In this document: piece by piece, positions 1 through 64,000 of the stretch
Numbering within the stretch: the first letter of the stretch is position 1
Layout: each line of letters starts with the position of its first letter
Assembly (NCBI GenBank): GCA_022711595.1
Contig: JAKLET010000022.1
Location: forward strand, 1 to 64,000
Direction of reading: 5' to 3'
From: Deltaproteobacteria bacterium
Lineage (GTDB): Bacteria; Desulfobacterota; Syntrophorhabdia; Syntrophorhabdales; Syntrophorhabdaceae
Length of the DNA stretch: 64,000 nt
Position numbers and translations under genes: made by a program
Notes under the pieces: generated by a model
What the model was told of the DNA's origin: nothing
Database searches by the model: none
What the model saw: the letters and a program-made list of their open reading frames with translations, nothing else

Positions 1-973
1 TGCGGTAGCGGACACGCAGCCCGCGCTCCAGGGGCTCTATGTGGATATCGCTGGCGCCCTTCTTCAGGGCCAGCGCGATGATGTTGTTCGTCAGCTTTAT
101 GATCGGGGCGCCTTCCGCTTCACGCGCGAGGTCGGTGATGCCCTGGTCGTCCTCGTCGCCCTCGTCGAACTCGACATCCTTCATGATGTCCGACTGAATA
201 TGGTCCATGGAATCGAGGACATCATCGAGGCTGACCTCGGGTTTCTCTTCGATGAGAGGCTTGGTGATATTCTTATATTCCCCTTCCATGAATTGCTTGA
301 AGTCGTCTTCCGTAACGATCACCTGATCGATGGCAACACTTTTTGTAAACTTTGCCTTGAGCAGTTTGCGCGCCTCATCGAGGGCAATGATGTCCTGGGG
401 GTTCACCATGGCGAGCGTTATGCTCCCGTTCGCGTATGATGTGGCAAGCATCTTGTATTTCAATGCGACCTGCTCCGGGACGATAACGAGGAAATCCGGG
501 TCAAGCCTGAGTGTCTGCATGGACACAACACCCATGGCCTTTTGAGTGTTCATCTCCTCAATGCGCTCTGCCACGATCTTGTTGATCGATATTGATATGC
601 TGGGGTGTTCAAGGAGCAGGGAATCGAAATCCTTCTTTTCAAGGACGAAAAGCTCCGTTGCGGCTATGGCGATGACCGTCGCGGAACGGGGTTTGCCTGT
701 GAGAAGGGCCATTTCGCCGAAACATGCGCCAGGCCCGAGCGTTGCTATGGTAAGGTCAATGCCGAGGTTCTGTTCCCTCTTTTTTATTTCCACCTGTCCG
801 TTCTTGATGATAAACATGGCGTCGCCCGAAGCACCTTCCCGGACTATGGCCGTGTTGGGTGGATAGACCCTTTCCCTCAGTTTCGCGGAAAGCTTCTCCA
901 GATCTCCGTCCTCGAGTGCCCGGAAAAGCTCCGTGTTCTTCAGAGATGAAACCCTGTCCATTGCGGCGCTCAT
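1..973 (-). CDS. PilB/GspE-type secretion ATPase with N-terminal cNMP-binding domain (5' part)
   Basis: The reading frame is open from ATG 973 to the window edge, so only about 324 N-terminal residues are visible. Residues 8-125 form a cyclic-nucleotide-binding domain with a canonical phosphate-binding cassette (GEMALLTGKPRSATV, about 86-100). Residues 155-235 resemble the MshEN/GspE N-terminal domain. From about residue 285 the start of the type II/IV secretion ATPase appears (the IKLTNNII..GASDIHIEP region). The family powers assembly of type IV pili or type II secretion from the cytoplasmic face of the inner membrane. An acidic linker (270-277) separates the two halves. The cNMP domain is an unusual addition and suggests that cAMP or a related nucleotide controls pilus assembly or secretion; that is inference. 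The Walker motifs lie outside the window. Confidence 0.85.
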   Translation of the reverse strand, partial: MSAAMDRVSSLKNTELFRALEDGDLEKLSAKLRERVYPPNTAIVREGASGDAMFIIKNGQVEIKKREQNLGIDLTIATLGPGACFGEMALLTGKPRSATVIAIAATELFVLEKKDFDSLLLEHPSISISINKIVAERIEEMNTQKAMGVVSMQTLRLDPDFLVIVPEQVALKYKMLATSYANGSITLAMVNPQDIIALDEARKLLKAKFTKSVAIDQVIVTEDDFKQFMEGEYKNITKPLIEEKPEVSLDDVLDSMDHIQSDIMKDVEFDEGDEDDQGITDLAREAEGAPIIKLTNNIIALALKKGASDIHIEPLERGLRVRYR

Positions 974-1076
974 AGCTGTACCTTTCGAGTTCTCCCGATG
1001 TGGTCTTTCCAGGGCCCGGCCGCCTCACCGGACAATTAAAAAACCGGGAAGCAACGTGCCGTCAGCCTCCTGAAAA

Positions 1077-1154
1077 TTATAAAGGATATTTCCGAAAATA
1101 GTAATACTTATTTTTTGCCGCCCCGGCGATCAAAAATGTAGCCGTCAGGTACAT
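1077..1154 (-). CDS. possible 25-residue small ORF after the VWA gene
   Basis: An ATG at 1154 follows an AGGAG-like ribosome-binding site by a few bases and lies 6 nt after the VWA stop codon. It gives a 25-codon frame with a hydrophobic first half and a tyrosine/lysine-rich tail. I know no family for it. The stretch could equally be untranslated trailer, since its 3' part is AT-rich and holds a short imperfect hairpin (around 1108-1135). Listed only because of the good ribosome-binding site and spacing. Confidence 0.2.
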   Translation of the reverse strand: MYLTATFLIAGAAKNKYYYFRKYPL

Positions 1155-1160
1155 GTTCTC

Positions 1161-2384
1161 CTATGAATTATAAAGAAGAGGGTTTTTCGTCTTCGACGTC
1201 AAAGCCTTGATCGCGTCCTTCAAGCCGTCAATGGTCAGTTCGAACATGGGGAACACTTTGCCGATGGTATCAACTGTGTAATGACCCCAGAAATTCCTGT
1301 GCGTGGGGTTGAGCCAGACGGAATGAGGGAAGTGGTCTTTGAGCCTCGCAAGCCATTCCAGGCCGGGCTTGTCATTGGTAGAAAAATAGTCGATGCAGCC
1401 GTTGATATCGAACAGTTCCGAATAGGCCATCCGCGCGTCGCCGACAAGTATTAATTTATAGTTCTTATTGAAAAGCGAAAAGAGCTTCTCTGTTGGAACT
1501 CTTTTATAGTTGGCTATGTCTTCATAGATGTCCTGATAGATGCAATTGTGGAAAAAATAGTAACGGAATTCTTTGAAGTGGTCCGTCTGGGTAGCCGCCG
1601 AGAAGAGTTTCTCACAAAGCTCCGTGTAGGGAAGCATCGACCCTCCCGTATCCATGAGCAGTATGATCCGGACCGAGTTCTCCCGCGACCTGTTGAACAC
1701 CAGCTCGATCTCGCCGCCTTCTTTGGCTGTCTTGTCGATGGTCTCGTCGATATCGAGCTCTTCCTGGGAGCCCTCCCGCTTCAACTCGCGCAGTTTTTTA
1801 AGGGCCATCTTTGTCTGTCTCACGTCGAGTATGATATCGTTGCGATAGTTGCGGAACCTTCTTTCTTCAGCAACCTTCGCAGCAGACTGCATCCACGATT
1901 CCCCGCCGACCCTGATGCCGCCCGGATGGTATCCATACGCCCCAAAGGGGGAGTAACCTCCCGTGCCCACCCATTTATGTCCGCCGTCGTGGCGTTCTTT
2001 CTGCTCTTTCAGGCGCTCCCTGAACTGCCGCATCAACTCTTCCATGTCATGGGTCCGCTTGAATTCCTCGAGTTGTTTCTGAAATTCCATCATCTCTTCG
2101 GGGCTCATCTTCGGAAGCCGGTTCAGCGGGTTTTCGAGCCAGTCAAGGACCTTTTCCAGCTCAACGTCCTGAGTCGCGATCCCTCCAAAGAACTCCTGGA
2201 AGGCAAGGTCATAGGCATCATAGTACGCCTCGCTTTTAACGAGGAATGCCCTGCCTATATAATAGAGATGGTTGAGGCTCGACTGGAAATGCCCGTTGTA
2301 CATCGCCTCTATGAAAGACATCCATTCCGTTATGGATACAGGTACTCCCTTCCTGCGCAGAACAAAGAAAAAATCGATGAACAT
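1161..2384 (-). CDS. VWA domain protein (CoxE type), partner of MoxR
   Basis: 407 residues. The C-terminal half (about 235-400) is a von Willebrand A domain with a MIDAS-like D245-T-G-G-S249 motif; the family usual is DxSxS, so the third position is glycine. The N-terminal half is a helical CoxE-type region with a charged, probably coiled segment at 95-135 and a Gly/Tyr-rich loop at 138-160. Proteins of this family work with a MoxR AAA+ ATPase, probably as chaperones inserting metals or remodelling complexes. It starts 7 nt after the moxR stop, with the end of the moxR frame (AGAAGAAGG) serving as ribosome-binding site, so the two are almost certainly co-translated. The client is unknown: no CO dehydrogenase or methanol dehydrogenase genes are nearby. 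Confidence 0.88.
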   Translation of the reverse strand: MFIDFFFVLRRKGVPVSITEWMSFIEAMYNGHFQSSLNHLYYIGRAFLVKSEAYYDAYDLAFQEFFGGIATQDVELEKVLDWLENPLNRLPKMSPEEMMEFQKQLEEFKRTHDMEELMRQFRERLKEQKERHDGGHKWVGTGGYSPFGAYGYHPGGIRVGGESWMQSAAKVAEERRFRNYRNDIILDVRQTKMALKKLRELKREGSQEELDIDETIDKTAKEGGEIELVFNRSRENSVRIILLMDTGGSMLPYTELCEKLFSAATQTDHFKEFRYYFFHNCIYQDIYEDIANYKRVPTEKLFSLFNKNYKLILVGDARMAYSELFDINGCIDYFSTNDKPGLEWLARLKDHFPHSVWLNPTHRNFWGHYTVDTIGKVFPMFELTIDGLKDAIKALTSKTKNPLLYNS

Positions 2385-2391
2385 CTGTATC

Positions 2392-3246
2392 TTACCTTCT
2401 TCTAAAACCGAACCCGCTGCCCTGATTGGAAGAGAGGCGCACGAACCTGTCCGTGTCCTGCTCGTTTTTCAAGAGCGTGCCGAGAAAGGGTATCTCGGAG
2501 GTTATCTTTTCGATCTTGATGCCGCCCAGTGAAAGGGCTTTGATCCAATCGAGAAGTTCACTCGTGGAGGGTTTCTTCTTAATACCTTCCATTTCCCTGA
2601 TCCAGTAAAACTTCTTCATCGCCTCTCTGACAAGCTTGTCCTCGATGTCGGGGTAGTGGACCTTGACTATGCTTTCCATCATCTCCGAATCTGGGAACTC
2701 TATGTAATAGAATATACATCTCCTCAAAAAAGCATCGGGGAGCTCTTTTTCGGAGTTGCTCGTAATGATGACGATGGGCCTGTGCTTCGCCGTGACCTCT
2801 TCGTCAAGTTCGTTGACATGGAAGGTCATCTCGTCAAGTTCGTTGAGCAGATCGTTGGGAAATTCAATGTCGGCCTTGTCGATCTCGTCTATGAGCAACA
2901 CGACCTGTTCATCGCTCTGAAATGCCTGCCCGAGTCTTCCCATCTTAATGTACTGCCTTATGTCGCTGATGTCCTTGTCTTTGAACCTGGCATCGTTGAG
3001 CCTCTGAACCGTATCATAGACATAGAGGCCGTCACGGGCCTTTGTGGTCGATTTGATGTTCCAGATTAAAAGCTTTTTATTAAGTGCCCGGGCGATACTG
3101 TGGGCAAGCAGCGTCTTGCCCGTGCCTGGCTCACCCTTGACTACAAGGGGTTTTCTCAGAACCACCGCAACGTTCACGATCTCCATAAGAGGTTTGGATG
3201 CTATATAATCTTCGCTGCCGTGGTATCCCTGTGATCCGCCTGCCAT
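2392..3246 (-). CDS. MoxR-family AAA+ ATPase
   Basis: 284 residues, the usual length. Walker A GEPGTGKT at 38-45, Walker B LLIDEID with D120-E121, sensor-1 Asn at about 164 in IVIITSNSEKELPD, and an arginine pair at 175-176 in the Arg-finger position. The start ATG has a strong AAGGAGG six bases upstream. MoxR ATPases remodel protein complexes together with a VWA partner, here the next gene. Upstream is a consensus sigma70 promoter (TTGACA-17-TATAAT) with a palindrome directly after the -10 box, so the pair looks tightly repressed in some condition. The target complex cannot be told from the window. Confidence 0.92.
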   Translation of the reverse strand: MAGGSQGYHGSEDYIASKPLMEIVNVAVVLRKPLVVKGEPGTGKTLLAHSIARALNKKLLIWNIKSTTKARDGLYVYDTVQRLNDARFKDKDISDIRQYIKMGRLGQAFQSDEQVVLLIDEIDKADIEFPNDLLNELDEMTFHVNELDEEVTAKHRPIVIITSNSEKELPDAFLRRCIFYYIEFPDSEMMESIVKVHYPDIEDKLVREAMKKFYWIREMEGIKKKPSTSELLDWIKALSLGGIKIEKITSEIPFLGTLLKNEQDTDRFVRLSSNQGSGFGFRRR

Positions 3247-3261
3247 AATAGGCCTCCTTAA

Positions 3262-3310
3262 AAAGTGAAAAATATCACTTTATTATAAGGTCTCAGGCCT
3301 CCAATGTCAA
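3262..3310 (-). promoter_or_regulatory. moxR promoter with operator-like palindrome
   Basis: Read on the minus strand: -35 TTGACA (3310-3305), 17-nt spacer, -10 TATAAT (3287-3282), both perfect. Directly downstream, at 3281-3262, lies a perfect inverted repeat AAAGTGA-N6-TCACTTT that would cover the transcription start. The GTGA-N6-TCAC core is shared by CRP-family and Rex operators. Its position over the start site implies repression. Which regulator binds is unknown. Confidence 0.75.
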
Positions 3311-3386
3311 TGTATATGGCGCTTCGGCCAACCCGTTCGGCGCGTCCCGTGCGGCCCGGGGGCCTTGTTCCTTAAGGGAATTTCAC

Positions 3387-3415
3387 TTGACAAATACCTG
3401 TTTTTACTTTTTAAT
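3387..3415 (+). promoter_or_regulatory. promoter of the Phe/Tyr leader
   Basis: TTGACA (3387-3392), 17-nt spacer, TTTAAT (3410-3415), giving a predicted start near 3422. The -35 is perfect and the -10 matches five of six. The transcript would begin almost at the first usable leader ATG (3423/3426), so the leader peptide would be nearly leaderless. Confidence 0.65.
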
Positions 3416-3422
3416 GTTCAAT

Positions 3423-3497
3423 ATGATGAAAGAGCCTGTGTGCTATTTTTACTTCTTCTTCTTTAGAAGCCTGCACCCGGGCATAACTTTGCGCTAA
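3423..3497 (+). CDS. Phe/Tyr attenuator leader peptide
   Basis: A short frame starting at ATG 3423 or 3426 (an in-frame ATG at 3414 overlaps the -10 box) and ending at TAA 3495-3497, 24 residues from 3423. Codons 3444-3464 read Tyr-Phe-Tyr-Phe-Phe-Phe-Phe, the classical composition of pheA/pheST leader peptides. The codons just after (3468-3479) encode the 5' arm of an antiterminator, and the stop lies 9 nt before a strong terminator. No good Shine-Dalgarno is visible; initiation could be leaderless or at GTG 3438. Too short for homology; the call rests on codon content and RNA architecture. Confidence 0.7.
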   Translation: MMKEPVCYFYFFFFRSLHPGITLR

Positions 3498-3541
3498 AAG
3501 AGCAAAGGGCCATGGGTGCAGGAAACCCATGGCCCTTTTTG
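3470..3541 (+). promoter_or_regulatory. attenuator: mutually exclusive antiterminator and terminator
   Basis: Terminator: a perfect 12-bp stem, 3506-3517 with 3525-3536, 7-nt loop, then TTTTTGTCTT. Antiterminator: a perfect 9-bp pairing of CCTGCACCC (3470-3478) with GGGTGCAGG (3514-3522), enclosing a 6-bp hairpin (3487-3492 with 3502-3507). The two share bases 3514-3517 and cannot coexist. A ribosome stalled early in the Tyr/Phe run leaves 3470-3478 free to form the antiterminator; one that reaches the stop at 3497 covers it, so the terminator forms. This is the classical amino-acid attenuation logic, inferred from pairing only. Confidence 0.75.
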
Positions 3542-3548
3542 TCTTAAA

Positions 3549-3590
3549 GGCCATGGGGTGGACTCATGGCCCTTTTTATTAAAAAGGAGG
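3549..3590 (+). promoter_or_regulatory. second terminator-like hairpin and sequestered ribosome-binding site
   Basis: GGCCATG (3549-3555) pairs with CATGGCC (3565-3571) and is followed by CTTTTTATT. GGCCATGGG (3549-3557) can instead pair with CCCATGGCC (3526-3534), the 3' arm of the first terminator, giving a chain of alternating pairings. In addition CCTTTTT (3571-3577) can pair with AAAAAGG (3581-3587) over a 3-nt loop, covering most of the AAGGAGG ribosome-binding site (3584-3590) of the first aminotransferase. Confidence 0.55.
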
Positions 3591-3594
3591 ACGG

Positions 3595-4785
3595 ATGATT
3601 GTTTCCCGCCAGATCCAAAAACTGATTGCAGATCAGGAAGGGTGGACCCGCAGGATGTTCGAGGAAGGTCTCAGGATAAAGAAGCTTTACGGTGAAGAGA
3701 ACGTCTATGACTTCTCGCTGGGAAACCCCGATACAGAGCCGCCGCGGGAGCTCCAGAAAACCCTTGCGGAATCGCTGCTGCACCCATCGAAGGGAATGCA
3801 CCGCTACATGACGAACAGCGGTTATGAGGAAGTGCGCCGCGATGTCGCCGGTTATCTTGAGGAGATATACGGTCTGCCATTCACGGCATCGCATGTTTTC
3901 ATGACCAACGGAAGTGCGGGCGGTCTCAACATCCTCCTGAAGAGCATGCTTGACAGGGGTGACGAGGTGATCGTCCCGACCCCATTCTTCTGGGAGTTCA
4001 AGAACTACGTCCACAATCACGGGGGCAAGCTGGTAACGGTCAGATCAAAAGATGATTTTCAGCTCGACGTGGACAGGATCGCTGCAGCCATAACAAAGAA
4101 GACAAAGGCCGTCCTTTTGAACAGTCCCAACAATCCGACTGGCGCCGTCTATTCCAGGAAGAGCATCGATGATCTCACCTCGCTGCTCAACGAGAGGCGC
4201 GGCCAGGGCCAGGATATTTACCTCATAGCCGATGATGCCTACCGAAAACTCGTTTATGACGGCACTGTCCTTCCCAATATTTTCGCAGGATATGACCTTG
4301 CCTTCTCAATCAATTCGCATTCAAAAGACCTTGCACTGCCCGGTGAGCGCATTGGCTACATCGCCATATCACCCCGCATGCCTGATTTTGAAGTGCTCGT
4401 ATCGGGCCTTATGATCACCATGAGGACCCTCGGGTTCGTCAATGCCCCGGCCCTGTTCCAGAGGGCCGTTTCAATATTCCAGAGAACCTCTGTCGATATC
4501 GGGGAATATCAGCGCAAGAGGGACGTGCTGTATGACGCGCTGATGGAGGGAGGCTTCGAATGTGTAAAGCCGGCAGGCGCCTTCTACATGTTCCCCAGAT
4601 CACCTGAGCCCGACGAACTGAATTTCGTCCGCTCCCTGCAGCAGGAGGAGCGCATCATGGTCGTGCCCGGACGGGGGTTCGGAAAGAAAGGCTACTTCAG
4701 GATCGCCTACTGCGTCCCCATGGAAACGATACTCAAGAGCCGGGACGGATTCATCAGAATGGGAAAACGCTTTAAAAAGAGGTGA
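3595..4785 (+). CDS. class I/II PLP aminotransferase, copy 1 (probably aromatic)
   Basis: 396 residues, full length for fold-type I class I/II aminotransferases. Visible motifs: SLGNPDTEPP near the N-terminus, NNPTG at 179-183, the PLP-contacting DDAYR at 213-217, and the Schiff-base lysine K244 in SHSKDLALPGERIGY. Strong AAGGAGG ribosome-binding site. The next gene is a paralogue. Family members transfer amino groups between an amino acid and a 2-oxo acid; substrate cannot be read from these motifs. The Phe/Tyr leader upstream is the best clue and points to the last step of phenylalanine/tyrosine synthesis (phenylpyruvate, hydroxyphenylpyruvate or prephenate as acceptor). Alternatives are aspartate or branched-chain substrates. 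Confidence 0.88.
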   Translation: MIVSRQIQKLIADQEGWTRRMFEEGLRIKKLYGEENVYDFSLGNPDTEPPRELQKTLAESLLHPSKGMHRYMTNSGYEEVRRDVAGYLEEIYGLPFTASHVFMTNGSAGGLNILLKSMLDRGDEVIVPTPFFWEFKNYVHNHGGKLVTVRSKDDFQLDVDRIAAAITKKTKAVLLNSPNNPTGAVYSRKSIDDLTSLLNERRGQGQDIYLIADDAYRKLVYDGTVLPNIFAGYDLAFSINSHSKDLALPGERIGYIAISPRMPDFEVLVSGLMITMRTLGFVNAPALFQRAVSIFQRTSVDIGEYQRKRDVLYDALMEGGFECVKPAGAFYMFPRSPEPDELNFVRSLQQEERIMVVPGRGFGKKGYFRIAYCVPMETILKSRDGFIRMGKRFKKR

Positions 4786-4791
4786 AATATA

Positions 4792-5976
4792 ATGGGTATT
4801 TCCAAAGCTATCAGCAAATCTATGAGGGACTCCTCCTGGATCAGGGCCATGTTCGAGGAAGGGGAGAAGATGAAGAAGGTCCACGGCCCTGAGAACATAC
4901 TCGACTTCACCCTCGGCAATCCCGTAATGGAGCCTCCGGCCGAACTCAAGGAAGAGCTCGTCAGGATCGTCACATCCGACATCAAGGGCATGCACCGTTA
5001 CATGACGAACAGCGGTTACGAGGACGTCCGGGGTGAGATCGCCCGGTTCCATAAGGAAAAATCAGGTCTTCCCTTCACGAAAGACAACATCGTCATGACC
5101 GTAGGCTCTGCCGGCGGCATGAATGTAGCCCTGAAGTCCCTTCTTGACCCTGGCAACGAAGTGATCGTACCTATCCCCTTCTTTGTGGAGTTCAAGTTTT
5201 ACATTGAGAACCACGGCGGGGTCATGAAGCTTGTCGACACCGGGGAGGACTTCCATCTCGACATAGAGAAGATCGAAAAGGCCATAAGTAAAAAGACAAA
5301 GGCCATCATAATCAACTCGCCCAACAATCCCACCGGCGTCGTCTATAACGAAAAAGACCTCAGGGACCTGGCGGCGCTTCTGCACAAACGCAGGGAAAGG
5401 GGGCAGCGTATCTTCCTGCTTTCCGACGAGGCCTACAGGAAGATCATCTATGACGGCATCGTTCTGCCAGACGTATTCAATATCTACGAGGACACCATAA
5501 CGGTGACCTCCCATTCAAAGGACCTGGCCCTTCCGGGCGAGCGCATCGGCTACATCTCGGCCTCGCCGCTTATCAAGAACCTGAAGCCCCTTATGGACGC
5601 CATGATCTTCTCGAACAGGATCCTCGGGTTCATAAACGCACCCGCGCTTATGCAGCGGCTCGTAGGAAAGTTCCAGCAGAACAGCATCGACGTTCTCGAC
5701 TACCAGGGCAAAAGGGACGCCATCTACAACATTCTTGTGGAATCCGGGTTCGACGTGATAAAACCCATGGGCGCCTTTTACATCTTCCCCAGATCGCCTG
5801 AACCCGACGATATTGCCTTCGTGAGAGAGCTCCAGAAGCACCACATCCTCGCGGTACCGGGGGTCGGTTTCGGTACTCCCGGTTATTTCCGGCTCGCCTA
5901 TTGCGTCGATATGGACATCATCGAGCGTTCACGGAAATTCTTCCTCGAGCTGGGATTGAAGAACGGCAAGAAATAA
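4792..5976 (+). CDS. class I/II PLP aminotransferase, copy 2 (paralogue)
   Basis: 394 residues, clearly related along its length to the preceding gene: same LGNP motif, GMHRYMTNSGYEDVR block, NNPTG at 178-182, SDEAYRK at 211-217 and Schiff-base K243 in SHSKDLALPGERIGY. It begins 6 nt after the first copy, with GAGGTG as ribosome-binding site, so both are one transcript under the same attenuator. The pair arose by tandem duplication. The two copies differ in the substrate-facing N-terminal loops (for example NPDTEPP against NPVMEPP), so they may have split substrates, such as phenylalanine against tyrosine. That split is inference. Confidence 0.88.
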   Translation: MGISKAISKSMRDSSWIRAMFEEGEKMKKVHGPENILDFTLGNPVMEPPAELKEELVRIVTSDIKGMHRYMTNSGYEDVRGEIARFHKEKSGLPFTKDNIVMTVGSAGGMNVALKSLLDPGNEVIVPIPFFVEFKFYIENHGGVMKLVDTGEDFHLDIEKIEKAISKKTKAIIINSPNNPTGVVYNEKDLRDLAALLHKRRERGQRIFLLSDEAYRKIIYDGIVLPDVFNIYEDTITVTSHSKDLALPGERIGYISASPLIKNLKPLMDAMIFSNRILGFINAPALMQRLVGKFQQNSIDVLDYQGKRDAIYNILVESGFDVIKPMGAFYIFPRSPEPDDIAFVRELQKHHILAVPGVGFGTPGYFRLAYCVDMDIIERSRKFFLELGLKNGKK

Positions 5977-5987
5977 AAACAGGTAAT

Positions 5988-6103
5988 GTTTTTCTGGTTT
6001 CTATAGTTTCTATAGTTTCTTTAGTTTCTCCGGTTTCTTTCGTTTGGCTTTTTATTTATAATCAACCGGAGAAACTAAAGAAACCGGAAAAACCAAACAA
6101 ACC
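5988..6103. repeat. inverted array of 9-bp words (GTTTCTNNN) between convergent genes
   Basis: Starts 12 nt after the second aminotransferase. The left arm is seven 9-bp words of the form GTTTCTNNN (5988-6050); the right arm (6064-6103) carries complementary words. 6015-6035 and 6064-6084 form a perfect 21-bp inverted repeat with a 28-nt T-rich loop. Likely a bidirectional terminator for the aminotransferases (+) and bioD (-). The word type recurs at 53640-53743. Confidence 0.8.
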
Positions 6104-6137
6104 CGTATCTCGTAATGCGGGCATGAGGCCCGGTATT

Positions 6138-6851
6138 TTAAAGAGAGTTCACGATCTGTTCACAATTGATATGCTTCTCGAAAAGCTCTGCCAGGCGCTG
6201 CCTGTCCACACCCTTTTCAATAATGCCCGGCATATAGGGGAAAACGCCGAGCAGGGGAACATCAAGATACTTTTCGAGCATGGCCGGGTTGGTCTGTGAC
6301 GCAAGGTCGTTCTCGTCTTGCGTATCGTTTAGGATAACACCGAGAACCTTCACCCCGGCAGACTTGAGATAACTGCTGGTCAGCAGCGTGTGGTTGATGG
6401 TTCCGAGGGTCAGCCTTGAAACGACGACTACGGGGGTCTTCCAGGAAAGGATGAGGTCCGCGTAGAAAAACCCTTCCCATATGGGCACGAGGATCCCTCC
6501 GGCACCTTCGACCACAACCACGTCGTGACGGTCGGTAAGCCTCTCGTACACAGCCGTGACGAAATCCATGTCAATGACCCTCTTCTCCAGGCGCGCGGCT
6601 GCCTCGGGGGCAAGGGGGGCCTTGAAGACGTATGGATTGATCTCGCCTATCTCATCCGGTGTGCCGGAGGCCTCCCTGAGGGTCCACGCGTCTCCGGTAC
6701 TTCTTTCACCGGCAGTCTCGGTGCCGCTCTCGAAAGGCTTCATGACGCCCACGTCAAGCTTTCTTTTGACCGAAAGATATGCCGCCAGAGAGGCGGCGAT
6801 GAGTGTTTTCCCGACACCGGTGTCGGTGCCTGTAACAAAAAGGTTCCTCAT
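6138..6851 (-). CDS. bioD: dethiobiotin synthetase
   Basis: 237 residues from ATG 6851. P-loop GTDTGVGKT at 7-15, the switch-like EGAGGILVP motif and LGVILND are all typical of BioD. The enzyme carboxylates 7,8-diaminopelargonate with CO2 and ATP to dethiobiotin in the cytoplasm. A longer in-frame start 54 nt upstream exists, but ATG 6851 overlaps the stop of the DUF350 gene (TAATG), implying translational coupling. No bioA, bioF or bioB is nearby, so the pathway is split over the genome. Sitting behind rex is unusual. Confidence 0.9.
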   Translation of the reverse strand: MRNLFVTGTDTGVGKTLIAASLAAYLSVKRKLDVGVMKPFESGTETAGERSTGDAWTLREASGTPDEIGEINPYVFKAPLAPEAAARLEKRVIDMDFVTAVYERLTDRHDVVVVEGAGGILVPIWEGFFYADLILSWKTPVVVVSRLTLGTINHTLLTSSYLKSAGVKVLGVILNDTQDENDLASQTNPAMLEKYLDVPLLGVFPYMPGIIEKGVDRQRLAELFEKHINCEQIVNSL

Positions 6852-7060
6852 TATTTGACTATTGACGCGAGAAGGACCGCGAGACCAATGAACAGTGCGG
6901 CGCACACGAGCGAAAGGGCTATGTTGTTCTCGTCGGATATCTTTTTTTCAAATTCCGTCGTGAAAGTGGCGCCGACGATCTTTACCGCGACAAGGGCGAA
7001 GATTATGTAAATCGCCGCATATATAAGCATCTCTATGGCGTTCGTCAGGACCTTCCACAT
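6851..7060 (-). CDS. DUF350-like small membrane protein
   Basis: 69 residues with two predicted transmembrane helices (about 10-30 and 46-67) separated by a polar, acidic loop. It resembles the DUF350/YjfL group of inner-membrane proteins of unknown function. It lies 9 nt after rex and overlaps the bioD start by one base, so the three genes form one operon. Assignment rests on length, topology and general look rather than a diagnostic motif. Confidence 0.6.
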   Translation of the reverse strand: MWKVLTNAIEMLIYAAIYIIFALVAVKIVGATFTTEFEKKISDENNIALSLVCAALFIGLAVLLASIVK

Positions 7061-7069
7061 AGCGCACTC

Positions 7070-7711
7070 TCAGTTTGACAGGTAATAGACGAGATTGTCA
7101 AGCGCAGAGGTGAAGAAAAGGTTCCTCAGCTTTACATTTTCCGATGTCCTTACGGGGGCCGGAGAAAAATTCAGGATACCCTTGATATTTGCTCCAACAA
7201 GCTGTTCGGCGACCTTTTGGGCCTCCTGAGGAGGCGTCGTGATGATCCCGATCTCAATATTGCGCGCCTTCACGACCTCTTTCAGCCGGTCGATATGAAG
7301 TATCTCGACAGGTTTTCCTACCCGTTCCGATATGCGCCCTATGACCTGCTCTGGATAGAGGTCAAAGGCGGCGACGATCTTGTAGTTCTGCTTCAAAAAA
7401 TCCTTATAGACCAGAAGGGCGCTCCCCATGTTGCCGATGCCGACAACGGCGATGCGCCATTCCCGGTTGATGCCGAGGATCTCCTTTATATGTCTTTTCA
7501 GGTCCTTGACGTTATAACCCATACCCCGGATTCCAAATTCGCCGAAATAGGCAAAATCTTTCCTGACCTGGGCCGCATTGACGTTGCATATGTTGGCAAT
7601 GAGCGCGCTGGACGCGACCTTTTCACTCTTCGTTTCAAGATCGGCCAGGCATTTCAAATAGCTGGAAAGTCTTCGTATGGTCGCTTCCGGTATCTTTGCG
7701 TATTTAGCCAT
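7070..7711 (-). CDS. rex: redox-sensing transcriptional repressor Rex
   Basis: 213 residues. The N-terminal winged helix (1-80, with the KIPEATIRRLSSYL and VRKDFAYFGEFG motifs) is followed by a Rossmann fold with GIGNMG at 91-96 and a C-terminal swapped helix. Rex binds NADH and NAD+ and releases DNA when the NADH/NAD+ ratio rises, controlling fermentation and respiration genes in anaerobes. Ribosome-binding site GAAGGG upstream of the ATG. First gene of rex-DUF350-bioD. Candidate target sites are the palindromes at the moxR and BcrC/BcrB-like promoters, which share the GTGA-N6-TCA core with Rex operators; this is unproven. Confidence 0.95.
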   Translation of the reverse strand: MAKYAKIPEATIRRLSSYLKCLADLETKSEKVASSALIANICNVNAAQVRKDFAYFGEFGIRGMGYNVKDLKRHIKEILGINREWRIAVVGIGNMGSALLVYKDFLKQNYKIVAAFDLYPEQVIGRISERVGKPVEILHIDRLKEVVKARNIEIGIITTPPQEAQKVAEQLVGANIKGILNFSPAPVRTSENVKLRNLFFTSALDNLVYYLSN

Positions 7712-7752
7712 TGTTTACCCTTCTTTTATTAAAATTCCCCTTTTTTTTCATA

Positions 7753-7781
7753 TATCTAACAATTCCAGAGAGGTTTTGCAA
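7753..7781 (-). promoter_or_regulatory. possible rex promoter
   Basis: Minus strand TTGCAA (7781-7776), 17-nt spacer, TAGATA (7758-7753). The -10 is a weak match. No obvious Rex operator overlaps it. Confidence 0.35.
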
Positions 7782-7863
7782 GAGAAATTTTTAACAAGCG
7801 CCATGGCTGTTTTGCATTGCGACGCGACACTTGATTTCACAAAGCCCGCAAGGCAGAAAGAAT

Positions 7864-7892
7864 GGTTTCAATGGTTCCAACCGTTTCACCGG
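7864..7892. repeat. short array of 9-bp words (GTTTCAAYG type)
   Basis: Three consecutive 9-bp words, GTTTCAATG, GTTCCAACC and GTTTCACCG, in the middle of the rex-dapB intergenic region. Same word family as at 8134, 33667, 53600 and 55263. Confidence 0.6.
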
Positions 7893-8133
7893 CTATTTTA
7901 GACCCTGCTTTTTGATATTAAGCCCTCTTTTATAAATGTTTCTCTCTTGTTACCCGGTCTCTAATCACAAATCTGGAGAACTTGACCTATTGTTGGGAAA
8001 CGCGGCCTAAAACGACCTCTGGATGCTTTACTATGAACACTCCATGATATAAAACAAGATGCTGATGGAATGAGTGAAAAGGCCGTTCCTGTTAAAGCTC
8101 AGATCGCACAGGGAAAGAGTTTTCCCCTTTTAA

Positions 8134-8153
8134 ACGGCTGGAACGGCTGGAAC
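8134..8153. repeat. two 9-bp words abutting the dapB stop
   Basis: GCTGGAACG and GCTGGAACT in tandem, five bases from the dapB stop codon at 8159. Same family as the array next to comM. Confidence 0.6.
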
Positions 8154-8158
8154 TTTCT

Positions 8159-8956
8159 TTACAGTCCCAGGACATCCTTCATGGAATAAACGCCTGCAGG
8201 CTGATCAACGAGCCATTTCGCGGCCAGGAGGGCGCCGCGCGCAAAATTGTCACGAGAATATGCCCGGTGGGTCAACTCCAGCCGCTCGCCGATGCCGGCA
8301 AAAAAGATCGTGTGCTCCCCCACAATGTCGCCGCCGCGGATGCTCATGACACCGATCTCATCGGCCTTTCTCTCACCTGTGATCCCCTGGCGTCCAAACA
8401 CCTCGACCCAGGTGCGGCCTGCCTGTCCTGCCTCTGCGGCATCCTTTATCCTGAGGGCCGACCCGCTCGGTGCGTCCTTTTTCCATCGATGGTGCATTTC
8501 GACTATCTCGACATCATAGCCGTCCTTAAGCGCCGCCGAGGCCTTTTGCGCAAGGTCAAAGAGGATATTCATGCCAACGCTCATGTTTGGGGAGATCACG
8601 ACACGTGCGCCTTTTGCTTCGCCTATCTCACGCAGCTGGTCTTCCCTGAAACCTGTAGTGCCGATCACATGGGCCGCGCCGGCTGCCGCTGCAACCCTGA
8701 AATGGTTGATGCAGGCGCCTGCCTGTGTGAAATCGACCACCACGTCCGCCCCGTTTATCACTTGTGAGATATCATCAACAATGAGGGGATCGCCCTTGTG
8801 CGTGCTGCCGGTCATGAGATCATGTGTCTTTCCCGTCATGGGGTGGCCCGGGGCCTCTACAAGACCGGTGATCTCAATGTCCCCATCCTGAAGGGCAAGG
8901 CCCATAATGGCACGTCCCATTTTGCCGCATGCGCCGGTTATGATGATCCTTACCAT
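8159..8956 (-). CDS. dapB: 4-hydroxy-tetrahydrodipicolinate reductase
   Basis: 265 residues. NAD(P)-binding GACGKMGRAI at 8-17 and the catalytic signature HHRWKKDAPSGSA at 155-167. It reduces hydroxy-tetrahydrodipicolinate to tetrahydrodipicolinate with NAD(P)H in lysine and peptidoglycan synthesis. AAAGGAG upstream of ATG. Last gene of the maf-to-dapB operon, 43 nt after dapA. Confidence 0.96.
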   Translation of the reverse strand: MVRIIITGACGKMGRAIMGLALQDGDIEITGLVEAPGHPMTGKTHDLMTGSTHKGDPLIVDDISQVINGADVVVDFTQAGACINHFRVAAAAGAAHVIGTTGFREDQLREIGEAKGARVVISPNMSVGMNILFDLAQKASAALKDGYDVEIVEMHHRWKKDAPSGSALRIKDAAEAGQAGRTWVEVFGRQGITGERKADEIGVMSIRGGDIVGEHTIFFAGIGERLELTHRAYSRDNFARGALLAAKWLVDQPAGVYSMKDVLGL

Positions 8957-8999
8957 GAGTGTACTCCTTTGCAGCTGCTTTTCATGTCATTGATGTCCT

Positions 9000-9899
9000 T
9001 TAAGCCTTCCTTTTCGCCCTGTTTGTAAGACCGTATTCACCGAGAAGCCCCTTGAGAAAGGCGGCGTTCTTCTCCGACATGGGACAAAGCGGCAGCCGGT
9101 ATTCACGGGCGATCATCCCCATCCGGTAGAGTGCCTCTTTCACGGGTATGGGGTTCGTTTCAATGAACATCGCCTGAAAGACAGGCATCAGCTTCGTATG
9201 CACCTTCAGGGCCTTGGCCATGTCCTGCTCCACCATGAAGGCCCTGTAGAGTGTTTTGAGTTCCCTGGGCATGATGTTTGAAAAGACGGATATGACACCG
9301 ACGGCGCCGACACTCATCATGGGCAGAAAAAGATTGTCGTCTCCTGAAAGGATGGCGAATCTGCCTTTCGTGAGACGATAGATATCCGATACCTGCGTCA
9401 GCGACCCCGCAGCCTCTTTTATACCTACGATGTTTTTTGTCCTGGCGAGTTGCGCTATTGTCTCTGGAGTCATATTTACGCCTGTCCTGCCCGGTATATT
9501 GTAGAGAACGAGAGGGACCGGAACGCTCTGCGCGATCTCCAGGAAGTGCCGGAGAAGCCCTTCCTGTGTGGGCTTGTTATAGTAGGGCGTCGTGAGGAGG
9601 CACATATCGGCGCCGAGCTTCTTCGCCGACCGGGTCAGCTCTATTGCCTCCTTGGTGCTGTTCGAGCCGGTACCGGCAATGACGGGCACCTTTCCTTTTA
9701 CATATTTGACGGTAAGCTCGATGACCCTTTCATGCTCTTCATAAGAAAGCGTCGGGGCCTCGCCAGTGGTTCCGCAAGGCACGATTCCATCGACGCCTCC
9801 TGCCAGCTGGAACTCAATGAGCTTTTTAAGCGCCTTCTCATCAAGTTCTCCGTTGCGAAAAGGTGTTACGAGGGCCGTGAAAACACCTCTCAGTTCCAT
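9000..9899 (-). CDS. dapA: 4-hydroxy-tetrahydrodipicolinate synthase
   Basis: 299 residues. Schiff-base lysine K161 in VGIKEAAG, proton-relay tyrosine Y133 in LYNIPGRTG and GTTGE at 43-47. It condenses pyruvate with aspartate semialdehyde. The start is placed at ATG 9899 rather than 27 nt upstream, because AAAGGAG sits five bases ahead of it and would otherwise lie inside the coding sequence; the shorter N-terminus MELRGVFTALVTPF also matches the family. Between dapF and dapB in the operon. Confidence 0.96.
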   Translation of the reverse strand: MELRGVFTALVTPFRNGELDEKALKKLIEFQLAGGVDGIVPCGTTGEAPTLSYEEHERVIELTVKYVKGKVPVIAGTGSNSTKEAIELTRSAKKLGADMCLLTTPYYNKPTQEGLLRHFLEIAQSVPVPLVLYNIPGRTGVNMTPETIAQLARTKNIVGIKEAAGSLTQVSDIYRLTKGRFAILSGDDNLFLPMMSVGAVGVISVFSNIMPRELKTLYRAFMVEQDMAKALKVHTKLMPVFQAMFIETNPIPVKEALYRMGMIAREYRLPLCPMSEKNAAFLKGLLGEYGLTNRAKRKA

Positions 9900-9968
9900 T
9901 TTTTCTCCTTTCTGATGTGCGGACACCTTTTTTACGGTCCCGCCTTGTCTTAAAAAACGCCCGGTTTG

Positions 9969-10790
9969 TCAAAGGAGCGCTTCTTCATGTAAATGACCTT
10001 TATATATGAACTTCGCATCTCCCTCCAGGTAGACCTCGTCCCCTATGTATATCTTGAGGACCTCTCCGCCCCGGGTATGTATGTTTACAGGGCTCCTGAC
10101 AAGGGACTTTTCCACAAGGATCACCCCTGAGGCAACGGCCCCTGTGCCGCAGGCATAGGTCTCACCTTCCACGCCGCGCTCAAACGTCCTCACCTTGACG
10201 TTCTTCTTATCCAGTACTTCCACAAAATTCACGTTCGTGCCCTTATCACCGAACACTTTGTGGCTCCGTATCATCCTCCCCAGTTCATCGACGGGTACGA
10301 GGTCGATATCGCTGACCAGAAGTACGGCGTGGGGCACGCCGGTATTGACACTGCTCACGAAAAGCTCTTTATCGTCGAGACCGACTGGGTAGTCGAGCTT
10401 GAGATCTGCGGGCCTTGTGAGCTGCAGTTTTACCTTCTGGCCGTGGACCTCGGCCTTGATCACCCCCGCAACCGTTTCGAAGGCCATTCTCTGCTTTGCG
10501 ATGCCGTTCATGAATGCAAACCTTGCGGCACACCGGCCGCCGTTGCCGCACATCTCGGCCTCCGAACCGTCTGCGTTGAAAAACCGCCAGCGAAAATCAT
10601 AATCGGCGGAGTTCTCGATCAATATGACGCCATCGGCGCCGACAGAGTGGTGGAACCTGCACACCTTCGCCACAAACTCCTTCATATCCGGGAACCTTTC
10701 ATATATCTTCCCGTCACGGTTATCGATCATCACAAAATCGTTCCCGCTTGCGCTCATCTTTGAAAATTCAAGTTCAACCACGTTTTTCAT
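9969..10790 (-). CDS. dapF: diaminopimelate epimerase
   Basis: 273 residues. The two catalytic cysteines are visible as C81 in MCGNGGRC and C214 in ACGTGAVA. It interconverts LL- and meso-diaminopimelate without a cofactor. Its ATG overlaps the lysA stop (ATGA), so translation is coupled. The start ATG lies very close to a GGAGG, consistent with re-initiation. Confidence 0.96.
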   Translation of the reverse strand: MKNVVELEFSKMSASGNDFVMIDNRDGKIYERFPDMKEFVAKVCRFHHSVGADGVILIENSADYDFRWRFFNADGSEAEMCGNGGRCAARFAFMNGIAKQRMAFETVAGVIKAEVHGQKVKLQLTRPADLKLDYPVGLDDKELFVSSVNTGVPHAVLLVSDIDLVPVDELGRMIRSHKVFGDKGTNVNFVEVLDKKNVKVRTFERGVEGETYACGTGAVASGVILVEKSLVRSPVNIHTRGGEVLKIYIGDEVYLEGDAKFIYKGHLHEEALL

Positions 10791-12046
10791 ACCTCCAGAA
10801 AAGATGGGATCGATTCCCCCCGTGTCAGGTCTTTCAAGGTCTCCCTTTTCCTGACCACAAAAAATTCACTACCCCTGACAAGGACCTCCGCGGCCCTCAT
10901 GCGGGAATTATAATTGGATGACATGGAAAAACCGTAAGCACCCGCTGACTTTACGGCCAGAAGATCGCCCTCTTTAACTTCTGCCAGCTGCCTGTCTTTT
11001 GCGAGGAAATCCCCCGATTCACAAATGGGCCCCACGATGTCTGCGGCGGCCGTCTTTCCGGCTGCTTCAACAACGGGTATTATCTCATGGTAGGCGTCAT
11101 ATAGTGAAGGCCTTACCAGGTCGTTCATCGCGCCGTCGACTATGTAGAATGTCTTTCCCTGCGTCCTCTTCACATAGAGCATCTTTGTGACGAATATCCC
11201 GCTGTTGCCGACAAGGACCCTGCCGGGCTCAAGGATGAGCCTGATCCCCATGTCCCGCAGCTTATCTTCGACCACACCGGCGTACTCGTCGGGGCGCGGA
11301 GGCATTTCGTCCTTGTAGGTGATGCCGAGTCCGCCGCCGATATCGAGCATCTCAACGGCGATCCCCTGTTCCTTGAGTTCCAGTATCATCGACCTCAGCG
11401 ACGTCACGGCCTCGATGAAGGGTCCCAGTTCGAGGATCTGGGAACCGATATGCGAGGATATGCCCACGGGCACGAGATTCTCTTCGGCGGCGATCTCCCT
11501 GTAAAGGCGGGACGCCTCCGACCAGAGCACCCCGAATTTGTTCTTTTTAAGCCCCGTCGTGATATACGGATGTGTCTTCGGGTCTATCTCGGGATTGACC
11601 CGTATGGAAACGGGCACCTTCCTCCTCATCTTCCGCGACAGCTTCTTGAGGAGCAGGAATTCTCCTTCCGATTCGATATTGATCATGAGGATGCCGGCTT
11701 CGATGGCAAGCCGCAGTTCCTGTTCGCTCTTTCCCACACCGGAGTAAACGATCTTCCGGGCCGGTATGCCGCCCATGATCGCCCTGTGGAGCTCCCCGCC
11801 CGAAACAATGTCCGCGCCGCCGCCAAGCTTCGCGATGGTCCTGACAAGAGCGCCGTTGGAGTTTGCCTTGAGGGAATAGCAGGCAAGGTGGGGTATGTTG
11901 CGGAATGCCCCGTCGAACACGAGGAAATGCCTCTCAAAGGTGCCGTAGCTGTAAAGGTAAAGCGGGGTACCGACCTTTTTCGCCACCGTCTTCACGGGGA
12001 CATCTTCACAAAACAGTTCTCCATTGCGATATTCGAAATAGTCCAT
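10787..12046 (-). CDS. lysA: diaminopimelate decarboxylase
   Basis: 419 residues, fold-type III PLP enzyme. PLP lysine K60 in YSLKANSN, the glycine-rich DIGGGLGI phosphate-binding motif and the CESGD active-site motif near residue 345. It decarboxylates meso-diaminopimelate to lysine. It starts 4 nt after the Fn3 lipoprotein gene and overlaps dapF by four bases. Confidence 0.96.
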   Translation of the reverse strand: MDYFEYRNGELFCEDVPVKTVAKKVGTPLYLYSYGTFERHFLVFDGAFRNIPHLACYSLKANSNGALVRTIAKLGGGADIVSGGELHRAIMGGIPARKIVYSGVGKSEQELRLAIEAGILMINIESEGEFLLLKKLSRKMRRKVPVSIRVNPEIDPKTHPYITTGLKKNKFGVLWSEASRLYREIAAEENLVPVGISSHIGSQILELGPFIEAVTSLRSMILELKEQGIAVEMLDIGGGLGITYKDEMPPRPDEYAGVVEDKLRDMGIRLILEPGRVLVGNSGIFVTKMLYVKRTQGKTFYIVDGAMNDLVRPSLYDAYHEIIPVVEAAGKTAAADIVGPICESGDFLAKDRQLAEVKEGDLLAVKSAGAYGFSMSSNYNSRMRAAEVLVRGSEFFVVRKRETLKDLTRGESIPSFLEV

Positions 12047-12050
12047 AGCC

Positions 12051-13061
12051 TCACTCTTGCAAATAAACGATAGATTCCTGCGACGGGTCGCTCTCGTTAC
12101 CGGCGCCGTCGACGGCCGTTACATAATATGCGATAAAGCGGTAATCGGGCGCCTTCCCGTCTGAGAACCTGCCTTCCTTCACCGGGGTCTTGTTCAGCTT
12201 TACCGAGCTTGTCCCCATCACACGATAGACATTGTAGCCGGCAAGATCCTTTTCGGTATTTTCGGTCCAGGTGATCTCTATCGTGCTGCCTTTCTTGACC
12301 GCCTTCACCTGGGCGGGAGCGACGGGCGGCGTCCTGTCGCTGGGTGTGGCCTTGACCTTCACCCCGGGGCCCTCGAAGGCGATCCCCTTCTCCATCCTGA
12401 CCGCCCTCACCTCATAGACGTATGTGCGGCCGTTCGTGAGGCCGGCGTCCATGTAGAGCGTGTTCTCGGTGGGCCTGCCATTGAGGGGGAACAGGGGATA
12501 TGTTTCGTCCTCGGAGCGGTAGATATTGTAAAGGTATCCCTCTTCTTTTGTCCATGTAAGCTCAACCCTTGCATCGCTTTCCACCGCCTTGAGCGGCCCG
12601 GCCGGCGCACCCGGCGGGTATGTCCACTTGATGATGAAGGCGTTCGAATCATCTCCTGCAGTCCCTTTCTTCGTGAAGGGCTGCACCCTGTATGCGTAAT
12701 CGCTGCCAGGGGTCAGGTCGTCATCATAAATATAGAGCCTGCCCGCCGCGATGGTGTATCCTTTTGCATCCCCAAGCGTAACCGTCCTGAAGGGAGCCAG
12801 CGCCCCCAGGCAGGTGCCGCAGCCCTTCAGGATCTTGAATCCTGCGATCTCCACCTCATCACCCTTCTTTTTTGCCTCTATCGCCGCGGGAACGGTAAAT
12901 GAAAGAAACAGCACGCCGTCCTTCGCCTCTCCCCGGAGGTCGCCTATCACGCCCGCCCTCACAACCGCCAGCGGCTTGGGGTCGGCCTTGATCCCGCATG
13001 ATGCAAATGCCAGCGCAATGCAAAGGACCGCACTAAGAACGGAGATACTTTTTTTCTGCAT
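12051..13061 (-). CDS. lipoprotein with fibronectin type III repeats
   Basis: 336 residues. Signal peptide with lipobox LAFASC (Cys22), so it is a lipoprotein exported across the inner membrane. After it come about three fibronectin type III-like repeats (roughly 70-150, 150-240 and 245-335), the last two with clear VELTW/IEITW and YNIYR/YNVYR strands. No enzymatic motif. Its start lies inside the 3' end of argH (29-nt overlap) and its stop 4 nt before lysA, so it is embedded in an amino-acid operon with no obvious link. Function unknown; Fn3 lipoproteins usually bind other surface molecules. Confidence 0.85.
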   Translation of the reverse strand: MQKKSISVLSAVLCIALAFASCGIKADPKPLAVVRAGVIGDLRGEAKDGVLFLSFTVPAAIEAKKKGDEVEIAGFKILKGCGTCLGALAPFRTVTLGDAKGYTIAAGRLYIYDDDLTPGSDYAYRVQPFTKKGTAGDDSNAFIIKWTYPPGAPAGPLKAVESDARVELTWTKEEGYLYNIYRSEDETYPLFPLNGRPTENTLYMDAGLTNGRTYVYEVRAVRMEKGIAFEGPGVKVKATPSDRTPPVAPAQVKAVKKGSTIEITWTENTEKDLAGYNVYRVMGTSSVKLNKTPVKEGRFSDGKAPDYRFIAYYVTAVDGAGNESDPSQESIVYLQE

Positions 13062-14406
13062 CTATTACCTTCGATACCTCTTTAAAGGAAGCGCTGCCTT
13101 CCGACCTTCTCATCTTCAGGGCGCTTTGAGGCCTTATAAAATCAAAAACATCCTTTTCAAAAAGCACGGACAGCTTTTTCAACTGAGCCAGGGTCATGTC
13201 GCCGAGGCGCATCCCTTTTTCCTCGCACATCCTTACCGCGGTCCCGGCAACGCCGTGTGCCTGTCTGAAAGGCATCCCTTTCATGGTCAGGTATTCGGCC
13301 ATCTCCACGGCGGGCATGAAACTCTCCACGGCTGCCTTTTCCATGTTCTTCTTATCCGCCGTCATCCCTTTCACACACAGCTCCATGATGGCAAGCGAGT
13401 CTTTCGCGGTGCGGACCGCGTGCAGCAGCGGTTCCTTGTCCTCCTGAAGATCCCTGTTATATGTGTAGGGAAGGCCCTTCAATATCATAAAGAGCCCGAA
13501 GAGATCGGCAGCCACACGGCCGGTCTTGCCCCTGATGAGCTCAAGTGAATCGGGGTTCTTCTTGTGCGGCATCAGGCTTGAGCCCGTACATAGCTCGTCC
13601 GGCAGGGATATGAAGGAGAACTCCTCGGTGGCAAAGATGATGAGGTCCTCCGCGAACCTGCTGAGATGGACCATTATCATGGCCGACGAATACACTGCAT
13701 CGACAGCGAAATCCCTGTCGGCCACGGTGTCCATGCTGTTGCGGGAAACCTTCGCGAAGCCGAGCTTTTTTCTGACCCACTGCCTGTCGAGGGGTATCGT
13801 CGATCCGGCGAGCGCCCCGCTTCCGAGCGGAAGGACATCAAGGCGCCTTAAGCATTCCGAGAGTCTGTCCCTGTCGCGCCTGAGCGCGAAATAATGGCCC
13901 AGCAGGTAATGTGCAAAGGGAACCACCTGGGCGCGCTGCATGTGCGTATAGCCCGGCATGATGACGTCTTTTTCCTTTTCCGCCTTTTTCAGCAGCGCTC
14001 CGAGGAGACCTTTCAGCCCTTCGTCGATCCCGGCCAGCCCCTCCTTGAGGAAAAGACGCATGTCCAGCGATACCTGGTCGTTGCGGCTGCGGCCCGTGTG
14101 GAGCTTCTTGCCCGCCTCGCCGGTCTTCTCGATGAGCCGCGCCTCAATGTGCATGTGGATGTCCTCGAGGGCATCGGAGAACTGGAAGCGGCCGGAGTCG
14201 ATCTCCTTTTCTATCTCCTTGAGCCCCCTGACAATCTTCTTTTTTTCCTGCGCGTTGAGGATGCCGATCTTCTCGAGCATCCCGGCGTGGGCAATGCTCC
14301 CCTTTATATCGTGCCTGTATAGCTCCCGGTCAAAACCGATTGAAGCGCTGAACTTTTCCAGAAGCGGGTCCGTTTGGCCCTTGAACCTTCCACCCCATGG
14401 CTTCAT
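13033..14406 (-). CDS. argH: argininosuccinate lyase
   Basis: 457 residues. Signature GSSLMPHKKNPD at 275-286 with the flexible catalytic-loop serine, LHTGRSRND at 102-110 and GYTHMQ at 152-157. It splits argininosuccinate into arginine and fumarate. It overlaps yggS upstream by 4 nt (ATGA) and the lipoprotein gene downstream. No other arginine genes are in the window. Confidence 0.96.
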   Translation of the reverse strand: MKPWGGRFKGQTDPLLEKFSASIGFDRELYRHDIKGSIAHAGMLEKIGILNAQEKKKIVRGLKEIEKEIDSGRFQFSDALEDIHMHIEARLIEKTGEAGKKLHTGRSRNDQVSLDMRLFLKEGLAGIDEGLKGLLGALLKKAEKEKDVIMPGYTHMQRAQVVPFAHYLLGHYFALRRDRDRLSECLRRLDVLPLGSGALAGSTIPLDRQWVRKKLGFAKVSRNSMDTVADRDFAVDAVYSSAMIMVHLSRFAEDLIIFATEEFSFISLPDELCTGSSLMPHKKNPDSLELIRGKTGRVAADLFGLFMILKGLPYTYNRDLQEDKEPLLHAVRTAKDSLAIMELCVKGMTADKKNMEKAAVESFMPAVEMAEYLTMKGMPFRQAHGVAGTAVRMCEEKGMRLGDMTLAQLKKLSVLFEKDVFDFIRPQSALKMRRSEGSASFKEVSKVIDAEKKYLRS

Positions 14407-15080
14407 ATTCTCTCCCCGAACAATGCCGTTCCTATCCTCACCATGGTGGCCCCCTCCTCGATCGCGACCTCGAAATCCGAGGACATGCCCATGGAAAGCT
14501 CCTTCATGGCAAGGCCGAACTGCGCGTTCACCCCGTCGCGGACCTCCCTGAGCTGTCTGAATATCCCCCGCACATCTTCAGGGTTTGCCGTGTACGGCGG
14601 CATCGTCATGAGACCCACAGGCCTTAAGTATTTCAGACCGGATACTCTCTCGAGCATCTTCTTCAGCCCGTCGAGGTCTGTTCCGCTTTTTGTCTCTTCC
14701 GCCGAGAGGTTCACTTCAAAAAGAATGTCCATCGGCTTTCCATGACGCTCCAGACCGTCAAGGAGCGAGGTGCGGTCAACTGTGTGGACGCAGTCGAAAA
14801 GCCCCGGGATATACTTGATCTTGTTGCTCTGGATGTGCCCGATCATATGCCACCGGACGTCTCCTGCCGCACCTGCGGCATCTATCTTTACTCTCGCTTC
14901 CTGCACGTAATTCTCTCCAAAGTCCCTGACACCGGCGTCAATGGCTTCCCTGACGCGCCCGGCGTCAACGGTCTTTGTAACGGCAACGAGCCTCACACCG
15001 CCGGGGTCCCTTCCCGCCCTGGCGCACGCTTTCTCCATTCTCCCGCGCACGGCCTCAAGGGCACGGCCGATATCGCTCAT
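14403..15080 (-). CDS. YggS-family PLP homeostasis protein
   Basis: 225 residues from ATG 15080. PLP lysine K36 in VAVTKT, FGENYVQEA and WHMIGHIQSNK are diagnostic. The family binds PLP without known catalysis and balances vitamin B6 and amino-acid pools. A longer in-frame start exists, but ATG 15080 overlaps the maf stop as ATGA and gives the normal family N-terminus. Confidence 0.93.
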   Translation of the reverse strand: MSDIGRALEAVRGRMEKACARAGRDPGGVRLVAVTKTVDAGRVREAIDAGVRDFGENYVQEARVKIDAAGAAGDVRWHMIGHIQSNKIKYIPGLFDCVHTVDRTSLLDGLERHGKPMDILFEVNLSAEETKSGTDLDGLKKMLERVSGLKYLRPVGLMTMPPYTANPEDVRGIFRQLREVRDGVNAQFGLAMKELSMGMSSDFEVAIEEGATMVRIGTALFGERI

Positions 15081-15667
15081 GAAAGAACGCCCAGCGACAG
15101 AAGGACTTCCGCCACTTCGCATATGGGTAGGCCTACCACGTTGGAGTAGGAACCCTTTATTTCCTTCACCATGTAGCCGCCCTTACCCTGGACCGCGTAT
15201 GACCCGGCCTTGTCGAGCGGTTCCGAGGTGCCGATATATTTCATTATCTCCTGATCGAGGAGGTCTTTCATGAAGACCCTTGTCTCCACTGCGTCCCGGT
15301 ACGTGATCTTCTTGGCTACGTTCAGCACGCAAAACCCCGTTATGACCTTGTGCCACTTGCCTTTCAGAAGCTGGAGCATTGCGAAGGCCTCTTCCTCGTT
15401 CTTCGGTTTGCCGAGTATCCTGCCCTTATAGACCACTATGGTGTCGGCGCCTATTACCCATTTGTCGGGGAAATACCTGCCGACCTTGTGGGCCTTTTCA
15501 TGGGAGATCCTGAGCGCGTAATCCTTGGGCGTCTCCTCGTGCCTTCTGCTTTCGTCAATATCGGGCGGAACGATCGAAAAGGGGATGCCCAGGGTCCGAA
15601 GGATATCCACCCTTCTCGTCGATTCGCTTGCAAGTATGATCGCATCTCCATCCCTGATATGGAACAT
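15077..15667 (-). CDS. Maf-like nucleotide pyrophosphatase
   Basis: 196 residues. ASESTRR at 13-19, catalytic D75 in VIGADTIVV and the KAGSYAVQGKG motif identify the Maf family, closest in look to the dTTP/UTP-cleaving type. It removes non-canonical nucleoside triphosphates. First gene of the eight-gene operon that ends with dapB; the 144-nt gap to cutA probably holds both divergent promoters. Confidence 0.93.
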   Translation of the reverse strand: MFHIRDGDAIILASESTRRVDILRTLGIPFSIVPPDIDESRRHEETPKDYALRISHEKAHKVGRYFPDKWVIGADTIVVYKGRILGKPKNEEEAFAMLQLLKGKWHKVITGFCVLNVAKKITYRDAVETRVFMKDLLDQEIMKYIGTSEPLDKAGSYAVQGKGGYMVKEIKGSYSNVVGLPICEVAEVLLSLGVLS

Positions 15668-15811
15668 GTAGGAACCTCAAATCCTTCAAATGCTATTGTA
15701 GCATAGAAAAATATATGAAATCTCCCATAATTTCAAGTTAAATTGTTCTGGAAAGGATCGTCGGACATCGTGAAGCGGAACAATAAAAAACCGTTTTGAG
15801 GGAGGGAGCAT

Positions 15812-16132
15812 ATGGCGAACATTATCCAGATCGTGACGACAATGGACGACAAAGAGGCGGCCTGTGCCATGGGAAGGCGCCTCGTCGAAGACCGCCTCGC
15901 GGCGTGCTGCCAGGTGACCGGGCCCGTGCGGAGCATATACCGGTGGAAGGGAGCTATCGAGGAGACCGAAGAGTGGTACTGCGTGCTGAAAACCAGGCCC
16001 TCGCTGTACCGCCAGGTCGAGGAAGCGATACTAAAGCTCCATCCTTACGAGGTCCCCGAGATCATCGCCATCGCCATCGATGAGGCACTCGACGCCTACG
16101 CCCGCTGGGTGGAGGAGGGAACGTCCCGCTAA
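15812..16132 (+). CDS. cutA: CutA divalent-cation tolerance protein
   Basis: 106 residues, the standard length. The VEDRLAACCQV segment, WKGAIEE and HPYEVPEIIAI motifs are typical of CutA1 trimers. Its role in metal tolerance is poorly defined. GGGAGGGAG precedes the ATG. Confidence 0.94.
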   Translation: MANIIQIVTTMDDKEAACAMGRRLVEDRLAACCQVTGPVRSIYRWKGAIEETEEWYCVLKTRPSLYRQVEEAILKLHPYEVPEIIAIAIDEALDAYARWVEEGTSR

Positions 16133-16208
16133 GTACGGCGGTCGGCGGCGGCCCTGAAAACACCGTTTTTTCATTATTTTTAGGGCGTTGACGGTGCCCA
16201 ATCTTGCC

Positions 16209-16254
16209 TTGACAATAATGGTGAACCTTCATATAATATGTGAAATTTTTCATC
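16209..16254 (+). promoter_or_regulatory. perfect sigma70 promoter with operator-like site, BcrC/BcrB-like pair
   Basis: TTGACA (16209-16214), 17-nt spacer, TATAAT (16232-16237), a full consensus match. Directly after the -10, TGTGA-N6-TCATC (16239-16254) lies over the predicted start near 16244. It shares the GTGA-N6-TCA core and position with the palindrome at the moxR promoter. Suggests strong but switchable expression. Confidence 0.75.
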
Positions 16255-16269
16255 ATTTCTGGAGGGGTT

Positions 16270-17403
16270 ATGTGGGAAAGTCTAAGTCTGAAAGATGTTG
16301 TTGCACTCGCCAGGGATCCGTATCCTTCCATCCGTAAATGGGCTAGAGATACAGGAAAGAAAGTAGTTGGGAGTACCATCGCTGATGTTCCCGAAGAGGT
16401 GATCTACGCATTCGATCTTCTTCCCGTTACAATTCTTGGTACTCATAAACCATTAAAAAAGGCCCCGAGCCATCTCCCGGACAATGCCTGCTCTCTCGCG
16501 CGGAGCAATCTCGAACTGGCATTGAGCTACGAGGGAGACCTTTTCAGCGGCTTCGTCCTTCCACAGGTCTGCGATACAACGCAGCACCTTTCCGACATAT
16601 GGCGGATCAATTTTCCCGATAAATATGTCGAGAGCTACCTGGCGCCCCGTCAGGCCGACAGGCCAAGCGCGAGGTACTGGGTCAAAGAGGAGATAGAGAG
16701 GCTCATTGAATCACTCGGCAAGTGGCTGGGAAAAAAGCCGGGCAACGATGCCCTGAACGCATCCATCGCGGTCCACAACGAGAACAGGGCGCTTCTCGGC
16801 GAGCTTTACAAGATCAAAAGGGAGTCTCCGGGCACAATAACCAACAAGGAATTCTTCGCCATGATGAAGCTTTCCCTGCAGGCCGACAAGGCTGAGATCA
16901 ACAAGAGCCTGAAAACCATCAAGGACAGCCTGAAGGCGAAAAAGGGCAAGAAATTCACCGATGTCATCCTTGTGGGGATCACCTGTGACCCGCCCGAGAT
17001 ATTTGACATCCTTGACGAACTGAAGCTCAATATCGTCGGCGACACCCTCGTCGACGGTACGCGCTACCTTCAGGGCATGGTATCCGTGAACGGAAACCCC
17101 ATAGACGCTTTGGCGGACAGACATTTCAAGAGAGGGTTCTTCTCGCCGATCCATGACAATGTCTACAAAAACTTCGAGGAAGTGAAAAAACTTTACAATG
17201 ATACAAAGGCAAAGGCCGTCATTTTTGTACACATCGAGTTCTGTGAATCACAGGAATATGATCTGCCGGACCTGAAGAACATGATCAAAAAAGAAGGGAT
17301 ACCGATACATGTCCTGGACACGGAGTACCAGACAACCTCCCTGTCCCATGTCCTGACGAGAGCGCAGGCATTCTTCGAATCACTGAAAGGGGGCTCATTA
17401 TGA
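16270..17403 (+). CDS. benzoyl-CoA reductase / 2-hydroxyacyl-CoA dehydratase family subunit (BcrC/HgdB-like)
   Basis: 377 residues from ATG 16270, chosen over an in-frame ATG 30 nt upstream because GGAGGGG sits just ahead of it. Full-length member of the family whose subunits each carry an iron-sulfur cluster. Candidate ligands are C74 (NACSLARS), C101 (QVCDTTQ) and C325 (FCESQEYD). Such proteins reduce benzoyl-CoA or dehydrate 2-hydroxyacyl-CoAs after an ATP-driven electron injection by a separate activator. Size and gene order (BcrC-like before BcrB-like) fit a two-subunit D-component. No activator ATPase and no CoA ligase are adjacent, so the substrate is open. Confidence 0.85.
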   Translation: MWESLSLKDVVALARDPYPSIRKWARDTGKKVVGSTIADVPEEVIYAFDLLPVTILGTHKPLKKAPSHLPDNACSLARSNLELALSYEGDLFSGFVLPQVCDTTQHLSDIWRINFPDKYVESYLAPRQADRPSARYWVKEEIERLIESLGKWLGKKPGNDALNASIAVHNENRALLGELYKIKRESPGTITNKEFFAMMKLSLQADKAEINKSLKTIKDSLKAKKGKKFTDVILVGITCDPPEIFDILDELKLNIVGDTLVDGTRYLQGMVSVNGNPIDALADRHFKRGFFSPIHDNVYKNFEEVKKLYNDTKAKAVIFVHIEFCESQEYDLPDLKNMIKKEGIPIHVLDTEYQTTSLSHVLTRAQAFFESLKGGSL

Positions 17404-18638
17404 GCGACAAGCTGACATCAAAACAACTATCGAAAAAGATCACCGATGAATACATGGAAGATGCATTCCACGCCCATGAGAACGGGAAACTGGTGGGCTA
17501 TACAACGGCTATTTCTCCCGTGGAGCTATTCGTCGCCCACGATATCGTGCCCATCTACCCCGAGAACCACGCAGTCGCGAACCTGACGGCGAAGAAAGGG
17601 GTAGAGCTCTGCTCAGTCGTCGAGAGCATGGGGTATACGAACCACCTCTGTGCCTATGCCAGGAGTGATTTTGGCTATCGGAAGACGGGTGTTACGGTCA
17701 CCCGCGGCATCCCCGACCCTGACATCTTCCTTGCCTGTAATGCCCAGTGCTTCACCCTGACCAAATGGTTCCAGGTACTGGCACGAAAAGGCAACCTGCC
17801 CGTTTTTGTCTTTGACACCCCCGAGCATATCATGGACAAGAAGGCCCGCGAGGAGATCGTCAAGTACTGCGTCCTCCAGCTCAAGGAGCTGATCAGCTTC
17901 CTCGAGGAAAAAACGAAAAGGAAATTTGACTATGACCGTCTCAAAGAGGTCATGAAATACTCCGCCGCGTCGAGCATACTCTACAGGAAATTCCTCGACA
18001 TGGCCCAGTATAAACCGTCACCCATCAGCATCTTCGACGCCCTCATCGGCATGGCCATCGCCGTGTACCGCAGGGGCACACAGGAATGCGTCGACTACTA
18101 CCAGACGCTCTGCGACGAGATCCAGGCAAAGGTGGACCAGGGCATCGGCGTGCTTCCCAGGGACCAGGAAAAATACCGCCTCTACTGGGAAAACCTCCCC
18201 GTCTGGTTCAAGTTCAGCGACCATGCCAAGCTGCTGGGCTCTTACGGCGGCGTCATCCTCACATCCCTGTACGTCCACGCATGGAGCTTCGAGTTCGACC
18301 TCGACAAGGACCCGCTGGTCACGCTCGCAGAAAACTATGTGAACAGGTTCTCCAACTCAACCATCGAGGACAGGGCCGACATGGCAACGGATCTCTTCAA
18401 GAAATATTCCATGAACGGCATGATCATGTTCATGAACAGAAGCTGCAAGGCCGTTTCCTTCGCGGTGCCCACCCTGAAGGACATCCTGACCAAGAGAACG
18501 GGCATACCTGCTCTTGTCTTCGAGAGCGACATGGGAGACCAGCGCTTCTATGCCGAATCACAGGTGCGCACGCGCATCGAGGCATACTTCGAAACCCTCG
18601 ACCGCCTTGGCCTCGCCCAGAAAACAGCGGCCGCATAA
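17400..18638 (+). CDS. benzoyl-CoA reductase / 2-hydroxyacyl-CoA dehydratase family subunit (BcrB-like)
   Basis: 412 residues, overlapping the previous gene by 4 nt (ATGA), so the two are made in fixed ratio. Cysteines C71, C84, C113 and C117 and a later Cys in MNRSCKAVSF are cluster-ligand candidates. Together with its partner it would form the substrate-reducing heterodimer. Candidate activities include class I benzoyl-CoA reductase, 2-hydroxyglutaryl- or phenyllactyl-CoA dehydratase, or an uncharacterised relative. A clean terminator follows, so the operon is only two genes. Confidence 0.85.
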   Translation: MSDKLTSKQLSKKITDEYMEDAFHAHENGKLVGYTTAISPVELFVAHDIVPIYPENHAVANLTAKKGVELCSVVESMGYTNHLCAYARSDFGYRKTGVTVTRGIPDPDIFLACNAQCFTLTKWFQVLARKGNLPVFVFDTPEHIMDKKAREEIVKYCVLQLKELISFLEEKTKRKFDYDRLKEVMKYSAASSILYRKFLDMAQYKPSPISIFDALIGMAIAVYRRGTQECVDYYQTLCDEIQAKVDQGIGVLPRDQEKYRLYWENLPVWFKFSDHAKLLGSYGGVILTSLYVHAWSFEFDLDKDPLVTLAENYVNRFSNSTIEDRADMATDLFKKYSMNGMIMFMNRSCKAVSFAVPTLKDILTKRTGIPALVFESDMGDQRFYAESQVRTRIEAYFETLDRLGLAQKTAAA

Positions 18639-18658
18639 CACGCCTTTTCGACAAACCG

Positions 18659-18689
18659 ACCCGGGTGGCCGTCCCACCCGGGTTTTTTT
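18659..18689 (+). terminator. intrinsic terminator of the BcrC/BcrB-like operon
   Basis: Perfect 10-bp stem, ACCCGGGTGG (18659-18668) with CCACCCGGGT (18674-18683), 5-nt loop, followed by a run of seven T. Confidence 0.93.
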
Positions 18690-18696
18690 GTGAGAA

Positions 18697-18796
18697 ACCG
18701 TAAACCGTTTAAAAACCGTAAAGTGTAAGGCGTAAACCACAAGGTGTCAAAAACAAAGTCTATCGCTTTACGTTTCACGCCTCACGGTCTTTTTTT
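18697..18796. repeat. inverted array of 7-bp words (CGTAAAG type)
   Basis: The left arm contains words CGTAAAG, TGTAAGG, CGTAAAC (18717-18737). The right arm holds GCTTTAC, GTTTCAC, GCCTCAC (18765-18785), complementary in type, then a T-run ending 3 nt from the stop of the ABC permease gene at 18799. It lies between convergent genes, after the bcr terminator. Same word family as 33447-33517. Confidence 0.7.
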
Positions 18797-18798
18797 AT

Positions 18799-19638
18799 TT
18801 ACGAAGTTGCGCCTTTGCGCCTTGGATCGAAGATGTCACGCAGGCCCTCACCGAGGAGATTGTAGCCCATGACAGTGAAAAATATCGCAAGGCCCGGATA
18901 GAGGGAAAGCCACCAGGCGACCTCGATGTTGTCCTTCGCCTGAGTGAGGATGTTTCCCCAGCTTGGAGTGGGGGGCTGGACACCGATGCCGAGAAAAGAG
19001 AGCGCCGATTCCGTGAGTATGGCGCCGCCGATTCCGAGCGTCGCGACCACATAGACAGGGGAAACGGCGTTCGGCAGGACATGGCGGAAGATTATCCTCG
19101 ATTCGCCGAGGCCCTGGGCCTTGGCGGCCATGACGTATTCCTTGTTCTTGATGCTCAGTATCTCGGCCCTCACAAGCCGTGCCGTGTTCATCCAGCTCGT
19201 GAGCCCGATGACAATCATGATGTTCCAGATGCTCGGCTCGAGGATGGCGATGACGGCAAGTATGAGAAAGAACGTGGGAAAGCACATCATGAGATCGACA
19301 AAGCGCATCATGACCTCATCGATGATCCCCCCGTAATAACCGGAGATCGCCCCGAGTATCATGCCGATGAGAATGGCGATGCCCACGGAAACGAACCCAA
19401 CGAGAAGCGATATCCTTGTTCCGTAGATGACCCGTGACAATACATCCCTGCCGAGGGTGTCCGTACCGAACGGATGGGCGAACGACGGACCGGCAAGGAT
19501 ATTTTTTATGTCAGGCTCTATGGGGTCGTGCGGCGCGATGAGCGGCGCGAAAAGGGCGCAGAAGAACATCGGTATGAGGATGATCAGCCCCGCCAATGCC
19601 AGGTGGTGCCTCGCAACACGTTTAAAAAGATCTTTCAT
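18799..19638 (-). CDS. DppC/OppC-type ABC transporter permease
   Basis: 279 residues with about six transmembrane helices and the EAA cytoplasmic loop (EYVMAAKAQGLGESRIIFRHVLPN region, about 166-189). These proteins form the inner-membrane channel of dipeptide, oligopeptide or nickel importers with a DppB partner, two ATPases and a binding protein. None of those partners is adjacent: upstream is a radical SAM gene and downstream a repeat and the convergent bcr pair. Either an orphan subunit or separated from its operon. AAAGGACAGG precedes the ATG. Confidence 0.88.
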   Translation of the reverse strand: MKDLFKRVARHHLALAGLIILIPMFFCALFAPLIAPHDPIEPDIKNILAGPSFAHPFGTDTLGRDVLSRVIYGTRISLLVGFVSVGIAILIGMILGAISGYYGGIIDEVMMRFVDLMMCFPTFFLILAVIAILEPSIWNIMIVIGLTSWMNTARLVRAEILSIKNKEYVMAAKAQGLGESRIIFRHVLPNAVSPVYVVATLGIGGAILTESALSFLGIGVQPPTPSWGNILTQAKDNIEVAWWLSLYPGLAIFFTVMGYNLLGEGLRDIFDPRRKGATS

Positions 19639-19700
19639 TGCCTGTCCTTTTTCATTTCCGGTCCCGCGCTCTCATAATAATAGCCATGCCGCCGAAAAAA

Positions 19701-21230
19701 TCAACAAAAAGTATCCGTGAAGAACGGCGCATGATTTGATGTGAAGTAAGGCGGTTGTCTCTTTATGATCGCCCGGACAGCCTGGTGACGGGTGAACTCC
19801 CTGTCTATAAAACGCCTCACCTTCTTTCTGTCCCATCCTCGGGGGTGGACAAAATCGGCATAAAAGGAAAGGTCTCCCCCGTAGAAGGGCCTCACCTCCA
19901 GGCCGGCCGCATCGGGACTGTTATGGGGGAGATTGAATACCGCAAGATTAAGAAAGCCGATCAGATCATGGTGGCCGGCGACAAGATCGAGGGTCTTTCT
20001 CGCCGCATCCTCGTCTTCCCATGGCGTGCCGAAGAGGAGGTAGACGTAGGTGCCGATACCGGCGTGGGCAAGCGCCTTCAGGGCCTTCGATACAACGGCA
20101 AGCTCAATGCCCTTCCGCATGCCGTCAAGGACCTGCTGGTCCCCGGATTCGACGCCAAGTTTCAGCATGACACACCCTGAACACTTCAGGTCATTGCAGA
20201 ACCCCTGGTCGGCAAGTTCTCCTGTCACCCTGGCAAAACCATACCATGGCGCACCGGGGGGTTCTTTCGCAAGCGCCCCGAGCATGGCCGGGCTGACCGC
20301 ATTATCGACGATATGCACAAGGGCCGGCCCTTCCCGCGCTACAAGACGGGAAAGCTGCGCCGTCGTCTTCACCGGTGCCAGTTGGCTATAGACGTTGCCC
20401 TCGGCCCTCTCGGGACAGAAACTGCACTTTCCGTAATAACAGCCCGTCGATGTGCTGAAAGGCATTATCATCCCCGGGGCCAGATAATCGCTGACCGGAA
20501 AGACATCGTAAGCGCAGGCTGGAAAGGCCCGCCCCGGAGCATCGCTCGAAACCCCTCCTGAAAGCCCGATGAGAAAATCTTCCCCGGGTCCCTTCACGAG
20601 GTGGTCGACAAGACCGCCGAAGGGATTGTGCCACTTCGGTGCGCTCATCCACGACGTCACCAGGCCGCCGCCTAATATGATCCGCACGCCCGGGAACTCG
20701 CGCCTCACAAAACCGATCATCGCGAAGGCTGTCAGCGCCTGGCTGAGGTAGGTAAGGGAAAAACCGGCAAAGCGCGGGGGGCCTTCGTTAAAAACCTCCC
20801 TGAAACGTGCGGAAAAATAGCCGAAAAAAGGGTTATCTTCAGGTCGGCCGGCGGCGGCGATAAGATCGTCGCTCCTGAGAGGCGAGCGGCGCGTGTCTTC
20901 GTAATCGGAGAGGCTGACCCGCACACCATCCCTCTGTGCGCCGACTGACAGAAGACGGTTCAGGTCGTTAACGCATCGTTTATAACGATCGAAACTGCGG
21001 TAGGTCTTCGTGTTTTTCAGGGCTGCGAGGTTTAAGCGCAGATCGCGTTCGGCACGGGCCGTCCAGGTGTCGCTTTTCGCGACGGGGCTCCCGAGCGCGA
21101 AAAGCATCACTTCCAGGTTCATATCTATGACCCGACAGGTATGCCCCGCCTGACGGAGCGCGCCGGCGAGCCGGGTGATGCCCGCCGGCATTTCGCACGG
21201 TTTTGTTACCGGAGGATTGATAAGGACCAA
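19701..21230 (-). CDS. B12-binding-type radical SAM protein
   Basis: 509 residues. The N-terminus (VLINPP, then LAGALRQAGHTCRVIDMN) resembles a cobalamin-binding domain of B12-type radical SAM enzymes; the core follows with STGCYYGKCSFCPE (C264, C269, C272), a CX4CX2C cluster motif rather than the usual CX3CX2C. The RVTGEL..GCVMLKLGVESGDQQVLDGMRKG section is the typical radical SAM barrel. Start is TTG 21230, 10 nt after the FecR stop, with AGGGA upstream. Substrate unknown. Lies in the same direction as the FecR and CHASE2 genes and probably shares their transcript. Confidence 0.85.
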   Translation of the reverse strand: MVLINPPVTKPCEMPAGITRLAGALRQAGHTCRVIDMNLEVMLFALGSPVAKSDTWTARAERDLRLNLAALKNTKTYRSFDRYKRCVNDLNRLLSVGAQRDGVRVSLSDYEDTRRSPLRSDDLIAAAGRPEDNPFFGYFSARFREVFNEGPPRFAGFSLTYLSQALTAFAMIGFVRREFPGVRIILGGGLVTSWMSAPKWHNPFGGLVDHLVKGPGEDFLIGLSGGVSSDAPGRAFPACAYDVFPVSDYLAPGMIMPFSTSTGCYYGKCSFCPERAEGNVYSQLAPVKTTAQLSRLVAREGPALVHIVDNAVSPAMLGALAKEPPGAPWYGFARVTGELADQGFCNDLKCSGCVMLKLGVESGDQQVLDGMRKGIELAVVSKALKALAHAGIGTYVYLLFGTPWEDEDAARKTLDLVAGHHDLIGFLNLAVFNLPHNSPDAAGLEVRPFYGGDLSFYADFVHPRGWDRKKVRRFIDREFTRHQAVRAIIKRQPPYFTSNHAPFFTDTFC

Positions 21231-21240
21231 GTTCTTTTCC

Positions 21241-22104
21241 CTATTTGATGCCTTCCTCCATCTTTTTTATATTATTGTTGTCTGGAAAATCGGCCTTGAG
21301 GGCCTTGATCTGCGCTTTTGCCATGTCATTCAGGTTGTTGTCGACCAGGAAAAAGACATAGGAAAACCTGAAAGAGAGGTCTTGTTTGCGCTCCTGGAAC
21401 TGGTCTATCTTTGCCTTTATTGTTTTCACTTCTTCCTCTGCGGGGAGCGAAAAAACACCGCCGGAAACGTTGTTTGCCTTGCCGGAATCGACGATCCACC
21501 GGTATTCGCTGCCGTAGGCGAGCACCTTCCCGGGCACCTTCAGCGAACTGCCCTCGCTTTCAGTGCTGAAAAGAACGTTGTCGCCGGAAATGATCTTTAC
21601 AGTGACCTTCTTGTTACCGGGACACTTGTTCTCCCAGGTAAGCTCCGGCATCAGATCGATAATGGTGGTGCTCACCGGTGAGATTGCCCTTATGCAAGGC
21701 TTTACGCTTCGCACGACAAAACCGCCTATCGATCCCGCCGTCGCCTTGCCCGGTGCGTGCAGGCCCTTCAGTTCGGCCACCCTGCCCCGGACGGCCACGA
21801 TCTTTCCTTCCTTCGCGATACCTTCCGAGTTGTCTGAGATCTCGTAACCCTTGTTTTCCTTTATCACGGCCACGACGACCCTTCCCTTGCCAACCTTTAT
21901 CCTGTCGCCGTTCCTTACACCCTGGAGGAGGTGTTCACTCCTTTTGAGCTTGATCGTTTTTCCATCGGCCCCCTTAAACTCCGCCGCGCCCTGGACATCG
22001 AAGACATAGCCTATCTGTTCCGCCGCCCCTGCGAGGGCCGCACTGAAAAAAACCAAAGAGACGCAAAAGACCACGGGAAGACAGACCGCACGCATTTTTT
22101 TCAT
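21241..22104 (-). CDS. secreted FecR-domain protein
   Basis: 287 residues from ATG 22104, chosen because AGGAGG lies 7 nt upstream and a signal peptide (to about residue 27) follows at once; the longer in-frame start lacks both. Residues 30-120 are a FecR-type domain (GDRIKVGKGRVVVAVIKENKGYEI region). The middle (150-240) looks like an Ig/Fn3-type sandwich (PELTWE, YRWIVD). The C-terminus is helical, with a possible TPR-like pair. There is no transmembrane anchor or sigma-factor-binding part, unlike true FecR. Such periplasmic FecR proteins often sit next to CHASE2 sensors, as here. Confidence 0.8.
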   Translation of the reverse strand: MKKMRAVCLPVVFCVSLVFFSAALAGAAEQIGYVFDVQGAAEFKGADGKTIKLKRSEHLLQGVRNGDRIKVGKGRVVVAVIKENKGYEISDNSEGIAKEGKIVAVRGRVAELKGLHAPGKATAGSIGGFVVRSVKPCIRAISPVSTTIIDLMPELTWENKCPGNKKVTVKIISGDNVLFSTESEGSSLKVPGKVLAYGSEYRWIVDSGKANNVSGGVFSLPAEEEVKTIKAKIDQFQERKQDLSFRFSYVFFLVDNNLNDMAKAQIKALKADFPDNNNIKKMEEGIK

Positions 22105-22160
22105 GATACTTCCCTCCTGTTTCTTAAACGATTCGCTCTGTCCGCAACAAGATAAATACA

Positions 22161-24023
22161 TCATATCTCCTCGACGGTGTAAAGAGGTACAGGCTGCTGT
22201 ACCCCTTTAACTGAACGCTCTCCTATATGGCGATACCGGAATGTGTTCCCCGCGGCGGCCCTGGCGGCGCCGCTCACAAGAAGGGCCGATCCTACGTCCT
22301 TTGTAAGTCCTTCCACTCTTGAGGCTATGTTCACATGTTCGCCGATGATGGTAAAATCCATCTTCCTCTCTGATCCGATGTTCCCCAGGATAACCTCTCC
22401 ATAGTGTATGCCGATCCCGACGCCCACCTCCCAGTCCCCGATGAATTCATGAAAACGTTTCTCTTCGTTGAGCCTTTTCGTTTCCCTGAGAATATCTCCT
22501 GCCGCGCCGACCGCGTCGGTCACGGGGTCTTCGCCTGTCATGAAAAAGGCGAGTATACCGTCGCCGATGAACTTGTTGACGAAACCCCTGTGCTTTTGGA
22601 TTATCTCCGTGACGGTGCCGAAAAAGAAATTCAGGAACTTCACCATCTCGTCGGCACGCCTTTTCGTTGAAAGCATGGTGAAGTTTCGGACATCAAGAAA
22701 GAAAATGCATATGCTCCTCGATTCGCCGCCGAGGAGCGCTTCGCTGTCGGTTTCAAGGAATCTGTCGAGGACATCCTTGTCTATATAGTAGCCGAAAACC
22801 TTCTGCACCTTTCTTCTTGTCCTTTCCTCAACAAAATACCGGTAAGGATAGACAAGCATGAGCACCACCGGAGGCGCAATGATCTGCGGAATCAGGCGCA
22901 GGTATAACCCGGAAGCGAAGAGGGCCAGGTTCGCGGCAAAAAAAACGGCGATGGCGGCGGCGGAAGCGGCGGCGGCCCACGCGGGCCGCAAGAGAGAGGC
23001 GGACGCCAGCGCAATCCCCGCCATGACAACAAGGACGACAACGTTCCAGTAGGGGGGGGCTTCTTTCAACTGCGTTCCCGTGAGCATGGTTTCTGTTATG
23101 ATGCCGTGGATGAAGGGTCCCGGCATCCTGCCGCCTCCGGACCGATTTGGCCTGCCGCTTTTTTTCGATAATCCTGAAGGTCTTATGTCCCGTCCGAGAG
23201 GCGTGGCGTGGACGTCCTCGTAACTGCTCATATAACCGAGTATGACACTCTTCCCTTTAAATTTGTTCCCGTCGATCCTGCCCCCCATGACATCATCGAA
23301 AAAGTAAAAAGGTATGCTGCCGGTGAGAAAATAATTCAGGAACACTTCGCTGCCGGGGTACTCCCTGCCAGCGGCAAGCGCGTACAGCGCGGAGGCAAAG
23401 GTCTTCTTTTCTGCTCCCTGAAGCCGCTGTTTCCTGATGACGCCATCGCCCTCACGCAGGTCTCCGTCTGTCAGGGAGGCGTCGGCAATGGTCATGTTCT
23501 TTATGAACGGGCTCACCCCGTAGTAGAACGGCACAAGGTCGCCATGGACCACCTGCACGATCTGCATGTTCGCTGAAGCATCCATGATCGGGCCAAGCAC
23601 CGATCTGTCGAGCCTCTCGCCGATCTGGCCCATGAATTCGCCGTACTTCTTTTTTGTTTGAGGGTCCCCGGCTGCGAACGCTTCAGCGGCAACCCTGAGC
23701 TTGTCGCTTTGTTTGTGCACGAGGATGATGTCGAGACCTACGACCCTTGCGCCATGTTCATTCATGAGCTGCAGGAATTTTCCGATATCGTCATATATGA
23801 AAAGAAGGGGTTTTTTACTGATGACCGAAGTCTCATCGATGCCGACAACGATCACCTGGCCGCTTGCCCGGCCGCCGGCAAGACCGAGCCTTTCAGCGAG
23901 CCGGAAACGCGCATCGTAGGCCTTGAGCTCGAGACCGTCAAGCGCCCCGTACAACGCAAGGCATACAATTACCGCAAGGGCCGCTGCAGAGGCCGTTACA
24001 AGGTGATGTCTGTTATATTTCAA
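22161..24023 (-). CDS. CHASE2 - class III adenylate cyclase
   Basis: 620 residues. N-terminal transmembrane helix (about 9-28), extracytoplasmic CHASE2 sensor (30-320), three helices (about 325-395), then a class III cyclase domain (432-620). Metal aspartates D444 (FFLDVRNFT) and D488 (FIGDGILAFF), substrate-specifying K484 and T558, and N565/R569 of NIASR are all present; the Lys/Thr pair favours ATP, so the product should be cAMP. Start is TTG 24023 with GGGGA upstream. It ends 57 nt before the FecR gene. An environmental signal outside the membrane would set cAMP levels; the ligand is unknown. Confidence 0.9.
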   Translation of the reverse strand: MKYNRHHLVTASAAALAVIVCLALYGALDGLELKAYDARFRLAERLGLAGGRASGQVIVVGIDETSVISKKPLLFIYDDIGKFLQLMNEHGARVVGLDIILVHKQSDKLRVAAEAFAAGDPQTKKKYGEFMGQIGERLDRSVLGPIMDASANMQIVQVVHGDLVPFYYGVSPFIKNMTIADASLTDGDLREGDGVIRKQRLQGAEKKTFASALYALAAGREYPGSEVFLNYFLTGSIPFYFFDDVMGGRIDGNKFKGKSVILGYMSSYEDVHATPLGRDIRPSGLSKKSGRPNRSGGGRMPGPFIHGIITETMLTGTQLKEAPPYWNVVVLVVMAGIALASASLLRPAWAAAASAAAIAVFFAANLALFASGLYLRLIPQIIAPPVVLMLVYPYRYFVEERTRRKVQKVFGYYIDKDVLDRFLETDSEALLGGESRSICIFFLDVRNFTMLSTKRRADEMVKFLNFFFGTVTEIIQKHRGFVNKFIGDGILAFFMTGEDPVTDAVGAAGDILRETKRLNEEKRFHEFIGDWEVGVGIGIHYGEVILGNIGSERKMDFTIIGEHVNIASRVEGLTKDVGSALLVSGAARAAAGNTFRYRHIGERSVKGVQQPVPLYTVEEI

Positions 24024-24052
24024 TGACCGCTTTCCCCGGAACAGTTTTTTAT

Positions 24053-24058
24053 ATTATA
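24053..24058 (-). promoter_or_regulatory. -10 box of the CHASE2 cyclase operon
   Basis: A perfect TATAAT on the minus strand about 30 nt upstream of the TTG start; no good -35 is visible. On the plus strand TGATAGAAT (24115-24123) is a possible extended -10 for the divergent caspase gene. Confidence 0.4.
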
Positions 24059-24146
24059 CACCAGCACACTTTGGGGCACGATCTTTTTCTGAGGTTACCT
24101 TTTTCGGACAGACATGATAGAATATATCTTGCAAACAGGGGTAAAA

Positions 24147-27100
24147 ATGAGACTACGACAACATATCTCCGCAATATTCTGCGCAATGATATTCCTCCTT
24201 TCCATTGTGCAGGTCTCCCCGGGCGAAGAAACGATCTCGACGAAACCGGATCTTCGCATTGAGACGGGCGCGCATACGGCACGGATCTTCAAGATGCACA
24301 GCGATCCCGGGGGGCGGTTTCTCGTCACCGGCAGCGAGGACAAGACGGTCCGTGTCTGGGAGATGCCGACGGGCAGGCTCCTCAAGGTGCTCAGGCCGCC
24401 CATCGGCGCAGAGAACGTGGGGATCATTCGCGCTGTCGCCATCTCTCCCGATGGCAATTCGGTCGCCTGCGGCGGCGTAACAAAAGGGCCGGGAGGGTTC
24501 AACATATACGTCTTTGACCGCGAGAGCGGCCAGATGACCTCAGCCATAAGCGGCCTGCCAAATATTATCCATCACATCGCATACTCCAGGGACGGCCGTT
24601 TCCTCGCCGCCGCCCTTCATGGCAAGAACGGGATCAGAATATGGCGGGTGCCGGGATATACGCCCGTGCAGATCGACAACGAACGCTACGAAAGCGCTGC
24701 GCACAGCACCGACTTCGACCGCTCCGGCCGTCTGGTGACGGCCTGTTTCGACGGCCTGGTCCGCCTCTATGACGGCTCTTTCAAGCTCGTCGCCAGAAAA
24801 AAAGCCCCGGGAGGAAAATATCCCATATCAATAAGCTTCAGCCCCGACGGCTCAAAGGTTGCCGTCAGTTATTATGATTCACCAAAGATCGACGTGCTCT
24901 CCGGCAAAGACCTCTCGCCTCTCTACGGCCAGTCCCTTGCGGCCGAGCTGGCCCTGAACGTGGCCTGGTCCTCTGACGGCAAGTTCCTCTATGCCACCGG
25001 CAGCGGCAAAAAAGGGCCTTATGTCCTTGGGCGATGGGATGATGAGGGAAAGGGGTCCTTCAGGGAACTCAGGGCCGAAAAGGGTTTGATACAGGCAGGC
25101 AGGAGCATGAAGACCGCCATTCACGCCTTGCCTGGCGGCCTTCTCGCCTTCGCGAACCAGGAGCCGGCAATAGGCGTCATCAACGCGTCCGGCGACATCA
25201 CCCTTTACAAGGACACGACCACGCTCTGGTTCATGGCGGACGACAGCTTTCTTGTCTCCTCAGACGGCAGTGTTGTCCAGTTCAACGAGCTCACCAGCAG
25301 GAAAAGGACCGTGCGTTTTTCCCTCCCCGACAGGAGAATGGACGAGATAAGGGGCGCTCCGGCCAAGGCTGTCGAACTTTTCCGCCCGGACCCGGACATA
25401 TCTGATGTCCGTATCACAAATTGGCAGGCATCCACGGCCCCGAAGTTCAACGGCAGGCCCATAAAGCTCTTCAAGGGCGAGTTCTCGCTGTGCCGCGCCG
25501 TCTCTGCTGACGGCAGGCATTTCGTCATCGGCACGAATGCAGGCATGTACCTCTTTGACAGAAACGGGGCCCAGGTATGGAGGATAGCCTTCCCCCACAT
25601 CCGCGCGGTCAACATCACCCGGGACGGACAGGTCATCGTGGCCGGCATGGCGGACGGCACCATCCGCTGGCACAGCGTATCTGACGGCAAGGTCCTTCTC
25701 GCGCTCTTCCCGAGCAATGACATGAAACGCTGGGTCGTCTGGACCCCTTCCGGCTATTACGATGCCGCCCCCGGAGCGGAAGAGCTCATCGGCTGGCATA
25801 TCAACAGGGGCGATAAGCTTGCCGCCGATTTTTTTCCTGTCTCACGTTTCAGGTCCGTCTACTACCGGCCTGATGTGGTCGCGAAAGTCCCTGGGTCCAG
25901 GGACGAAAATACCGCCATTCTTGCAGCGGACAAAGAATCGGGAAGGAAAACGGAAGAGGTGTCCATACAGAAGGTGCTCCCCCCTGTTGTAACGATCGTG
26001 TATCCCAAAGACGGCACCGAAGTAAAGGACGTGGAGATCACCATCAAGTTCACCGTCCGTTCTCCGTCGGGTGATCCAATTACGGGCATCAAAGTGCTCA
26101 TCGACGGAAGGCCCGTGCAGGTACCGAGGGGGATAGAGAGGCCTGGCGAGGATCTCAGGCAGATGAACCTCAGGATACCCGAAAAGGATTCCCTGATATC
26201 GGTCCTCGCGATGAACAGGAACGCCACGAGCGAACCTTCCACGGTGAATCTCAAGTGGTCCGGTAAGCAGGTGGCGGCCGCGCCGCCTCCTCAGGCAGCC
26301 GGCGGCAAGGCGCCTCCTCAGAAACCTTTGACAAAAGCAGCAGCCGGGAAGGTACCATCCGCAACGGCAAAACCGCCCGCGCCGGAGAAAAAAGACGAGT
26401 TCATCATCAAGCCAAAGCTTTACATCCTCGCCATAGGTGTGAGCAATTACCGCGATAAGGAGCTGAAACTCGGCTTCGCCGCGAAAGACGCAAATGATTT
26501 CACAAAGACCATGTCCCGTCAGAAGGGAGAGCTCTACCGCGACATCATCATCAGGCTGATGACCGATGAAAAGGCAACGAAGGATGAGATCCTCGACGGC
26601 CTCGACTGGATCGCCAAGGAAACAACGAGCAAGGACGTTGCCATGGTCTTCCTCGCCGGGCACGGCGTGAACGACCCCAACGGCATCTATTATTTTCTCC
26701 CAGTCAATACAGACCTGGACAAATTGAAGCGCACGGGCCTCGCCTTTTCGGACATTAAGAACACCGTCGTTTCTCTCGCGGGAAAGACAATACTCTTTGT
26801 GGATACCTGCCATTCCGGCAATGTCATGGGCTCACGGCGCGGTATTGCCGATATCAACGCGCTGGTGAACGAGCTTTCCAGCGCTGAGAATGGCGCAGTT
26901 GTCTTCAGTTCCTCATCGGGACGGCAGTTTGCCATGGAAGACTCTTCCTGGGGCAACGGGGCCTTCACCAAGGCGCTTGTTGAGGGGATAAGCGGCAAGG
27001 CCGACTTTCTCGGAAAGGGCAGGATCACCATCAACATGCTTGACCTCTACCTGTCTGAACGGGTCAAGGAACTGACCCAGGGCAAGCAGACGCCGACGAC

Positions 27101-27152
27101 GGCAAAACCGACCACCGTCCCCGACTTCCCTATAGCGGTGATGAAAAAGTAA
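24147..27152 (+). CDS. secreted WD40 - caspase-like (C14) protein
   Basis: 1001 residues from ATG 24147, chosen over an in-frame ATG 33 nt earlier because AGGGG lies just upstream and a signal peptide follows at once. Residues 30-560 contain WD40-type beta-propeller repeats (SPDGNSVACGG, FSPDGSKVAVS, VSADGRHFVIG and others). An Ig-like segment (about 620-700) and a Pro/Ala linker (about 715-750) lead to a caspase-hemoglobinase domain from about 757, with the catalytic His839 in LAGHG and Cys888 in VDTCHSG, both intact. It is predicted to act outside the inner membrane, like the CHASE2 sensor and FecR protein encoded divergently. Substrates are unknown; bacterial relatives cleave after basic residues in some studied cases. 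Confidence 0.9.
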   Translation: MRLRQHISAIFCAMIFLLSIVQVSPGEETISTKPDLRIETGAHTARIFKMHSDPGGRFLVTGSEDKTVRVWEMPTGRLLKVLRPPIGAENVGIIRAVAISPDGNSVACGGVTKGPGGFNIYVFDRESGQMTSAISGLPNIIHHIAYSRDGRFLAAALHGKNGIRIWRVPGYTPVQIDNERYESAAHSTDFDRSGRLVTACFDGLVRLYDGSFKLVARKKAPGGKYPISISFSPDGSKVAVSYYDSPKIDVLSGKDLSPLYGQSLAAELALNVAWSSDGKFLYATGSGKKGPYVLGRWDDEGKGSFRELRAEKGLIQAGRSMKTAIHALPGGLLAFANQEPAIGVINASGDITLYKDTTTLWFMADDSFLVSSDGSVVQFNELTSRKRTVRFSLPDRRMDEIRGAPAKAVELFRPDPDISDVRITNWQASTAPKFNGRPIKLFKGEFSLCRAVSADGRHFVIGTNAGMYLFDRNGAQVWRIAFPHIRAVNITRDGQVIVAGMADGTIRWHSVSDGKVLLALFPSNDMKRWVVWTPSGYYDAAPGAEELIGWHINRGDKLAADFFPVSRFRSVYYRPDVVAKVPGSRDENTAILAADKESGRKTEEVSIQKVLPPVVTIVYPKDGTEVKDVEITIKFTVRSPSGDPITGIKVLIDGRPVQVPRGIERPGEDLRQMNLRIPEKDSLISVLAMNRNATSEPSTVNLKWSGKQVAAAPPPQAAGGKAPPQKPLTKAAAGKVPSATAKPPAPEKKDEFIIKPKLYILAIGVSNYRDKELKLGFAAKDANDFTKTMSRQKGELYRDIIIRLMTDEKATKDEILDGLDWIAKETTSKDVAMVFLAGHGVNDPNGIYYFLPVNTDLDKLKRTGLAFSDIKNTVVSLAGKTILFVDTCHSGNVMGSRRGIADINALVNELSSAENGAVVFSSSSGRQFAMEDSSWGNGAFTKALVEGISGKADFLGKGRITINMLDLYLSERVKELTQGKQTPTTAKPTTVPDFPIAVMKK

Positions 27153-27158
27153 AAGACA

Positions 27159-27240
27159 GGTTATGGGTTATAGGTCATAGGTGATGGGTGATGGGGAAAG
27201 CAATTTTTTCCTATAACCCATAACCTATTACCTATAACCC
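27159..27240. repeat. inverted array of 7-bp words (GGTNATR) between convergent genes
   Basis: Begins 6 nt after the caspase stop and ends 4 nt before the lolD stop. The left arm reads in 7-bp words GGTTATG, GGTTATA, GGTCATA, GGTGATG, GGTGATG; the right arm has CCTATAA, CCCATAA, CCTATTA, CCTATAA. 27159-27174 and 27210-27225 are a perfect 16-bp inverted repeat, with a T-run (27204-27209) before the right arm. Probably a bidirectional terminator. Confidence 0.85.
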
Positions 27241-27244
27241 TTCT

Positions 27245-27925
27245 TTATTCTGTAAAGAGTTCGCCGTCTACCATGGTGAGCTTGCGTTCGCCGACGGCGC
27301 CGATCTCCGGGTCGTGGGTGACAAGGATGAGCGTCGCCGATAGTCTCTGTCTGATCTTCAGGATCTGTGTGAGGACCTCCCGGCCCGTCTTCCTGTCAAG
27401 GTTGCCCGTGGGCTCATCGGCCAGTATCAGCTCGGGCTCGTTGATGAGCGCCCTCGCTACGGCCACACGCTGCTGCTCTCCGCCGGAGAGCTCCCCCGGT
27501 TTATGGCTGCGGCGGTGGGTAAGTTCTATTGTCTCCAGAAACGCCTCCGCGCGCGCCGACGCCTCTGCCGGTTTCACCCGCCTTATGAGAAGGGGCATCA
27601 TGATGTTCTCGACAACATTGAAATCCTGGAGAAGATGGTAGAACTGGAAGATGAAGCCCACCTGTTCGTTACGGAAACGGCTCTCTTCGTCTTCGGTGAA
27701 ACCCCTGATGTCCCGTCCGCTGAAAAGGACCGTCCCTGCCGTAGGCTTATCCAGGGTGCCAAGGATATGGAGGAATGTGCTTTTACCCGCCCCGGACGGC
27801 CCCATTATCGTGATGAACTCCCCCCGGTCAGCGGCAAAATCGATCCCGCGCAGGACATCCACCACCACCCCGTCCTTCTGGAAGACCTTCGTCAGGCCTG
27901 AAACGTTAAGGATCTGATCACTCAT
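27245..27925 (-). CDS. lolD: LolD-type ABC transporter ATPase
   Basis: 226 residues from ATG 27925. Walker A GPSGAGKST, signature LSGGEQQRVAVARAL, Walker B LILADEPTGN and the H-loop histidine in LVTHD. The sequence and partner fit LolD/MacB-type ATPases that release outer-membrane lipoproteins from the inner membrane. It overlaps the 3' end of the permease gene by 8 nt. No lolA or lolB nearby. Confidence 0.88.
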   Translation of the reverse strand: MSDQILNVSGLTKVFQKDGVVVDVLRGIDFAADRGEFITIMGPSGAGKSTFLHILGTLDKPTAGTVLFSGRDIRGFTEDEESRFRNEQVGFIFQFYHLLQDFNVVENIMMPLLIRRVKPAEASARAEAFLETIELTHRRSHKPGELSGGEQQRVAVARALINEPELILADEPTGNLDRKTGREVLTQILKIRQRLSATLILVTHDPEIGAVGERKLTMVDGELFTE

Positions 27926-29117
27926 AGCGCAGGGTCTCCACGGGATCGATCTTCGATGCCTTGTATGAAGGATAGATCGTTGAAAGGACACAGATGACCG
28001 TCGTCACGAGGGCAATGAGGGCCACATCGATAATGCTGATCTTCGCCGGCAGCGTAGTTATGTAATAGACATCCTCGGGAAGCCTGATGAGCTTCGTGTT
28101 CTTGATAACGGCGCAGAGTATATAACCGGTCACGGAACCGAAAAGCGCCCCTATGACGCCGATGGTGATCCCCTCCATCATGAAAATCTTCATGATGCTG
28201 CGCCTTTTCGCCCCGATGGACTTCAGTATGGCGATATCCTTTTTCTTCTCCATCACCGTCATGATGAGGGAGCTGATGATGTTGAAGCTTGCCACCAAAA
28301 TAATAAGGGCAAGGATGATGAACATGGCGAGCTTTTCCAGCTTGAGGGCGGAAAAAAGGTTGCGGTTCATCTCCATCCACGTCTTTGCGAAATAATTCCG
28401 TCCCAGTGCGCCAAGAATGGTCCACTTGAGTTCACCCGCCTTGTACTCATCGACAAGCTTGATCTCGATACCGATGGCGCCTATGCCCATGGCGGCCTCC
28501 ACGTCCGCGAGGGACATGACGACAAGGGTATTATCGATCTCGTACATCCCCGTCTCGAAGATGCCGCCGACGCGGGCCTTCATGGTTTCCGGCATGGAAC
28601 CCATGGGCGAGAAACCGCCGTAGGGAACCATTACAGTGAAGCTGTCCCCGGGGAACAACCCCAGGTGCTTTGCAAGCTCTTTCCCGATAAGGACGGCGCC
28701 CTTTTGCTGCAGGGCATCGACGGAGCCGTTTTTGATGAGTTTGGAAAGGAATTGCGCGTCACGGGGGTTTATCCCTTTGACGGCGACCCCGGTGAACTGC
28801 TTGTTGTTCTGTGCCATCGCCTGGAAGGCGGTGAAAGGAAAGGCCTGGGTCACTCCCTTGACCTTCTTTACCTTTTCCACCAGTTCCCCGGGGTTGCGTA
28901 TCTCGCCATCTAAGTCCATCACGAGGACGTGCGGATTGATGCCGAGGATGCGCGCCCTGATCTCTTCCTGGAAACCGGTCATGACGGCGATGACGACAAT
29001 GATGGCCATAACGCCGATGGCGATCCCCGCGACGGCTATCCACGTCGTAAAGGAGATGAAGACCTCTTTTCGTTTTGAGCGCAGGTACCGAAGCCCTATG
29101 ATAGTTTCGTAATCCAT
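27918..29117 (-). CDS. LolC/LolE-type lipoprotein-releasing permease
   Basis: 399 residues from ATG 29117; an in-frame extension of 90 residues upstream is low-complexity and lacks a family match, so I reject it. The N-terminus YETIIGLRYLRSKRKEVFISFTTWIAVAGIAIGV is the LolC/E hallmark; one helix, a large periplasmic domain (about 50-270) and three C-terminal helices ending in KASKIDPVETLRYE. With LolD it forms the exporter that hands lipoproteins to LolA. Only one permease gene is present, so a LolC-type homodimer is likely. Confidence 0.9.
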   Translation of the reverse strand: MDYETIIGLRYLRSKRKEVFISFTTWIAVAGIAIGVMAIIVVIAVMTGFQEEIRARILGINPHVLVMDLDGEIRNPGELVEKVKKVKGVTQAFPFTAFQAMAQNNKQFTGVAVKGINPRDAQFLSKLIKNGSVDALQQKGAVLIGKELAKHLGLFPGDSFTVMVPYGGFSPMGSMPETMKARVGGIFETGMYEIDNTLVVMSLADVEAAMGIGAIGIEIKLVDEYKAGELKWTILGALGRNYFAKTWMEMNRNLFSALKLEKLAMFIILALIILVASFNIISSLIMTVMEKKKDIAILKSIGAKRRSIMKIFMMEGITIGVIGALFGSVTGYILCAVIKNTKLIRLPEDVYYITTLPAKISIIDVALIALVTTVICVLSTIYPSYKASKIDPVETLRYE

Positions 29118-29993
29118 AATTTCTTTTATAGGCCCCTTAAAAGGTCTTTTACCGCCGGAGCACTCCAGGTCGTCCCCGGGGCAGCAAAGTGCTAATGTCT
29201 TACCACAAGACCCCCTGCCTTGCAACAAAAGGTAAGGATAATGGCGAAAAAGAACCTGGAGGTGATACAATAGCACTGGTACCGGGGCGTCCGCGTCCGG
29301 GGCATCCGGCACATGCGCATGGATCACTTCTTCACCATATATACGATATTGTGGTGTAGTTTTTGCGCCACACACGGGCGACCCCACATGGGATTTCTTT
29401 TGATGCCGGGTTCATATCGTTCATGACCTTCACCGGGGCCCCTGCTGTACAGGGCGGGCGCGGGGAAATTGCCCCTCAGGCAGGGCCTCGTCGCTGGCGC
29501 CCCCTGGATGTTCACGGCAAGCATGGTGAGGCCTACATAAGACCACGTCATTGCGGGCCCTTCATCTGGTTGCAGACTTTCTCCGCATTGACGACAAAAC
29601 ACCGTTTATCCCCTAAAACCGCCATTATTCTTCAACGGTTGGTGGACGCGCCGTAAGAGCCAGGGAGAAGACAAAGACCATACAGGATCGATGCATGCCT
29701 TTCAGAGGCAGAGAAATGGCGGAGGACATGTTTGGCCTCTTTGCGGCTTTGGAAACTTTTTGACAAACGATCGTGTTAGTGCTAATTTGTTACATGACTT
29801 ACATGACAGCACGCTATTTCTTTTCTACTTGTTCTGGTTTTGGGGAAATCCTTCAATCCGCCTTTAAAACAATACCCTAAAAATCGATTTATATTTTGTC
29901 ATTTGCGGCAGACACGCCAGGAGTTTTTCGTTTTGGCGCAAGCACGGCAAGGGTATGTCTGAAGCATGACCAGCTTTATCACGAAGGGTTGGT
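29118..29993. other. 876-nt region without a confident gene
   Basis: No well-supported gene. It contains a doubtful zinc-knuckle-like frame (29324-29602, minus) and a possible plus-strand promoter TTGACA-17-TAATTT (29760-29788), 206 nt ahead of the MORN gene. The rest is unstructured, with base composition more AT-rich near the MORN gene. It may be a decayed gene region. Confidence 0.5.
29324..29602 (-). pseudogene. possible remnant of a zinc-ribbon protein
   Basis: GTG 29602 has AGGGGA about eight bases upstream and opens with FCRQCGES, like the first knuckle of a zinc ribbon, but no second CxxC follows and the remaining 80 residues resemble nothing I know. It could be a frameshifted remnant or a chance frame. 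Confidence 0.25.
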
Positions 29994-30650
29994 ATGGATC
30001 CGGAAAAGAAAGAAATTTTTGAACAAGCAAATGTGGTAACGAAAGCTGTCTCCTTTATAGATGAAGGGCAATTTGAACAGGTGTGTTATTATTCAGGCGA
30101 CAAAGAAATATCAAGAGAGCTATATGACGAAAAGGGTATTCTTCTGCGTCGGTCAGGTATAGTTCCCGACGGGCCGGTGAAGAGGATAATAGACTTCAAA
30201 GACGGCAAAGCTCACGGAAAAGGCATCGATTATTACCCGGGCGGAGAAATATTTGAGGAAAGCAGTTTCAACCAGGGCGTTTTGCACGGTCCCAATAAAC
30301 TTTACCGGCGCGGCGGCATGTTATGGATGGAAGCGGTCTACCATCATGGCAGGCTTCATGGGGTTGTCACGAGCTATCACGACAATGGCAACACTGAGAC
30401 GAGGGCTGAATACAAAAACGGGAAATTAGATGGTTTTTATACAAAATACGATAAATATGGCAACCTGTTGGCAGAAGGTAATTTCAACCAGGGGGAAAAA
30501 GAAGGCAATCATACGTCTTATCACGAAACCGGACAGGCGGCAAGGATTGAAAAATATATACAGGGGAAGCTCATCTACTGTGAAGAATTCGATGAGGATG
30601 GAAGGGCAATAGCTGCAATGAAGTCTTTACAAACGACTGGCGGGAGGTGA
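29994..30650 (+). CDS. MORN-repeat (YwqK-type) protein
   Basis: 218 residues made largely of MORN/YwqK repeats: units of the form GxxxxYYxxGxxxxExxFxxGxxHG recur from about residue 65 to 195 (for example GKGIDYYPGGEIFEES, GNHTSYHETGQAARIE). No signal peptide, so probably cytoplasmic. Proteins of this kind are sometimes labelled YwqK antitoxins, but no toxin gene is adjacent here. It lies 4 nt before an Rnk-like gene, so the two are co-transcribed. Lower GC than its neighbours, which hints at later acquisition. Confidence 0.8.
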   Translation: MDPEKKEIFEQANVVTKAVSFIDEGQFEQVCYYSGDKEISRELYDEKGILLRRSGIVPDGPVKRIIDFKDGKAHGKGIDYYPGGEIFEESSFNQGVLHGPNKLYRRGGMLWMEAVYHHGRLHGVVTSYHDNGNTETRAEYKNGKLDGFYTKYDKYGNLLAEGNFNQGEKEGNHTSYHETGQAARIEKYIQGKLIYCEEFDEDGRAIAAMKSLQTTGGR

Positions 30651-30654
30651 AAGC

Positions 30655-31062
30655 ATGAAAAAGAGAGAGATCTATATAACACAGAACGACATGGAGAGAT
30701 TGCGTGCACTTATAGAGATATACAACGGAAACGATGCACCGTATCTTGAACGTCTTGAGGAGGAACTCGATAGCGCACGGATAGTGGATTCGAAGGATAT
30801 CCCGCATGATGTTGTCACCATGAATTCAATTGTCCGCATCAAGGACCTGGACACCGGCGAAGAAAGGACATTAACCCTTGTCTTCCCCGGCAAAACAGAT
30901 GCAGCAGAAAAGACCATTTCCATACTGGCGCCTGTAGGAACGGCCCTGATCGGTTACAGAGAAGGAGACGCGATCGAGTGGAGGGTTCCGGCCGGGACAA
31001 AGAAGTTTAAGATAATCGAGATCATCTATCAGCCAGAACGACTCGGTAATTACGATTTGTAA
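30655..31062 (+). CDS. Rnk/GreA-family RNA polymerase-interacting protein
   Basis: 135 residues. The N-terminal short helical arm (ITQNDMERLRALIE..LEEELDSARIV) and the C-terminal GreA/GreB-like FKBP-fold domain (TMNSIVRIKDLDTGEERTLTLVFPG, SILAPVGTALIGYREGDAIEW) identify an Rnk-type regulator of nucleoside diphosphate kinase. The family binds RNA polymerase near the secondary channel. AGGTG upstream of the ATG. Confidence 0.9.
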   Translation: MKKREIYITQNDMERLRALIEIYNGNDAPYLERLEEELDSARIVDSKDIPHDVVTMNSIVRIKDLDTGEERTLTLVFPGKTDAAEKTISILAPVGTALIGYREGDAIEWRVPAGTKKFKIIEIIYQPERLGNYDL

Positions 31063-31251
31063 AGGAACTATGCCGGTTTTCATACGACATGATTCAAAAC
31101 TCTATTATGAAAAACTTTTTGTTCAGGTTTTCCACAATAGATCTGCCAGATCAAGCTGCACTCTCGGAAACCCCTTTTCGTGATAGCTGATAGTGCTATC
31201 GTGGCAATATGAAGGCATGACCTGCCCCTCCTTAAACCGGATAAACCGCCT

Positions 31252-31530
31252 CTATGTCCTTTTCTTCCGCTCAAGTTTCAGCGTCACCAGGTTGGCGGCA
31301 TCGGGGCACTGGACATGTATAGTGTCGCCCCCCCACCACGGGAGATTGCCCCCGAACTGGAACGTCTGCAGATCGGGAAAGATATTGTGATAGAAAAAGC
31401 CGCACAGCCCGCCGCAGTCGTGGCAGCTTATCCCGAATGTGTCGCCCGCCCTGTGGCCCGCGCTGCAGCTGCCTTTCGCCTCCACGACGGTGGCCGTGAC
31501 CTTGTATCCCATGCCGGGGTCCTGCGCCAT
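31252..31530 (-). CDS. TIGR04076-family protein
   Basis: 92 residues with six cysteines in the conserved pattern of this family (KGSCSAGHRAGDTF, CHDCGGLCGF, VQCPD). Function unknown; the pattern suggests metal or cluster binding. AGGAGG lies about nine bases upstream of ATG 31530; a second ATG at codon 7 could also serve. Confidence 0.85.
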   Translation of the reverse strand: MAQDPGMGYKVTATVVEAKGSCSAGHRAGDTFGISCHDCGGLCGFFYHNIFPDLQTFQFGGNLPWWGGDTIHVQCPDAANLVTLKLERKKRT

Positions 31531-31570
31531 ATCTATCTACCTCCTCTACATCGCTTTTTATTGCTTGCCT

Positions 31571-31825
31571 TTAAAGCTTTTTCTGCTCAAGTACTTTTTC
31601 GTGCAGCCACACTTTAATAAGTGCACCGCGATCGACCCCTATCTTTTCGCGTATCGCGTCAATATCCTTCACAAGGGACTCAGCGACATCCAGCGTTATG
31701 CGGACCTTTCTGCCGCAGCGGGTGGTCTTTGCCCTTGAAACATCGATAAGTCCGTGGATATCCTCGCCTGAATCAAATCTTTGATCAAACTCCTCAGCGG
31801 TTTTAGCCAGGTGTTTTCTCTTCAT
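31571..31825 (-). CDS. BrnA-like / RHH antitoxin
   Basis: 84 residues. The C-terminal part (RKVRITLDVAESLVKDIDAIREKIGVDRGALIKVWLHEKV) fits a ribbon-helix-helix DNA-binding fold with a leading beta strand. It overlaps the toxin gene by 23 nt, the usual BrnT-BrnA order and arrangement. It neutralises the toxin and, with it, represses the promoter, where an 8+3+8 palindrome is present. Confidence 0.85.
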   Translation of the reverse strand: MKRKHLAKTAEEFDQRFDSGEDIHGLIDVSRAKTTRCGRKVRITLDVAESLVKDIDAIREKIGVDRGALIKVWLHEKVLEQKKL

Positions 31826-32075
31826 AAAGTCTTACCTCCTTCGCTCTCGCACGTCGTACAGAGATCATGCGAATTACACCTTTCCTCATGGTATATACTG
31901 CTGCCCATACCTTGCCTTGCGCCGTCCCGATGACTATCCACCTGTTTTCGATCGGGTATGGAGCCTCTATCTCAATTCTGTTCTCATCGAGCCAGATGTC
32001 TTTCGCAGTTTCAAAATCTATCCCGTGTTTCTCGAGATTCAGTTCGTTCTTCACCGTGTCCCATTCGAACTTCAT
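31803..32075 (-). CDS. brnT: BrnT-family ribonuclease toxin
   Basis: 90 residues. FEWDTVKNELNLEKHGIDFETAKDIW at the N-terminus and the RMISVRRARAKEVRLYEE tail are diagnostic of BrnT, a RelE-fold mRNA-cleaving toxin. Together with the downstream gene it is a type II toxin-antitoxin pair. Autoregulated, judging by the palindrome inside its promoter. Confidence 0.92.
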   Translation of the reverse strand: MKFEWDTVKNELNLEKHGIDFETAKDIWLDENRIEIEAPYPIENRWIVIGTAQGKVWAAVYTMRKGVIRMISVRRARAKEVRLYEEKTPG

Positions 32076-32082
32076 ATCATTT

Positions 32083-32110
32083 ATTATACAAATATTGTAT
32101 AAATAATCAA
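32083..32110 (-). promoter_or_regulatory. brnTA promoter and operator
   Basis: Minus strand: -35 TTGATT (32110-32105), 16-nt spacer, -10 TATAAT (32088-32083). A perfect palindrome TTATACAA-N3-TTGTATAA (32084-32102) covers the spacer and -10, 8 nt from the toxin start codon. Classic autorepression layout. Confidence 0.8.
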
Positions 32111-32227
32111 CATATTACGGCTTATTCAATAAAAGAGGGTTCGCGCTTGATCTTTAAGGGTGCTGTTATGTTTTATTGCAAGTTTTCCCGGTTATTGTGA
32201 TTTGGTCATTGGTTATTCAACGAGTCT

Positions 32228-33283
32228 TCAATTCCCGGCGCGGACAGAGAGGATATCGCCGTCCTGAACGATGTAGGTCTTGCCCTCGAGGCGCCAGACG
32301 CCCGCCTTCTTGCATTCGGCAATGCTCCCGTGCTTCATGAAATCGCCGTAGGACATGGTCTCGGCACGTATGAAGCGCGCCGCGAGGTCGCTGTGGATAG
32401 CACCTGCTGCCTCCTGGGCGCTCATCCCTTTCCTTATGGGCCACGCCCGGCATTCATCGTCGCCCACGGTGAGGAAGGATATGAGCCCCAGCGTCTCGAA
32501 GGCAAGACGTATCAGGCGCCCCCTGATTGATTCCTCTATGGCGAACTCGGCCATGAATGTCTCCTGCTCATCGGCCCCCATCATCGCCAGTTCGCTCTCC
32601 AGCCTTGCGCACGCGTATATGACGGGATAACCGGTTGCTGTATGCGCGAGTCTTTCCGACATCGAGGCGGCCTGTCCCATGTTCTCCTCGGAGCAGTTGA
32701 CAACGATCATCATGGGTTTCTGCGACAGGAACCTGAAACCCCTGAGCGCCTTCCCGTCGCTGTCGGAAAGATCGAGCGTTGAAAGCACCCTGCCGTCATT
32801 CACGTGGGCAAGGCACTGCGCAAGGAGCGCCTCTTCCTGGAGGAGCGCAGTGTTCTCCTTTTTCCCGCCCTGCTTTTTGATGCGTTCCAGACGGTTCTCG
32901 ATCTGCACCATATCGGCAAGGATGAACTCGCTGACGATCCCGTGAAAATCCTTTTCGAGGTCCTCGAAGACTGCGCCGTCGAAATATTTGAGCGTCAGAA
33001 TGAAGGCATCGCTCGTGCGCATCTTCTGGAGCGTCTTCGCGCTGATCGTCGAATCCTTCAGGTTGCCCTCTTCGATGGCAACCGTGTCGGCGAGCTCGAT
33101 CCGGGCGTAGGTGCTTTTTTTCGGCTTGAATATCTTCGTCAGTTCTTCAACGCGTTCATCGGGCACGTCTATGGAGATGATGCTGTCCCCTTCGGAGTAA
33201 CCCTGGGCGCTTTCCACGCCGCTCAAAGCCTTGAACAGGGTTGTTTTTCCTGAACGTCCGTGACCTATGACAGAAATATACAT
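32228..33283 (-). CDS. divergent YchF-like GTPase with TGS domain
   Basis: 351 residues from ATG 33283, chosen over a TTG 15 nt earlier because GGGAG lies seven bases before it. P-loop GHGRSGKT at about 8-15, the YchF-type NxxE G4 motif (NCSEEN) and the C-terminal DUF933/TGS region (GLISFLTVGDDECRAWPIRKGMSAQEAAG..IHSD) place it in the YchF/OLA1 group. However the G3 region reads DTVAIEEG instead of the DIAGLVKG of YchF, so the switch II glycine is lost. A specialised paralogue, possibly with altered nucleotide hydrolysis. Confidence 0.82.
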   Translation of the reverse strand: MYISVIGHGRSGKTTLFKALSGVESAQGYSEGDSIISIDVPDERVEELTKIFKPKKSTYARIELADTVAIEEGNLKDSTISAKTLQKMRTSDAFILTLKYFDGAVFEDLEKDFHGIVSEFILADMVQIENRLERIKKQGGKKENTALLQEEALLAQCLAHVNDGRVLSTLDLSDSDGKALRGFRFLSQKPMMIVVNCSEENMGQAASMSERLAHTATGYPVIYACARLESELAMMGADEQETFMAEFAIEESIRGRLIRLAFETLGLISFLTVGDDECRAWPIRKGMSAQEAAGAIHSDLAARFIRAETMSYGDFMKHGSIAECKKAGVWRLEGKTYIVQDGDILSVRAGN

Positions 33284-33446
33284 CCTTAACTCCCTCAATA
33301 TAATGTTTTCAGGAAAACATGGCAGACCTGATCACGGCTCTTTCCCGGATTGCGCCTCTGACCTGAACGACCTTTATGCTTACCCGGAGATGGTCATTAT
33401 ACCGCCTTTTCCCTGAACATTCAAGCAGTTCAGGCATTCAATGGAC

Positions 33447-33540
33447 CGTAAAGCGTAAAGCGCGTGAAACCGTGAAGTGCTTTAGAAACCGTGAACCGTG
33501 AAGCGTCAGGCGTAAACATTTCCAGCCGTTTCAACCGTTA
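33447..33540. repeat. array of 7-bp words (CGTRAAN) with a 9-bp-word tail
   Basis: Words CGTAAAG, CGTAAAG (33447-33460), CGTGAAG (33471-33477), then CGTGAAC, CGTGAAG, CGTCAGG, CGTAAAC (33490-33517), followed by CCGTTTCAACCGTT. Same 7-bp type as 18697-18796. Confidence 0.65.
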
Positions 33541-33666
33541 AAAACCTCAGGTCTTTTTTTGGTTTTTCACGTTCAGGCATTCAAGTTGTTCTTTACCCAA
33601 ATCCCTCCCGGCCTCCCTTTCTAAAGGGAGGGGACAGACCATCTCTTTTCAGGTTTTGTTTTCCGC

Positions 33667-33753
33667 GTTGAAGCGGTTCAAACTGCTGGAACGTTTTAAA
33701 CCGTCTTTCTCTCTCCCGTTGAAACGGTTCGAACAGCTGGAACGGCTGAAACC
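33667..33753. repeat. array of 9-bp words (GYTNRAACG) abutting comM
   Basis: Two runs of four words: GTTGAAGCG, GTTCAAACT, GCTGGAACG, TTTTAAACC (33667-33702) and GTTGAAACG, GTTCGAACA, GCTGGAACG, GCTGAAACC (33718-33753), the last ending 6 nt from the comM stop codon. The two runs are copies of each other in the same phase. Confidence 0.75.
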
Positions 33754-33759
33754 ATATTT

Positions 33760-35292
<1,533 letters not shown>

Positions 35293-35370
35293 TGTGTACC
35301 TCCCAGGGATGCTCCTTTCCCTTATATTACTTTTGAACACCGATATTTGATTGGCGATTAAATGGAAAAA

Positions 35371-35491
35371 GGTGATGGGTTATAGGTGATAGGCCATGGG
35401 AAAAATAGTTTTAGAGTTTGAATGGTTATGAACAGCTTCATAAACATTCAAACCGTTCTTCCTATGATCCATGACCTATAACCTATTGCCC
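35371..35491. repeat. nested inverted array of 7-bp words between manC and comM
   Basis: Outer left arm: GGTGATG, GGTTATA, GGTGATA, GGCCATG. Outer right arm (35461-35491): CCTATGA, TCCATGA, CCTATAA, CCTATTG, ending 4 nt before the mannose-1-phosphate guanylyltransferase stop. Inside is a second inverted repeat: a 16-nt arm starting TTTGAATG (near 35417) pairs 15 of 16 with an arm ending in CATTCAAA. Likely terminator. Confidence 0.75.
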
Positions 35492-35495
35492 GCCT

Positions 35496-36617
35496 TCAGG
35501 ATTTCTTGTTGATGATCTTTGCTATCTGGCGCACTTCCTGCGCCTTTGAGGCATCGCAGACGAGGATCCCGTCCTTCGAAGCAACTATGATGAGGCCTGA
35601 AACCCCAAGGGCGGCAACAGGCACGCTGTCGGATATGATCACGCAATTGTCCGCATCGAGAGCAACAGTCCTGCCGCGGAGCACGTTGCCGGCATCATCG
35701 GTGTCAAGAACGCGCGAGAGGGATGTCCAGGTACCCACGTCATCCCAGCGGAACCCTGCGGGCATCATTAGCACATTCTTCGCTTTTTCCATGAGCCCGT
35801 AATCGATGGAGACCTTCTCGAAACCGGCGAAAATGGCGTCGGCCTTCCTGCCTTCCCCGCGCAAGAGCGCCCCTCTCAATTCTTCAAGCCCTTCATAAAG
35901 ACGGGGCATGTGGCTGCGAAGCCCTTCCAGGAACACCCGTGTCTGCCACACAAAGATGCCGGCGTTCCAGTAATAACTGCCTTCCTTCACATAATGCCGC
36001 GCCTTGGCCAGATCCGGTTTTTCGACAAAACGCCTGACCTTGTAACAATCGCCTCCCGAAAGGGAAAGCGCCTTATTCCCCGTCTTTATGTAGCCATAGC
36101 CCGTCTCGGGTCTTTGCGGAGGGATCCCGATGGTGACAAGATGCTCCCCTCCCCTGGCCGCCTTTACCGCTTGCCTGACAAGTCCGGCAAACCTCTTCCC
36201 ATCAGGGACAAAATGGTCCGAAGGCAGTACGACCATGACCGCGCCGGGATCACGAAGATGGATCATCGTGGCCGCGAGCCCGATGCAGGGTGCCGTGTCA
36301 CGGCCCACGGGTTCAATGATGAAATTCTTAAGCGGCAGCTCAGGGAGGCACTTTTTTGCAGCAGGGAGATGTTCCCTGCCCAGAACAACGAAGATCCTCC
36401 CGATCGGGACGATCCGTTTCGCCCTGTCGACAGTCATTTCAATGAGGGTCTTTTTACCGGTGAGGCTCACGAACGGCTTGGGCACAAGGTCTGTGCTGAG
36501 CGGCCAGAAACGCTCCCCCCTGCCTCCGGCCATGATGACAAAATAGGTATCACTGAATGCGCCGGCAGTCCCGGAGGGTTTTTCTTTTTTAACTGTCATT
36601 TTGCCTTTTGCCTTCAT
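35496..36617 (-). CDS. mannose-1-phosphate guanylyltransferase
   Basis: 373 residues. Nucleotide-binding YFVIMAGGRGERFWPLS followed by KPF, PSDHFV and the EKPDLAKA and WNAGIFVW motifs identify a ManC-type sugar nucleotidyltransferase making GDP-mannose from GTP and mannose-1-phosphate. It lacks the C-terminal isomerase domain of bifunctional enzymes. Start could be ATG 36617 or the in-frame ATG six codons on. Follows the sirtuin gene by 25 nt. Confidence 0.9.
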   Translation of the reverse strand: MKAKGKMTVKKEKPSGTAGAFSDTYFVIMAGGRGERFWPLSTDLVPKPFVSLTGKKTLIEMTVDRAKRIVPIGRIFVVLGREHLPAAKKCLPELPLKNFIIEPVGRDTAPCIGLAATMIHLRDPGAVMVVLPSDHFVPDGKRFAGLVRQAVKAARGGEHLVTIGIPPQRPETGYGYIKTGNKALSLSGGDCYKVRRFVEKPDLAKARHYVKEGSYYWNAGIFVWQTRVFLEGLRSHMPRLYEGLEELRGALLRGEGRKADAIFAGFEKVSIDYGLMEKAKNVLMMPAGFRWDDVGTWTSLSRVLDTDDAGNVLRGRTVALDADNCVIISDSVPVAALGVSGLIIVASKDGILVCDASKAQEVRQIAKIINKKS

Positions 36618-36642
36618 TAAACAAACCCCGTTTCGTATCGCT

Positions 36643-37377
36643 TTAGAGGTGTTTCAGGATCTCGGGAAGGACCTCGGATGCCGTGCCTTTGAGGAAATGG
36701 TCCGTGATGGACGATGTAAAGGGGGTGTGTTCAAGGTTGATCTCGACGATTGTCGCCCCGTTGGATTTTGCCATGTGGGGTATCTCCGCCGCGGGATAAA
36801 CAACCCCCGATGTGCCGATGATGAACATGACCCTGCACCTTCCTGCCTCATCGTTGGCCCTTAACATCTCCGACATGGGAATGCCCTCACCGAAAAAGAC
36901 CACATCGGGCTTGAGGGCCTTATTGCATTTTTCGCACCTTGGATAGGGATGGACACCGGCATCTTCGGGCGTGAACGGGATGCGCGTGTGGCAGGTCACG
37001 CATACAAGCCACCGGTGGTTCCCGTGATATTCTATGACATTGCTGTTGCCCGCTTCCTGGTGGAGGCCGTCAACGTTCTGGGTGATCACCGCCTTGAGAT
37101 AACCCATCTGCTCCAGCCTTCCCAGAGCACGGTGGGCCGGGCTGGGCTTTGAGGCGAAGATCACCCCCGCCATCTCCCGAAGCATGACCCACACCTTTTC
37201 CGGACGGGCCATGAAAGATCTTATCTGGGCATATTCCATGGGGTCGTACTTTTCCCACAGGCCCTGTCCCCCGCGGAAGGCCGGAATGCCTGCGTCAACG
37301 GATATGCCGGCACCTGTGAAAGCAACGACATACTGCTTTTCCTTTATGATGTCCGCGATCTTTTTATATTCTTCCAT
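36643..37377 (-). CDS. NAD-dependent protein deacylase (sirtuin)
   Basis: 244 residues. GAGIS at 23-27, TQNVDGLH, the catalytic His in EYHGNHRW and zinc-binding CVTCHT and CEKCNK pairs are all intact. It removes acyl groups from lysines using NAD+. Likely counters non-enzymatic acylation from acyl-CoAs, which fits an acyl-CoA-rich anaerobe; that is inference. In a run with the P1 peptidase gene upstream. Confidence 0.94.
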   Translation of the reverse strand: MEEYKKIADIIKEKQYVVAFTGAGISVDAGIPAFRGGQGLWEKYDPMEYAQIRSFMARPEKVWVMLREMAGVIFASKPSPAHRALGRLEQMGYLKAVITQNVDGLHQEAGNSNVIEYHGNHRWLVCVTCHTRIPFTPEDAGVHPYPRCEKCNKALKPDVVFFGEGIPMSEMLRANDEAGRCRVMFIIGTSGVVYPAAEIPHMAKSNGATIVEINLEHTPFTSSITDHFLKGTASEVLPEILKHL

Positions 37378-37461
37378 GCCCTGTCCCCTGACTTCTCTTT
37401 ACCTTCTTTTCGCGTCACGGCCCCTGCGCCGTCAAGGTTATCATCCGGAACCGCAAGTCAA

Positions 37462-38463
37462 TTACCGGGGCACCCTGGCCCTCAAGGCGGTCTTCCAGCC
37501 CTTGTTGATGTCACGAAAGGCCGGCAGAATGCCGAAACCGTCCGCTTTTTTGACGGCCCTCTTTATGGCCTCGGCAAGGACAAACTCTGCGAGCACGCCC
37601 ACCATGTTGACGTCCGCTTCCAGCTCGCCCGTGGAAAGGGCAAAGACAAGGTCGCCGTCAAATGTGGTGTGAACGGGACTGATCGTCTTGATCAGCCCGC
37701 CCTGGGCCATCTGGGCAACCTTTGTTATATCCCGCTTGGAGAACGCCGCATTGGTGGCAACAACCCCGAGGGTGGTGTTGACCATTCCGAAACGCTTTTT
37801 CACAATACCCTGTTTGAGACAGTTCACCGTGTTGTCCAGCTCGGTGCTGTCTTCCGTCTTCCTCAGGCCGACGATGATCTTTCCCGTTATATTATCGATG
37901 ATGTCCCCGAAGGCATTGACCACGACCAGCGCCCCGACCTTCAGGCTGTCGGGCATGGCAACGCTGCATGTCCCCAATCCGCCCTTCATCCCTCTTTGCA
38001 TCTCGAAAAGCTTGCCCACAACGGCACCGACGCCCGCGCCCACACTGCCCTCGGCAACCTCAGCGGCCGCCGCCGCCTCGCATGCCTGGTATCCCATCTT
38101 TGCCGTCGGCCGCGCCTTGTGGTCCCCGAAGAACAAATCGAAGATCACCGCCGTGGGAACGATGGGTATGCGGGTGATGCCGACATCGAAACCTACCCCT
38201 TTTTGTTCCAGATAATTCGATACCCCCGTTGCCGCCTCAAGGCCGAAAGAGCTCCCTCCGCACAGGAGGATGGCGTGGACCTTGTCCACGATATGGCTCA
38301 TGCCCAGCGCGTCGACCTGTCTCGTCCCGGAAGCGCTCCCGCGGACGTCGATACCGCTCACGGCACCCGCTTCGCAGAGTATCACCGTACAGCCGGTATA
38401 GCCTTTGAGATCCGAAGAGTGCCCAACCTTGATGCCCGGAATGTCAGTAATGGCATTGAACAT
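37462..38463 (-). CDS. P1-family aminopeptidase / esterase (DmpA-like)
   Basis: 333 residues, typical for S58/DmpA peptidases, which self-cleave into two chains. N-terminal ITDIPGIKVGHSSD, central GGSSFGLEAATGV and the C-terminal VVATNAAFSK region, whose Thr or Ser would be the processed nucleophile, are visible. No signal peptide, so cytoplasmic. It removes N-terminal D- or L-residues or beta-peptides; substrate unknown. Confidence 0.88.
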   Translation of the reverse strand: MFNAITDIPGIKVGHSSDLKGYTGCTVILCEAGAVSGIDVRGSASGTRQVDALGMSHIVDKVHAILLCGGSSFGLEAATGVSNYLEQKGVGFDVGITRIPIVPTAVIFDLFFGDHKARPTAKMGYQACEAAAAAEVAEGSVGAGVGAVVGKLFEMQRGMKGGLGTCSVAMPDSLKVGALVVVNAFGDIIDNITGKIIVGLRKTEDSTELDNTVNCLKQGIVKKRFGMVNTTLGVVATNAAFSKRDITKVAQMAQGGLIKTISPVHTTFDGDLVFALSTGELEADVNMVGVLAEFVLAEAIKRAVKKADGFGILPAFRDINKGWKTALRARVPR

Positions 38464-38495
38464 ACGCGATCACCTTTTAAAAATGGAATGGTCCT

Positions 38496-38996
38496 TCAAT
38501 TGCCCAGCTTTTTCCGAATCTTCAGGGATTTTTGCTCGTTCTCCCTTTTCAGGTCCTTTTTCAGCTTGTCAAGAGCTTTCCCGATAGCATCATGTTTGAT
38601 CGACAGTATCTCACAGGCAAGTATGGCCGCGTTTTTTCCGGCATCGATCCCGACGGTAGCGACAGGCACACCTTTTGGCATCTGTACGATGGAATAGAGG
38701 GCGTCCTTCCCCTTTAAGGCACCGCCGCTCGTCGGAACTCCAATGACCGGCAGGGTGGTATGCGACGCGATCACACCCGGCAGGTGGGCCGCCATGCCGG
38801 CAACGGCTATTATGACCTCAATGCCTTCCTTGCGCGCCTTCCTGGCGTAATTGACGGTTTTTTCCGGATTGCGGTGCGCGGAAGAGATGTCCACCATGTA
38901 AGGGACACCGGATGCGGCCAGAAAGACAAGGCCGTCTTCGATCACGTTCAGATCGCTATCGCTTCCGAGTAGGACCAACACCTTTGGTTTTTCCAT
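38496..38996 (-). CDS. purE: N5-CAIR mutase
   Basis: 166 residues from ATG 38996, chosen over an upstream in-frame start because AAGGAG lies six bases ahead. LGSDSD, SSAHRNPEK and AGMAAHLPG are the PurE signatures. It moves the carboxylate in purine synthesis. No purK is adjacent. First gene of a minus-strand run through the P1 peptidase, sirtuin and guanylyltransferase genes. Confidence 0.95.
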   Translation of the reverse strand: MEKPKVLVLLGSDSDLNVIEDGLVFLAASGVPYMVDISSAHRNPEKTVNYARKARKEGIEVIIAVAGMAAHLPGVIASHTTLPVIGVPTSGGALKGKDALYSIVQMPKGVPVATVGIDAGKNAAILACEILSIKHDAIGKALDKLKKDLKRENEQKSLKIRKKLGN

Positions 38997-39146
38997 GTCC
39001 GCTCCTTGTAAGTCTGGTTCTTCGCGAAAAACGATTTTTATTAATACCATATTTCAATGCCAAATACATGGATATTCTCACAATCCGTCTTCCCGGCCTG
39101 TTGCCTTTTTTCACCGAATATGCGAGTGATATAGGACGGCAATGTC

Positions 39147-39830
39147 ATGACCGGAAACGGCGCGATAGCTACATCCCCTCTTTTCAGGGGCCTCTCCATT
39201 GATCAGCTTGGCGAACTGGAACGGCTGTTCCCCGGCCGCCGCTGCGGACAGGGTGAGATCATCTTCTCCGAGGGCGAAAAAGCGGAAGGCTTTTATGTTC
39301 TCATTTCAGGAAAACTGAAAATATACAAGCTTTCGCCGGAGGGTAAAGAACAGATCCTCCACATCATTGAACCCGGCGAACCCTTTGCTGAAGTGGCGCT
39401 TTTTTCTGAAACCACCTTCCCTGCCTATGCCGAGGCCATCCGTGAAAGCGAAGTGATGTTCTTCCCGCGAAAAGGTTTCGAGAACCTTATCAGGAAAGAC
39501 CCTGCGATCGTAATGAACATGTTCGCCATACTCTCGCAGCGGCTGAAATATTTCACTCGCCTCATAGAAGACCTTTCTCTCAAGGAGGTGCCCCAGCGGC
39601 TCGCTTCGTACCTTATCTTTCTGGCTGACCGTGAAAGATCGAACGATGTTTCCCTGGGTATATCAAAGGGCCAGCTTGCAAGCCTTCTCGGCACGATACC
39701 GGAAACACTCTCCCGCATCATGGGCAAGATGGCCGCACAGGGGATCATCGAAATGCAGGGACGGCGCATAAAGATCACGGACCGCGCTTCTCTCGAAGCC
39801 TTGGCGGCCGGAGAAAAACTTCTTCAGTAA
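39147..39830 (+). CDS. Crp/Fnr-family transcriptional regulator
   Basis: 227 residues. N-terminal cyclic-nucleotide-type beta-barrel (about 10-125) and a C-terminal winged helix (about 160-215, SKGQLASLLGTIPETLSRIMGKMAAQGIIEM). The phosphate cassette reads FAEVALFSETTFPAYAEA without the Arg-Ser pair of true CRP, so it probably does not bind cAMP in the usual way. No N-terminal Fnr cysteines. Divergent from purE; convergent with the glucan synthase gene, 19 nt apart. Confidence 0.9.
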   Translation: MTGNGAIATSPLFRGLSIDQLGELERLFPGRRCGQGEIIFSEGEKAEGFYVLISGKLKIYKLSPEGKEQILHIIEPGEPFAEVALFSETTFPAYAEAIRESEVMFFPRKGFENLIRKDPAIVMNMFAILSQRLKYFTRLIEDLSLKEVPQRLASYLIFLADRERSNDVSLGISKGQLASLLGTIPETLSRIMGKMAAQGIIEMQGRRIKITDRASLEALAAGEKLLQ

Positions 39831-39849
39831 CAGCCCTGCCACAGTCGAA

Positions 39850-42800
39850 TTATTGATGTTGAAACAATGTGGCGCTTGAGACAACCGCGGCTTCCGCATT
39901 CACTTCGACAGAGTGTTCCTGGCGGTCGTCAATGAGGGGGATCATTTTGCCGTGCTGTGCCACGCCGTCAATTGTGACACTCGTCTCGGTCCAGCCGGAT
40001 GTTTTTTGCAAAACCTTTATGTGATAGATGGTCTCCCGGTAACGATAGTGCACCGTGAACCCCTCCCAATCGGCAGGTATACACGGTTCAATATGCAGTT
40101 TGTCTGTCGCGAGCCTGAGCCCCAGGAGCGATTCCGCTATAAGCCGATACATCCAGGCGGCCGATCCCGTATACCAGGTCCATCCGCCGCGGCCTGTGTG
40201 CGGCTCTACCGCGTAGACATCGGCTGCGGCGACATAAGGTTCCGCCCTGTAGGTACCGATCTGTGCTGCCGAACCCCCATGGTTCACGGGGTTGATCATG
40301 GTGAGAAGCTCCCACGCCCGGCGACTGTCACCCAGCCTGGCAAATGCCATGGCCGCCCATATTGCCCCATGGGTGTATTGCCCGCCGTTTTCCCTCACAC
40401 CGGGGACATAGCCTTTGATATAACCCGGATCCAGGTCGGATTTGTCAAAGGGTGGTGTCAAAAGCTGGACGAGGGCATCATCCCGGCGGACCAGGTACTT
40501 ATCGACCGCGTCCATCGCCATCCGGGAACGGGACACGTCACCCACACCCGCGAGCACGGACCAGCTTTGTGCTATTGAATCGATCCGGCATTCGGGACTA
40601 CCCGACGAACCCAGCGGGGTGCCGTCATCGAAGTAGGCGCGGCGATACCACTGGCCGTCCCACCCGTTTTGTTCAATGCTGCGGCGGAGCCTGTCAGCCT
40701 CGCCCTCGCAGTGCTTGCTGAAATCCAGATCACCCCGAAGCCGCGCGATGCCGGAGAACCGGCCAAGCACTTCGCACATGAAGAACGCGAGCCAGACGCT
40801 CTCGCCCTTGCCTTGCCGACCTATCATGTTCATGCCGTCGTTCCAATCGCCTGAACCGATGAGTGGAAGTCCATGTTCACCAAACCTGAGGCCTCTTTGA
40901 ATGGCCCTCACACAATGATCGTAGAGACTGGCCCTCTCACTGGAGAGGCCCGGTAGATCATAGTAGGAATCTTCTTCGGGATTGACCGGGCGTCCCTTGA
41001 TAAAATGGATCAATTCGTCCAGTACCCCTGTGTCACCGGTGCTCTGGACGTAGCGGCACGTCGCGAGCGGGAGCCAGAGGAAGTCATCGCTGCAGCGGGT
41101 GCGCACCCCCCTGCCAGCCGGCGGGTGCCACCAGTGCTGAACATCCCCTTCGGAATACTGGCGGCTGGCGCAAAGGAGCAGATGTTCCCGCAGCAGGCGC
41201 GGCTCAGAGTGGATGAGGGCCATTGCGTCCTGCAGCTGGTCGCGGAAGCCGAAAGCTCCGCCCGACTGGTAGTAGCCGCTTCGCCCCCAGAGACGACAGG
41301 CGAGAGCCTGATACAGAAGCCAGCCGTTGGCAAGGAGATTGACGGACCGGTCGGGTGTCTCCACCTGGACTGCGCCGAGCGTGTGGTTCCAGTATCCCCA
41401 TACTCCTTCGAGCGCCTCTCTTGCCGCGACCGAATCACGGAAGCAACGGGCGAGAACGGATGCGCCATCGGCATTGTGCCCCGATCCGAGAGTGAAGACG
41501 ATCTCCCGTTCTTCCCCGTCGTCGAGATCAAATGCCACCTGTATCGCGCCGCATGGATCGAGTGCGGCCCCGACCCTTCCGGAAAGGCGTGACCGGCTCA
41601 TGGCGGCAGGGTTTCCGAGCGTACCGTTACGGCCAAGGAATTCGGTCCGGTCGCCGCTCACGGTCCTGGTGGCATGATCCACGTTGAAAAAGGCAACCCG
41701 GCTGCCGAATTCGGCATTATAGGGATTGCGGGCAAAGAGGGCGCCGGTTTGAGGGTCAACCTCCGTGATGACATGCATGGCCGATCCGGACGGCACATCT
41801 CCCAGCACCCACTGTACATATCCGGTCGCAGAGAGCCGCCGCGGGCGGCCTGAACGATTGCGCACCTTCAGGACGGTGAATTTAACAGGCTCGTCTATTG
41901 CCACGTACACCCATGCCTCCGAGCTGACTCCGCGCTCGTCATGCTCAAACACGCTGTAGCCGAATCCGTGCCGGGTGACGTAAGGCGTTGCTCCCCGGAC
42001 AGGGAGCGGCATGGGAGACCAGAAATGACCGCGCTCTTCGTCCCGGAGATAAAATGCCTCTCCCCCGGAATCGCTCACAGGATCATTGTTCCAGGGGGTG
42101 AGGCGAAACTCGTGGGCATTCTCGCTCCACGTATAAGCAGGGCCGCTTTCCGAGATCAAGGTGCCAAAGTGTGGATTTGCAAGTACATTCACCCACGGCG
42201 CCGGCGTTACCTGACCGCGGCCGGTTGAAATGACATACTCCCGGCCGTCCGGGGTAAATCCCCCTATCCCGTTGAAAAATATCAGGTCTTCTCTCGGCAT
42301 GGGCGCTACGGCGGGCAGGCGCGGGCGATGCTTGCGTGTCGGAGCCAAGGCCGGCACCGTTGGCTCTATGGAACCCCGGCGGTCTATCTGCTGCGCCAGT
42401 GTTCCCAGGCTGTCGCTGATGATGACCCGGGCGACCGCCTGAAAGAGGAGTCGGTCTTCCTCGGCTATCTGGTCGGTGGGCCTCACGAAGATGCCGCCTG
42501 GTCGATCCTTCAGGTTAGCGTCAGCACCGGCGGCAATGAGCCCCATGATCTGATCATGCAGCGCTTGCCGGTAGCCGGCATGGTCTTCGTTCCATACCAC
42601 CAGGTCAACGGCCAGCCCCTTGAGCCGCCAATACGCGTGGGCCTGGATAAGCTGACGCACCAGTGCGATATTTGCCTGATCTTCGATCCGAAGAAGTACG
42701 ATCGGGAGATCGCCTGAGATGGAATAGCCCCATAGGCCCGATTGACCCCGGCGGTTCTTCAGGAGCAAGGCCGCCCTGGCGCGAAGCGAGGAATTGGCAT

Positions 42801-45800
42801 AGAGAACGCAGGCCGCGAGTCGCCCATAGAGCTGTGCGTCGGCCTCTGTCGAGTTGATCTGCCGCAGGAGCACCTGGCTGTGTGTCCATGCCAGCTCAAA
42901 AACGCGGTCGGCAAGATAGCGGTCCTGGTACTTTCCGACGAGGCTCATGCAGGCATCCCTGCTTTCACCTACACCGGTGACCAGGTTAACCGTTGCCGAT
43001 GTTTCGGGATCCAGGGTTATGAGACACCGGATGGAGACGATGGGATCGAGCACGGACCCCTCACTGCCGGAGAGGTCAGACAGACTGCTCATTGCTTCGG
43101 GCGCGGCGACAGTGTTCCCGCGGCCGATAAACCGCATGCGGTCCGTCTCATAGGACATCTCACCCGCCTTGGCCCCATGGACCGCCATTACGTGAAACAT
43201 CCACGGCGGCTCCTCGTCAACGGAACGGGGTCGGCGGGTTGCTATAATCGCCCTCTGCCGCCTGATGATCTCGGTTTGAACGAAGAGATTGCTGAAGGCC
43301 GGGTGGAGCTCGTCCGCAACCGGCGATGCCAGGACGACTTCGGCATAACTCGTAATGTCGATCGTTCTTGCCGTCCCCGAATGGTTGGTAATGGTGATCC
43401 GTCGCAGTTCGGCATCATCCTCGGGCGATACTGCGATCTCCGTATGGGTGTCAAGGCCCTCATCCCGACGGCGGAACTCTGCCCGCCCTTCCGAGAATAT
43501 TGCCTCGTACTCTTTTGACGCCCTGTGGACCGGCTGGTAAGCCGTTGACCAGTAAACACCGCTCGCGACATCCCGGATGTAACAGAAGGCGCCCCAATTG
43601 TCACAGGTGGCGTCTTCACGCCAGCGGGTCACTGCTATGTCTTTCCATCGACTGCAGCCTCCGCCTGCGTTGGTGATCATCACGTGATATCTGCCGTTCG
43701 ACAGGAGTTGGACCTCCGGTGTTCGTGTATCAGGGGTCGCATAGACACGTACCGGTTTCTCCTCTGCGGGATAAGAAGCCGAATGCGCCTCGGAAAGCTC
43801 CGAGGTGTGCGAGTAGAAGGCCGTAGCTTTTGGCGGTCTCTCCTGAAGCAACAACGTTGTTGCCTGAAATGCACGGTCCGACTCGAATCGTTTCTGCATG
43901 GGCCGATCAAGCAGCGCATAGGCGAAAGACAGGAGGCTCATGCCCTGGTGATGGGCCATGAAGGACCGGACCACGGCCTTCGACTGGCCTCGGGGCAGAT
44001 GGGCCGGGGTGTAATCAACGGCATCATAAAAACCATACCTTCCCTGGAAACCGTGGGAGGCCATCGTCTCAAGGTTCCGGCAGGCCTCCTCAGGCGCTAC
44101 CATGAGTGCCAATGCCGATGCATAGGGGGCAACGACCAGTTCCCCTTCAAGCCCTCGTTTGAGTCCCAGGCCGGGTACGCCAAAGGCGGAATACTGGTAG
44201 TTGAGATGACCGTCGATCATGTTGTAGCCCGATTCTGAAATACCCCACGGGACCCCTCGCTTCTTCCCGTAGTCGATCTGCCTTGCCACGGCCGCCTTGC
44301 AGGTTTCGTCGAGGAGCGTGCGCTCATAGGTCGGCATCACGATAAGCGGCATCAGGTATTCGAACATGGAGCCGCTCCAGGACAGGAGGATCGGCTCTCC
44401 GCCGGCAACGGTGAGCAGGCGGCCCAGGGCAAACCAGCTTTCCTGGGGCAGCTGCCCCAGTGCAATACCGACAAAACTGCTGATCCTCGCTTCCGATGCC
44501 AGCAGATCGTAGTAGCTCGGGTCCCGGCGGCCTTCGCTCACGTTGTAGCCGATGGCGAGGAGTTTGCGTGTCCTGTCGTAAAGGAATTCCCATTCCATCT
44601 GGTGGGCAAGTTCTTCGGACAAGCGCGCAAGGTCCTCGATTGCGGCAATTCTCGCCCAGGCACGGGGGTTTGTCCCGGTGATGGGTCCGGTGGGCGCATC
44701 AAGTTGTTGCCGGGATGCGGGTACAGCATCGGATCCCGGCCCTTCTTTTATGAGCGACAGCGATTGACCGTCACCATTGGCCAATTGACGAAGCGTCGGG
44801 ATACCGTTGAGACAGGGGAGATCGCCGGGGGCCCCCTCAAAGGACCCCTCCCGGGTTGAGGACACAAAAAATGTCAGCTCATCGAGAGCGGCCCGGCATT
44901 GCCCGGCGAAGGCCTTTGCCCATTGCAAAGCATCACTCTCAGGTCCGGCATTAAGGCTGTTGACAACCCGTGCCGCAGACGCTGCCAGCCGATCAAGGCT
45001 CCCCTTCAAAGCCCAAAGTGTATCCGGGTGCGAAACGGCCACAGACTCCATGTCCCTTTTCAACTCAGCGAGGTCGGCAGGCAGAGGTGCTCCCATGCAA
45101 TCCTCGAGGATCATGAGGGTGTCGCCAAGACCTTTAATCAGTTGTATACCCAATATCTTCTCGTCGGGAAGCGCCAGCAACCCCGCCCGTAAGGTTAGAA
45201 GGCATGCGGCCAGATTCCCGCTGTCTACCGATGAAACATACATGGGCAGCAGGGGCTTCAAAGATTGTGTTTCATACCAGTTGTAAAAGTGACCCCGGTA
45301 CCTCTCCAGACCGGCCATTGTGCGAAGTCCCTTTGCCGTGCGTTCGATGAGCTGCCCGGTGGAAATGTAGCCGAAATCGCAGGCCGACAGATTCGCCAGC
45401 AGGGCAAGCCCCATGTTGGTAGGCGATGTGCGGTGTGCAACCACCTCAACCGGCTCTTCCTGGTAATTGTCCGGTGGCAGCCAATGGTCATCGGGACCAA
45501 CGAAAGCCTCGAAAAAGGCCCAGGTTTTGCGGGAAACTTTCCTTAAGAAAAGTGTCTGGTCCCCGGTAAGCCGTGCTTCCCGGAAACCGAGAGGTTTGCT
45601 GATCCACCAGGTGATAAGGGGGGAAACAAACCACAGGCATAAAACCGGCATGGCTGCGCTCAGTGCGACAGGTCTTGAATACAGGAGATAACACGCTGCC
45701 GCAGAGGCAATGACCGGCGCGATCCACATGTTTTGCCAGGACCCGGCAAGGTCCGTCCGGCTGCCGCGGTCAGCCTCCCCGGAGGGGTTCCATTCCAAAA

Positions 45801-48603
45801 GACCTCTGCCCGACACCAGCATTCGCCACAGGGTGTGGGCAATGGCAGTCACACTGAAAAACGCTTCATGAGGCAGACACAGGAGCACGAAGATCGCCTG
45901 GTTGACGCTTTTGCCGGCGGAGAGGACCGCGCCGGTTAGATGCTGGGTCGTGATCACATCGTCGGGCTTCCTGAGGAGGTCCATGAAGGAGGTGATCAAG
46001 GAAGGAATCAACAGGATACCAAAGATCGATGCAGTCCAGAACCAGGCAGATGGCAGTGCTATCCAGCCGAGAAGGGTAAGAAGCGTCAACGCCGGCGCCA
46101 CGAGACTGCGCCGAAGGTTGTCAAGGATCTTCCAGCGCGACAGTGGAGAGAGGGGATTCTTTCGGAAGCGCGCGCTGTGGCCGGGAGGGCCGGGCAGCAG
46201 CCATCGCAGGAGCTGCCAATCGCCCCTGATCCAGCGGCGGCGGCGGCTGACGTCAGCGCTGTAGCGCGACGGGTACTCTTCGTGCAGCTGCACATCGCTT
46301 ATGAGCCCTGAGCGTACATAACATCCTTCGATAAGATCATGGCTCAGTATACGGTTCTCGGGGAAGCGTTCATTGAGCACCCGTTCGAAGGCGTCAACGT
46401 CGTAGATGCCTTTACCGATGAATGAGCCCTCGCCGAAGAGGTCCTGATAGACATCAGAGATAACACGGGTGTAGGGATCGATTCCGGCATCGCTCCCCCA
46501 CATGCGCGCATAGCGGGACCGGTTCGTGCCGGGCAGGCTTATCGCCACCCGTGGCTGAAGGATGCCGTACCCACCCACGATGCGCCCCTTGTCTGCGTCA
46601 TAGAGAGGAAGATTCAGGGGATGTGCCATTGTCCCCACGAGTTGCCGCGCCGCATCACGCGGAAGTTCGGTATCCGTGTCGAGGGTAATCACGTACCTGA
46701 CGTTCGACAGATCTCCGGTATTGCCAACTATGAGCGAAAATCCGTTGCCGGCGCCTGTGCGCAGAAGGGCATTCAGCTGTGCAAGCTTCCCCCGCTTTCT
46801 CTCGTAGCCCATCCAGATCCGTTCCTGCTTGTTCCATTGACGGGGGCGATGAAACAGGAAGAAGAACTCACCTCCGGGGCCTCCGTATTTTTCGTTCAAC
46901 CCCTCTATCCCTTGCCGGGCCGCGTCAAGAAGCGTTTCATCCCCGGCCATCTTCTCCTCGGGGGCGTCCCTGAAGTCGGTAAGCAGTCCGAATCTCAGGT
47001 TATCGTCCCGGTTTGCCAGGAACCGTACCTCCAGGGCATCTGCGAGATGTCCGATATGTTCAGGACTCGTCAGCATGGTCGGAACCACTACCAGGGTGGA
47101 TGATTCAGGGGGGATCCCCTTGGAAAAGTCCATCCGCGGCAGCGGGTGGGGTGTGACAAGACGTGTCGCAAAGAGATTGACCAACGCTATGGCGAGCTGG
47201 CTTACCCCCAGAAGTGAAAGAACTCCCACGATCCATGGCAGCAGGCCGTGCATGCCGTGAGAGAGGGCCCATGCGAGCGCGCCGGCGGCAAAGATCAGCG
47301 TAAGGAAGAGGATCGAACCCAGGTAGAGCGGTAAAGAAAACTTGCGGCCGGCTCTTCGAAGCATGTCAGCAACGGAAGAGTGGACCCTTGCGCGGGCCTT
47401 GAGCTGTGTGAGCCCAGCATCGATGAGGTAGAAACCCACATGCCTCGCCCTGTTATCACCGTTTGTCCCGGCAGGGGCTTGCCCGGCGAGACCGATGGCT
47501 GCACGGGCCACCTCATCTTCGGCAAGTCCGCTCTTTTTTGCTATTTCCTCCACCACATGACGGTATCGGTCACGGGTGATAAAAGCCATTGCACCATAGA
47601 TCCCGGCAGGGTCTTCCAGCAGGGTCTGCTCAACGGCACTCATTTGTTCGACGAACTCACGCCAGTCCATGGCACTCAGGAAGCGCAGACCCCCGATGCT
47701 GTTGCTCATAGAAAGCTGATCGGCCGCCTGTTGCTGGTTTTCTAATTGAACCAGCTGTTCTATAGTCAGGCACGATTCGGAAAGTTGCTGCTCTATCCAT
47801 GTAAGGGGGAGCGCAAGAGGAGCGCCATGCCCCTGAAGGCGACGGGTGAACTCCGCAACAAAGGAACTGACCAGCGGCGGGTTTGACCGGGCCATGTCGG
47901 CAACGGTCAAAATCAGACTCTTCGGGTCTTTTTCCGCTGTCTCTGTTATCTTGTCAGCCCAATGATCGGCGCTATTCCGGTCAATCCTGTCAGTGGCGAT
48001 CCGCGTTGCAACCCGCCTGAGATTCTCGATCAATGCCAGGCGGAGCATGATTGGAATTGCCCATAGTTCGCCCAAACGCAGCGTGGCAACCGTCTGATAT
48101 GCGGCAACGAAGCTGCTGAGACTCTCAGGATCCACCCGCCCATCGCCGTGGGAGATTATCTCCAGGGCGATGTCGTACACACGGGGAAGCCCCCTTGACA
48201 AGCCGTCTTTTAGGCGGGGAAGTCCTCTGGCGTATCCTTTCGGCAGTAGTTTCTTCGCAACCCGAACTTGTTCCTCGATAAGATAGAAGTTGTCAAGCAG
48301 CCATTCTCCGGCCGGAGTGATCCTGCGGCTTGTCTTCACGGCCTCAGTCACCAGGTCGCGGACCTCAAGGAGTGCTGCTTCGTTGGCGGCAAGCCTGGTC
48401 AGCAAACGATCGGGGGCATGATCTTCACCCAGGGTGTGCAGGGCCGCAAGGGTCTTGCCGTGCTGCCGCATCTGAGAGGCACTGAATAGTTCCGCCCGGA
48501 GCGGCTTCTCTTCGTCAGCGCGCTTTTGCTTCAAGTCTTTTCCGCAAAAGCCCATCCATAAATGGGAAAGGGCTTTTATAATGGTCTCTCTGAAGTGCTT
48601 CAC
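39850..48603 (-). CDS. ndvB: cyclic beta-1,2-glucan synthase (NdvB/ChvB-type)
   Basis: 2917 residues, the full length expected of NdvB. Start is GTG 48603 with AAGGAG nine bases upstream; a TTG ten codons earlier would bury that site. Order: cytoplasmic N-terminus, two helices (about 420-490), a GT84 domain with the D642-T-D644 metal motif, several helices (about 840-1050), a DUF3131/glycoamylase-like domain (about 1250-1460) and two GH94 modules, the last with the catalytic Asp2586 in GSGDWNDGM. The enzyme starts, elongates, trims and cyclises beta-1,2-glucans at the inner membrane for the periplasm. Such glucans buffer osmotic stress. Single-gene transcript; divergent from an HD-GYP gene. 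Confidence 0.94.
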   Translation of the reverse strand: MKHFRETIIKALSHLWMGFCGKDLKQKRADEEKPLRAELFSASQMRQHGKTLAALHTLGEDHAPDRLLTRLAANEAALLEVRDLVTEAVKTSRRITPAGEWLLDNFYLIEEQVRVAKKLLPKGYARGLPRLKDGLSRGLPRVYDIALEIISHGDGRVDPESLSSFVAAYQTVATLRLGELWAIPIMLRLALIENLRRVATRIATDRIDRNSADHWADKITETAEKDPKSLILTVADMARSNPPLVSSFVAEFTRRLQGHGAPLALPLTWIEQQLSESCLTIEQLVQLENQQQAADQLSMSNSIGGLRFLSAMDWREFVEQMSAVEQTLLEDPAGIYGAMAFITRDRYRHVVEEIAKKSGLAEDEVARAAIGLAGQAPAGTNGDNRARHVGFYLIDAGLTQLKARARVHSSVADMLRRAGRKFSLPLYLGSILFLTLIFAAGALAWALSHGMHGLLPWIVGVLSLLGVSQLAIALVNLFATRLVTPHPLPRMDFSKGIPPESSTLVVVPTMLTSPEHIGHLADALEVRFLANRDDNLRFGLLTDFRDAPEEKMAGDETLLDAARQGIEGLNEKYGGPGGEFFFLFHRPRQWNKQERIWMGYERKRGKLAQLNALLRTGAGNGFSLIVGNTGDLSNVRYVITLDTDTELPRDAARQLVGTMAHPLNLPLYDADKGRIVGGYGILQPRVAISLPGTNRSRYARMWGSDAGIDPYTRVISDVYQDLFGEGSFIGKGIYDVDAFERVLNERFPENRILSHDLIEGCYVRSGLISDVQLHEEYPSRYSADVSRRRRWIRGDWQLLRWLLPGPPGHSARFRKNPLSPLSRWKILDNLRRSLVAPALTLLTLLGWIALPSAWFWTASIFGILLIPSLITSFMDLLRKPDDVITTQHLTGAVLSAGKSVNQAIFVLLCLPHEAFFSVTAIAHTLWRMLVSGRGLLEWNPSGEADRGSRTDLAGSWQNMWIAPVIASAAACYLLYSRPVALSAAMPVLCLWFVSPLITWWISKPLGFREARLTGDQTLFLRKVSRKTWAFFEAFVGPDDHWLPPDNYQEEPVEVVAHRTSPTNMGLALLANLSACDFGYISTGQLIERTAKGLRTMAGLERYRGHFYNWYETQSLKPLLPMYVSSVDSGNLAACLLTLRAGLLALPDEKILGIQLIKGLGDTLMILEDCMGAPLPADLAELKRDMESVAVSHPDTLWALKGSLDRLAASAARVVNSLNAGPESDALQWAKAFAGQCRAALDELTFFVSSTREGSFEGAPGDLPCLNGIPTLRQLANGDGQSLSLIKEGPGSDAVPASRQQLDAPTGPITGTNPRAWARIAAIEDLARLSEELAHQMEWEFLYDRTRKLLAIGYNVSEGRRDPSYYDLLASEARISSFVGIALGQLPQESWFALGRLLTVAGGEPILLSWSGSMFEYLMPLIVMPTYERTLLDETCKAAVARQIDYGKKRGVPWGISESGYNMIDGHLNYQYSAFGVPGLGLKRGLEGELVVAPYASALALMVAPEEACRNLETMASHGFQGRYGFYDAVDYTPAHLPRGQSKAVVRSFMAHHQGMSLLSFAYALLDRPMQKRFESDRAFQATTLLLQERPPKATAFYSHTSELSEAHSASYPAEEKPVRVYATPDTRTPEVQLLSNGRYHVMITNAGGGCSRWKDIAVTRWREDATCDNWGAFCYIRDVASGVYWSTAYQPVHRASKEYEAIFSEGRAEFRRRDEGLDTHTEIAVSPEDDAELRRITITNHSGTARTIDITSYAEVVLASPVADELHPAFSNLFVQTEIIRRQRAIIATRRPRSVDEEPPWMFHVMAVHGAKAGEMSYETDRMRFIGRGNTVAAPEAMSSLSDLSGSEGSVLDPIVSIRCLITLDPETSATVNLVTGVGESRDACMSLVGKYQDRYLADRVFELAWTHSQVLLRQINSTEADAQLYGRLAACVLYANSSLRARAALLLKNRRGQSGLWGYSISGDLPIVLLRIEDQANIALVRQLIQAHAYWRLKGLAVDLVVWNEDHAGYRQALHDQIMGLIAAGADANLKDRPGGIFVRPTDQIAEEDRLLFQAVARVIISDSLGTLAQQIDRRGSIEPTVPALAPTRKHRPRLPAVAPMPREDLIFFNGIGGFTPDGREYVISTGRGQVTPAPWVNVLANPHFGTLISESGPAYTWSENAHEFRLTPWNNDPVSDSGGEAFYLRDEERGHFWSPMPLPVRGATPYVTRHGFGYSVFEHDERGVSSEAWVYVAIDEPVKFTVLKVRNRSGRPRRLSATGYVQWVLGDVPSGSAMHVITEVDPQTGALFARNPYNAEFGSRVAFFNVDHATRTVSGDRTEFLGRNGTLGNPAAMSRSRLSGRVGAALDPCGAIQVAFDLDDGEEREIVFTLGSGHNADGASVLARCFRDSVAAREALEGVWGYWNHTLGAVQVETPDRSVNLLANGWLLYQALACRLWGRSGYYQSGGAFGFRDQLQDAMALIHSEPRLLREHLLLCASRQYSEGDVQHWWHPPAGRGVRTRCSDDFLWLPLATCRYVQSTGDTGVLDELIHFIKGRPVNPEEDSYYDLPGLSSERASLYDHCVRAIQRGLRFGEHGLPLIGSGDWNDGMNMIGRQGKGESVWLAFFMCEVLGRFSGIARLRGDLDFSKHCEGEADRLRRSIEQNGWDGQWYRRAYFDDGTPLGSSGSPECRIDSIAQSWSVLAGVGDVSRSRMAMDAVDKYLVRRDDALVQLLTPPFDKSDLDPGYIKGYVPGVRENGGQYTHGAIWAAMAFARLGDSRRAWELLTMINPVNHGGSAAQIGTYRAEPYVAAADVYAVEPHTGRGGWTWYTGSAAWMYRLIAESLLGLRLATDKLHIEPCIPADWEGFTVHYRYRETIYHIKVLQKTSGWTETSVTIDGVAQHGKMIPLIDDRQEHSVEVNAEAAVVSSATLFQHQ

Positions 48604-48676
48604 CCTTGATATCTCCTTGCTTGTTTGAGGCAAAGTTTAGCTGGCCGGAGTACTGCTATGCTTGTGGCATTGGACC

Positions 48677-48717
48677 CCCGCTCATTGAATAACGGGATTT
48701 ATTTATTCCTAAGCGGG
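48677..48717. promoter_or_regulatory. two-tier palindrome upstream of ndvB
   Basis: Outer arms CCCGCT (48677-48682) and AGCGGG (48712-48717) enclose inner arms GAATAA (48687-48692) and TTATTC (48703-48708). It lies in the likely ndvB leader or operator. No T-run follows on the minus strand, so it is more likely a protein site or RNA structure than a terminator. Confidence 0.45.
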
Positions 48718-48967
48718 TGTAGATTATTATTTTATCAGTATAGCACTATATTTTGGAACTTACCATGCTTATTGCTTGAAGAGGGGGGCACGAATGCTCA
48801 TTGACATGAAACATTCGCAGGAATTAGGGTTGACTGTAATTATGTTTTTTGATTCAACACAAGTAAAAAAGCTTGCAAAACAGCCGAAAAGATCCTTCTG
48901 ACGATTTGAGCGGCCACGGATCAACGTCTTTATATAATTGCCTGTCTTTATGGTGTGCGGAAATTAT

Positions 48968-48996
48968 TTGAATATTAGCCACACTTGCCGGATAAT
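48968..48996 (+). promoter_or_regulatory. probable promoter of the HD-GYP gene
   Basis: TTGAAT (48968-48973), 17-nt spacer, GATAAT (48991-48996); start expected near 49003, leaving a leader of about 59 nt that can form a small hairpin. Confidence 0.4.
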
Positions 48997-49061
48997 ACAA
49001 ATATAAATACGAAAGGGAAATAAGCGGGGCTTTGCCGCTTAAAAACGATTACAGGAATTCC

Positions 49062-49967
49062 ATGTCCGAAAGTAATTTGAGCAAACTACTGGATTACCTC
49101 GCAAAAGCCGCCAAGGAGGTCTCGAAGGGGGATTACCGAACCGCCGGCGAGATATTCGAGTTGACAAAGTCAGGCAAATACCCTGCCGGCATAACACAGC
49201 TTGCAGAGGCCTTCGGCATGATGCTCGTCATGGTCGAAGCAAGAGAAGAAAGGCTTGAGAGGCTCATTGATGATCTCAAGGCGAAAAAGCTCCTCCTCGA
49301 AGAGGCATCAAAGACCCTTCGCGAGGCAAATATCGGGGTCCTTGAGGTCCTGGGAAGCGCCGTCGCGAAAAGGGACCACGACACGAGCGATCACAACTAC
49401 CGCGTTACCCTGTACACGCTGGAAATTGCTGAGGCCATAGGCCACGCAGAGGAACATATGCGGGGGCTCATCAAGGGATCTTTCCTCCACGACGTGGGCA
49501 AGATCGGCATAAGCGACACGATCCTCCAAAAAAAAGGGGCGTTGACCAAACACGAGTACAATATCATGAAGCACCACGTGCGGCACGGATCCGACATTGT
49601 AGGCAGTTACCCGTGGCTTGGCGACTGCGTTGACGTCGTGCTCCATCATCACGAAAAATATGACGGCACGGGATACATGTCGGGCCTGAAGGCAAAAGAT
49701 ATCCCCGTCAACGCCAGGATATTTGCCGTCGCCGATGTCTTCGATGCCCTGACAAGCGTCCGGCCGTATAAGCCCGCTTTTTCTTATGATGATGCGATCG
49801 AGGTGATGAAAAAAGGCAGGGGAACACACTTCGATCCTGAGATATTCGATGCATTGAGCGGCATAGGCAAAGAACTGTACAACAGGGTCTTCTTTTCGGA
49901 CGAAGACCATCTGCGAAAAAACCTCAAGGTGCATGTGAACGCGCTCTTCAAAGAAGAAGAGAAGTGA
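49062..49967 (+). CDS. HD-GYP domain phosphodiesterase
   Basis: 301 residues from ATG 49062 (AGGA six bases upstream). Residues 1-90 are a helical, partly coiled N-terminal region without a receiver or membrane segment. From about 95 the HD-GYP domain: HD dyad H143-D144 in FLHDVGKIGI and HHHEKYDGTGYMSGL at 195-209. The GYP motif reads GYM, with Met in place of Pro; metal residues are intact. Family members hydrolyse cyclic di-GMP. Divergent from ndvB, suggesting linked control of glucan synthesis and c-di-GMP. Confidence 0.92.
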   Translation: MSESNLSKLLDYLAKAAKEVSKGDYRTAGEIFELTKSGKYPAGITQLAEAFGMMLVMVEAREERLERLIDDLKAKKLLLEEASKTLREANIGVLEVLGSAVAKRDHDTSDHNYRVTLYTLEIAEAIGHAEEHMRGLIKGSFLHDVGKIGISDTILQKKGALTKHEYNIMKHHVRHGSDIVGSYPWLGDCVDVVLHHHEKYDGTGYMSGLKAKDIPVNARIFAVADVFDALTSVRPYKPAFSYDDAIEVMKKGRGTHFDPEIFDALSGIGKELYNRVFFSDEDHLRKNLKVHVNALFKEEEK

Positions 49968-49973
49968 AGCCAT

Positions 49974-50012
49974 TCCGGTCAGGCAGGGAGTGACCGGAGA
50001 AACTATTTTTTT
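49974..50012 (+). terminator. intrinsic terminator of the HD-GYP gene
   Basis: TCCGGTCA (49974-49981) pairs perfectly with TGACCGGA (49991-49998), 9-nt loop, followed after 7 nt by a run of seven T. It sits between convergent genes. Confidence 0.8.
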
Positions 50013-50030
50013 CTTGAACTGCCTTTAAGT

Positions 50031-51101
50031 TCACTCTTCCCTGGCCTGTTTCACCTTGCACCTCTCCTCTTCCGAATATCGGAATATGTCAAAAACGGAA
50101 ATGAAAAGGGCCAGGACCAGGGGGCCCATGATAAAACCGATGAAACCGAAGAGCTTGATGCCGCCGAGGATGCTGAAAAATATGGCGAGGGTGGGCATCT
50201 TCATCTTGCCGCGGATGATAAGGGGGCGAAGGATGTTATCGACGGAGCTTATGGCAAGGACCCCGATGAGTATGAGGATGATCCCCTTCAGGTACTGTGC
50301 CTGCAGAAAAAGATAGACAACGGCCGGCCCCCAGATAACAAAGGTCCCCACAAGAGGTATGAAAGAGGACACGAACATGGCAAGTCCCCAGACAACCGGC
50401 GATGGAATACCAAGCAGCGCAAAACCCACACCGCCGATGACCCCCTGTGTGACAGCAACAACAACACCGCCGTAAATGGTGGAAACAACGATGTCCTTCG
50501 TCTGGTTAAGAAGCTTTTCTCTCTGCCTTTTTGAGAAAGGCATGAAACTGCCTATTTTTTCAATAAAAACAGGGCCATCTTCAAGAAAGAAGAATATAGA
50601 AAGGAGCATGAAGACAAAGTTTGCGACCCCGGAGACAATATTGCCGAAACCGGCCCTGACAAGACCGGCCGATTCCTTGCCGATCTTTGCAATGCCGTCT
50701 ATGATCGCCTTGTAAAGCTCCTGCTCGGTCATGTGGAAAACAACGAGTATCTTGTTGATCATGGAATTGATCAGAGGATGCTTGAGAACGCTGTCGAGGA
50801 GATCGACATCCCCGCTCTGAAAACGGTTCACCAGAGAGAAGGCCTCCTGGGTGAGTAAATAAGAAAAATAGGAGAAGGGCCCGAAGAGAAGCAAAAAAAT
50901 GACGATGAGCGTCAGTACGGACGCTATCGGTTTATATTTGACATACTTCAGGATAAAGACATGAACCGGGTAGAATACAACGGAGAGGACGATCGCCCAC
51001 ATGATGGCCGACATAAAGGGGCTGATTATGTTGTAGGTCAGATACCCCAGGGCAAGGACGAGAAATATAAGGACCGTGTAATAAAACCTGTTTTCCTTCA
51101 T
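50031..51101 (-). CDS. AI-2E family transporter (PerM/YdiK-like)
   Basis: 356 residues with about seven or eight membrane helices; the central amphipathic region (about 90-165) and the C-terminal LRPLIIRGKMKMPTLAIFFSILGGIKLFGFIGFIMGPLVLAL block are typical. The family includes AI-2 exporters and Na+/H+ antiporters; substrate not predictable. Start ATG 51101 preferred over GTG two codons upstream. No luxS in the window. Confidence 0.9.
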   Translation of the reverse strand: MKENRFYYTVLIFLVLALGYLTYNIISPFMSAIMWAIVLSVVFYPVHVFILKYVKYKPIASVLTLIVIFLLLFGPFSYFSYLLTQEAFSLVNRFQSGDVDLLDSVLKHPLINSMINKILVVFHMTEQELYKAIIDGIAKIGKESAGLVRAGFGNIVSGVANFVFMLLSIFFFLEDGPVFIEKIGSFMPFSKRQREKLLNQTKDIVVSTIYGGVVVAVTQGVIGGVGFALLGIPSPVVWGLAMFVSSFIPLVGTFVIWGPAVVYLFLQAQYLKGIILILIGVLAISSVDNILRPLIIRGKMKMPTLAIFFSILGGIKLFGFIGFIMGPLVLALFISVFDIFRYSEEERCKVKQAREE

Positions 51102-51115
51102 CGGCACCTAAACAG

Positions 51116-51154
51116 GCGTAAGGCCGCCGGCCCGAAGCATTGGCGGCCTTACGC
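51116..51154. terminator. 13-bp perfect hairpin between the YtxH and AI-2E genes
   Basis: GCGTAAGGCCGCC (51116-51128) pairs with GGCGGCCTTACGC (51142-51154) around a 13-nt loop. Downstream on the minus strand there is only a weak T-run (TGTTTAG), and the AI-2E start follows within 15 nt, so it may act as a processing or stability element as much as a terminator. Confidence 0.6.
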
Positions 51155-51191
51155 GTTCATGTCAGTCAAAATTGATGCGGCAGACAGGCTG

Positions 51192-51497
51192 TCAGCCTTT
51201 CTGTCTCTCCTTCTCGTAGGCGTCCTTGCCTGCCTCGACAGCCTTGGAAATGATGTTCTTTTCCCTGTCTATTAAGTCTTTTCCCTTGTCCACATAGGAA
51301 CCGGCCGTTTCCTTTACCTGGCCTATATATTCTTCGGCCTTATCCTTTGCGTCTTCGGCAAAATCCCTGATTATCTTTCGCGTTTCCTGGCCTGTCTTCG
51401 GCGCGGTGAGAAGGGCCACGCCTGCGCCGATGATCCCTCCGATGAAGAAGGAAAGAAGAACCGTACCGGCACTGAATCCACTATCCTGCTGTCCCAT
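51192..51497 (-). CDS. YtxH-domain membrane protein
   Basis: 101 residues. One N-terminal membrane helix with glycine zipper (SFFIGGIIGAGVALLTAPKTGQETR) followed by an amphipathic, charged helix (40-100). This is the YtxH general-stress protein pattern. AAGGAGG seven bases upstream. Follows the DUF948 gene, with which such proteins are often paired. Confidence 0.88.
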   Translation of the reverse strand: MGQQDSGFSAGTVLLSFFIGGIIGAGVALLTAPKTGQETRKIIRDFAEDAKDKAEEYIGQVKETAGSYVDKGKDLIDREKNIISKAVEAGKDAYEKERQKG

Positions 51498-51514
51498 AGA
51501 TTACCTCCTTAGTT

Positions 51515-51910
51515 TTATCTCTGTGCGCTGCCTTTTGAACCAACGTTCTTCACGAAATATCCAAAACCTGCTTTGAGCCCCGCCTTCAGCGCTGTTGCAC
51601 CAGTGATCGACTCTGTCGCAACCTCCTGCACCGCTTCACTGATCTTTTGCACATTGTCGCCTATGTCCTTCAATGACCCCGACATTCGGCGCACATCCTC
51701 TGTCACGGCACCCACGTCATCGGTGATCTTCCTGACGCTCTTCAAGGTCATCTGAAGTTCATCCACCGTCGGCTGCAAGACGTCTTCAGTTGTGGCAATG
51801 AAACGGTTCAAAGATGCCGTTGTCTTTTTCAGATCAATGATGAAATAGATGACAAAACCGGCAAGTACAAGCACCGCCAGCGTTATAAGGCCCAAGAAAA
51901 GACTATTCAT
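51515..51910 (-). CDS. DUF948-type membrane protein
   Basis: 131 residues: one N-terminal helix (5-27) and a long alpha-helical, chemoreceptor-like coiled coil (35-105) with heptad spacing. The DUF948 pattern; function unknown, probably envelope stress together with YtxH. A good promoter lies about 75 nt upstream. Confidence 0.82.
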   Translation of the reverse strand: MNSLFLGLITLAVLVLAGFVIYFIIDLKKTTASLNRFIATTEDVLQPTVDELQMTLKSVRKITDDVGAVTEDVRRMSGSLKDIGDNVQKISEAVQEVATESITGATALKAGLKAGFGYFVKNVGSKGSAQR

Positions 51911-51984
51911 GACACCCCCTCATAAGAAAAGCCATCCCGGGGAACTTTTTAGAGCATTCATATCCCGGTGAAAGAATTTAATAC

Positions 51985-52013
51985 ATTATAACCATTGTAT
52001 CACAGGGATGCAA
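51985..52013 (-). promoter_or_regulatory. promoter of the DUF948-YtxH operon
   Basis: Minus strand TTGCAT (52013-52008), 17-nt spacer, perfect TATAAT (51990-51985). Predicted start about 68 nt before the DUF948 start codon. Confidence 0.7.
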
Positions 52014-52026
52014 CGTAGAAAAGCAG

Positions 52027-52251
52027 GGTCATAGGCCATAGGTCATAGGTCATGCAAAAAAAAAACGGTTCCATGGTTCCAGTCTTTGTGAAACGTTTCA
52101 GCGTGTCAAAAAGAAGGATTTCAGCGTATATTACCTCATACCTTAAGCTGTGAACGCTTTTATTGACTCGTGTACCTTAAGTTTTTCAAACTTTGAAACA
52201 CTGAAACATTGAAACTATATTTTCCCATCACCTATGACCAATTACCCATGA
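52027..52251. repeat. composite inverted array: 7-bp outer arms, GAAAC-word inner arms
   Basis: The outer left arm GGTCATA, GGCCATA, GGTCATA, GGTCATG (52027-52054) mirrors CCCATCA, CCTATGA, CCAATTA, CCCATGA (52224-52251). Inside are 8/9-bp words around GAAAC on one side (GAAACGTTTCAGCG) and TTTGAAAC, ACTGAAAC, ATTGAAAC on the other (about 52193-52216). Unlike most other arrays it lies between divergent genes. It fills most of the 417-nt gap; no gene is seen there. Confidence 0.7.
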
Positions 52252-52327
52252 CCTTTCTTCACTTCCCTTGACCCCTGTTGCCGAATATCCATATAATAAG
52301 GCAGAAAAACTGTTTCAGGAGGAAAAA

Positions 52328-52870
52328 ATGAACGCAGTCATTCTCTTCGGGAGTCCCCGGAAAAACGGCAATACCGTCGAGCTGGCCAGGGCCGTGGCGG
52401 AAACACTAAAAGAAAAAGGGTGGGGTGTGCGGACGCTCTATCTCAACGACATGAACATCAGGCCCTGCCAGGGATGCTATACCTGTCTACCCGACGGCGT
52501 ATGCCGGATAAACGACGACATGAAGGATGTCCGCAAGTATATCGCCGAGTCGGATCTTATCGTCTATGCCACGCCCATATACTGGTTCGGCCCGTCAAGT
52601 CAGCTCAAGCTCGCCATGGACCGATCCATCGCCTTCATGGACGAGAACTACAATTCCCGGATAGAAGGTAAAAAAGCCGTTACCCTTACCACCTTCGGTG
52701 ACGAAAATATGGATACCTGCGCGCCCGCCATTGAGATGTTCCGGAAGACCTTTGACCTTCTGAAGGTCGTTTACGCGGGCAGGGTCGATGTCCCCGGGTG
52801 CCAGGGAGAAGGAAACATCGGACAGGGGTATAAGGACAAGGCAAGGGCCCTCGCAGAATCGCTTGCATGA
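52328..52870 (+). CDS. NADPH-dependent FMN reductase / flavodoxin-fold protein
   Basis: 180 residues from ATG 52328 (AGGAGG six bases upstream; a longer frame lacks a site). FMN-phosphate loop GSPRKNGNT near the N-terminus, then CQGCYTC with a cysteine pattern typical of iron-sulfur flavoproteins, and TPIYWFGPSSQLKLAMDR. It is probably an electron-transfer or reductase protein. It overlaps the TtcA-like gene by four bases. Confidence 0.88.
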   Translation: MNAVILFGSPRKNGNTVELARAVAETLKEKGWGVRTLYLNDMNIRPCQGCYTCLPDGVCRINDDMKDVRKYIAESDLIVYATPIYWFGPSSQLKLAMDRSIAFMDENYNSRIEGKKAVTLTTFGDENMDTCAPAIEMFRKTFDLLKVVYAGRVDVPGCQGEGNIGQGYKDKARALAESLA

Positions 52871-53598
52871 ACATACGCGGCCCCCTTTACTTCACCACCA
52901 AGAAAACCGGAAAGGCCATCTGGGATTACAAGATGCTCGAAGAGGGTGACAAGGTCATCGTCGCAGTTTCCGGCGGCAAAGACAGCCTGTGCCTGCTGAG
53001 GATCCTCAAGGAACGGCTCAAGTTCGTCCCCATCAATTACGAGATGATCGCCTGTCATGTGGACATGGGTTTTTCCTGGGTCAACACCGATGTCCTCGTG
53101 GAGCACTTCGAAAAAGAGGACCTTCCCTATATCATTGCCAGGCCTCCCGAGGACTGGAAGGGAGAGAGCGAGGACTTTGATTGTTTCTGGTGCAGCTGGA
53201 ACAGGAGGAAATCCCTGTTCGACCTTGCCGGCGGGATCGGCGCGAACAAGATCGCCTTCGCCCATCACATGGACGACATCATTGAGACCATGCTCCTCAA
53301 CCTTTTCTTCCAGGGCGAGATCGGCACCATGGTGCCCTACCAGGAAATGTTCGACGGCGAGCTCGCCATCATCCGTCCCCTGGCATACGTCGAAGAAAAA
53401 GAGCTCACCCGCCTCGCTTCGATCCTCAACCTCCCCGTCATTACATCTGCCTGTCCCCGCGGGAACATCTCGAAGCGCAGCCTGGTGAAAGGCATCGTTG
53501 CTGACCTGAAAAAACACAACCGCAACGTCAAGAAGAACATCTTCAGAAGCCTCGCAAAGATCCGCACGGAATATCTTCCCGAAAAGGCACCCAGATAA
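52867..53598 (+). CDS. TtcA-like PP-loop tRNA-thiolation family enzyme
   Basis: 243 residues. PP-loop SGGKDS at about 35-40, CFWCSW with a CxxC pair near 105-108 and HHMDDIIET. The pattern fits TtcA-type enzymes that adenylate a tRNA cytidine and insert sulfur using an iron-sulfur cluster. The ATGA overlap with the flavoprotein gene suggests that protein could supply electrons; this is inference. Shorter than E. coli TtcA. Confidence 0.88.
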   Translation: MNIRGPLYFTTKKTGKAIWDYKMLEEGDKVIVAVSGGKDSLCLLRILKERLKFVPINYEMIACHVDMGFSWVNTDVLVEHFEKEDLPYIIARPPEDWKGESEDFDCFWCSWNRRKSLFDLAGGIGANKIAFAHHMDDIIETMLLNLFFQGEIGTMVPYQEMFDGELAIIRPLAYVEEKELTRLASILNLPVITSACPRGNISKRSLVKGIVADLKKHNRNVKKNIFRSLAKIRTEYLPEKAPR

Positions 53599-53599
53599 A

Positions 53600-53743
53600 A
53601 CGGCTTCAACCGTTTGAGCCGTTTCAACGGGTAAACGCGGTTTATCTGGTCTGTTCTGTTTCTTCAGTTTGCCTGGTTTGTCCGATTTTTAAATAAAAAC
53701 AAAAGAAACTAAACAAACTATAAAAACCAGAGAAACCGAAACC
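53600..53743. repeat. 9-bp-word arrays abutting the TtcA-like gene, second GTTTNNNNN array
   Basis: Starts 2 nt after the stop. First GCTTCAACC, GTTTGAGCC, GTTTCAACG (9-bp words), then GTTTATCTG, GTCTGTTCT, GTTTCTTCA, GTTTGCCTG, GTTTGTCCG (53640-53684). An AT-rich centre follows, then complementary words AAAGAAACT, AAACAAACT, ATAAAAACC, AGAGAAACC (from about 53702). Same design as 5988-6103. The remaining 220 nt to the cysteine synthase gene hold no gene. Confidence 0.75.
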
Positions 53744-53965
53744 GTCCCCCCTCCGTTCTCCCCGCTCGCTTTCTTCCTGCAATATTCCGCTTGCATCCTT
53801 ATCGGCCCATGCGCTGTCGCGGGTGGTGCAGGTGAAGCATGCCTGACCGATCAATAAACCTTGTGGACAAAGGTCCCGTTTCGAAGTACGATTTAGCGTG
53901 TCGACTCGGCTGAGATAAAAAAGGAGCGCAAGCTTTTCTGATATGGAAATTTATAGGAGAACATC

Positions 53966-54862
53966 GTGCTCGTAAACTCTGTTCTTGAAGCAATAGGAAA
54001 TACCCCCCTCGTCAGGCTTCATAACATGTCTTCCGGCAATGTGTTTGTGAAGGCAGAGTTTTTGAATCCCGGAGGCAGCATCAAAGACCGCGTGGCCATG
54101 CATATCATCGAGTCGGCGGAAAAAGACGGGAGGCTGAAACCCGGAATGACCATCATCGAAGCAACTTCGGGAAATACGGGGATTGGACTCGCCCTGGTGG
54201 GTGTACAAAAGGGCTATCGGGTCGTCTGCGTCATGCCGGACAACATGAGTGAGGAAAGGACAAAAATCATCCAGGCCTTCGGCGGGGAAATTGTGTCAAG
54301 TCCGGCGAAAGGGAGCCTGACGGCATGCCTTAAGAAGATCGAGGAAATTATACAACCGGCGCCGGAGAAATATTTTGTGGCTAACCAATTTCGAAACCCC
54401 GATAACCCTGAGATCCATTATGCGCAGACCGGACCTGAGATCTGGGAAGATCTGAAAGGAGAAATTGACATCTTTGTCGCAGGAGTGGGAAGCGGAGGAA
54501 CTCTCCAGGGGATCGGGAAGTACTTGAAAGAGAAAAACCCCGGTTTAAAGATCGTTGCCGTGGAACCCAGAAACAGCGCCGCCCTCCTGGGACAAGAACC
54601 CGGGCTCCACCAGATCCAGGGGATCGGCGACGGTTTTATTCCTGACATCCTGAACGTAAACCTCGTCGATATGGTATTCACGGTTTCTGATGAAGAGGCT
54701 ATTGAAACCACCCGGAGGCTTGCCCGCGAGGAAGGGTTGCTGGTCGGGACCTCTTCCGGCGCCAATGTGTTTGCGGCACTTCACATGGATAATGGCCATA
54801 ACCGCATAGCCACCATCGTGCCTGACCGGGTGGAAAGATACTTCAGCACGGCGCTTCTCTGA
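53966..54862 (+). CDS. cysteine synthase (O-acetylserine sulfhydrylase)
   Basis: 298 residues from GTG 53966 with AGGAGA seven bases upstream. PLP lysine K40 in PGGSIKDR, TSGNTG phosphate-side loop, VGSGGTLQG and GTSSGAN. It makes cysteine from O-acetylserine and sulfide; CysK and CysM types cannot be told apart here. No cysE nearby. No clear terminator follows. Confidence 0.93.
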   Translation: MLVNSVLEAIGNTPLVRLHNMSSGNVFVKAEFLNPGGSIKDRVAMHIIESAEKDGRLKPGMTIIEATSGNTGIGLALVGVQKGYRVVCVMPDNMSEERTKIIQAFGGEIVSSPAKGSLTACLKKIEEIIQPAPEKYFVANQFRNPDNPEIHYAQTGPEIWEDLKGEIDIFVAGVGSGGTLQGIGKYLKEKNPGLKIVAVEPRNSAALLGQEPGLHQIQGIGDGFIPDILNVNLVDMVFTVSDEEAIETTRRLAREEGLLVGTSSGANVFAALHMDNGHNRIATIVPDRVERYFSTALL

Positions 54863-55302
54863 CCTCGCCTTTGTTTTATAAAAAGCTCCGAATATTTGAA
54901 ATGCTCAGGCGGCCGCAGACGTGCGCGAGGGAGTTTCTGACATGATCGGAGACGGTATACTTGTTCGTGCGCTTAAGCTCAAGCGCGGCTTTTGGTCCCG
55001 CCTCACAGACAGCGCCCTTCCGCTCTTTCCGGGCTCTTTCTTCCTGAAGTCCTCAAATCTGATAAAATCCACAATATACAAGCTTTTAAACGGTAATTCG
55101 CAATTTTAATGACAGATCGAATGTTTGAATAGTAGGTGTATATCCGACCAGCGTCTTCTCTTTTTTACGCCGCCACCTTCAGGTGAATTAAGATGACGTT
55201 ATCTGATCAGTTCGGTTTCTTCCAGAAGGCACGGACATAAAGACGGTTTTGAGTAACTAACGGTTCAAGCGGTTGAAACGGCTCAAACTGTTCAAACTGT
55301 CT
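54863..55302. other. 440-nt stretch without a gene
   Basis: No supported gene or terminator; a 62-codon frame (54921-55109) lacks any family resemblance and a convincing ribosome-binding site. The last 36 nt are a 9-bp-word array at the DUF2752 stop. It lies between convergent genes. Confidence 0.5.
55263..55298. repeat. four 9-bp words abutting the DUF2752 stop
   Basis: GTTCAAGCG, GTTGAAACG, GCTCAAACT, GTTCAAACT in tandem, ending 4 nt from the DUF2752 stop codon. Same family as 33667-33753. Confidence 0.75.
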
Positions 55303-55704
55303 TTAATGCAGCGCCGGGAGCAGTCTGTCAAATACCCAGAAGGCAAGAACGAGGATAAGGACAGATATATAGTAATAAGGAAGGAACTTCCTGACCGCGG
55401 GGGGCACCTTCGCCAACCATCTCGACGGCAGGATGCTGACGGCAACCGTAAAAACAAGAAAGAAGCAGAAAGGATTGTATGCCGCCGCACCCCCGATATC
55501 ACCGGCGACAAGGTTCAATATGGCCCTCGTCATTCCGCAGCCCGGACACGGGATGCCTGTGAGAGCCTCGAAGGGGCAGAACACGGGGATTGCGCCCGCC
55601 ATCCTCTCAGCGGTGACGATCCCCGTCATATTGACGAATGCAAGCGCCAGGACCGCCCCGGCAAAGGCGAGCGCCGGCTTCCTGGGAATGAGGTAATGCT
55701 CCAT
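55303..55704 (-). CDS. DUF2752 membrane protein
   Basis: 133 residues with about three membrane helices and the family signature CPFEALTGIPCPGCGMTRA. Function unknown; the cysteine pair might bind metal. It starts 2 nt after the DUF4234 gene's stop codon, so the two are one unit. Confidence 0.9.
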   Translation of the reverse strand: MEHYLIPRKPALAFAGAVLALAFVNMTGIVTAERMAGAIPVFCPFEALTGIPCPGCGMTRAILNLVAGDIGGAAAYNPFCFFLVFTVAVSILPSRWLAKVPPAVRKFLPYYYISVLILVLAFWVFDRLLPALH

Positions 55705-55706
55705 AT

Positions 55707-56288
55707 CTATTGCCCGAAGATCTTATTGATCTCGTTCTGCTGTATGGCGTCAGCGACAATGTTGAGCCCCAGTATGGTAAGGATCAGGCTCAGCACCGGC
55801 AGGTCCCTGGAAAGCTGCTTTCCGTACTTCCCCTGGGCCTCGTTGATCCCCTGTGCCATGTAATACTCGTAGTAGATGTTAAAGAGGCCGCAGGTCACGA
55901 GCGTCAGCAGGAACCAGAGCCAGAAATTATACCTCTGCTGCCCCAAAAGGTGGTTGATGGCCCGCATCTGCCTCGCCTGCCAGAAGAACCAGTAGATCCC
56001 GCAGGTAATAATGGAAAGAACGACATCGAGGGCTATGTTGGACGTAAAGGGACCGTTCTGTATGTTCTGGCCCGGAGCTTCATACGTCCTTCCGTGGCTG
56101 ACGTCGCCGCTGTAAGGGGCCCCGATGGATTTCCCGCAGGCGACGCAAAAAAGCGCCCCCTCTATGTTCTCGGCTCCGCAGTGCGTGCATTTTGCTCCCC
56201 CCGTACCGGTTTCCGCCATTTCCTTGCCGCATTTCATGCAGAACCTTGACTCTTCCGGGTTGTCATGACCACAATTTTTACATTGCAT
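55707..56288 (-). CDS. double zinc-ribbon DUF4234 membrane protein
   Basis: 193 residues from ATG 56288, chosen for AAGGGGG seven bases upstream and because it opens directly with a zinc ribbon. Two zinc ribbons (CKNC..CMKC and CTHC..CVAC, about 3-50), a linker and a DUF4234 region with three helices (VVLSIITCGIYWFFWQARQMRAIN and following). Function unknown. Confidence 0.85.
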   Translation of the reverse strand: MQCKNCGHDNPEESRFCMKCGKEMAETGTGGAKCTHCGAENIEGALFCVACGKSIGAPYSGDVSHGRTYEAPGQNIQNGPFTSNIALDVVLSIITCGIYWFFWQARQMRAINHLLGQQRYNFWLWFLLTLVTCGLFNIYYEYYMAQGINEAQGKYGKQLSRDLPVLSLILTILGLNIVADAIQQNEINKIFGQ

Positions 56289-56368
56289 GATATGCCCCCT
56301 TCTTTGTAATGTCCTCGTTTCGATTCTATCAGCGCACCTGTAAAAAATCAAAGGGAAACCATTGGGGA

Positions 56369-56396
56369 TTGATTTTTTTCATTCCGATGGTAAAAT
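56369..56396 (+). promoter_or_regulatory. possible promoter of the secreted-protease cluster
   Basis: TTGATT (56369-56374), 16-nt spacer, TAAAAT (56391-56396), giving a leader of almost 200 nt before the first gene. The 309-nt gap holds nothing else recognisable. Confidence 0.35.
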
Positions 56397-56597
56397 GTCA
56401 TAATAGCTGATAATCTTGACCGGCAGTCTTACAATGGCTCATCCTGTGCTCGCTCACCCTGCGCCATACGACCAATTAACTATCGGGAACAAAAAACGGC
56501 CCTGTCCACACATACCTTGCATATGAAAGCGCGCGGCAGGAAGGACGGGGTCCTAATAAATATGGAGAACAAGTTCCACAAATATCAGGAGGACCCA

Positions 56598-57725
56598 ATG
56601 AAGAAAAGGATCTTTTTAATGATGCCCTGTTTTTTACTCGCCGCAACCCTCCTTCTCCCCGCAAGCGGTTTGGCCCAGGCAAAGAAAGCAAGGCCCGCGG
56701 CGCCTGCGAAGGACGAGTTCCCTTCGAACAGGGAACTGGAGGCGCGCAACATGGCGCTTATCATGGAAGGCTTCGCGTTCACTTCCGGAATGAGGGCGAA
56801 CCAGAGCGGTCAGCCCAACTGTCTCGGTCTTGAGCTGGCCCCGGCCAAATGGAACGGCAGCGGTTTTCTGGTCAAAAGCGACGGGACTATCGTGACGAAC
56901 TACCATGTGGCTTCCAAGGCCTTGAGGGGCATCGGGAAGCTGGCCGACGGTTCATCGTACGAGATCAACAACATCAAGGTCTATCATCCTTTTGAAGATA
57001 TCGCCATATTAAAGCTCACCGGGCAAAGGCAGTTCCCCGTCGCCAGCCTCGGCGATTCTGACAGGGTGGAGGCCCGGGACAAGGTCATGGCCGTCGGCAA
57101 CCCGCTGGGCATGGGCATCAACATCACCGAAGGCCAGGTGAGCCAGGTCGTGAAAGATGAAAAAAGCAGTTCCGTTGTCATCAGGCACACGGCCCAGATA
57201 GCCCCCGGAAACAGCGGCGGCGCCCTCTACAAAGGGGGGCAGGTCGTCGGTGTCAACGCATCGGTGAACCTTGCCATGGGCCAGATGACGGGCTTCAACA
57301 ATGCCATACCTATCAATAAGGTCAAGGCCCTTCTTTCCAATCCGAAGTACGATCGTGTCGTTCCGCTTACCCAGGCCTTCCCCACGAAGATCGAGACCAT
57401 CCTGCAGATATCGAAGGACATCAAGGCGGTCAACGGCCAGGTGCCGGCTGCGACCGGCAACAACAGGCCGGGCACAGCGGTCCTCAATGTCCAGCTTAAC
57501 CCGCTGGAAGACATCCTGATCGTCCTTAACTCACCCGGAAGAGATCTTGCGCTTTCCATACTCAACGCACAGGGGAAGCTGCTCGGCTGCGGCGATGTCC
57601 GTTTGCAGGGCTCCGAGGGGATCCTCTTTTCCAGCCAGTATCCTCAGCAGATCAGTATAGTCGTTGTCAATTATGACGCAGCACCGGCCAACTTTGGCCT
57701 GAATGTTAGAAGCATCCTATGGTAA
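56598..57725 (+). CDS. exported trypsin-like serine protease
   Basis: 375 residues from ATG 56598 (AGGAGG just upstream; a longer frame has no site). Signal peptide to about residue 28. HtrA-type chymotrypsin fold with triad His103 (TNYHVAS), Asp134 (FEDIAIL) and Ser206 (GNSGGAL). No PDZ domain; instead a C-terminal beta-rich region (about 290-375) like bacterial pre-peptidase C-terminal domains. Acts in the periplasm or outside. First gene of a four-gene plus-strand run. Confidence 0.9.
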   Translation: MKKRIFLMMPCFLLAATLLLPASGLAQAKKARPAAPAKDEFPSNRELEARNMALIMEGFAFTSGMRANQSGQPNCLGLELAPAKWNGSGFLVKSDGTIVTNYHVASKALRGIGKLADGSSYEINNIKVYHPFEDIAILKLTGQRQFPVASLGDSDRVEARDKVMAVGNPLGMGINITEGQVSQVVKDEKSSSVVIRHTAQIAPGNSGGALYKGGQVVGVNASVNLAMGQMTGFNNAIPINKVKALLSNPKYDRVVPLTQAFPTKIETILQISKDIKAVNGQVPAATGNNRPGTAVLNVQLNPLEDILIVLNSPGRDLALSILNAQGKLLGCGDVRLQGSEGILFSSQYPQQISIVVVNYDAAPANFGLNVRSILW

Positions 57726-57742
57726 CCAAAGGAGATCATATC

Positions 57743-58516
57743 ATGAAAACATATTTCTTGAAGAAATTCGCCTTCCTGGCGCTTTGCATGGCGGTCGCGT
57801 TTTTCACTGCCCTTCCCTGTCTTGCACAACAGGCACGGCCCGCGGTCAACCCCGGGGCGATATCCGGCCAGCAGGATTTCGATTCCATCCGGTTCCAGTC
57901 CGCCATCGGCACCGATAAGGCATTGGGAAGCCTGGCGAAACAGAATTCGGTCATCGGGGATCCCAACGTTTCCTTCGGCTTCGCCGAGAAATCAGAGGAA
58001 TCGAAATTCTTTATCATCGGCGCCCTTTATTCCGAGGCGATCGCATTCCTGAAGAGCGGTCAGAACGAGCTTTCCGCGAAGAGACTCGGTTCCATTGAAA
58101 AGGAATTCATCAACCTCCAGGTACCGGCATCTCTCTATAATTACATCAGCAAGACAAAAAACCTTGTTGAGCTTAAAAAGCTCGATACGGCAACCCTCCA
58201 GGATTTCCTCGCCCTCTTCCAGCCGTTCTTCGAGGACTACGCGAAGGGAAAAGGCGCTGACAGGCTCACCCTCTTTCGGGCCGGCACCTGGCTCGTCGAC
58301 GTGGGCCTTGCCGCCTCAGCGGGGAACAAGATGCTCCTGAAACAAACAGAACGGCTTGACTATTTTGTAAAAGAGATGAAGCGAATGGACGCTCCCAGGG
58401 GCGTCATCGAATCCCTCGAGGCAATACAGCAGATATCACAGAAAAAAGACATCACCGACAAAGACGCCGATACGGTGGTAAAGATGGTCAAAAAGATCCA
58501 GACCACGCTCGGGTAA
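57743..58516 (+). CDS. exported protein of unknown function
   Basis: 257 residues from ATG 57743 with AAAGGAG upstream. Signal peptide to about residue 28 (FTALPCLAQQ), then a mostly helical protein without cysteines or known motifs; it has repeating leucine/lysine helices at 95-180 and ends in a helical segment rich in Asp/Lys. Lies 17 nt after the protease gene and 28 nt before the M48 gene. A regulator or substrate of those proteases is conceivable, but nothing shows it. Confidence 0.75.
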   Translation: MKTYFLKKFAFLALCMAVAFFTALPCLAQQARPAVNPGAISGQQDFDSIRFQSAIGTDKALGSLAKQNSVIGDPNVSFGFAEKSEESKFFIIGALYSEAIAFLKSGQNELSAKRLGSIEKEFINLQVPASLYNYISKTKNLVELKKLDTATLQDFLALFQPFFEDYAKGKGADRLTLFRAGTWLVDVGLAASAGNKMLLKQTERLDYFVKEMKRMDAPRGVIESLEAIQQISQKKDITDKDADTVVKMVKKIQTTLG

Positions 58517-58544
58517 GGTTCGAAAGGAAAGAGAGGGGACTGCC

Positions 58545-60368
58545 ATGAAGATATATCGGCTGCATCCAGTGGTGCTTCTCACGGCAGTGCTCCTTCTCAC
58601 GGCGGCACTGCCCGCGGCGGCCGCAGAGAACCCCAAGGACCGCCTTGATTACTGGCAGAAGAACTTCGATGAGCTTAAACCGGAGGACGACGCCCGCGCG
58701 AAAAAGGCCCATGAGATCTTCGCGCGTGTGCTCAGCGCCGCCGGAAAAAGGCCCGGCGTCACACCCAGGCTCTTCATCGTCAAGAGTGAAGCTGCCTATA
58801 TTCCGCTTGCCATAGCCATCCCCGACGGCGGGGTCATCATCTCAAAAAAAGTGCTCGACATCTGCTATAAGGACGCGAAATACGGCGATGACCGTCTCGC
58901 TTTCATCCTGGGTCACGAGATAGCCCATCAGCTCAAGGATGATTTCTGGCACATGAAATTCTTTCAGGCCGTGGAGATCTCACAGGGCAAGGATGCCGGC
59001 AAAGCGGCCGTCCTCAATGAGGTCAAATCCATCGCCGGCGCCACTGAGAACGTCCTCGCCAAGGAGCTCCAGGCCGATGAACACGGCATCATCTACGCGT
59101 CCCTGGCGGGGTTTAACACTGCGTCGATCGTCACCGAAGACAACAGGGTGAACTTCTTTGAATACGTTGCGAAGTCAATGGACCCCGGCAACATCAAGGG
59201 GATGAAGAAGGATGGGAGCCACCCCGCCCCCGCCCAGCGGGCGGAAACGGTCAAGGCCCGGCTTCGCCAGGTCCTGGAAAAGGTTGAGGTCTTCAATCTC
59301 GGCGTCCTTTTCTACCAGACAGAGGATTACCGCAGGGCGCTTATCGCGTTTGAAGAGTTCCTGAGATACTTCCCCAGCAGGGAGGTCTATCACAACGTGG
59401 CTGCCTGCCATCACCAGCTTGCACTCAAGCATTATCGTGCCTGGCAAGGGGACAAGGACCCCCTTCCTTTCCAGCTTTCCCTCTCCATCGACCCGGTGAC
59501 GCTGGCAAGCAAGATCACTCTGCGAGGGAGGGGGGCTGCTCCGACACCGGAAGCGCTCTTCAGAGACCACCTGGCAAAAGCGATCGAGAACTACGAGAAG
59601 GCCACAGCCCTCGATCCATCCTATTTCCTTTCCTACAACAACCTGGGATGCGCCTATGTCCTGAAGGGGGAGCCATACAAGGCCATAGCCGTCCTCAAGG
59701 ACGCCCTGAAACTTTCCCCCAACAACAAGGAGGCCCTCAATAACCTCGGTGTGGCCTTTTTCATCGCCGAGAACCCCCAGAAGGCCAAAGAGAACCTCCT
59801 CTCGGCGCAGAAGCTCGACCCCGCATACGACGCACCGCTTTTCAACCTGGGCAAGATCGCCCGGGAGGAGAAGAACGAGGCCGAGGAAAAAAAGTACTGG
59901 GCCATGTATCTCAAACTGGGTCCGGCAGGCCTTCGCGCTGACACTGTCCGTAAGCTAACGGGCGAGGGTGCTCCCGCGGAGCAAGTAAAAAAGTCCTCCG
60001 TGCGGGAAAGTGTCGGGGGATTAAGGGGCGGCGCTGACGTCAAGGAGATCCCTCAGCCTTTCGGCAAGCCAGTGACATCCCTCAGGGTCCGCCTTGAAGA
60101 GGCGCCCTTCGTCATCGAACGTTTCTCGAACGGCCTCATGGTCGTCTCCCAGGACGGTGAGGTTCTCCTCGCCTACGCCGGCGAAGGGTCGCAGAACCGA
60201 ACGTCCCGCAACATATCCGCCGGGTCGCGCGAGGACGAGGTCCTCGAGCGCCATGGCAAGCCTTACCGCGTACAGGCGACCAGGGATGGAAAGAACATGA
60301 TCTACAAAGAGCAGGGTGTTTCCTTCCGCATCAGAGGCGGGAAGGTCGTTTCGTGGCTGGTCTATTAA
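58545..60368 (+). CDS. exported M48 metalloprotease with TPR repeats
   Basis: 607 residues. Signal peptide to about 27, then an M48 domain with HEIAH (H124, E125, H128) and the third ligand E174 in KELQADEHG. From about 255 TPR units follow (VFNLGVLFYQTEDYRRALIAFEEF, YNNLGCAYVLKGEPYKAIAVLKDAL, LNNLGVAFFIAENPQKAKENL). The C-terminal 110 residues are a small beta domain (SREDEVLERHGKP..GVSFRIRGGKVVSW) like PDZ-less trypsin tails or beta-sandwich sensors. It resembles periplasmic BepA/YfgC, which act on outer-membrane protein assembly. Confidence 0.9.
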   Translation: MKIYRLHPVVLLTAVLLLTAALPAAAAENPKDRLDYWQKNFDELKPEDDARAKKAHEIFARVLSAAGKRPGVTPRLFIVKSEAAYIPLAIAIPDGGVIISKKVLDICYKDAKYGDDRLAFILGHEIAHQLKDDFWHMKFFQAVEISQGKDAGKAAVLNEVKSIAGATENVLAKELQADEHGIIYASLAGFNTASIVTEDNRVNFFEYVAKSMDPGNIKGMKKDGSHPAPAQRAETVKARLRQVLEKVEVFNLGVLFYQTEDYRRALIAFEEFLRYFPSREVYHNVAACHHQLALKHYRAWQGDKDPLPFQLSLSIDPVTLASKITLRGRGAAPTPEALFRDHLAKAIENYEKATALDPSYFLSYNNLGCAYVLKGEPYKAIAVLKDALKLSPNNKEALNNLGVAFFIAENPQKAKENLLSAQKLDPAYDAPLFNLGKIAREEKNEAEEKKYWAMYLKLGPAGLRADTVRKLTGEGAPAEQVKKSSVRESVGGLRGGADVKEIPQPFGKPVTSLRVRLEEAPFVIERFSNGLMVVSQDGEVLLAYAGEGSQNRTSRNISAGSREDEVLERHGKPYRVQATRDGKNMIYKEQGVSFRIRGGKVVSWLVY

Positions 60369-60405
60369 CAACAAAAAAGGACGGTCTTTACCGGAGGTAA
60401 CTCTT

Positions 60406-62205
60406 ATGAAGGGGATCACGAAGGACATAATCTTTGTTGTAGTCATGGGCGTCTTCGGTGTTGCTGCCGGTCTGGGCATTACTTCCATCCTGTCGGCAAT
60501 CGCCATGCCAAGCACCGCAGACCTTCTCCTGACAGTAAAAGAAAAGATCGACTATGAGGCCGCACAGACCGGCTTTCTCTTTTTCCTGGGAACGCATGCA
60601 AGTATACTGCTTTGGATCCTTATCGCCTTCACGGTCATCGCCTTTTTCATAGTCCTTATCGAGCTGAACCCTAATTTTTCGTCAATGAAAAAGGATAAGA
60701 CCAATAGAAAAAAGGTTGTCGTTGTTGTCCTTTCGGGCGCCGTCCTCTTCGTGATCCTTGCGGTCATTCAGGCACGGGTGCCCCTTTCGTTCATTTCGGG
60801 AATCGCCCCGGCTTTTATTCCGGACTCCAATATTGCTTACGGGTTCATGATGGTCATCGTATCCGGGGCGCTCTGGCTGGTTGTGGGCGAGATGGGCTGG
60901 GCGGGTGATTTCTCTTCCTGGGGGTTTGACAATGCGGAGGTGACCTCCCGGGGACCAAGGATAGCCGGGGCCTTTTTCATGGGTGCCGTCTGCGGGGGTA
61001 TCGCCTATTTCTTCTTCCTTCTTTTCAATTGGTCCTTCAACAAGTACTTTCTTCTCGTGTCCGAGGTACTGGGCGGATCAAACGAGCCCACACTCCACGG
61101 CTGGCAGCTGCTTGCCAACGCGCTCGTGTTCCTTCTCGGGTTTTCCTTTGCCATCATCGCCGGCTTCGTCACCGTCCTTGCGCCAAAGCGGATGACGTTC
61201 AAGGCCCGCCTCATACGGCTCGTCATCCCCGCCATCCTCCTTGCCGTCTATGCTCCGGTCATAGGGGGCACATATCACGATGCCGTCGTGCGTTATGACC
61301 TTAACAAAAAAAACCTCGCCGAGGCGGCTGGAATACCCGAAAAAGGCCAGACGAGCAAAACCGTGGTCCTCTTTCTCCCTGAAAAGCCCGCCATCCAGGA
61401 GTGGCGCATGGAAGCCTCGGGGAACGGTCTCATGATATACAATAACACCTACGCCCTCTCCCCGGAGAACATTAATAAACTCGGTGATTATCTTGCACGG
61501 CACAAGGATGGCTCGATCTTTTTTTATGCCGGCCGTGACGCTGTCATGAAGGGGCACTACATGCTCTTTGAGGCCGCAAAAGGCACCGGGCAGATGTTCA
61601 TAAACGCCCGTTCCCAGATCCTCGCCAGGATGGTTTTCTTGAGTCGCCTGCGCTGGCTGCCAGTTACGGCGGAAAACGAGAAATACCTGAGGTCCTTTGC
61701 CGACGAGACAATGTGGCATGCGGGCAAGAATGCTTCTCTGAGGATGGCCGAGGGATTCATGCACTTCGGCAGGACCGAGGAGGCAAAGACCTGGGCAGAC
61801 AAGGCAAAGGCAAAGGGCGCCGACCTGACAAAGTCAACGATCCTTACTGAACCCGTTCTTACGAACGCAACGGTAACAGGGACAATAAAGCTCAACGGGA
61901 CACCGCTCGAAGGAAAAAAAATCGCCCTCTTCCCATACAAGCCGAACATGAAACAGATCGATCCTAAAAGCTTGCTCAGCGGCCTTCCCATCGATTCGAA
62001 GACAACTGATCCTGCCGGCAGGTTCGAGTTCACGAATCTCGGCAAGGGCGAGTACGTTCTTGCCGTCATGACCGAGAAAGAGGAGGTGCCGTTCAAGGTT
62101 CCGGCGGGCGGTCTCAACATAGAGAACGCCCCTGCCGTTATAACCCTCGACGCGGCGGCAGCGGCAAAGAACCTTGGAGATATCAACTTAATAGTGCGGA
62201 AATGA
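60406..62205 (+). CDS. multispanning membrane protein with C-terminal periplasmic domain
   Basis: 599 residues from ATG 60406 with GGAGG upstream. About seven membrane helices in residues 8-295, then a soluble C-terminal half ending in a carboxypeptidase-regulatory-like beta sandwich (TGTIKLNGTPLEGKKIALFPYKP..DPAGRFEFTNLGKGEYVLAVM, about 505-575). No family recognised. Follows the M48 gene by 37 nt; co-directional and co-exported with the proteases, so a shared envelope role is likely. Confidence 0.8.
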   Translation: MKGITKDIIFVVVMGVFGVAAGLGITSILSAIAMPSTADLLLTVKEKIDYEAAQTGFLFFLGTHASILLWILIAFTVIAFFIVLIELNPNFSSMKKDKTNRKKVVVVVLSGAVLFVILAVIQARVPLSFISGIAPAFIPDSNIAYGFMMVIVSGALWLVVGEMGWAGDFSSWGFDNAEVTSRGPRIAGAFFMGAVCGGIAYFFFLLFNWSFNKYFLLVSEVLGGSNEPTLHGWQLLANALVFLLGFSFAIIAGFVTVLAPKRMTFKARLIRLVIPAILLAVYAPVIGGTYHDAVVRYDLNKKNLAEAAGIPEKGQTSKTVVLFLPEKPAIQEWRMEASGNGLMIYNNTYALSPENINKLGDYLARHKDGSIFFYAGRDAVMKGHYMLFEAAKGTGQMFINARSQILARMVFLSRLRWLPVTAENEKYLRSFADETMWHAGKNASLRMAEGFMHFGRTEEAKTWADKAKAKGADLTKSTILTEPVLTNATVTGTIKLNGTPLEGKKIALFPYKPNMKQIDPKSLLSGLPIDSKTTDPAGRFEFTNLGKGEYVLAVMTEKEEVPFKVPAGGLNIENAPAVITLDAAAAAKNLGDINLIVRK

Positions 62206-62222
62206 GCCCTTTCTTCCGAGGT

Positions 62223-62717
62223 TTATTTCCTGCCTTTTTCTTCCACGGTGAACCGGGCGAGGGGCTGCCTCTCGTCGGAGAACGTCAGCGTGTTTCCGGT
62301 GATCCCATAGGTGCGTGTCTTCTGGAGCATATCCATGAACCCGATCTCAATAAAACTAAGGCCTTCAGGCCCATGGCAGGCCATCTTTGTCGAGGTCATG
62401 CCGCGAAAAACAAGAAGGCTCCCTTTCAGTACATAACCCCCGGAGAAGTTGTTGCACCCGTTCAGGCCGCTTGCTTCTTTCTTTGACACGTTGAGAACAA
62501 TAAAGGGCCGACTGGCATTTTTGGGCATTTCCACGGCTTTGCCATCCAATTCCACAAGATACCATTTCTGGCCTTCCAGGCGGGCTGTGCTGACTGTGCT
62601 TTCGCCTGCCGGAGCCGGCTTGGCCCCTTTTCTCCAACGCGAGCATGACGTGAAGATCAAACCAAGACATAAAACAATGACGATGACCGCGGCCAATGAA
62701 GCTTTGCGTGACCTCAT
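62223..62717 (-). CDS. META-domain lipoprotein (HslJ-like)
   Basis: 164 residues. Lipobox FTSC (Cys25) and a META domain (about 45-160: WYLVELDGKAV, SGLNGCNNFSGGY, KMACHGPE..IEIGFMDML). META/HslJ proteins are envelope proteins linked to stress and antibiotic tolerance; mechanism unknown. Convergent with the membrane-protein gene. Confidence 0.9.
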   Translation of the reverse strand: MRSRKASLAAVIVIVLCLGLIFTSCSRWRKGAKPAPAGESTVSTARLEGQKWYLVELDGKAVEMPKNASRPFIVLNVSKKEASGLNGCNNFSGGYVLKGSLLVFRGMTSTKMACHGPEGLSFIEIGFMDMLQKTRTYGITGNTLTFSDERQPLARFTVEEKGRK

Positions 62718-62905
62718 GATTATCTCCTTTTTATCCCTGTCTGCCTCATTCCATTACCATCTTACACCACTTCCCGCACTCTTTTCATCATATTCTGCTC
62801 TAAATATAGCCTGTCCGGTGGCCCCCCTTTTTAAAAAAGATATGAGGGTAAATATTGCCGAATTGAAACGTCGCGGTGTAAATGATAGTATGATATACAG
62901 TTTTT

Positions 62906-63697
62906 ATGACTCTGACAAGAACAGCAGCCTTCCTTGTTTTTATCTCCCTCTTGGCCTTTTTCCCGTGCGGCGCGGGCCACGCACAGGCGACAGGGCCAAG
63001 GCCGGAGAAGCTTACGGTCGTTTACACCCAGTGGAACCCTTACACATACCGGGAGAGCGACACTGCAAAAGGCTTCGAGATCGACATCTTCAGGGCCGTC
63101 ATGAACAGGATGGGGGTCAAGGCCGAATTCCGGCAATTCCCCTTCAAACGATGTATGAAGATGCTCGAGGACGGGAACGCCCAGGCGCTCATTTCGATCC
63201 TCAAGACAAAGCAGCGCGAGAGATTCACAGTATTTCCCGAAGAACACATCAGCATCTCCAGAACACTTTTTTTTACAAAAACGGGAAGTGACATCGAATA
63301 CGGGGGATCCCTGAAAAACCTTCAGAGATATACCATAGGCGTCATCGCCGGTTTCAGCTACGGAAAGGCATTCGACAGCGCGTCGTACCTGAAAAAGGAA
63401 GAGGTTGTCGACGCAGAAAGGCTCATCAACATGGTCATCGGCGGCAGGTACGATCTGGGCGTCGAGAACCAGGCCGTGGTCCGGGGAACCGCCCGCAAAC
63501 TCGGCGTTGAACGATCGATACGCTTCCTTAGCCCCCCGGTTCATACCCGGAAACTTTTTGTGGGTTTTTCAAGGGCATCGGGCCTGCAAAAATTCGCGTC
63601 TCAGTTCTCCGCGGCCCTGGCGCAGTTTAAAACGACCGACGAATACAAGGCGATACTGCAAAGGTACGGGATCGCCCACTCCGATATGTCCCAGTAG
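62906..63697 (+). CDS. periplasmic substrate-binding protein (SBP_bac_3 type)
   Basis: 263 residues with signal peptide to about 27. WNPYTYRE, GFEIDIFRAVMNRMGV, MLEDGNAQALIS, the mid-protein hinge and YDLGVENQAVV are typical of amino-acid-type periplasmic binding proteins. No ABC permease follows; instead a membrane sensor gene starts 139 nt downstream, so it may feed a signalling protein rather than a transporter. ATG has no strong ribosome-binding site. Confidence 0.9.
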   Translation: MTLTRTAAFLVFISLLAFFPCGAGHAQATGPRPEKLTVVYTQWNPYTYRESDTAKGFEIDIFRAVMNRMGVKAEFRQFPFKRCMKMLEDGNAQALISILKTKQRERFTVFPEEHISISRTLFFTKTGSDIEYGGSLKNLQRYTIGVIAGFSYGKAFDSASYLKKEEVVDAERLINMVIGGRYDLGVENQAVVRGTARKLGVERSIRFLSPPVHTRKLFVGFSRASGLQKFASQFSAALAQFKTTDEYKAILQRYGIAHSDMSQ

Positions 63698-63836
63698 GAG
63701 CGGGTCCTTGAGGTTAACTTTTCTGTGCAACGCTCCGATAAACAATGTGGAGAAGTCTTCAATGAAACCGCCGCGGCCTGCCCCGCCGGAACATGCAGGA
63801 CCGTTTCGCACCCGGCTGTCGGAAGAGAAATAATAC

Positions 63837-64000
63837 GTGGACATATTTAAAAGAAAGATCCTTGCCAAGCTCATTATCATACTGATCGCCGTCCTCTTTG
63901 CCATCAGCCTTCCTTCCCTCTTCTACCTCAACAAAAAAAGTGCGGACGCGCTCAGGGCTAACCTTGACGAGACCATATTGAACCTGAGGGAGGTTTCCCG
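63837..64000 (+). CDS. membrane sensor protein (N-terminal fragment, runs off the window)
   Basis: GTG 63837 with GGAAGAG upstream opens a frame to the window edge: a short basic N-terminus, a membrane helix (about 8-30, LAKLIIILIAVLFAISLPSLFYL) and a helical extracytoplasmic start (KKSADALRANLDETILNLREV). It looks like the beginning of a histidine kinase, cyclase or chemoreceptor-type sensor. A 23-codon frame (63762-63833) just upstream, with GGAG, may be a coupled leader peptide. Confidence 0.6.
   Translation, partial: MDIFKRKILAKLIIILIAVLFAISLPSLFYLNKKSADALRANLDETILNLREVS

Follow-up and report, generated by a model that had tools for sequence, protein, structure and literature searches.

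What does the leader in front of a tandem aminotransferase pair sense, how would it switch the genes, and what does it tell about the enzymes behind it? The question arises in a 64,000-nt stretch of DNA (contig JAKLET010000022.1, positions 1 to 64,000; the window, always at its full length) that belongs to the Syntrophorhabdaceae genome G000 (3.55 Mb, completeness 100%), whose nearest named relatives are Syntrophorhabdus MAGs. The locus is laid out as follows.

3387-3415, plus strand, sigma-70-like promoter TTGACA-17-TTTAAT (TTGACA 3387-3392, TTTAAT 3410-3415)
3423-3497, plus strand, leader frame, translated as MMKEPVCYFYFFFFRSLHPGITLR (ATG 3423, stop TAA 3495-3497)
3444-3464, plus strand, regulatory codons Tyr-Phe-Tyr-Phe-Phe-Phe-Phe (TAT TTT TAC TTC TTC TTC TTT), from sequence
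3470-3478, plus strand, arm 2, 5' strand of the antiterminator (CCTGCACCC), pairing with 3514-3522 (GGGTGCAGG) over a perfect 9 bp
3487-3507, plus strand, small hairpin CTTTGC...GCAAAG in the antiterminator loop, from folding; found in most relatives
3504-3522, plus strand, arm 3, 5' strand of terminator T1 (3504-3517) overlapping the antiterminator 3' strand (3514-3522), from sequence and covariation
3507-3517 and 3525-3535, plus strand, T1 stem (GGGCCATGGGT and ACCCATGGCCC), followed by five T
3525-3540, plus strand, arm 4, 3' strand of T1 (ACCCATGGCCC) with T-run, from sequence, covariation and complementarity to arm 5
3546-3558, plus strand, arm 5, 5' strand of a second terminator, T2, from covariation; relay partner of arm 4
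3562-3577, plus strand, arm 6, 3' strand of T2 with T-run, from sequence, covariation and folding
3584-3590, plus strand, ribosome-binding site AAGGAGG of aminotransferase 1, from sequence
3595-4785, plus strand, aminotransferase 1, PRK06836/NF005305 family, 396 aa (514 bits, cut-off 376)
4792-5976, plus strand, aminotransferase 2, same family, 394 aa (532 bits, cut-off 376)

Leader, alternative hairpins and genes

A preliminary description of this DNA had proposed a Phe/Tyr attenuator with one terminator. The promoter is present where it had been placed, and the perfect 9-bp antiterminator that shares bases with the terminator was confirmed in the sequence. The Tyr/Phe codons are exact as well, but the frame that carries them does not stop at the Phe run. 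It continues through arm 2 to position 3497. The terminator is a perfect stem with a T-run, of 11 bp (14 bp counting flanking A-U pairs) instead of the 12 bp claimed. Overlooked were the course of the frame through arm 2, the second terminator hairpin (T2, 3549-3571, T-run 3573-3577, just before the ribosome-binding site), the regulon-wide use of the device and the missing genes of the chorismate route. Known ribosome-mediated attenuators have a leader frame with regulatory codons and a 2:3 antiterminator that competes with a 3:4 terminator (PMC1183508). Here we found an aromatic-codon leader frame, an antiterminator and a terminator that share a strand, and a U-run terminator before the gene.

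In the window, 7 nt separate the end of the -10 box from the leader ATG. Since, among the 36 leaders of the order whose promoter could be read, 34 have their first ATG 6-10 nt (median 8) past the -10 box, transcripts of these leaders are predicted, from promoter positions, to start at or beside the leader AUG and hence to be leaderless. In family f10 this spacing rises to 14-24 nt and often comes with a stretch rich in purines.

The leader region folded more stably than 200 of 200 dinucleotide shuffles (z = -3.98). Mean local energies of the helices were -26.3 (2:3), -21.9 (3:4), -18.4 (4:5) and -18.6 (5:6) kcal/mol. Constrained folding gave exactly the two alternative states. When the leader was blocked and 2:3 retained, the window RNA formed 4:5 and lost 5:6; with arm 2 covered, it formed 3:4 and 5:6. 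The entire 2:3 helix stays free of a ribosome whose A site is at 3444-3456; an A site at 3462 puts part of arm 2 under the ribosome. The stop codon lies 17 nt beyond arm 2. A fold with only 3479-3509 covered still permits 2:3, so that for a ribosome at the stop codon the off state is argued on steric grounds. In the window we saw no strong 1:2 pause hairpin, only a 5-bp local one (GCCTG/CGGGC); a 1:2 pairing (AGAGATCAT/ATGATCTCT) is visible in genus g8.

The two aminotransferases share 54% identity (pairwise comparison), and both score above the curated membership threshold of 376 bits. Upstream of the attenuator a divergent pair on the minus strand (1161-3246) encodes a MoxR-like AAA ATPase and a VWA/CoxE-like protein. 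An imperfect 40-nt inverted repeat (GGTTTCTATAGTTTCTATAGTTTC... / ...GAAACTAAAGAAACC) lies 3' of aminotransferase 2 (5996-6103), and similar repeats, of the TTTAGTTTC type, stand upstream of the gene in locus L029.

Conservation and covariation of the leader

Upstream regions were read from genome-search loci, one contig scan and retrieved stretches. They gave 54 distinct leaders from at least six bacterial families in which the aromatic-codon leader, the antiterminator and the terminator are kept: Syntrophorhabdaceae (f1), f2 and f3 of the same order, and f10, f13 and f82, where the gene is single-copy. One of the 54 (L173) stands before a different operon and not an aminotransferase gene. 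The device was later found in a further family, f26 (L284). Nearly every genome of the family and order has the tandem pair, and most other matching genomes of the phylum have a single copy. No such leader was seen before several more distant, single-copy homologues in some other families (L134-L136, L065-L068). A broad DNA pattern run over 395 genomes matched real attenuators in f10, f13, f82 and genome G210; most of its other matches that were read look like coding sequence. A single aminotransferase-pair leader (L030, G033:C23) was read with one terminator only, T2 being absent.

The aromatic run and the HP ending of the leader are kept in relatives. Taken over 52 leaders, F, Y and W make up 75% of the eight-codon tract in frame versus 27-30% in the other two frames, codon position 1 is T in 80%, and A occurs 152 times at codon position 2 versus 32 and 20 times at positions 1 and 3. 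Conserved codons and a biased use of codon positions mark the aromatic tract as a conserved coding sequence. The leader of L029 (G017:C162) is almost identical to that of L127, but its stop is changed from TGA to TGG and the frame reads through both terminators, possibly through an assembly error or in a decaying copy.

In an alignment of 44 leaders the off structure (3:4 plus 5:6) forms in 97.6% of cells, and 3:4 alone is paired in 98.8%; the on structure (2:3 plus 4:5) forms in 89.3%. For the off structure 64 cells are changed on both sides, where shuffles give 20.4 and slid pairings no more than 25; for the on structure the figures are 65, 25.5 and no more than 33. Because homologous loci lack independence, these shuffle values, and the Fisher value given below, overstate significance. 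In the antiterminator one pair is GC in 31 leaders and UA in 13, the next is UA, GC or CG, and the 2:3 helix reads CTTGCACCC:GGGTGCAAG in f1 and GGTCACCC:GGGTGACC in f10. The elements of the attenuator lie beyond chance because they are conserved in relatives and covary. The alignment proposed in the preliminary description thus recovered the leader and covarying stems both inside the order and in a number of neighbouring families, and its view that attenuation of this type precedes aminotransferases in the lineage gains support from the 54 leaders and their covariation.

A proposed relay between two terminators

We regard ribosome-mediated transcription attenuation of the aminotransferase pair, with a presumed response to Phe and Tyr, as very probable. 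Conservation, covariation, folds and gene-matched codons all back the Phe/Tyr attenuator first proposed, amended here to two terminators. The device would sense charged tRNA-Phe and tRNA-Tyr on a transcript predicted to begin at or beside the leader AUG. When both amino acids are plentiful, the ribosome would clear the aromatic codons and cover arm 2; 3:4 (T1) and 5:6 (T2) would then form, and polymerase would halt at either. When Phe or Tyr is scarce, the ribosome would stall at the first aromatic codons, arm 2 would capture arm 3, the freed arm 4 would capture arm 5, and arm 6 would stay unpaired, so that T1 and T2 fail jointly. Both the stalling and the termination are inferred.

A coupling of both terminators by the exchange of 3:4 plus 5:6 (off) for 2:3 plus 4:5 (on) is likely on several grounds. 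In each of the 68 tandem loci (17 of them before other genes or from further families), arm 4 can pair with arm 5, with no mismatch in a 5-bp core. Where arm 4 has C, arm 5 has G in 4 of 4 cases; where arm 4 has U, arm 5 has G in 5 of 64 (Fisher test, P-value 1.5e-4, relatedness ignored). The 4:5 duplex has an energy of -18.1 in native versus -16.7 in permuted combinations (0 of 20,000).

The main alternative is an ordinary Phe/Tyr attenuator that works through T1, with T2 a back-up terminator that resembles T1 by old duplication and takes part in no relay. Tandem terminators are common. Little variation is seen in most 4:5 pairs, and a palindromic CCATGG core recurs in both T1 and T2, so that their likeness could partly stem from such a duplication. 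Usable T2 is also lacking or weak at some loci (missing in L030 and several devices of DAHP operons, weak in L175 and L176), which means that the relay is not universal. T2 should nevertheless be conditional, because an unconditional T2, whose strong U-tract precedes the start codon, would prevent expression in the on state as much as in the off state and leave the genes hardly expressed. Arm 5 moreover tracks the changes of arm 4. In L123, arm 5 (GGCCATGAG) perfectly fits arm 4 (CTCATGGCC) but is mismatched with the arm 6 of the same locus; arm 5 also follows arm 4 in L270-L272 and L280. Finally, at two loci, L056/L119 (f2) and the Trp device of G000:C39 (L265), the U-tract of T1 is lost but arms 2-6 and a good T2 remain. 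Only a relay could link ribosome position to termination there; otherwise L056 and L265 would have no regulated terminator at all. An independent back-up T2 is therefore unlikely.

Sister devices with other codons

The exact window pattern occurs in G000 only at the window itself. An ORF scan and a leader covariance model, searched in 98 relatives, detected sister devices; covariance-model counts per genome are inflated, as palindromic stems score on both strands, and the weak matches were read in part. Three sister devices were found in G000.

G000:C3:34900-35061 (L191), minus strand, Tyr device with leader MMNAATISLFGYTYYYYYPNRHSCLALS and two terminators, then a class I aminotransferase
G000:C3, about 90.3-90.4 kb (L224:266-460), Trp device with leader MKNLQIKNWWWREL and two terminators, then a TrpB-like gene
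G000:C39:1232-1480 (L265/L285), minus strand, Trp device with leader MKHPVINSKWAWWWQTLLV, before a DctP-type TRAP solute-binding protein

The aminotransferase behind the Tyr device (418 aa) is related to PRK07777/PRK08912, and a genus relative has a Tyr device before the corresponding gene (L267, MMKVGTSFYYYYYYYTKGHS...). The TrpB-like gene of L224 is followed by an aminotransferase and indolepyruvate-oxidoreductase-like subunits; here and in L266 (G003), also before a TrpB-like gene, the Trp codons lie in the motifs NWWWREL and NWWWRKL. A Trp-codon attenuator at this place suggests that the oxidoreductase runs in the direction of synthesis. In L265/L285 the first hairpin has no U-tract and the second has one, and the Trp codons are a hint that the TRAP system behind them transports Trp or an indole acid.

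Relatives with an aro operon carry F+Y+W leaders before DAHP-synthase operons (the synthase profile-confirmed in L268 and L281, elsewhere recognised by similarity). Of 53 aminotransferase leaders, 1 has W in its aromatic tract; of 14 aro-operon leaders, 13 do. In G210 (L173) a one-terminator version precedes ADH synthase, pheA and tyrA. The match of codons to genes across paralogous devices is the strongest sequence evidence for function. A Phe-rich leader (NYSGFNFFCFFSFW) with tandem terminators was also seen upstream of a thiolase-like gene that has no obvious tie to aromatic biosynthesis (L274:403-531, G041:C89:18003-18131).

Enzyme substrates and metabolic setting

With good confidence, we predict phenylpyruvate and 4-hydroxyphenylpyruvate as the substrates of the two aminotransferases, which would form Phe and Tyr from them. 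Strong indirect support for the aromatic role comes from versions of the device with Y, W or FYW codons, which stand before genes of fitting function. The attenuator could also be real while the enzymes are not aromatic biosynthetic, being general aspartate/alanine enzymes under aromatic control or catabolic ones. No substrate is named in the PRK06836 family model, the title of the closest solved structure (3ele) is just Amino Transferase, and Syntrophorhabdus is a genus name associated with degraders of aromatic compounds. However, attenuation activates genes at amino acid shortage, which fits synthesis; this aminotransferase family and F/Y leaders recur together in at least six families; and other aminotransferases of G000 bear Y or W devices. 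A non-aromatic or catabolic function is accordingly quite improbable.

G000 gave no match to prephenate dehydratase, the prephenate dehydrogenase N-domain or chorismate synthase, each of which was found in 14 of 14 control genomes. Prephenate dehydratase is missing from 12 of 12 genomes of the genus and from most of the family, and chorismate synthase from 9 of the 12. These losses are patchy across the family; where both enzymes are present, their genes are usually close neighbours. Prephenate itself is an unlikely aminotransferase substrate in G000 because no chorismate synthase was found there. Arylpyruvates are probably made without chorismate, by a putative reductive carboxylation of aryl acids or by salvage, and import of aromatic amino acids may be another source. 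IOR genes were found in G000. Indolepyruvate-type ferredoxin oxidoreductases working in the carboxylating direction, or salvage, might supply arylpyruvates that would then be aminated to Phe, Tyr and Trp.

Relation to known attenuators

The window and 20 related loci had no match above the gathering score in Rfam (4227 models). Sub-threshold matches to plant miRNA models were rejected as chance products of the palindromic stems. Rfam found no T-box in the window, and none upstream of the homologues in 20 Clostridial, Treponema and other loci, the sole T-box lying downstream of the gene (L073); an upstream T-box before a Firmicutes homologue would have been an independent clue to the substrate. 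That the U/C-rich tract and hairpins form a protein- or metabolite-binding element with an incidental frame is highly improbable: the tract is U-rich, but the codon-position bias and open frame of 52 leaders, the fit of F/Y, Y, W and FYW versions to downstream genes (W in 1 of 53 versus 13 of 14) and the lack of a matching Rfam family speak against it.

With the enteric pheA and trp attenuators the aromatic device shares a regulatory-codon leader frame, the 2:3 versus 3:4 choice and a place upstream of biosynthetic genes. It differs in its aminotransferase targets, the second terminator probably coupled through 4:5, the predicted leaderless start, the apparent lack of a strong pause hairpin in the window and the lack of an Rfam sequence match. 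In the his operon attenuator, segments A-F pair as AB/CD/EF or as BC/DE (PMC10989985), and a chain of alternative pairings, as proposed here, relays the state of a stalled ribosome to a distant terminator. Six segments pair in two alternating registers in our device too, segment 1 being weak in the window. The his U-run follows EF only, whereas here a U-run follows both 3:4 and 5:6 in most loci, and not solely the last hairpin, so the relay would join two terminators; L056 and L265, with the first U-run lost, look his-like. Judged from these pairings, the device would act like the his relay yet differs in class by the U-run at both hairpins.

The rimP leader has tandem terminators, the upstream one with a potential antiterminator (PMC2965389), but it has other genes, another motif and no described aromatic leader frame. 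For the Desulfovibrio vulgaris aroA'-aroB'-pheA-aroF-tyrA-trp supraoperon an attenuator was predicted (Merino database, cited in PMC1173090). This is predicted aromatic attenuation in a deltaproteobacterium as well, and in G210 (L173) ADH synthase-pheA-tyrA stands behind a related device; the supraoperon passages of PMC1173090 describe no leader peptide, relay or aminotransferase target. Leader peptides without a 5' untranslated region are known from Streptomyces lividans (PMC8079986), in another phylum and before other genes, whereas the leaderless start here is a promoter prediction. We found no description of a two-terminator aromatic attenuator device in the open-access papers searched. 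Ribosome-mediated attenuation is known, while the two-terminator relay and its use here look new.

Implications

Taken together, these data fit, if only tentatively, a joint reading of aromatic attenuators at the level of the phylum, with a two-terminator 2:3/4:5 relay, and of Syntrophorhabdus as a genus that has apparently lost chorismate synthesis and aminates arylpyruvates to Phe, Tyr and Trp by a replacement route with a biosynthetic oxidoreductase cluster. The loci with the first U-run lost offer natural variants for dissecting this compact two-terminator design. Re-coded for Tyr, Trp or all three amino acids, the same device precedes other aromatic amino acid genes in G000 and its relatives, and in some of these genomes the usual pathway is missing. 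The leader codons name the amino acid served, and so point to aromatic roles for the aminotransferases, the TrpB-like/indolepyruvate oxidoreductase cluster and the TRAP transporter, which gene sequence alone leaves unspecified. Such codon-labelled leaders allow a direct test of how syntrophic bacteria get Phe, Tyr and Trp when no chorismate pathway is detectable in them.
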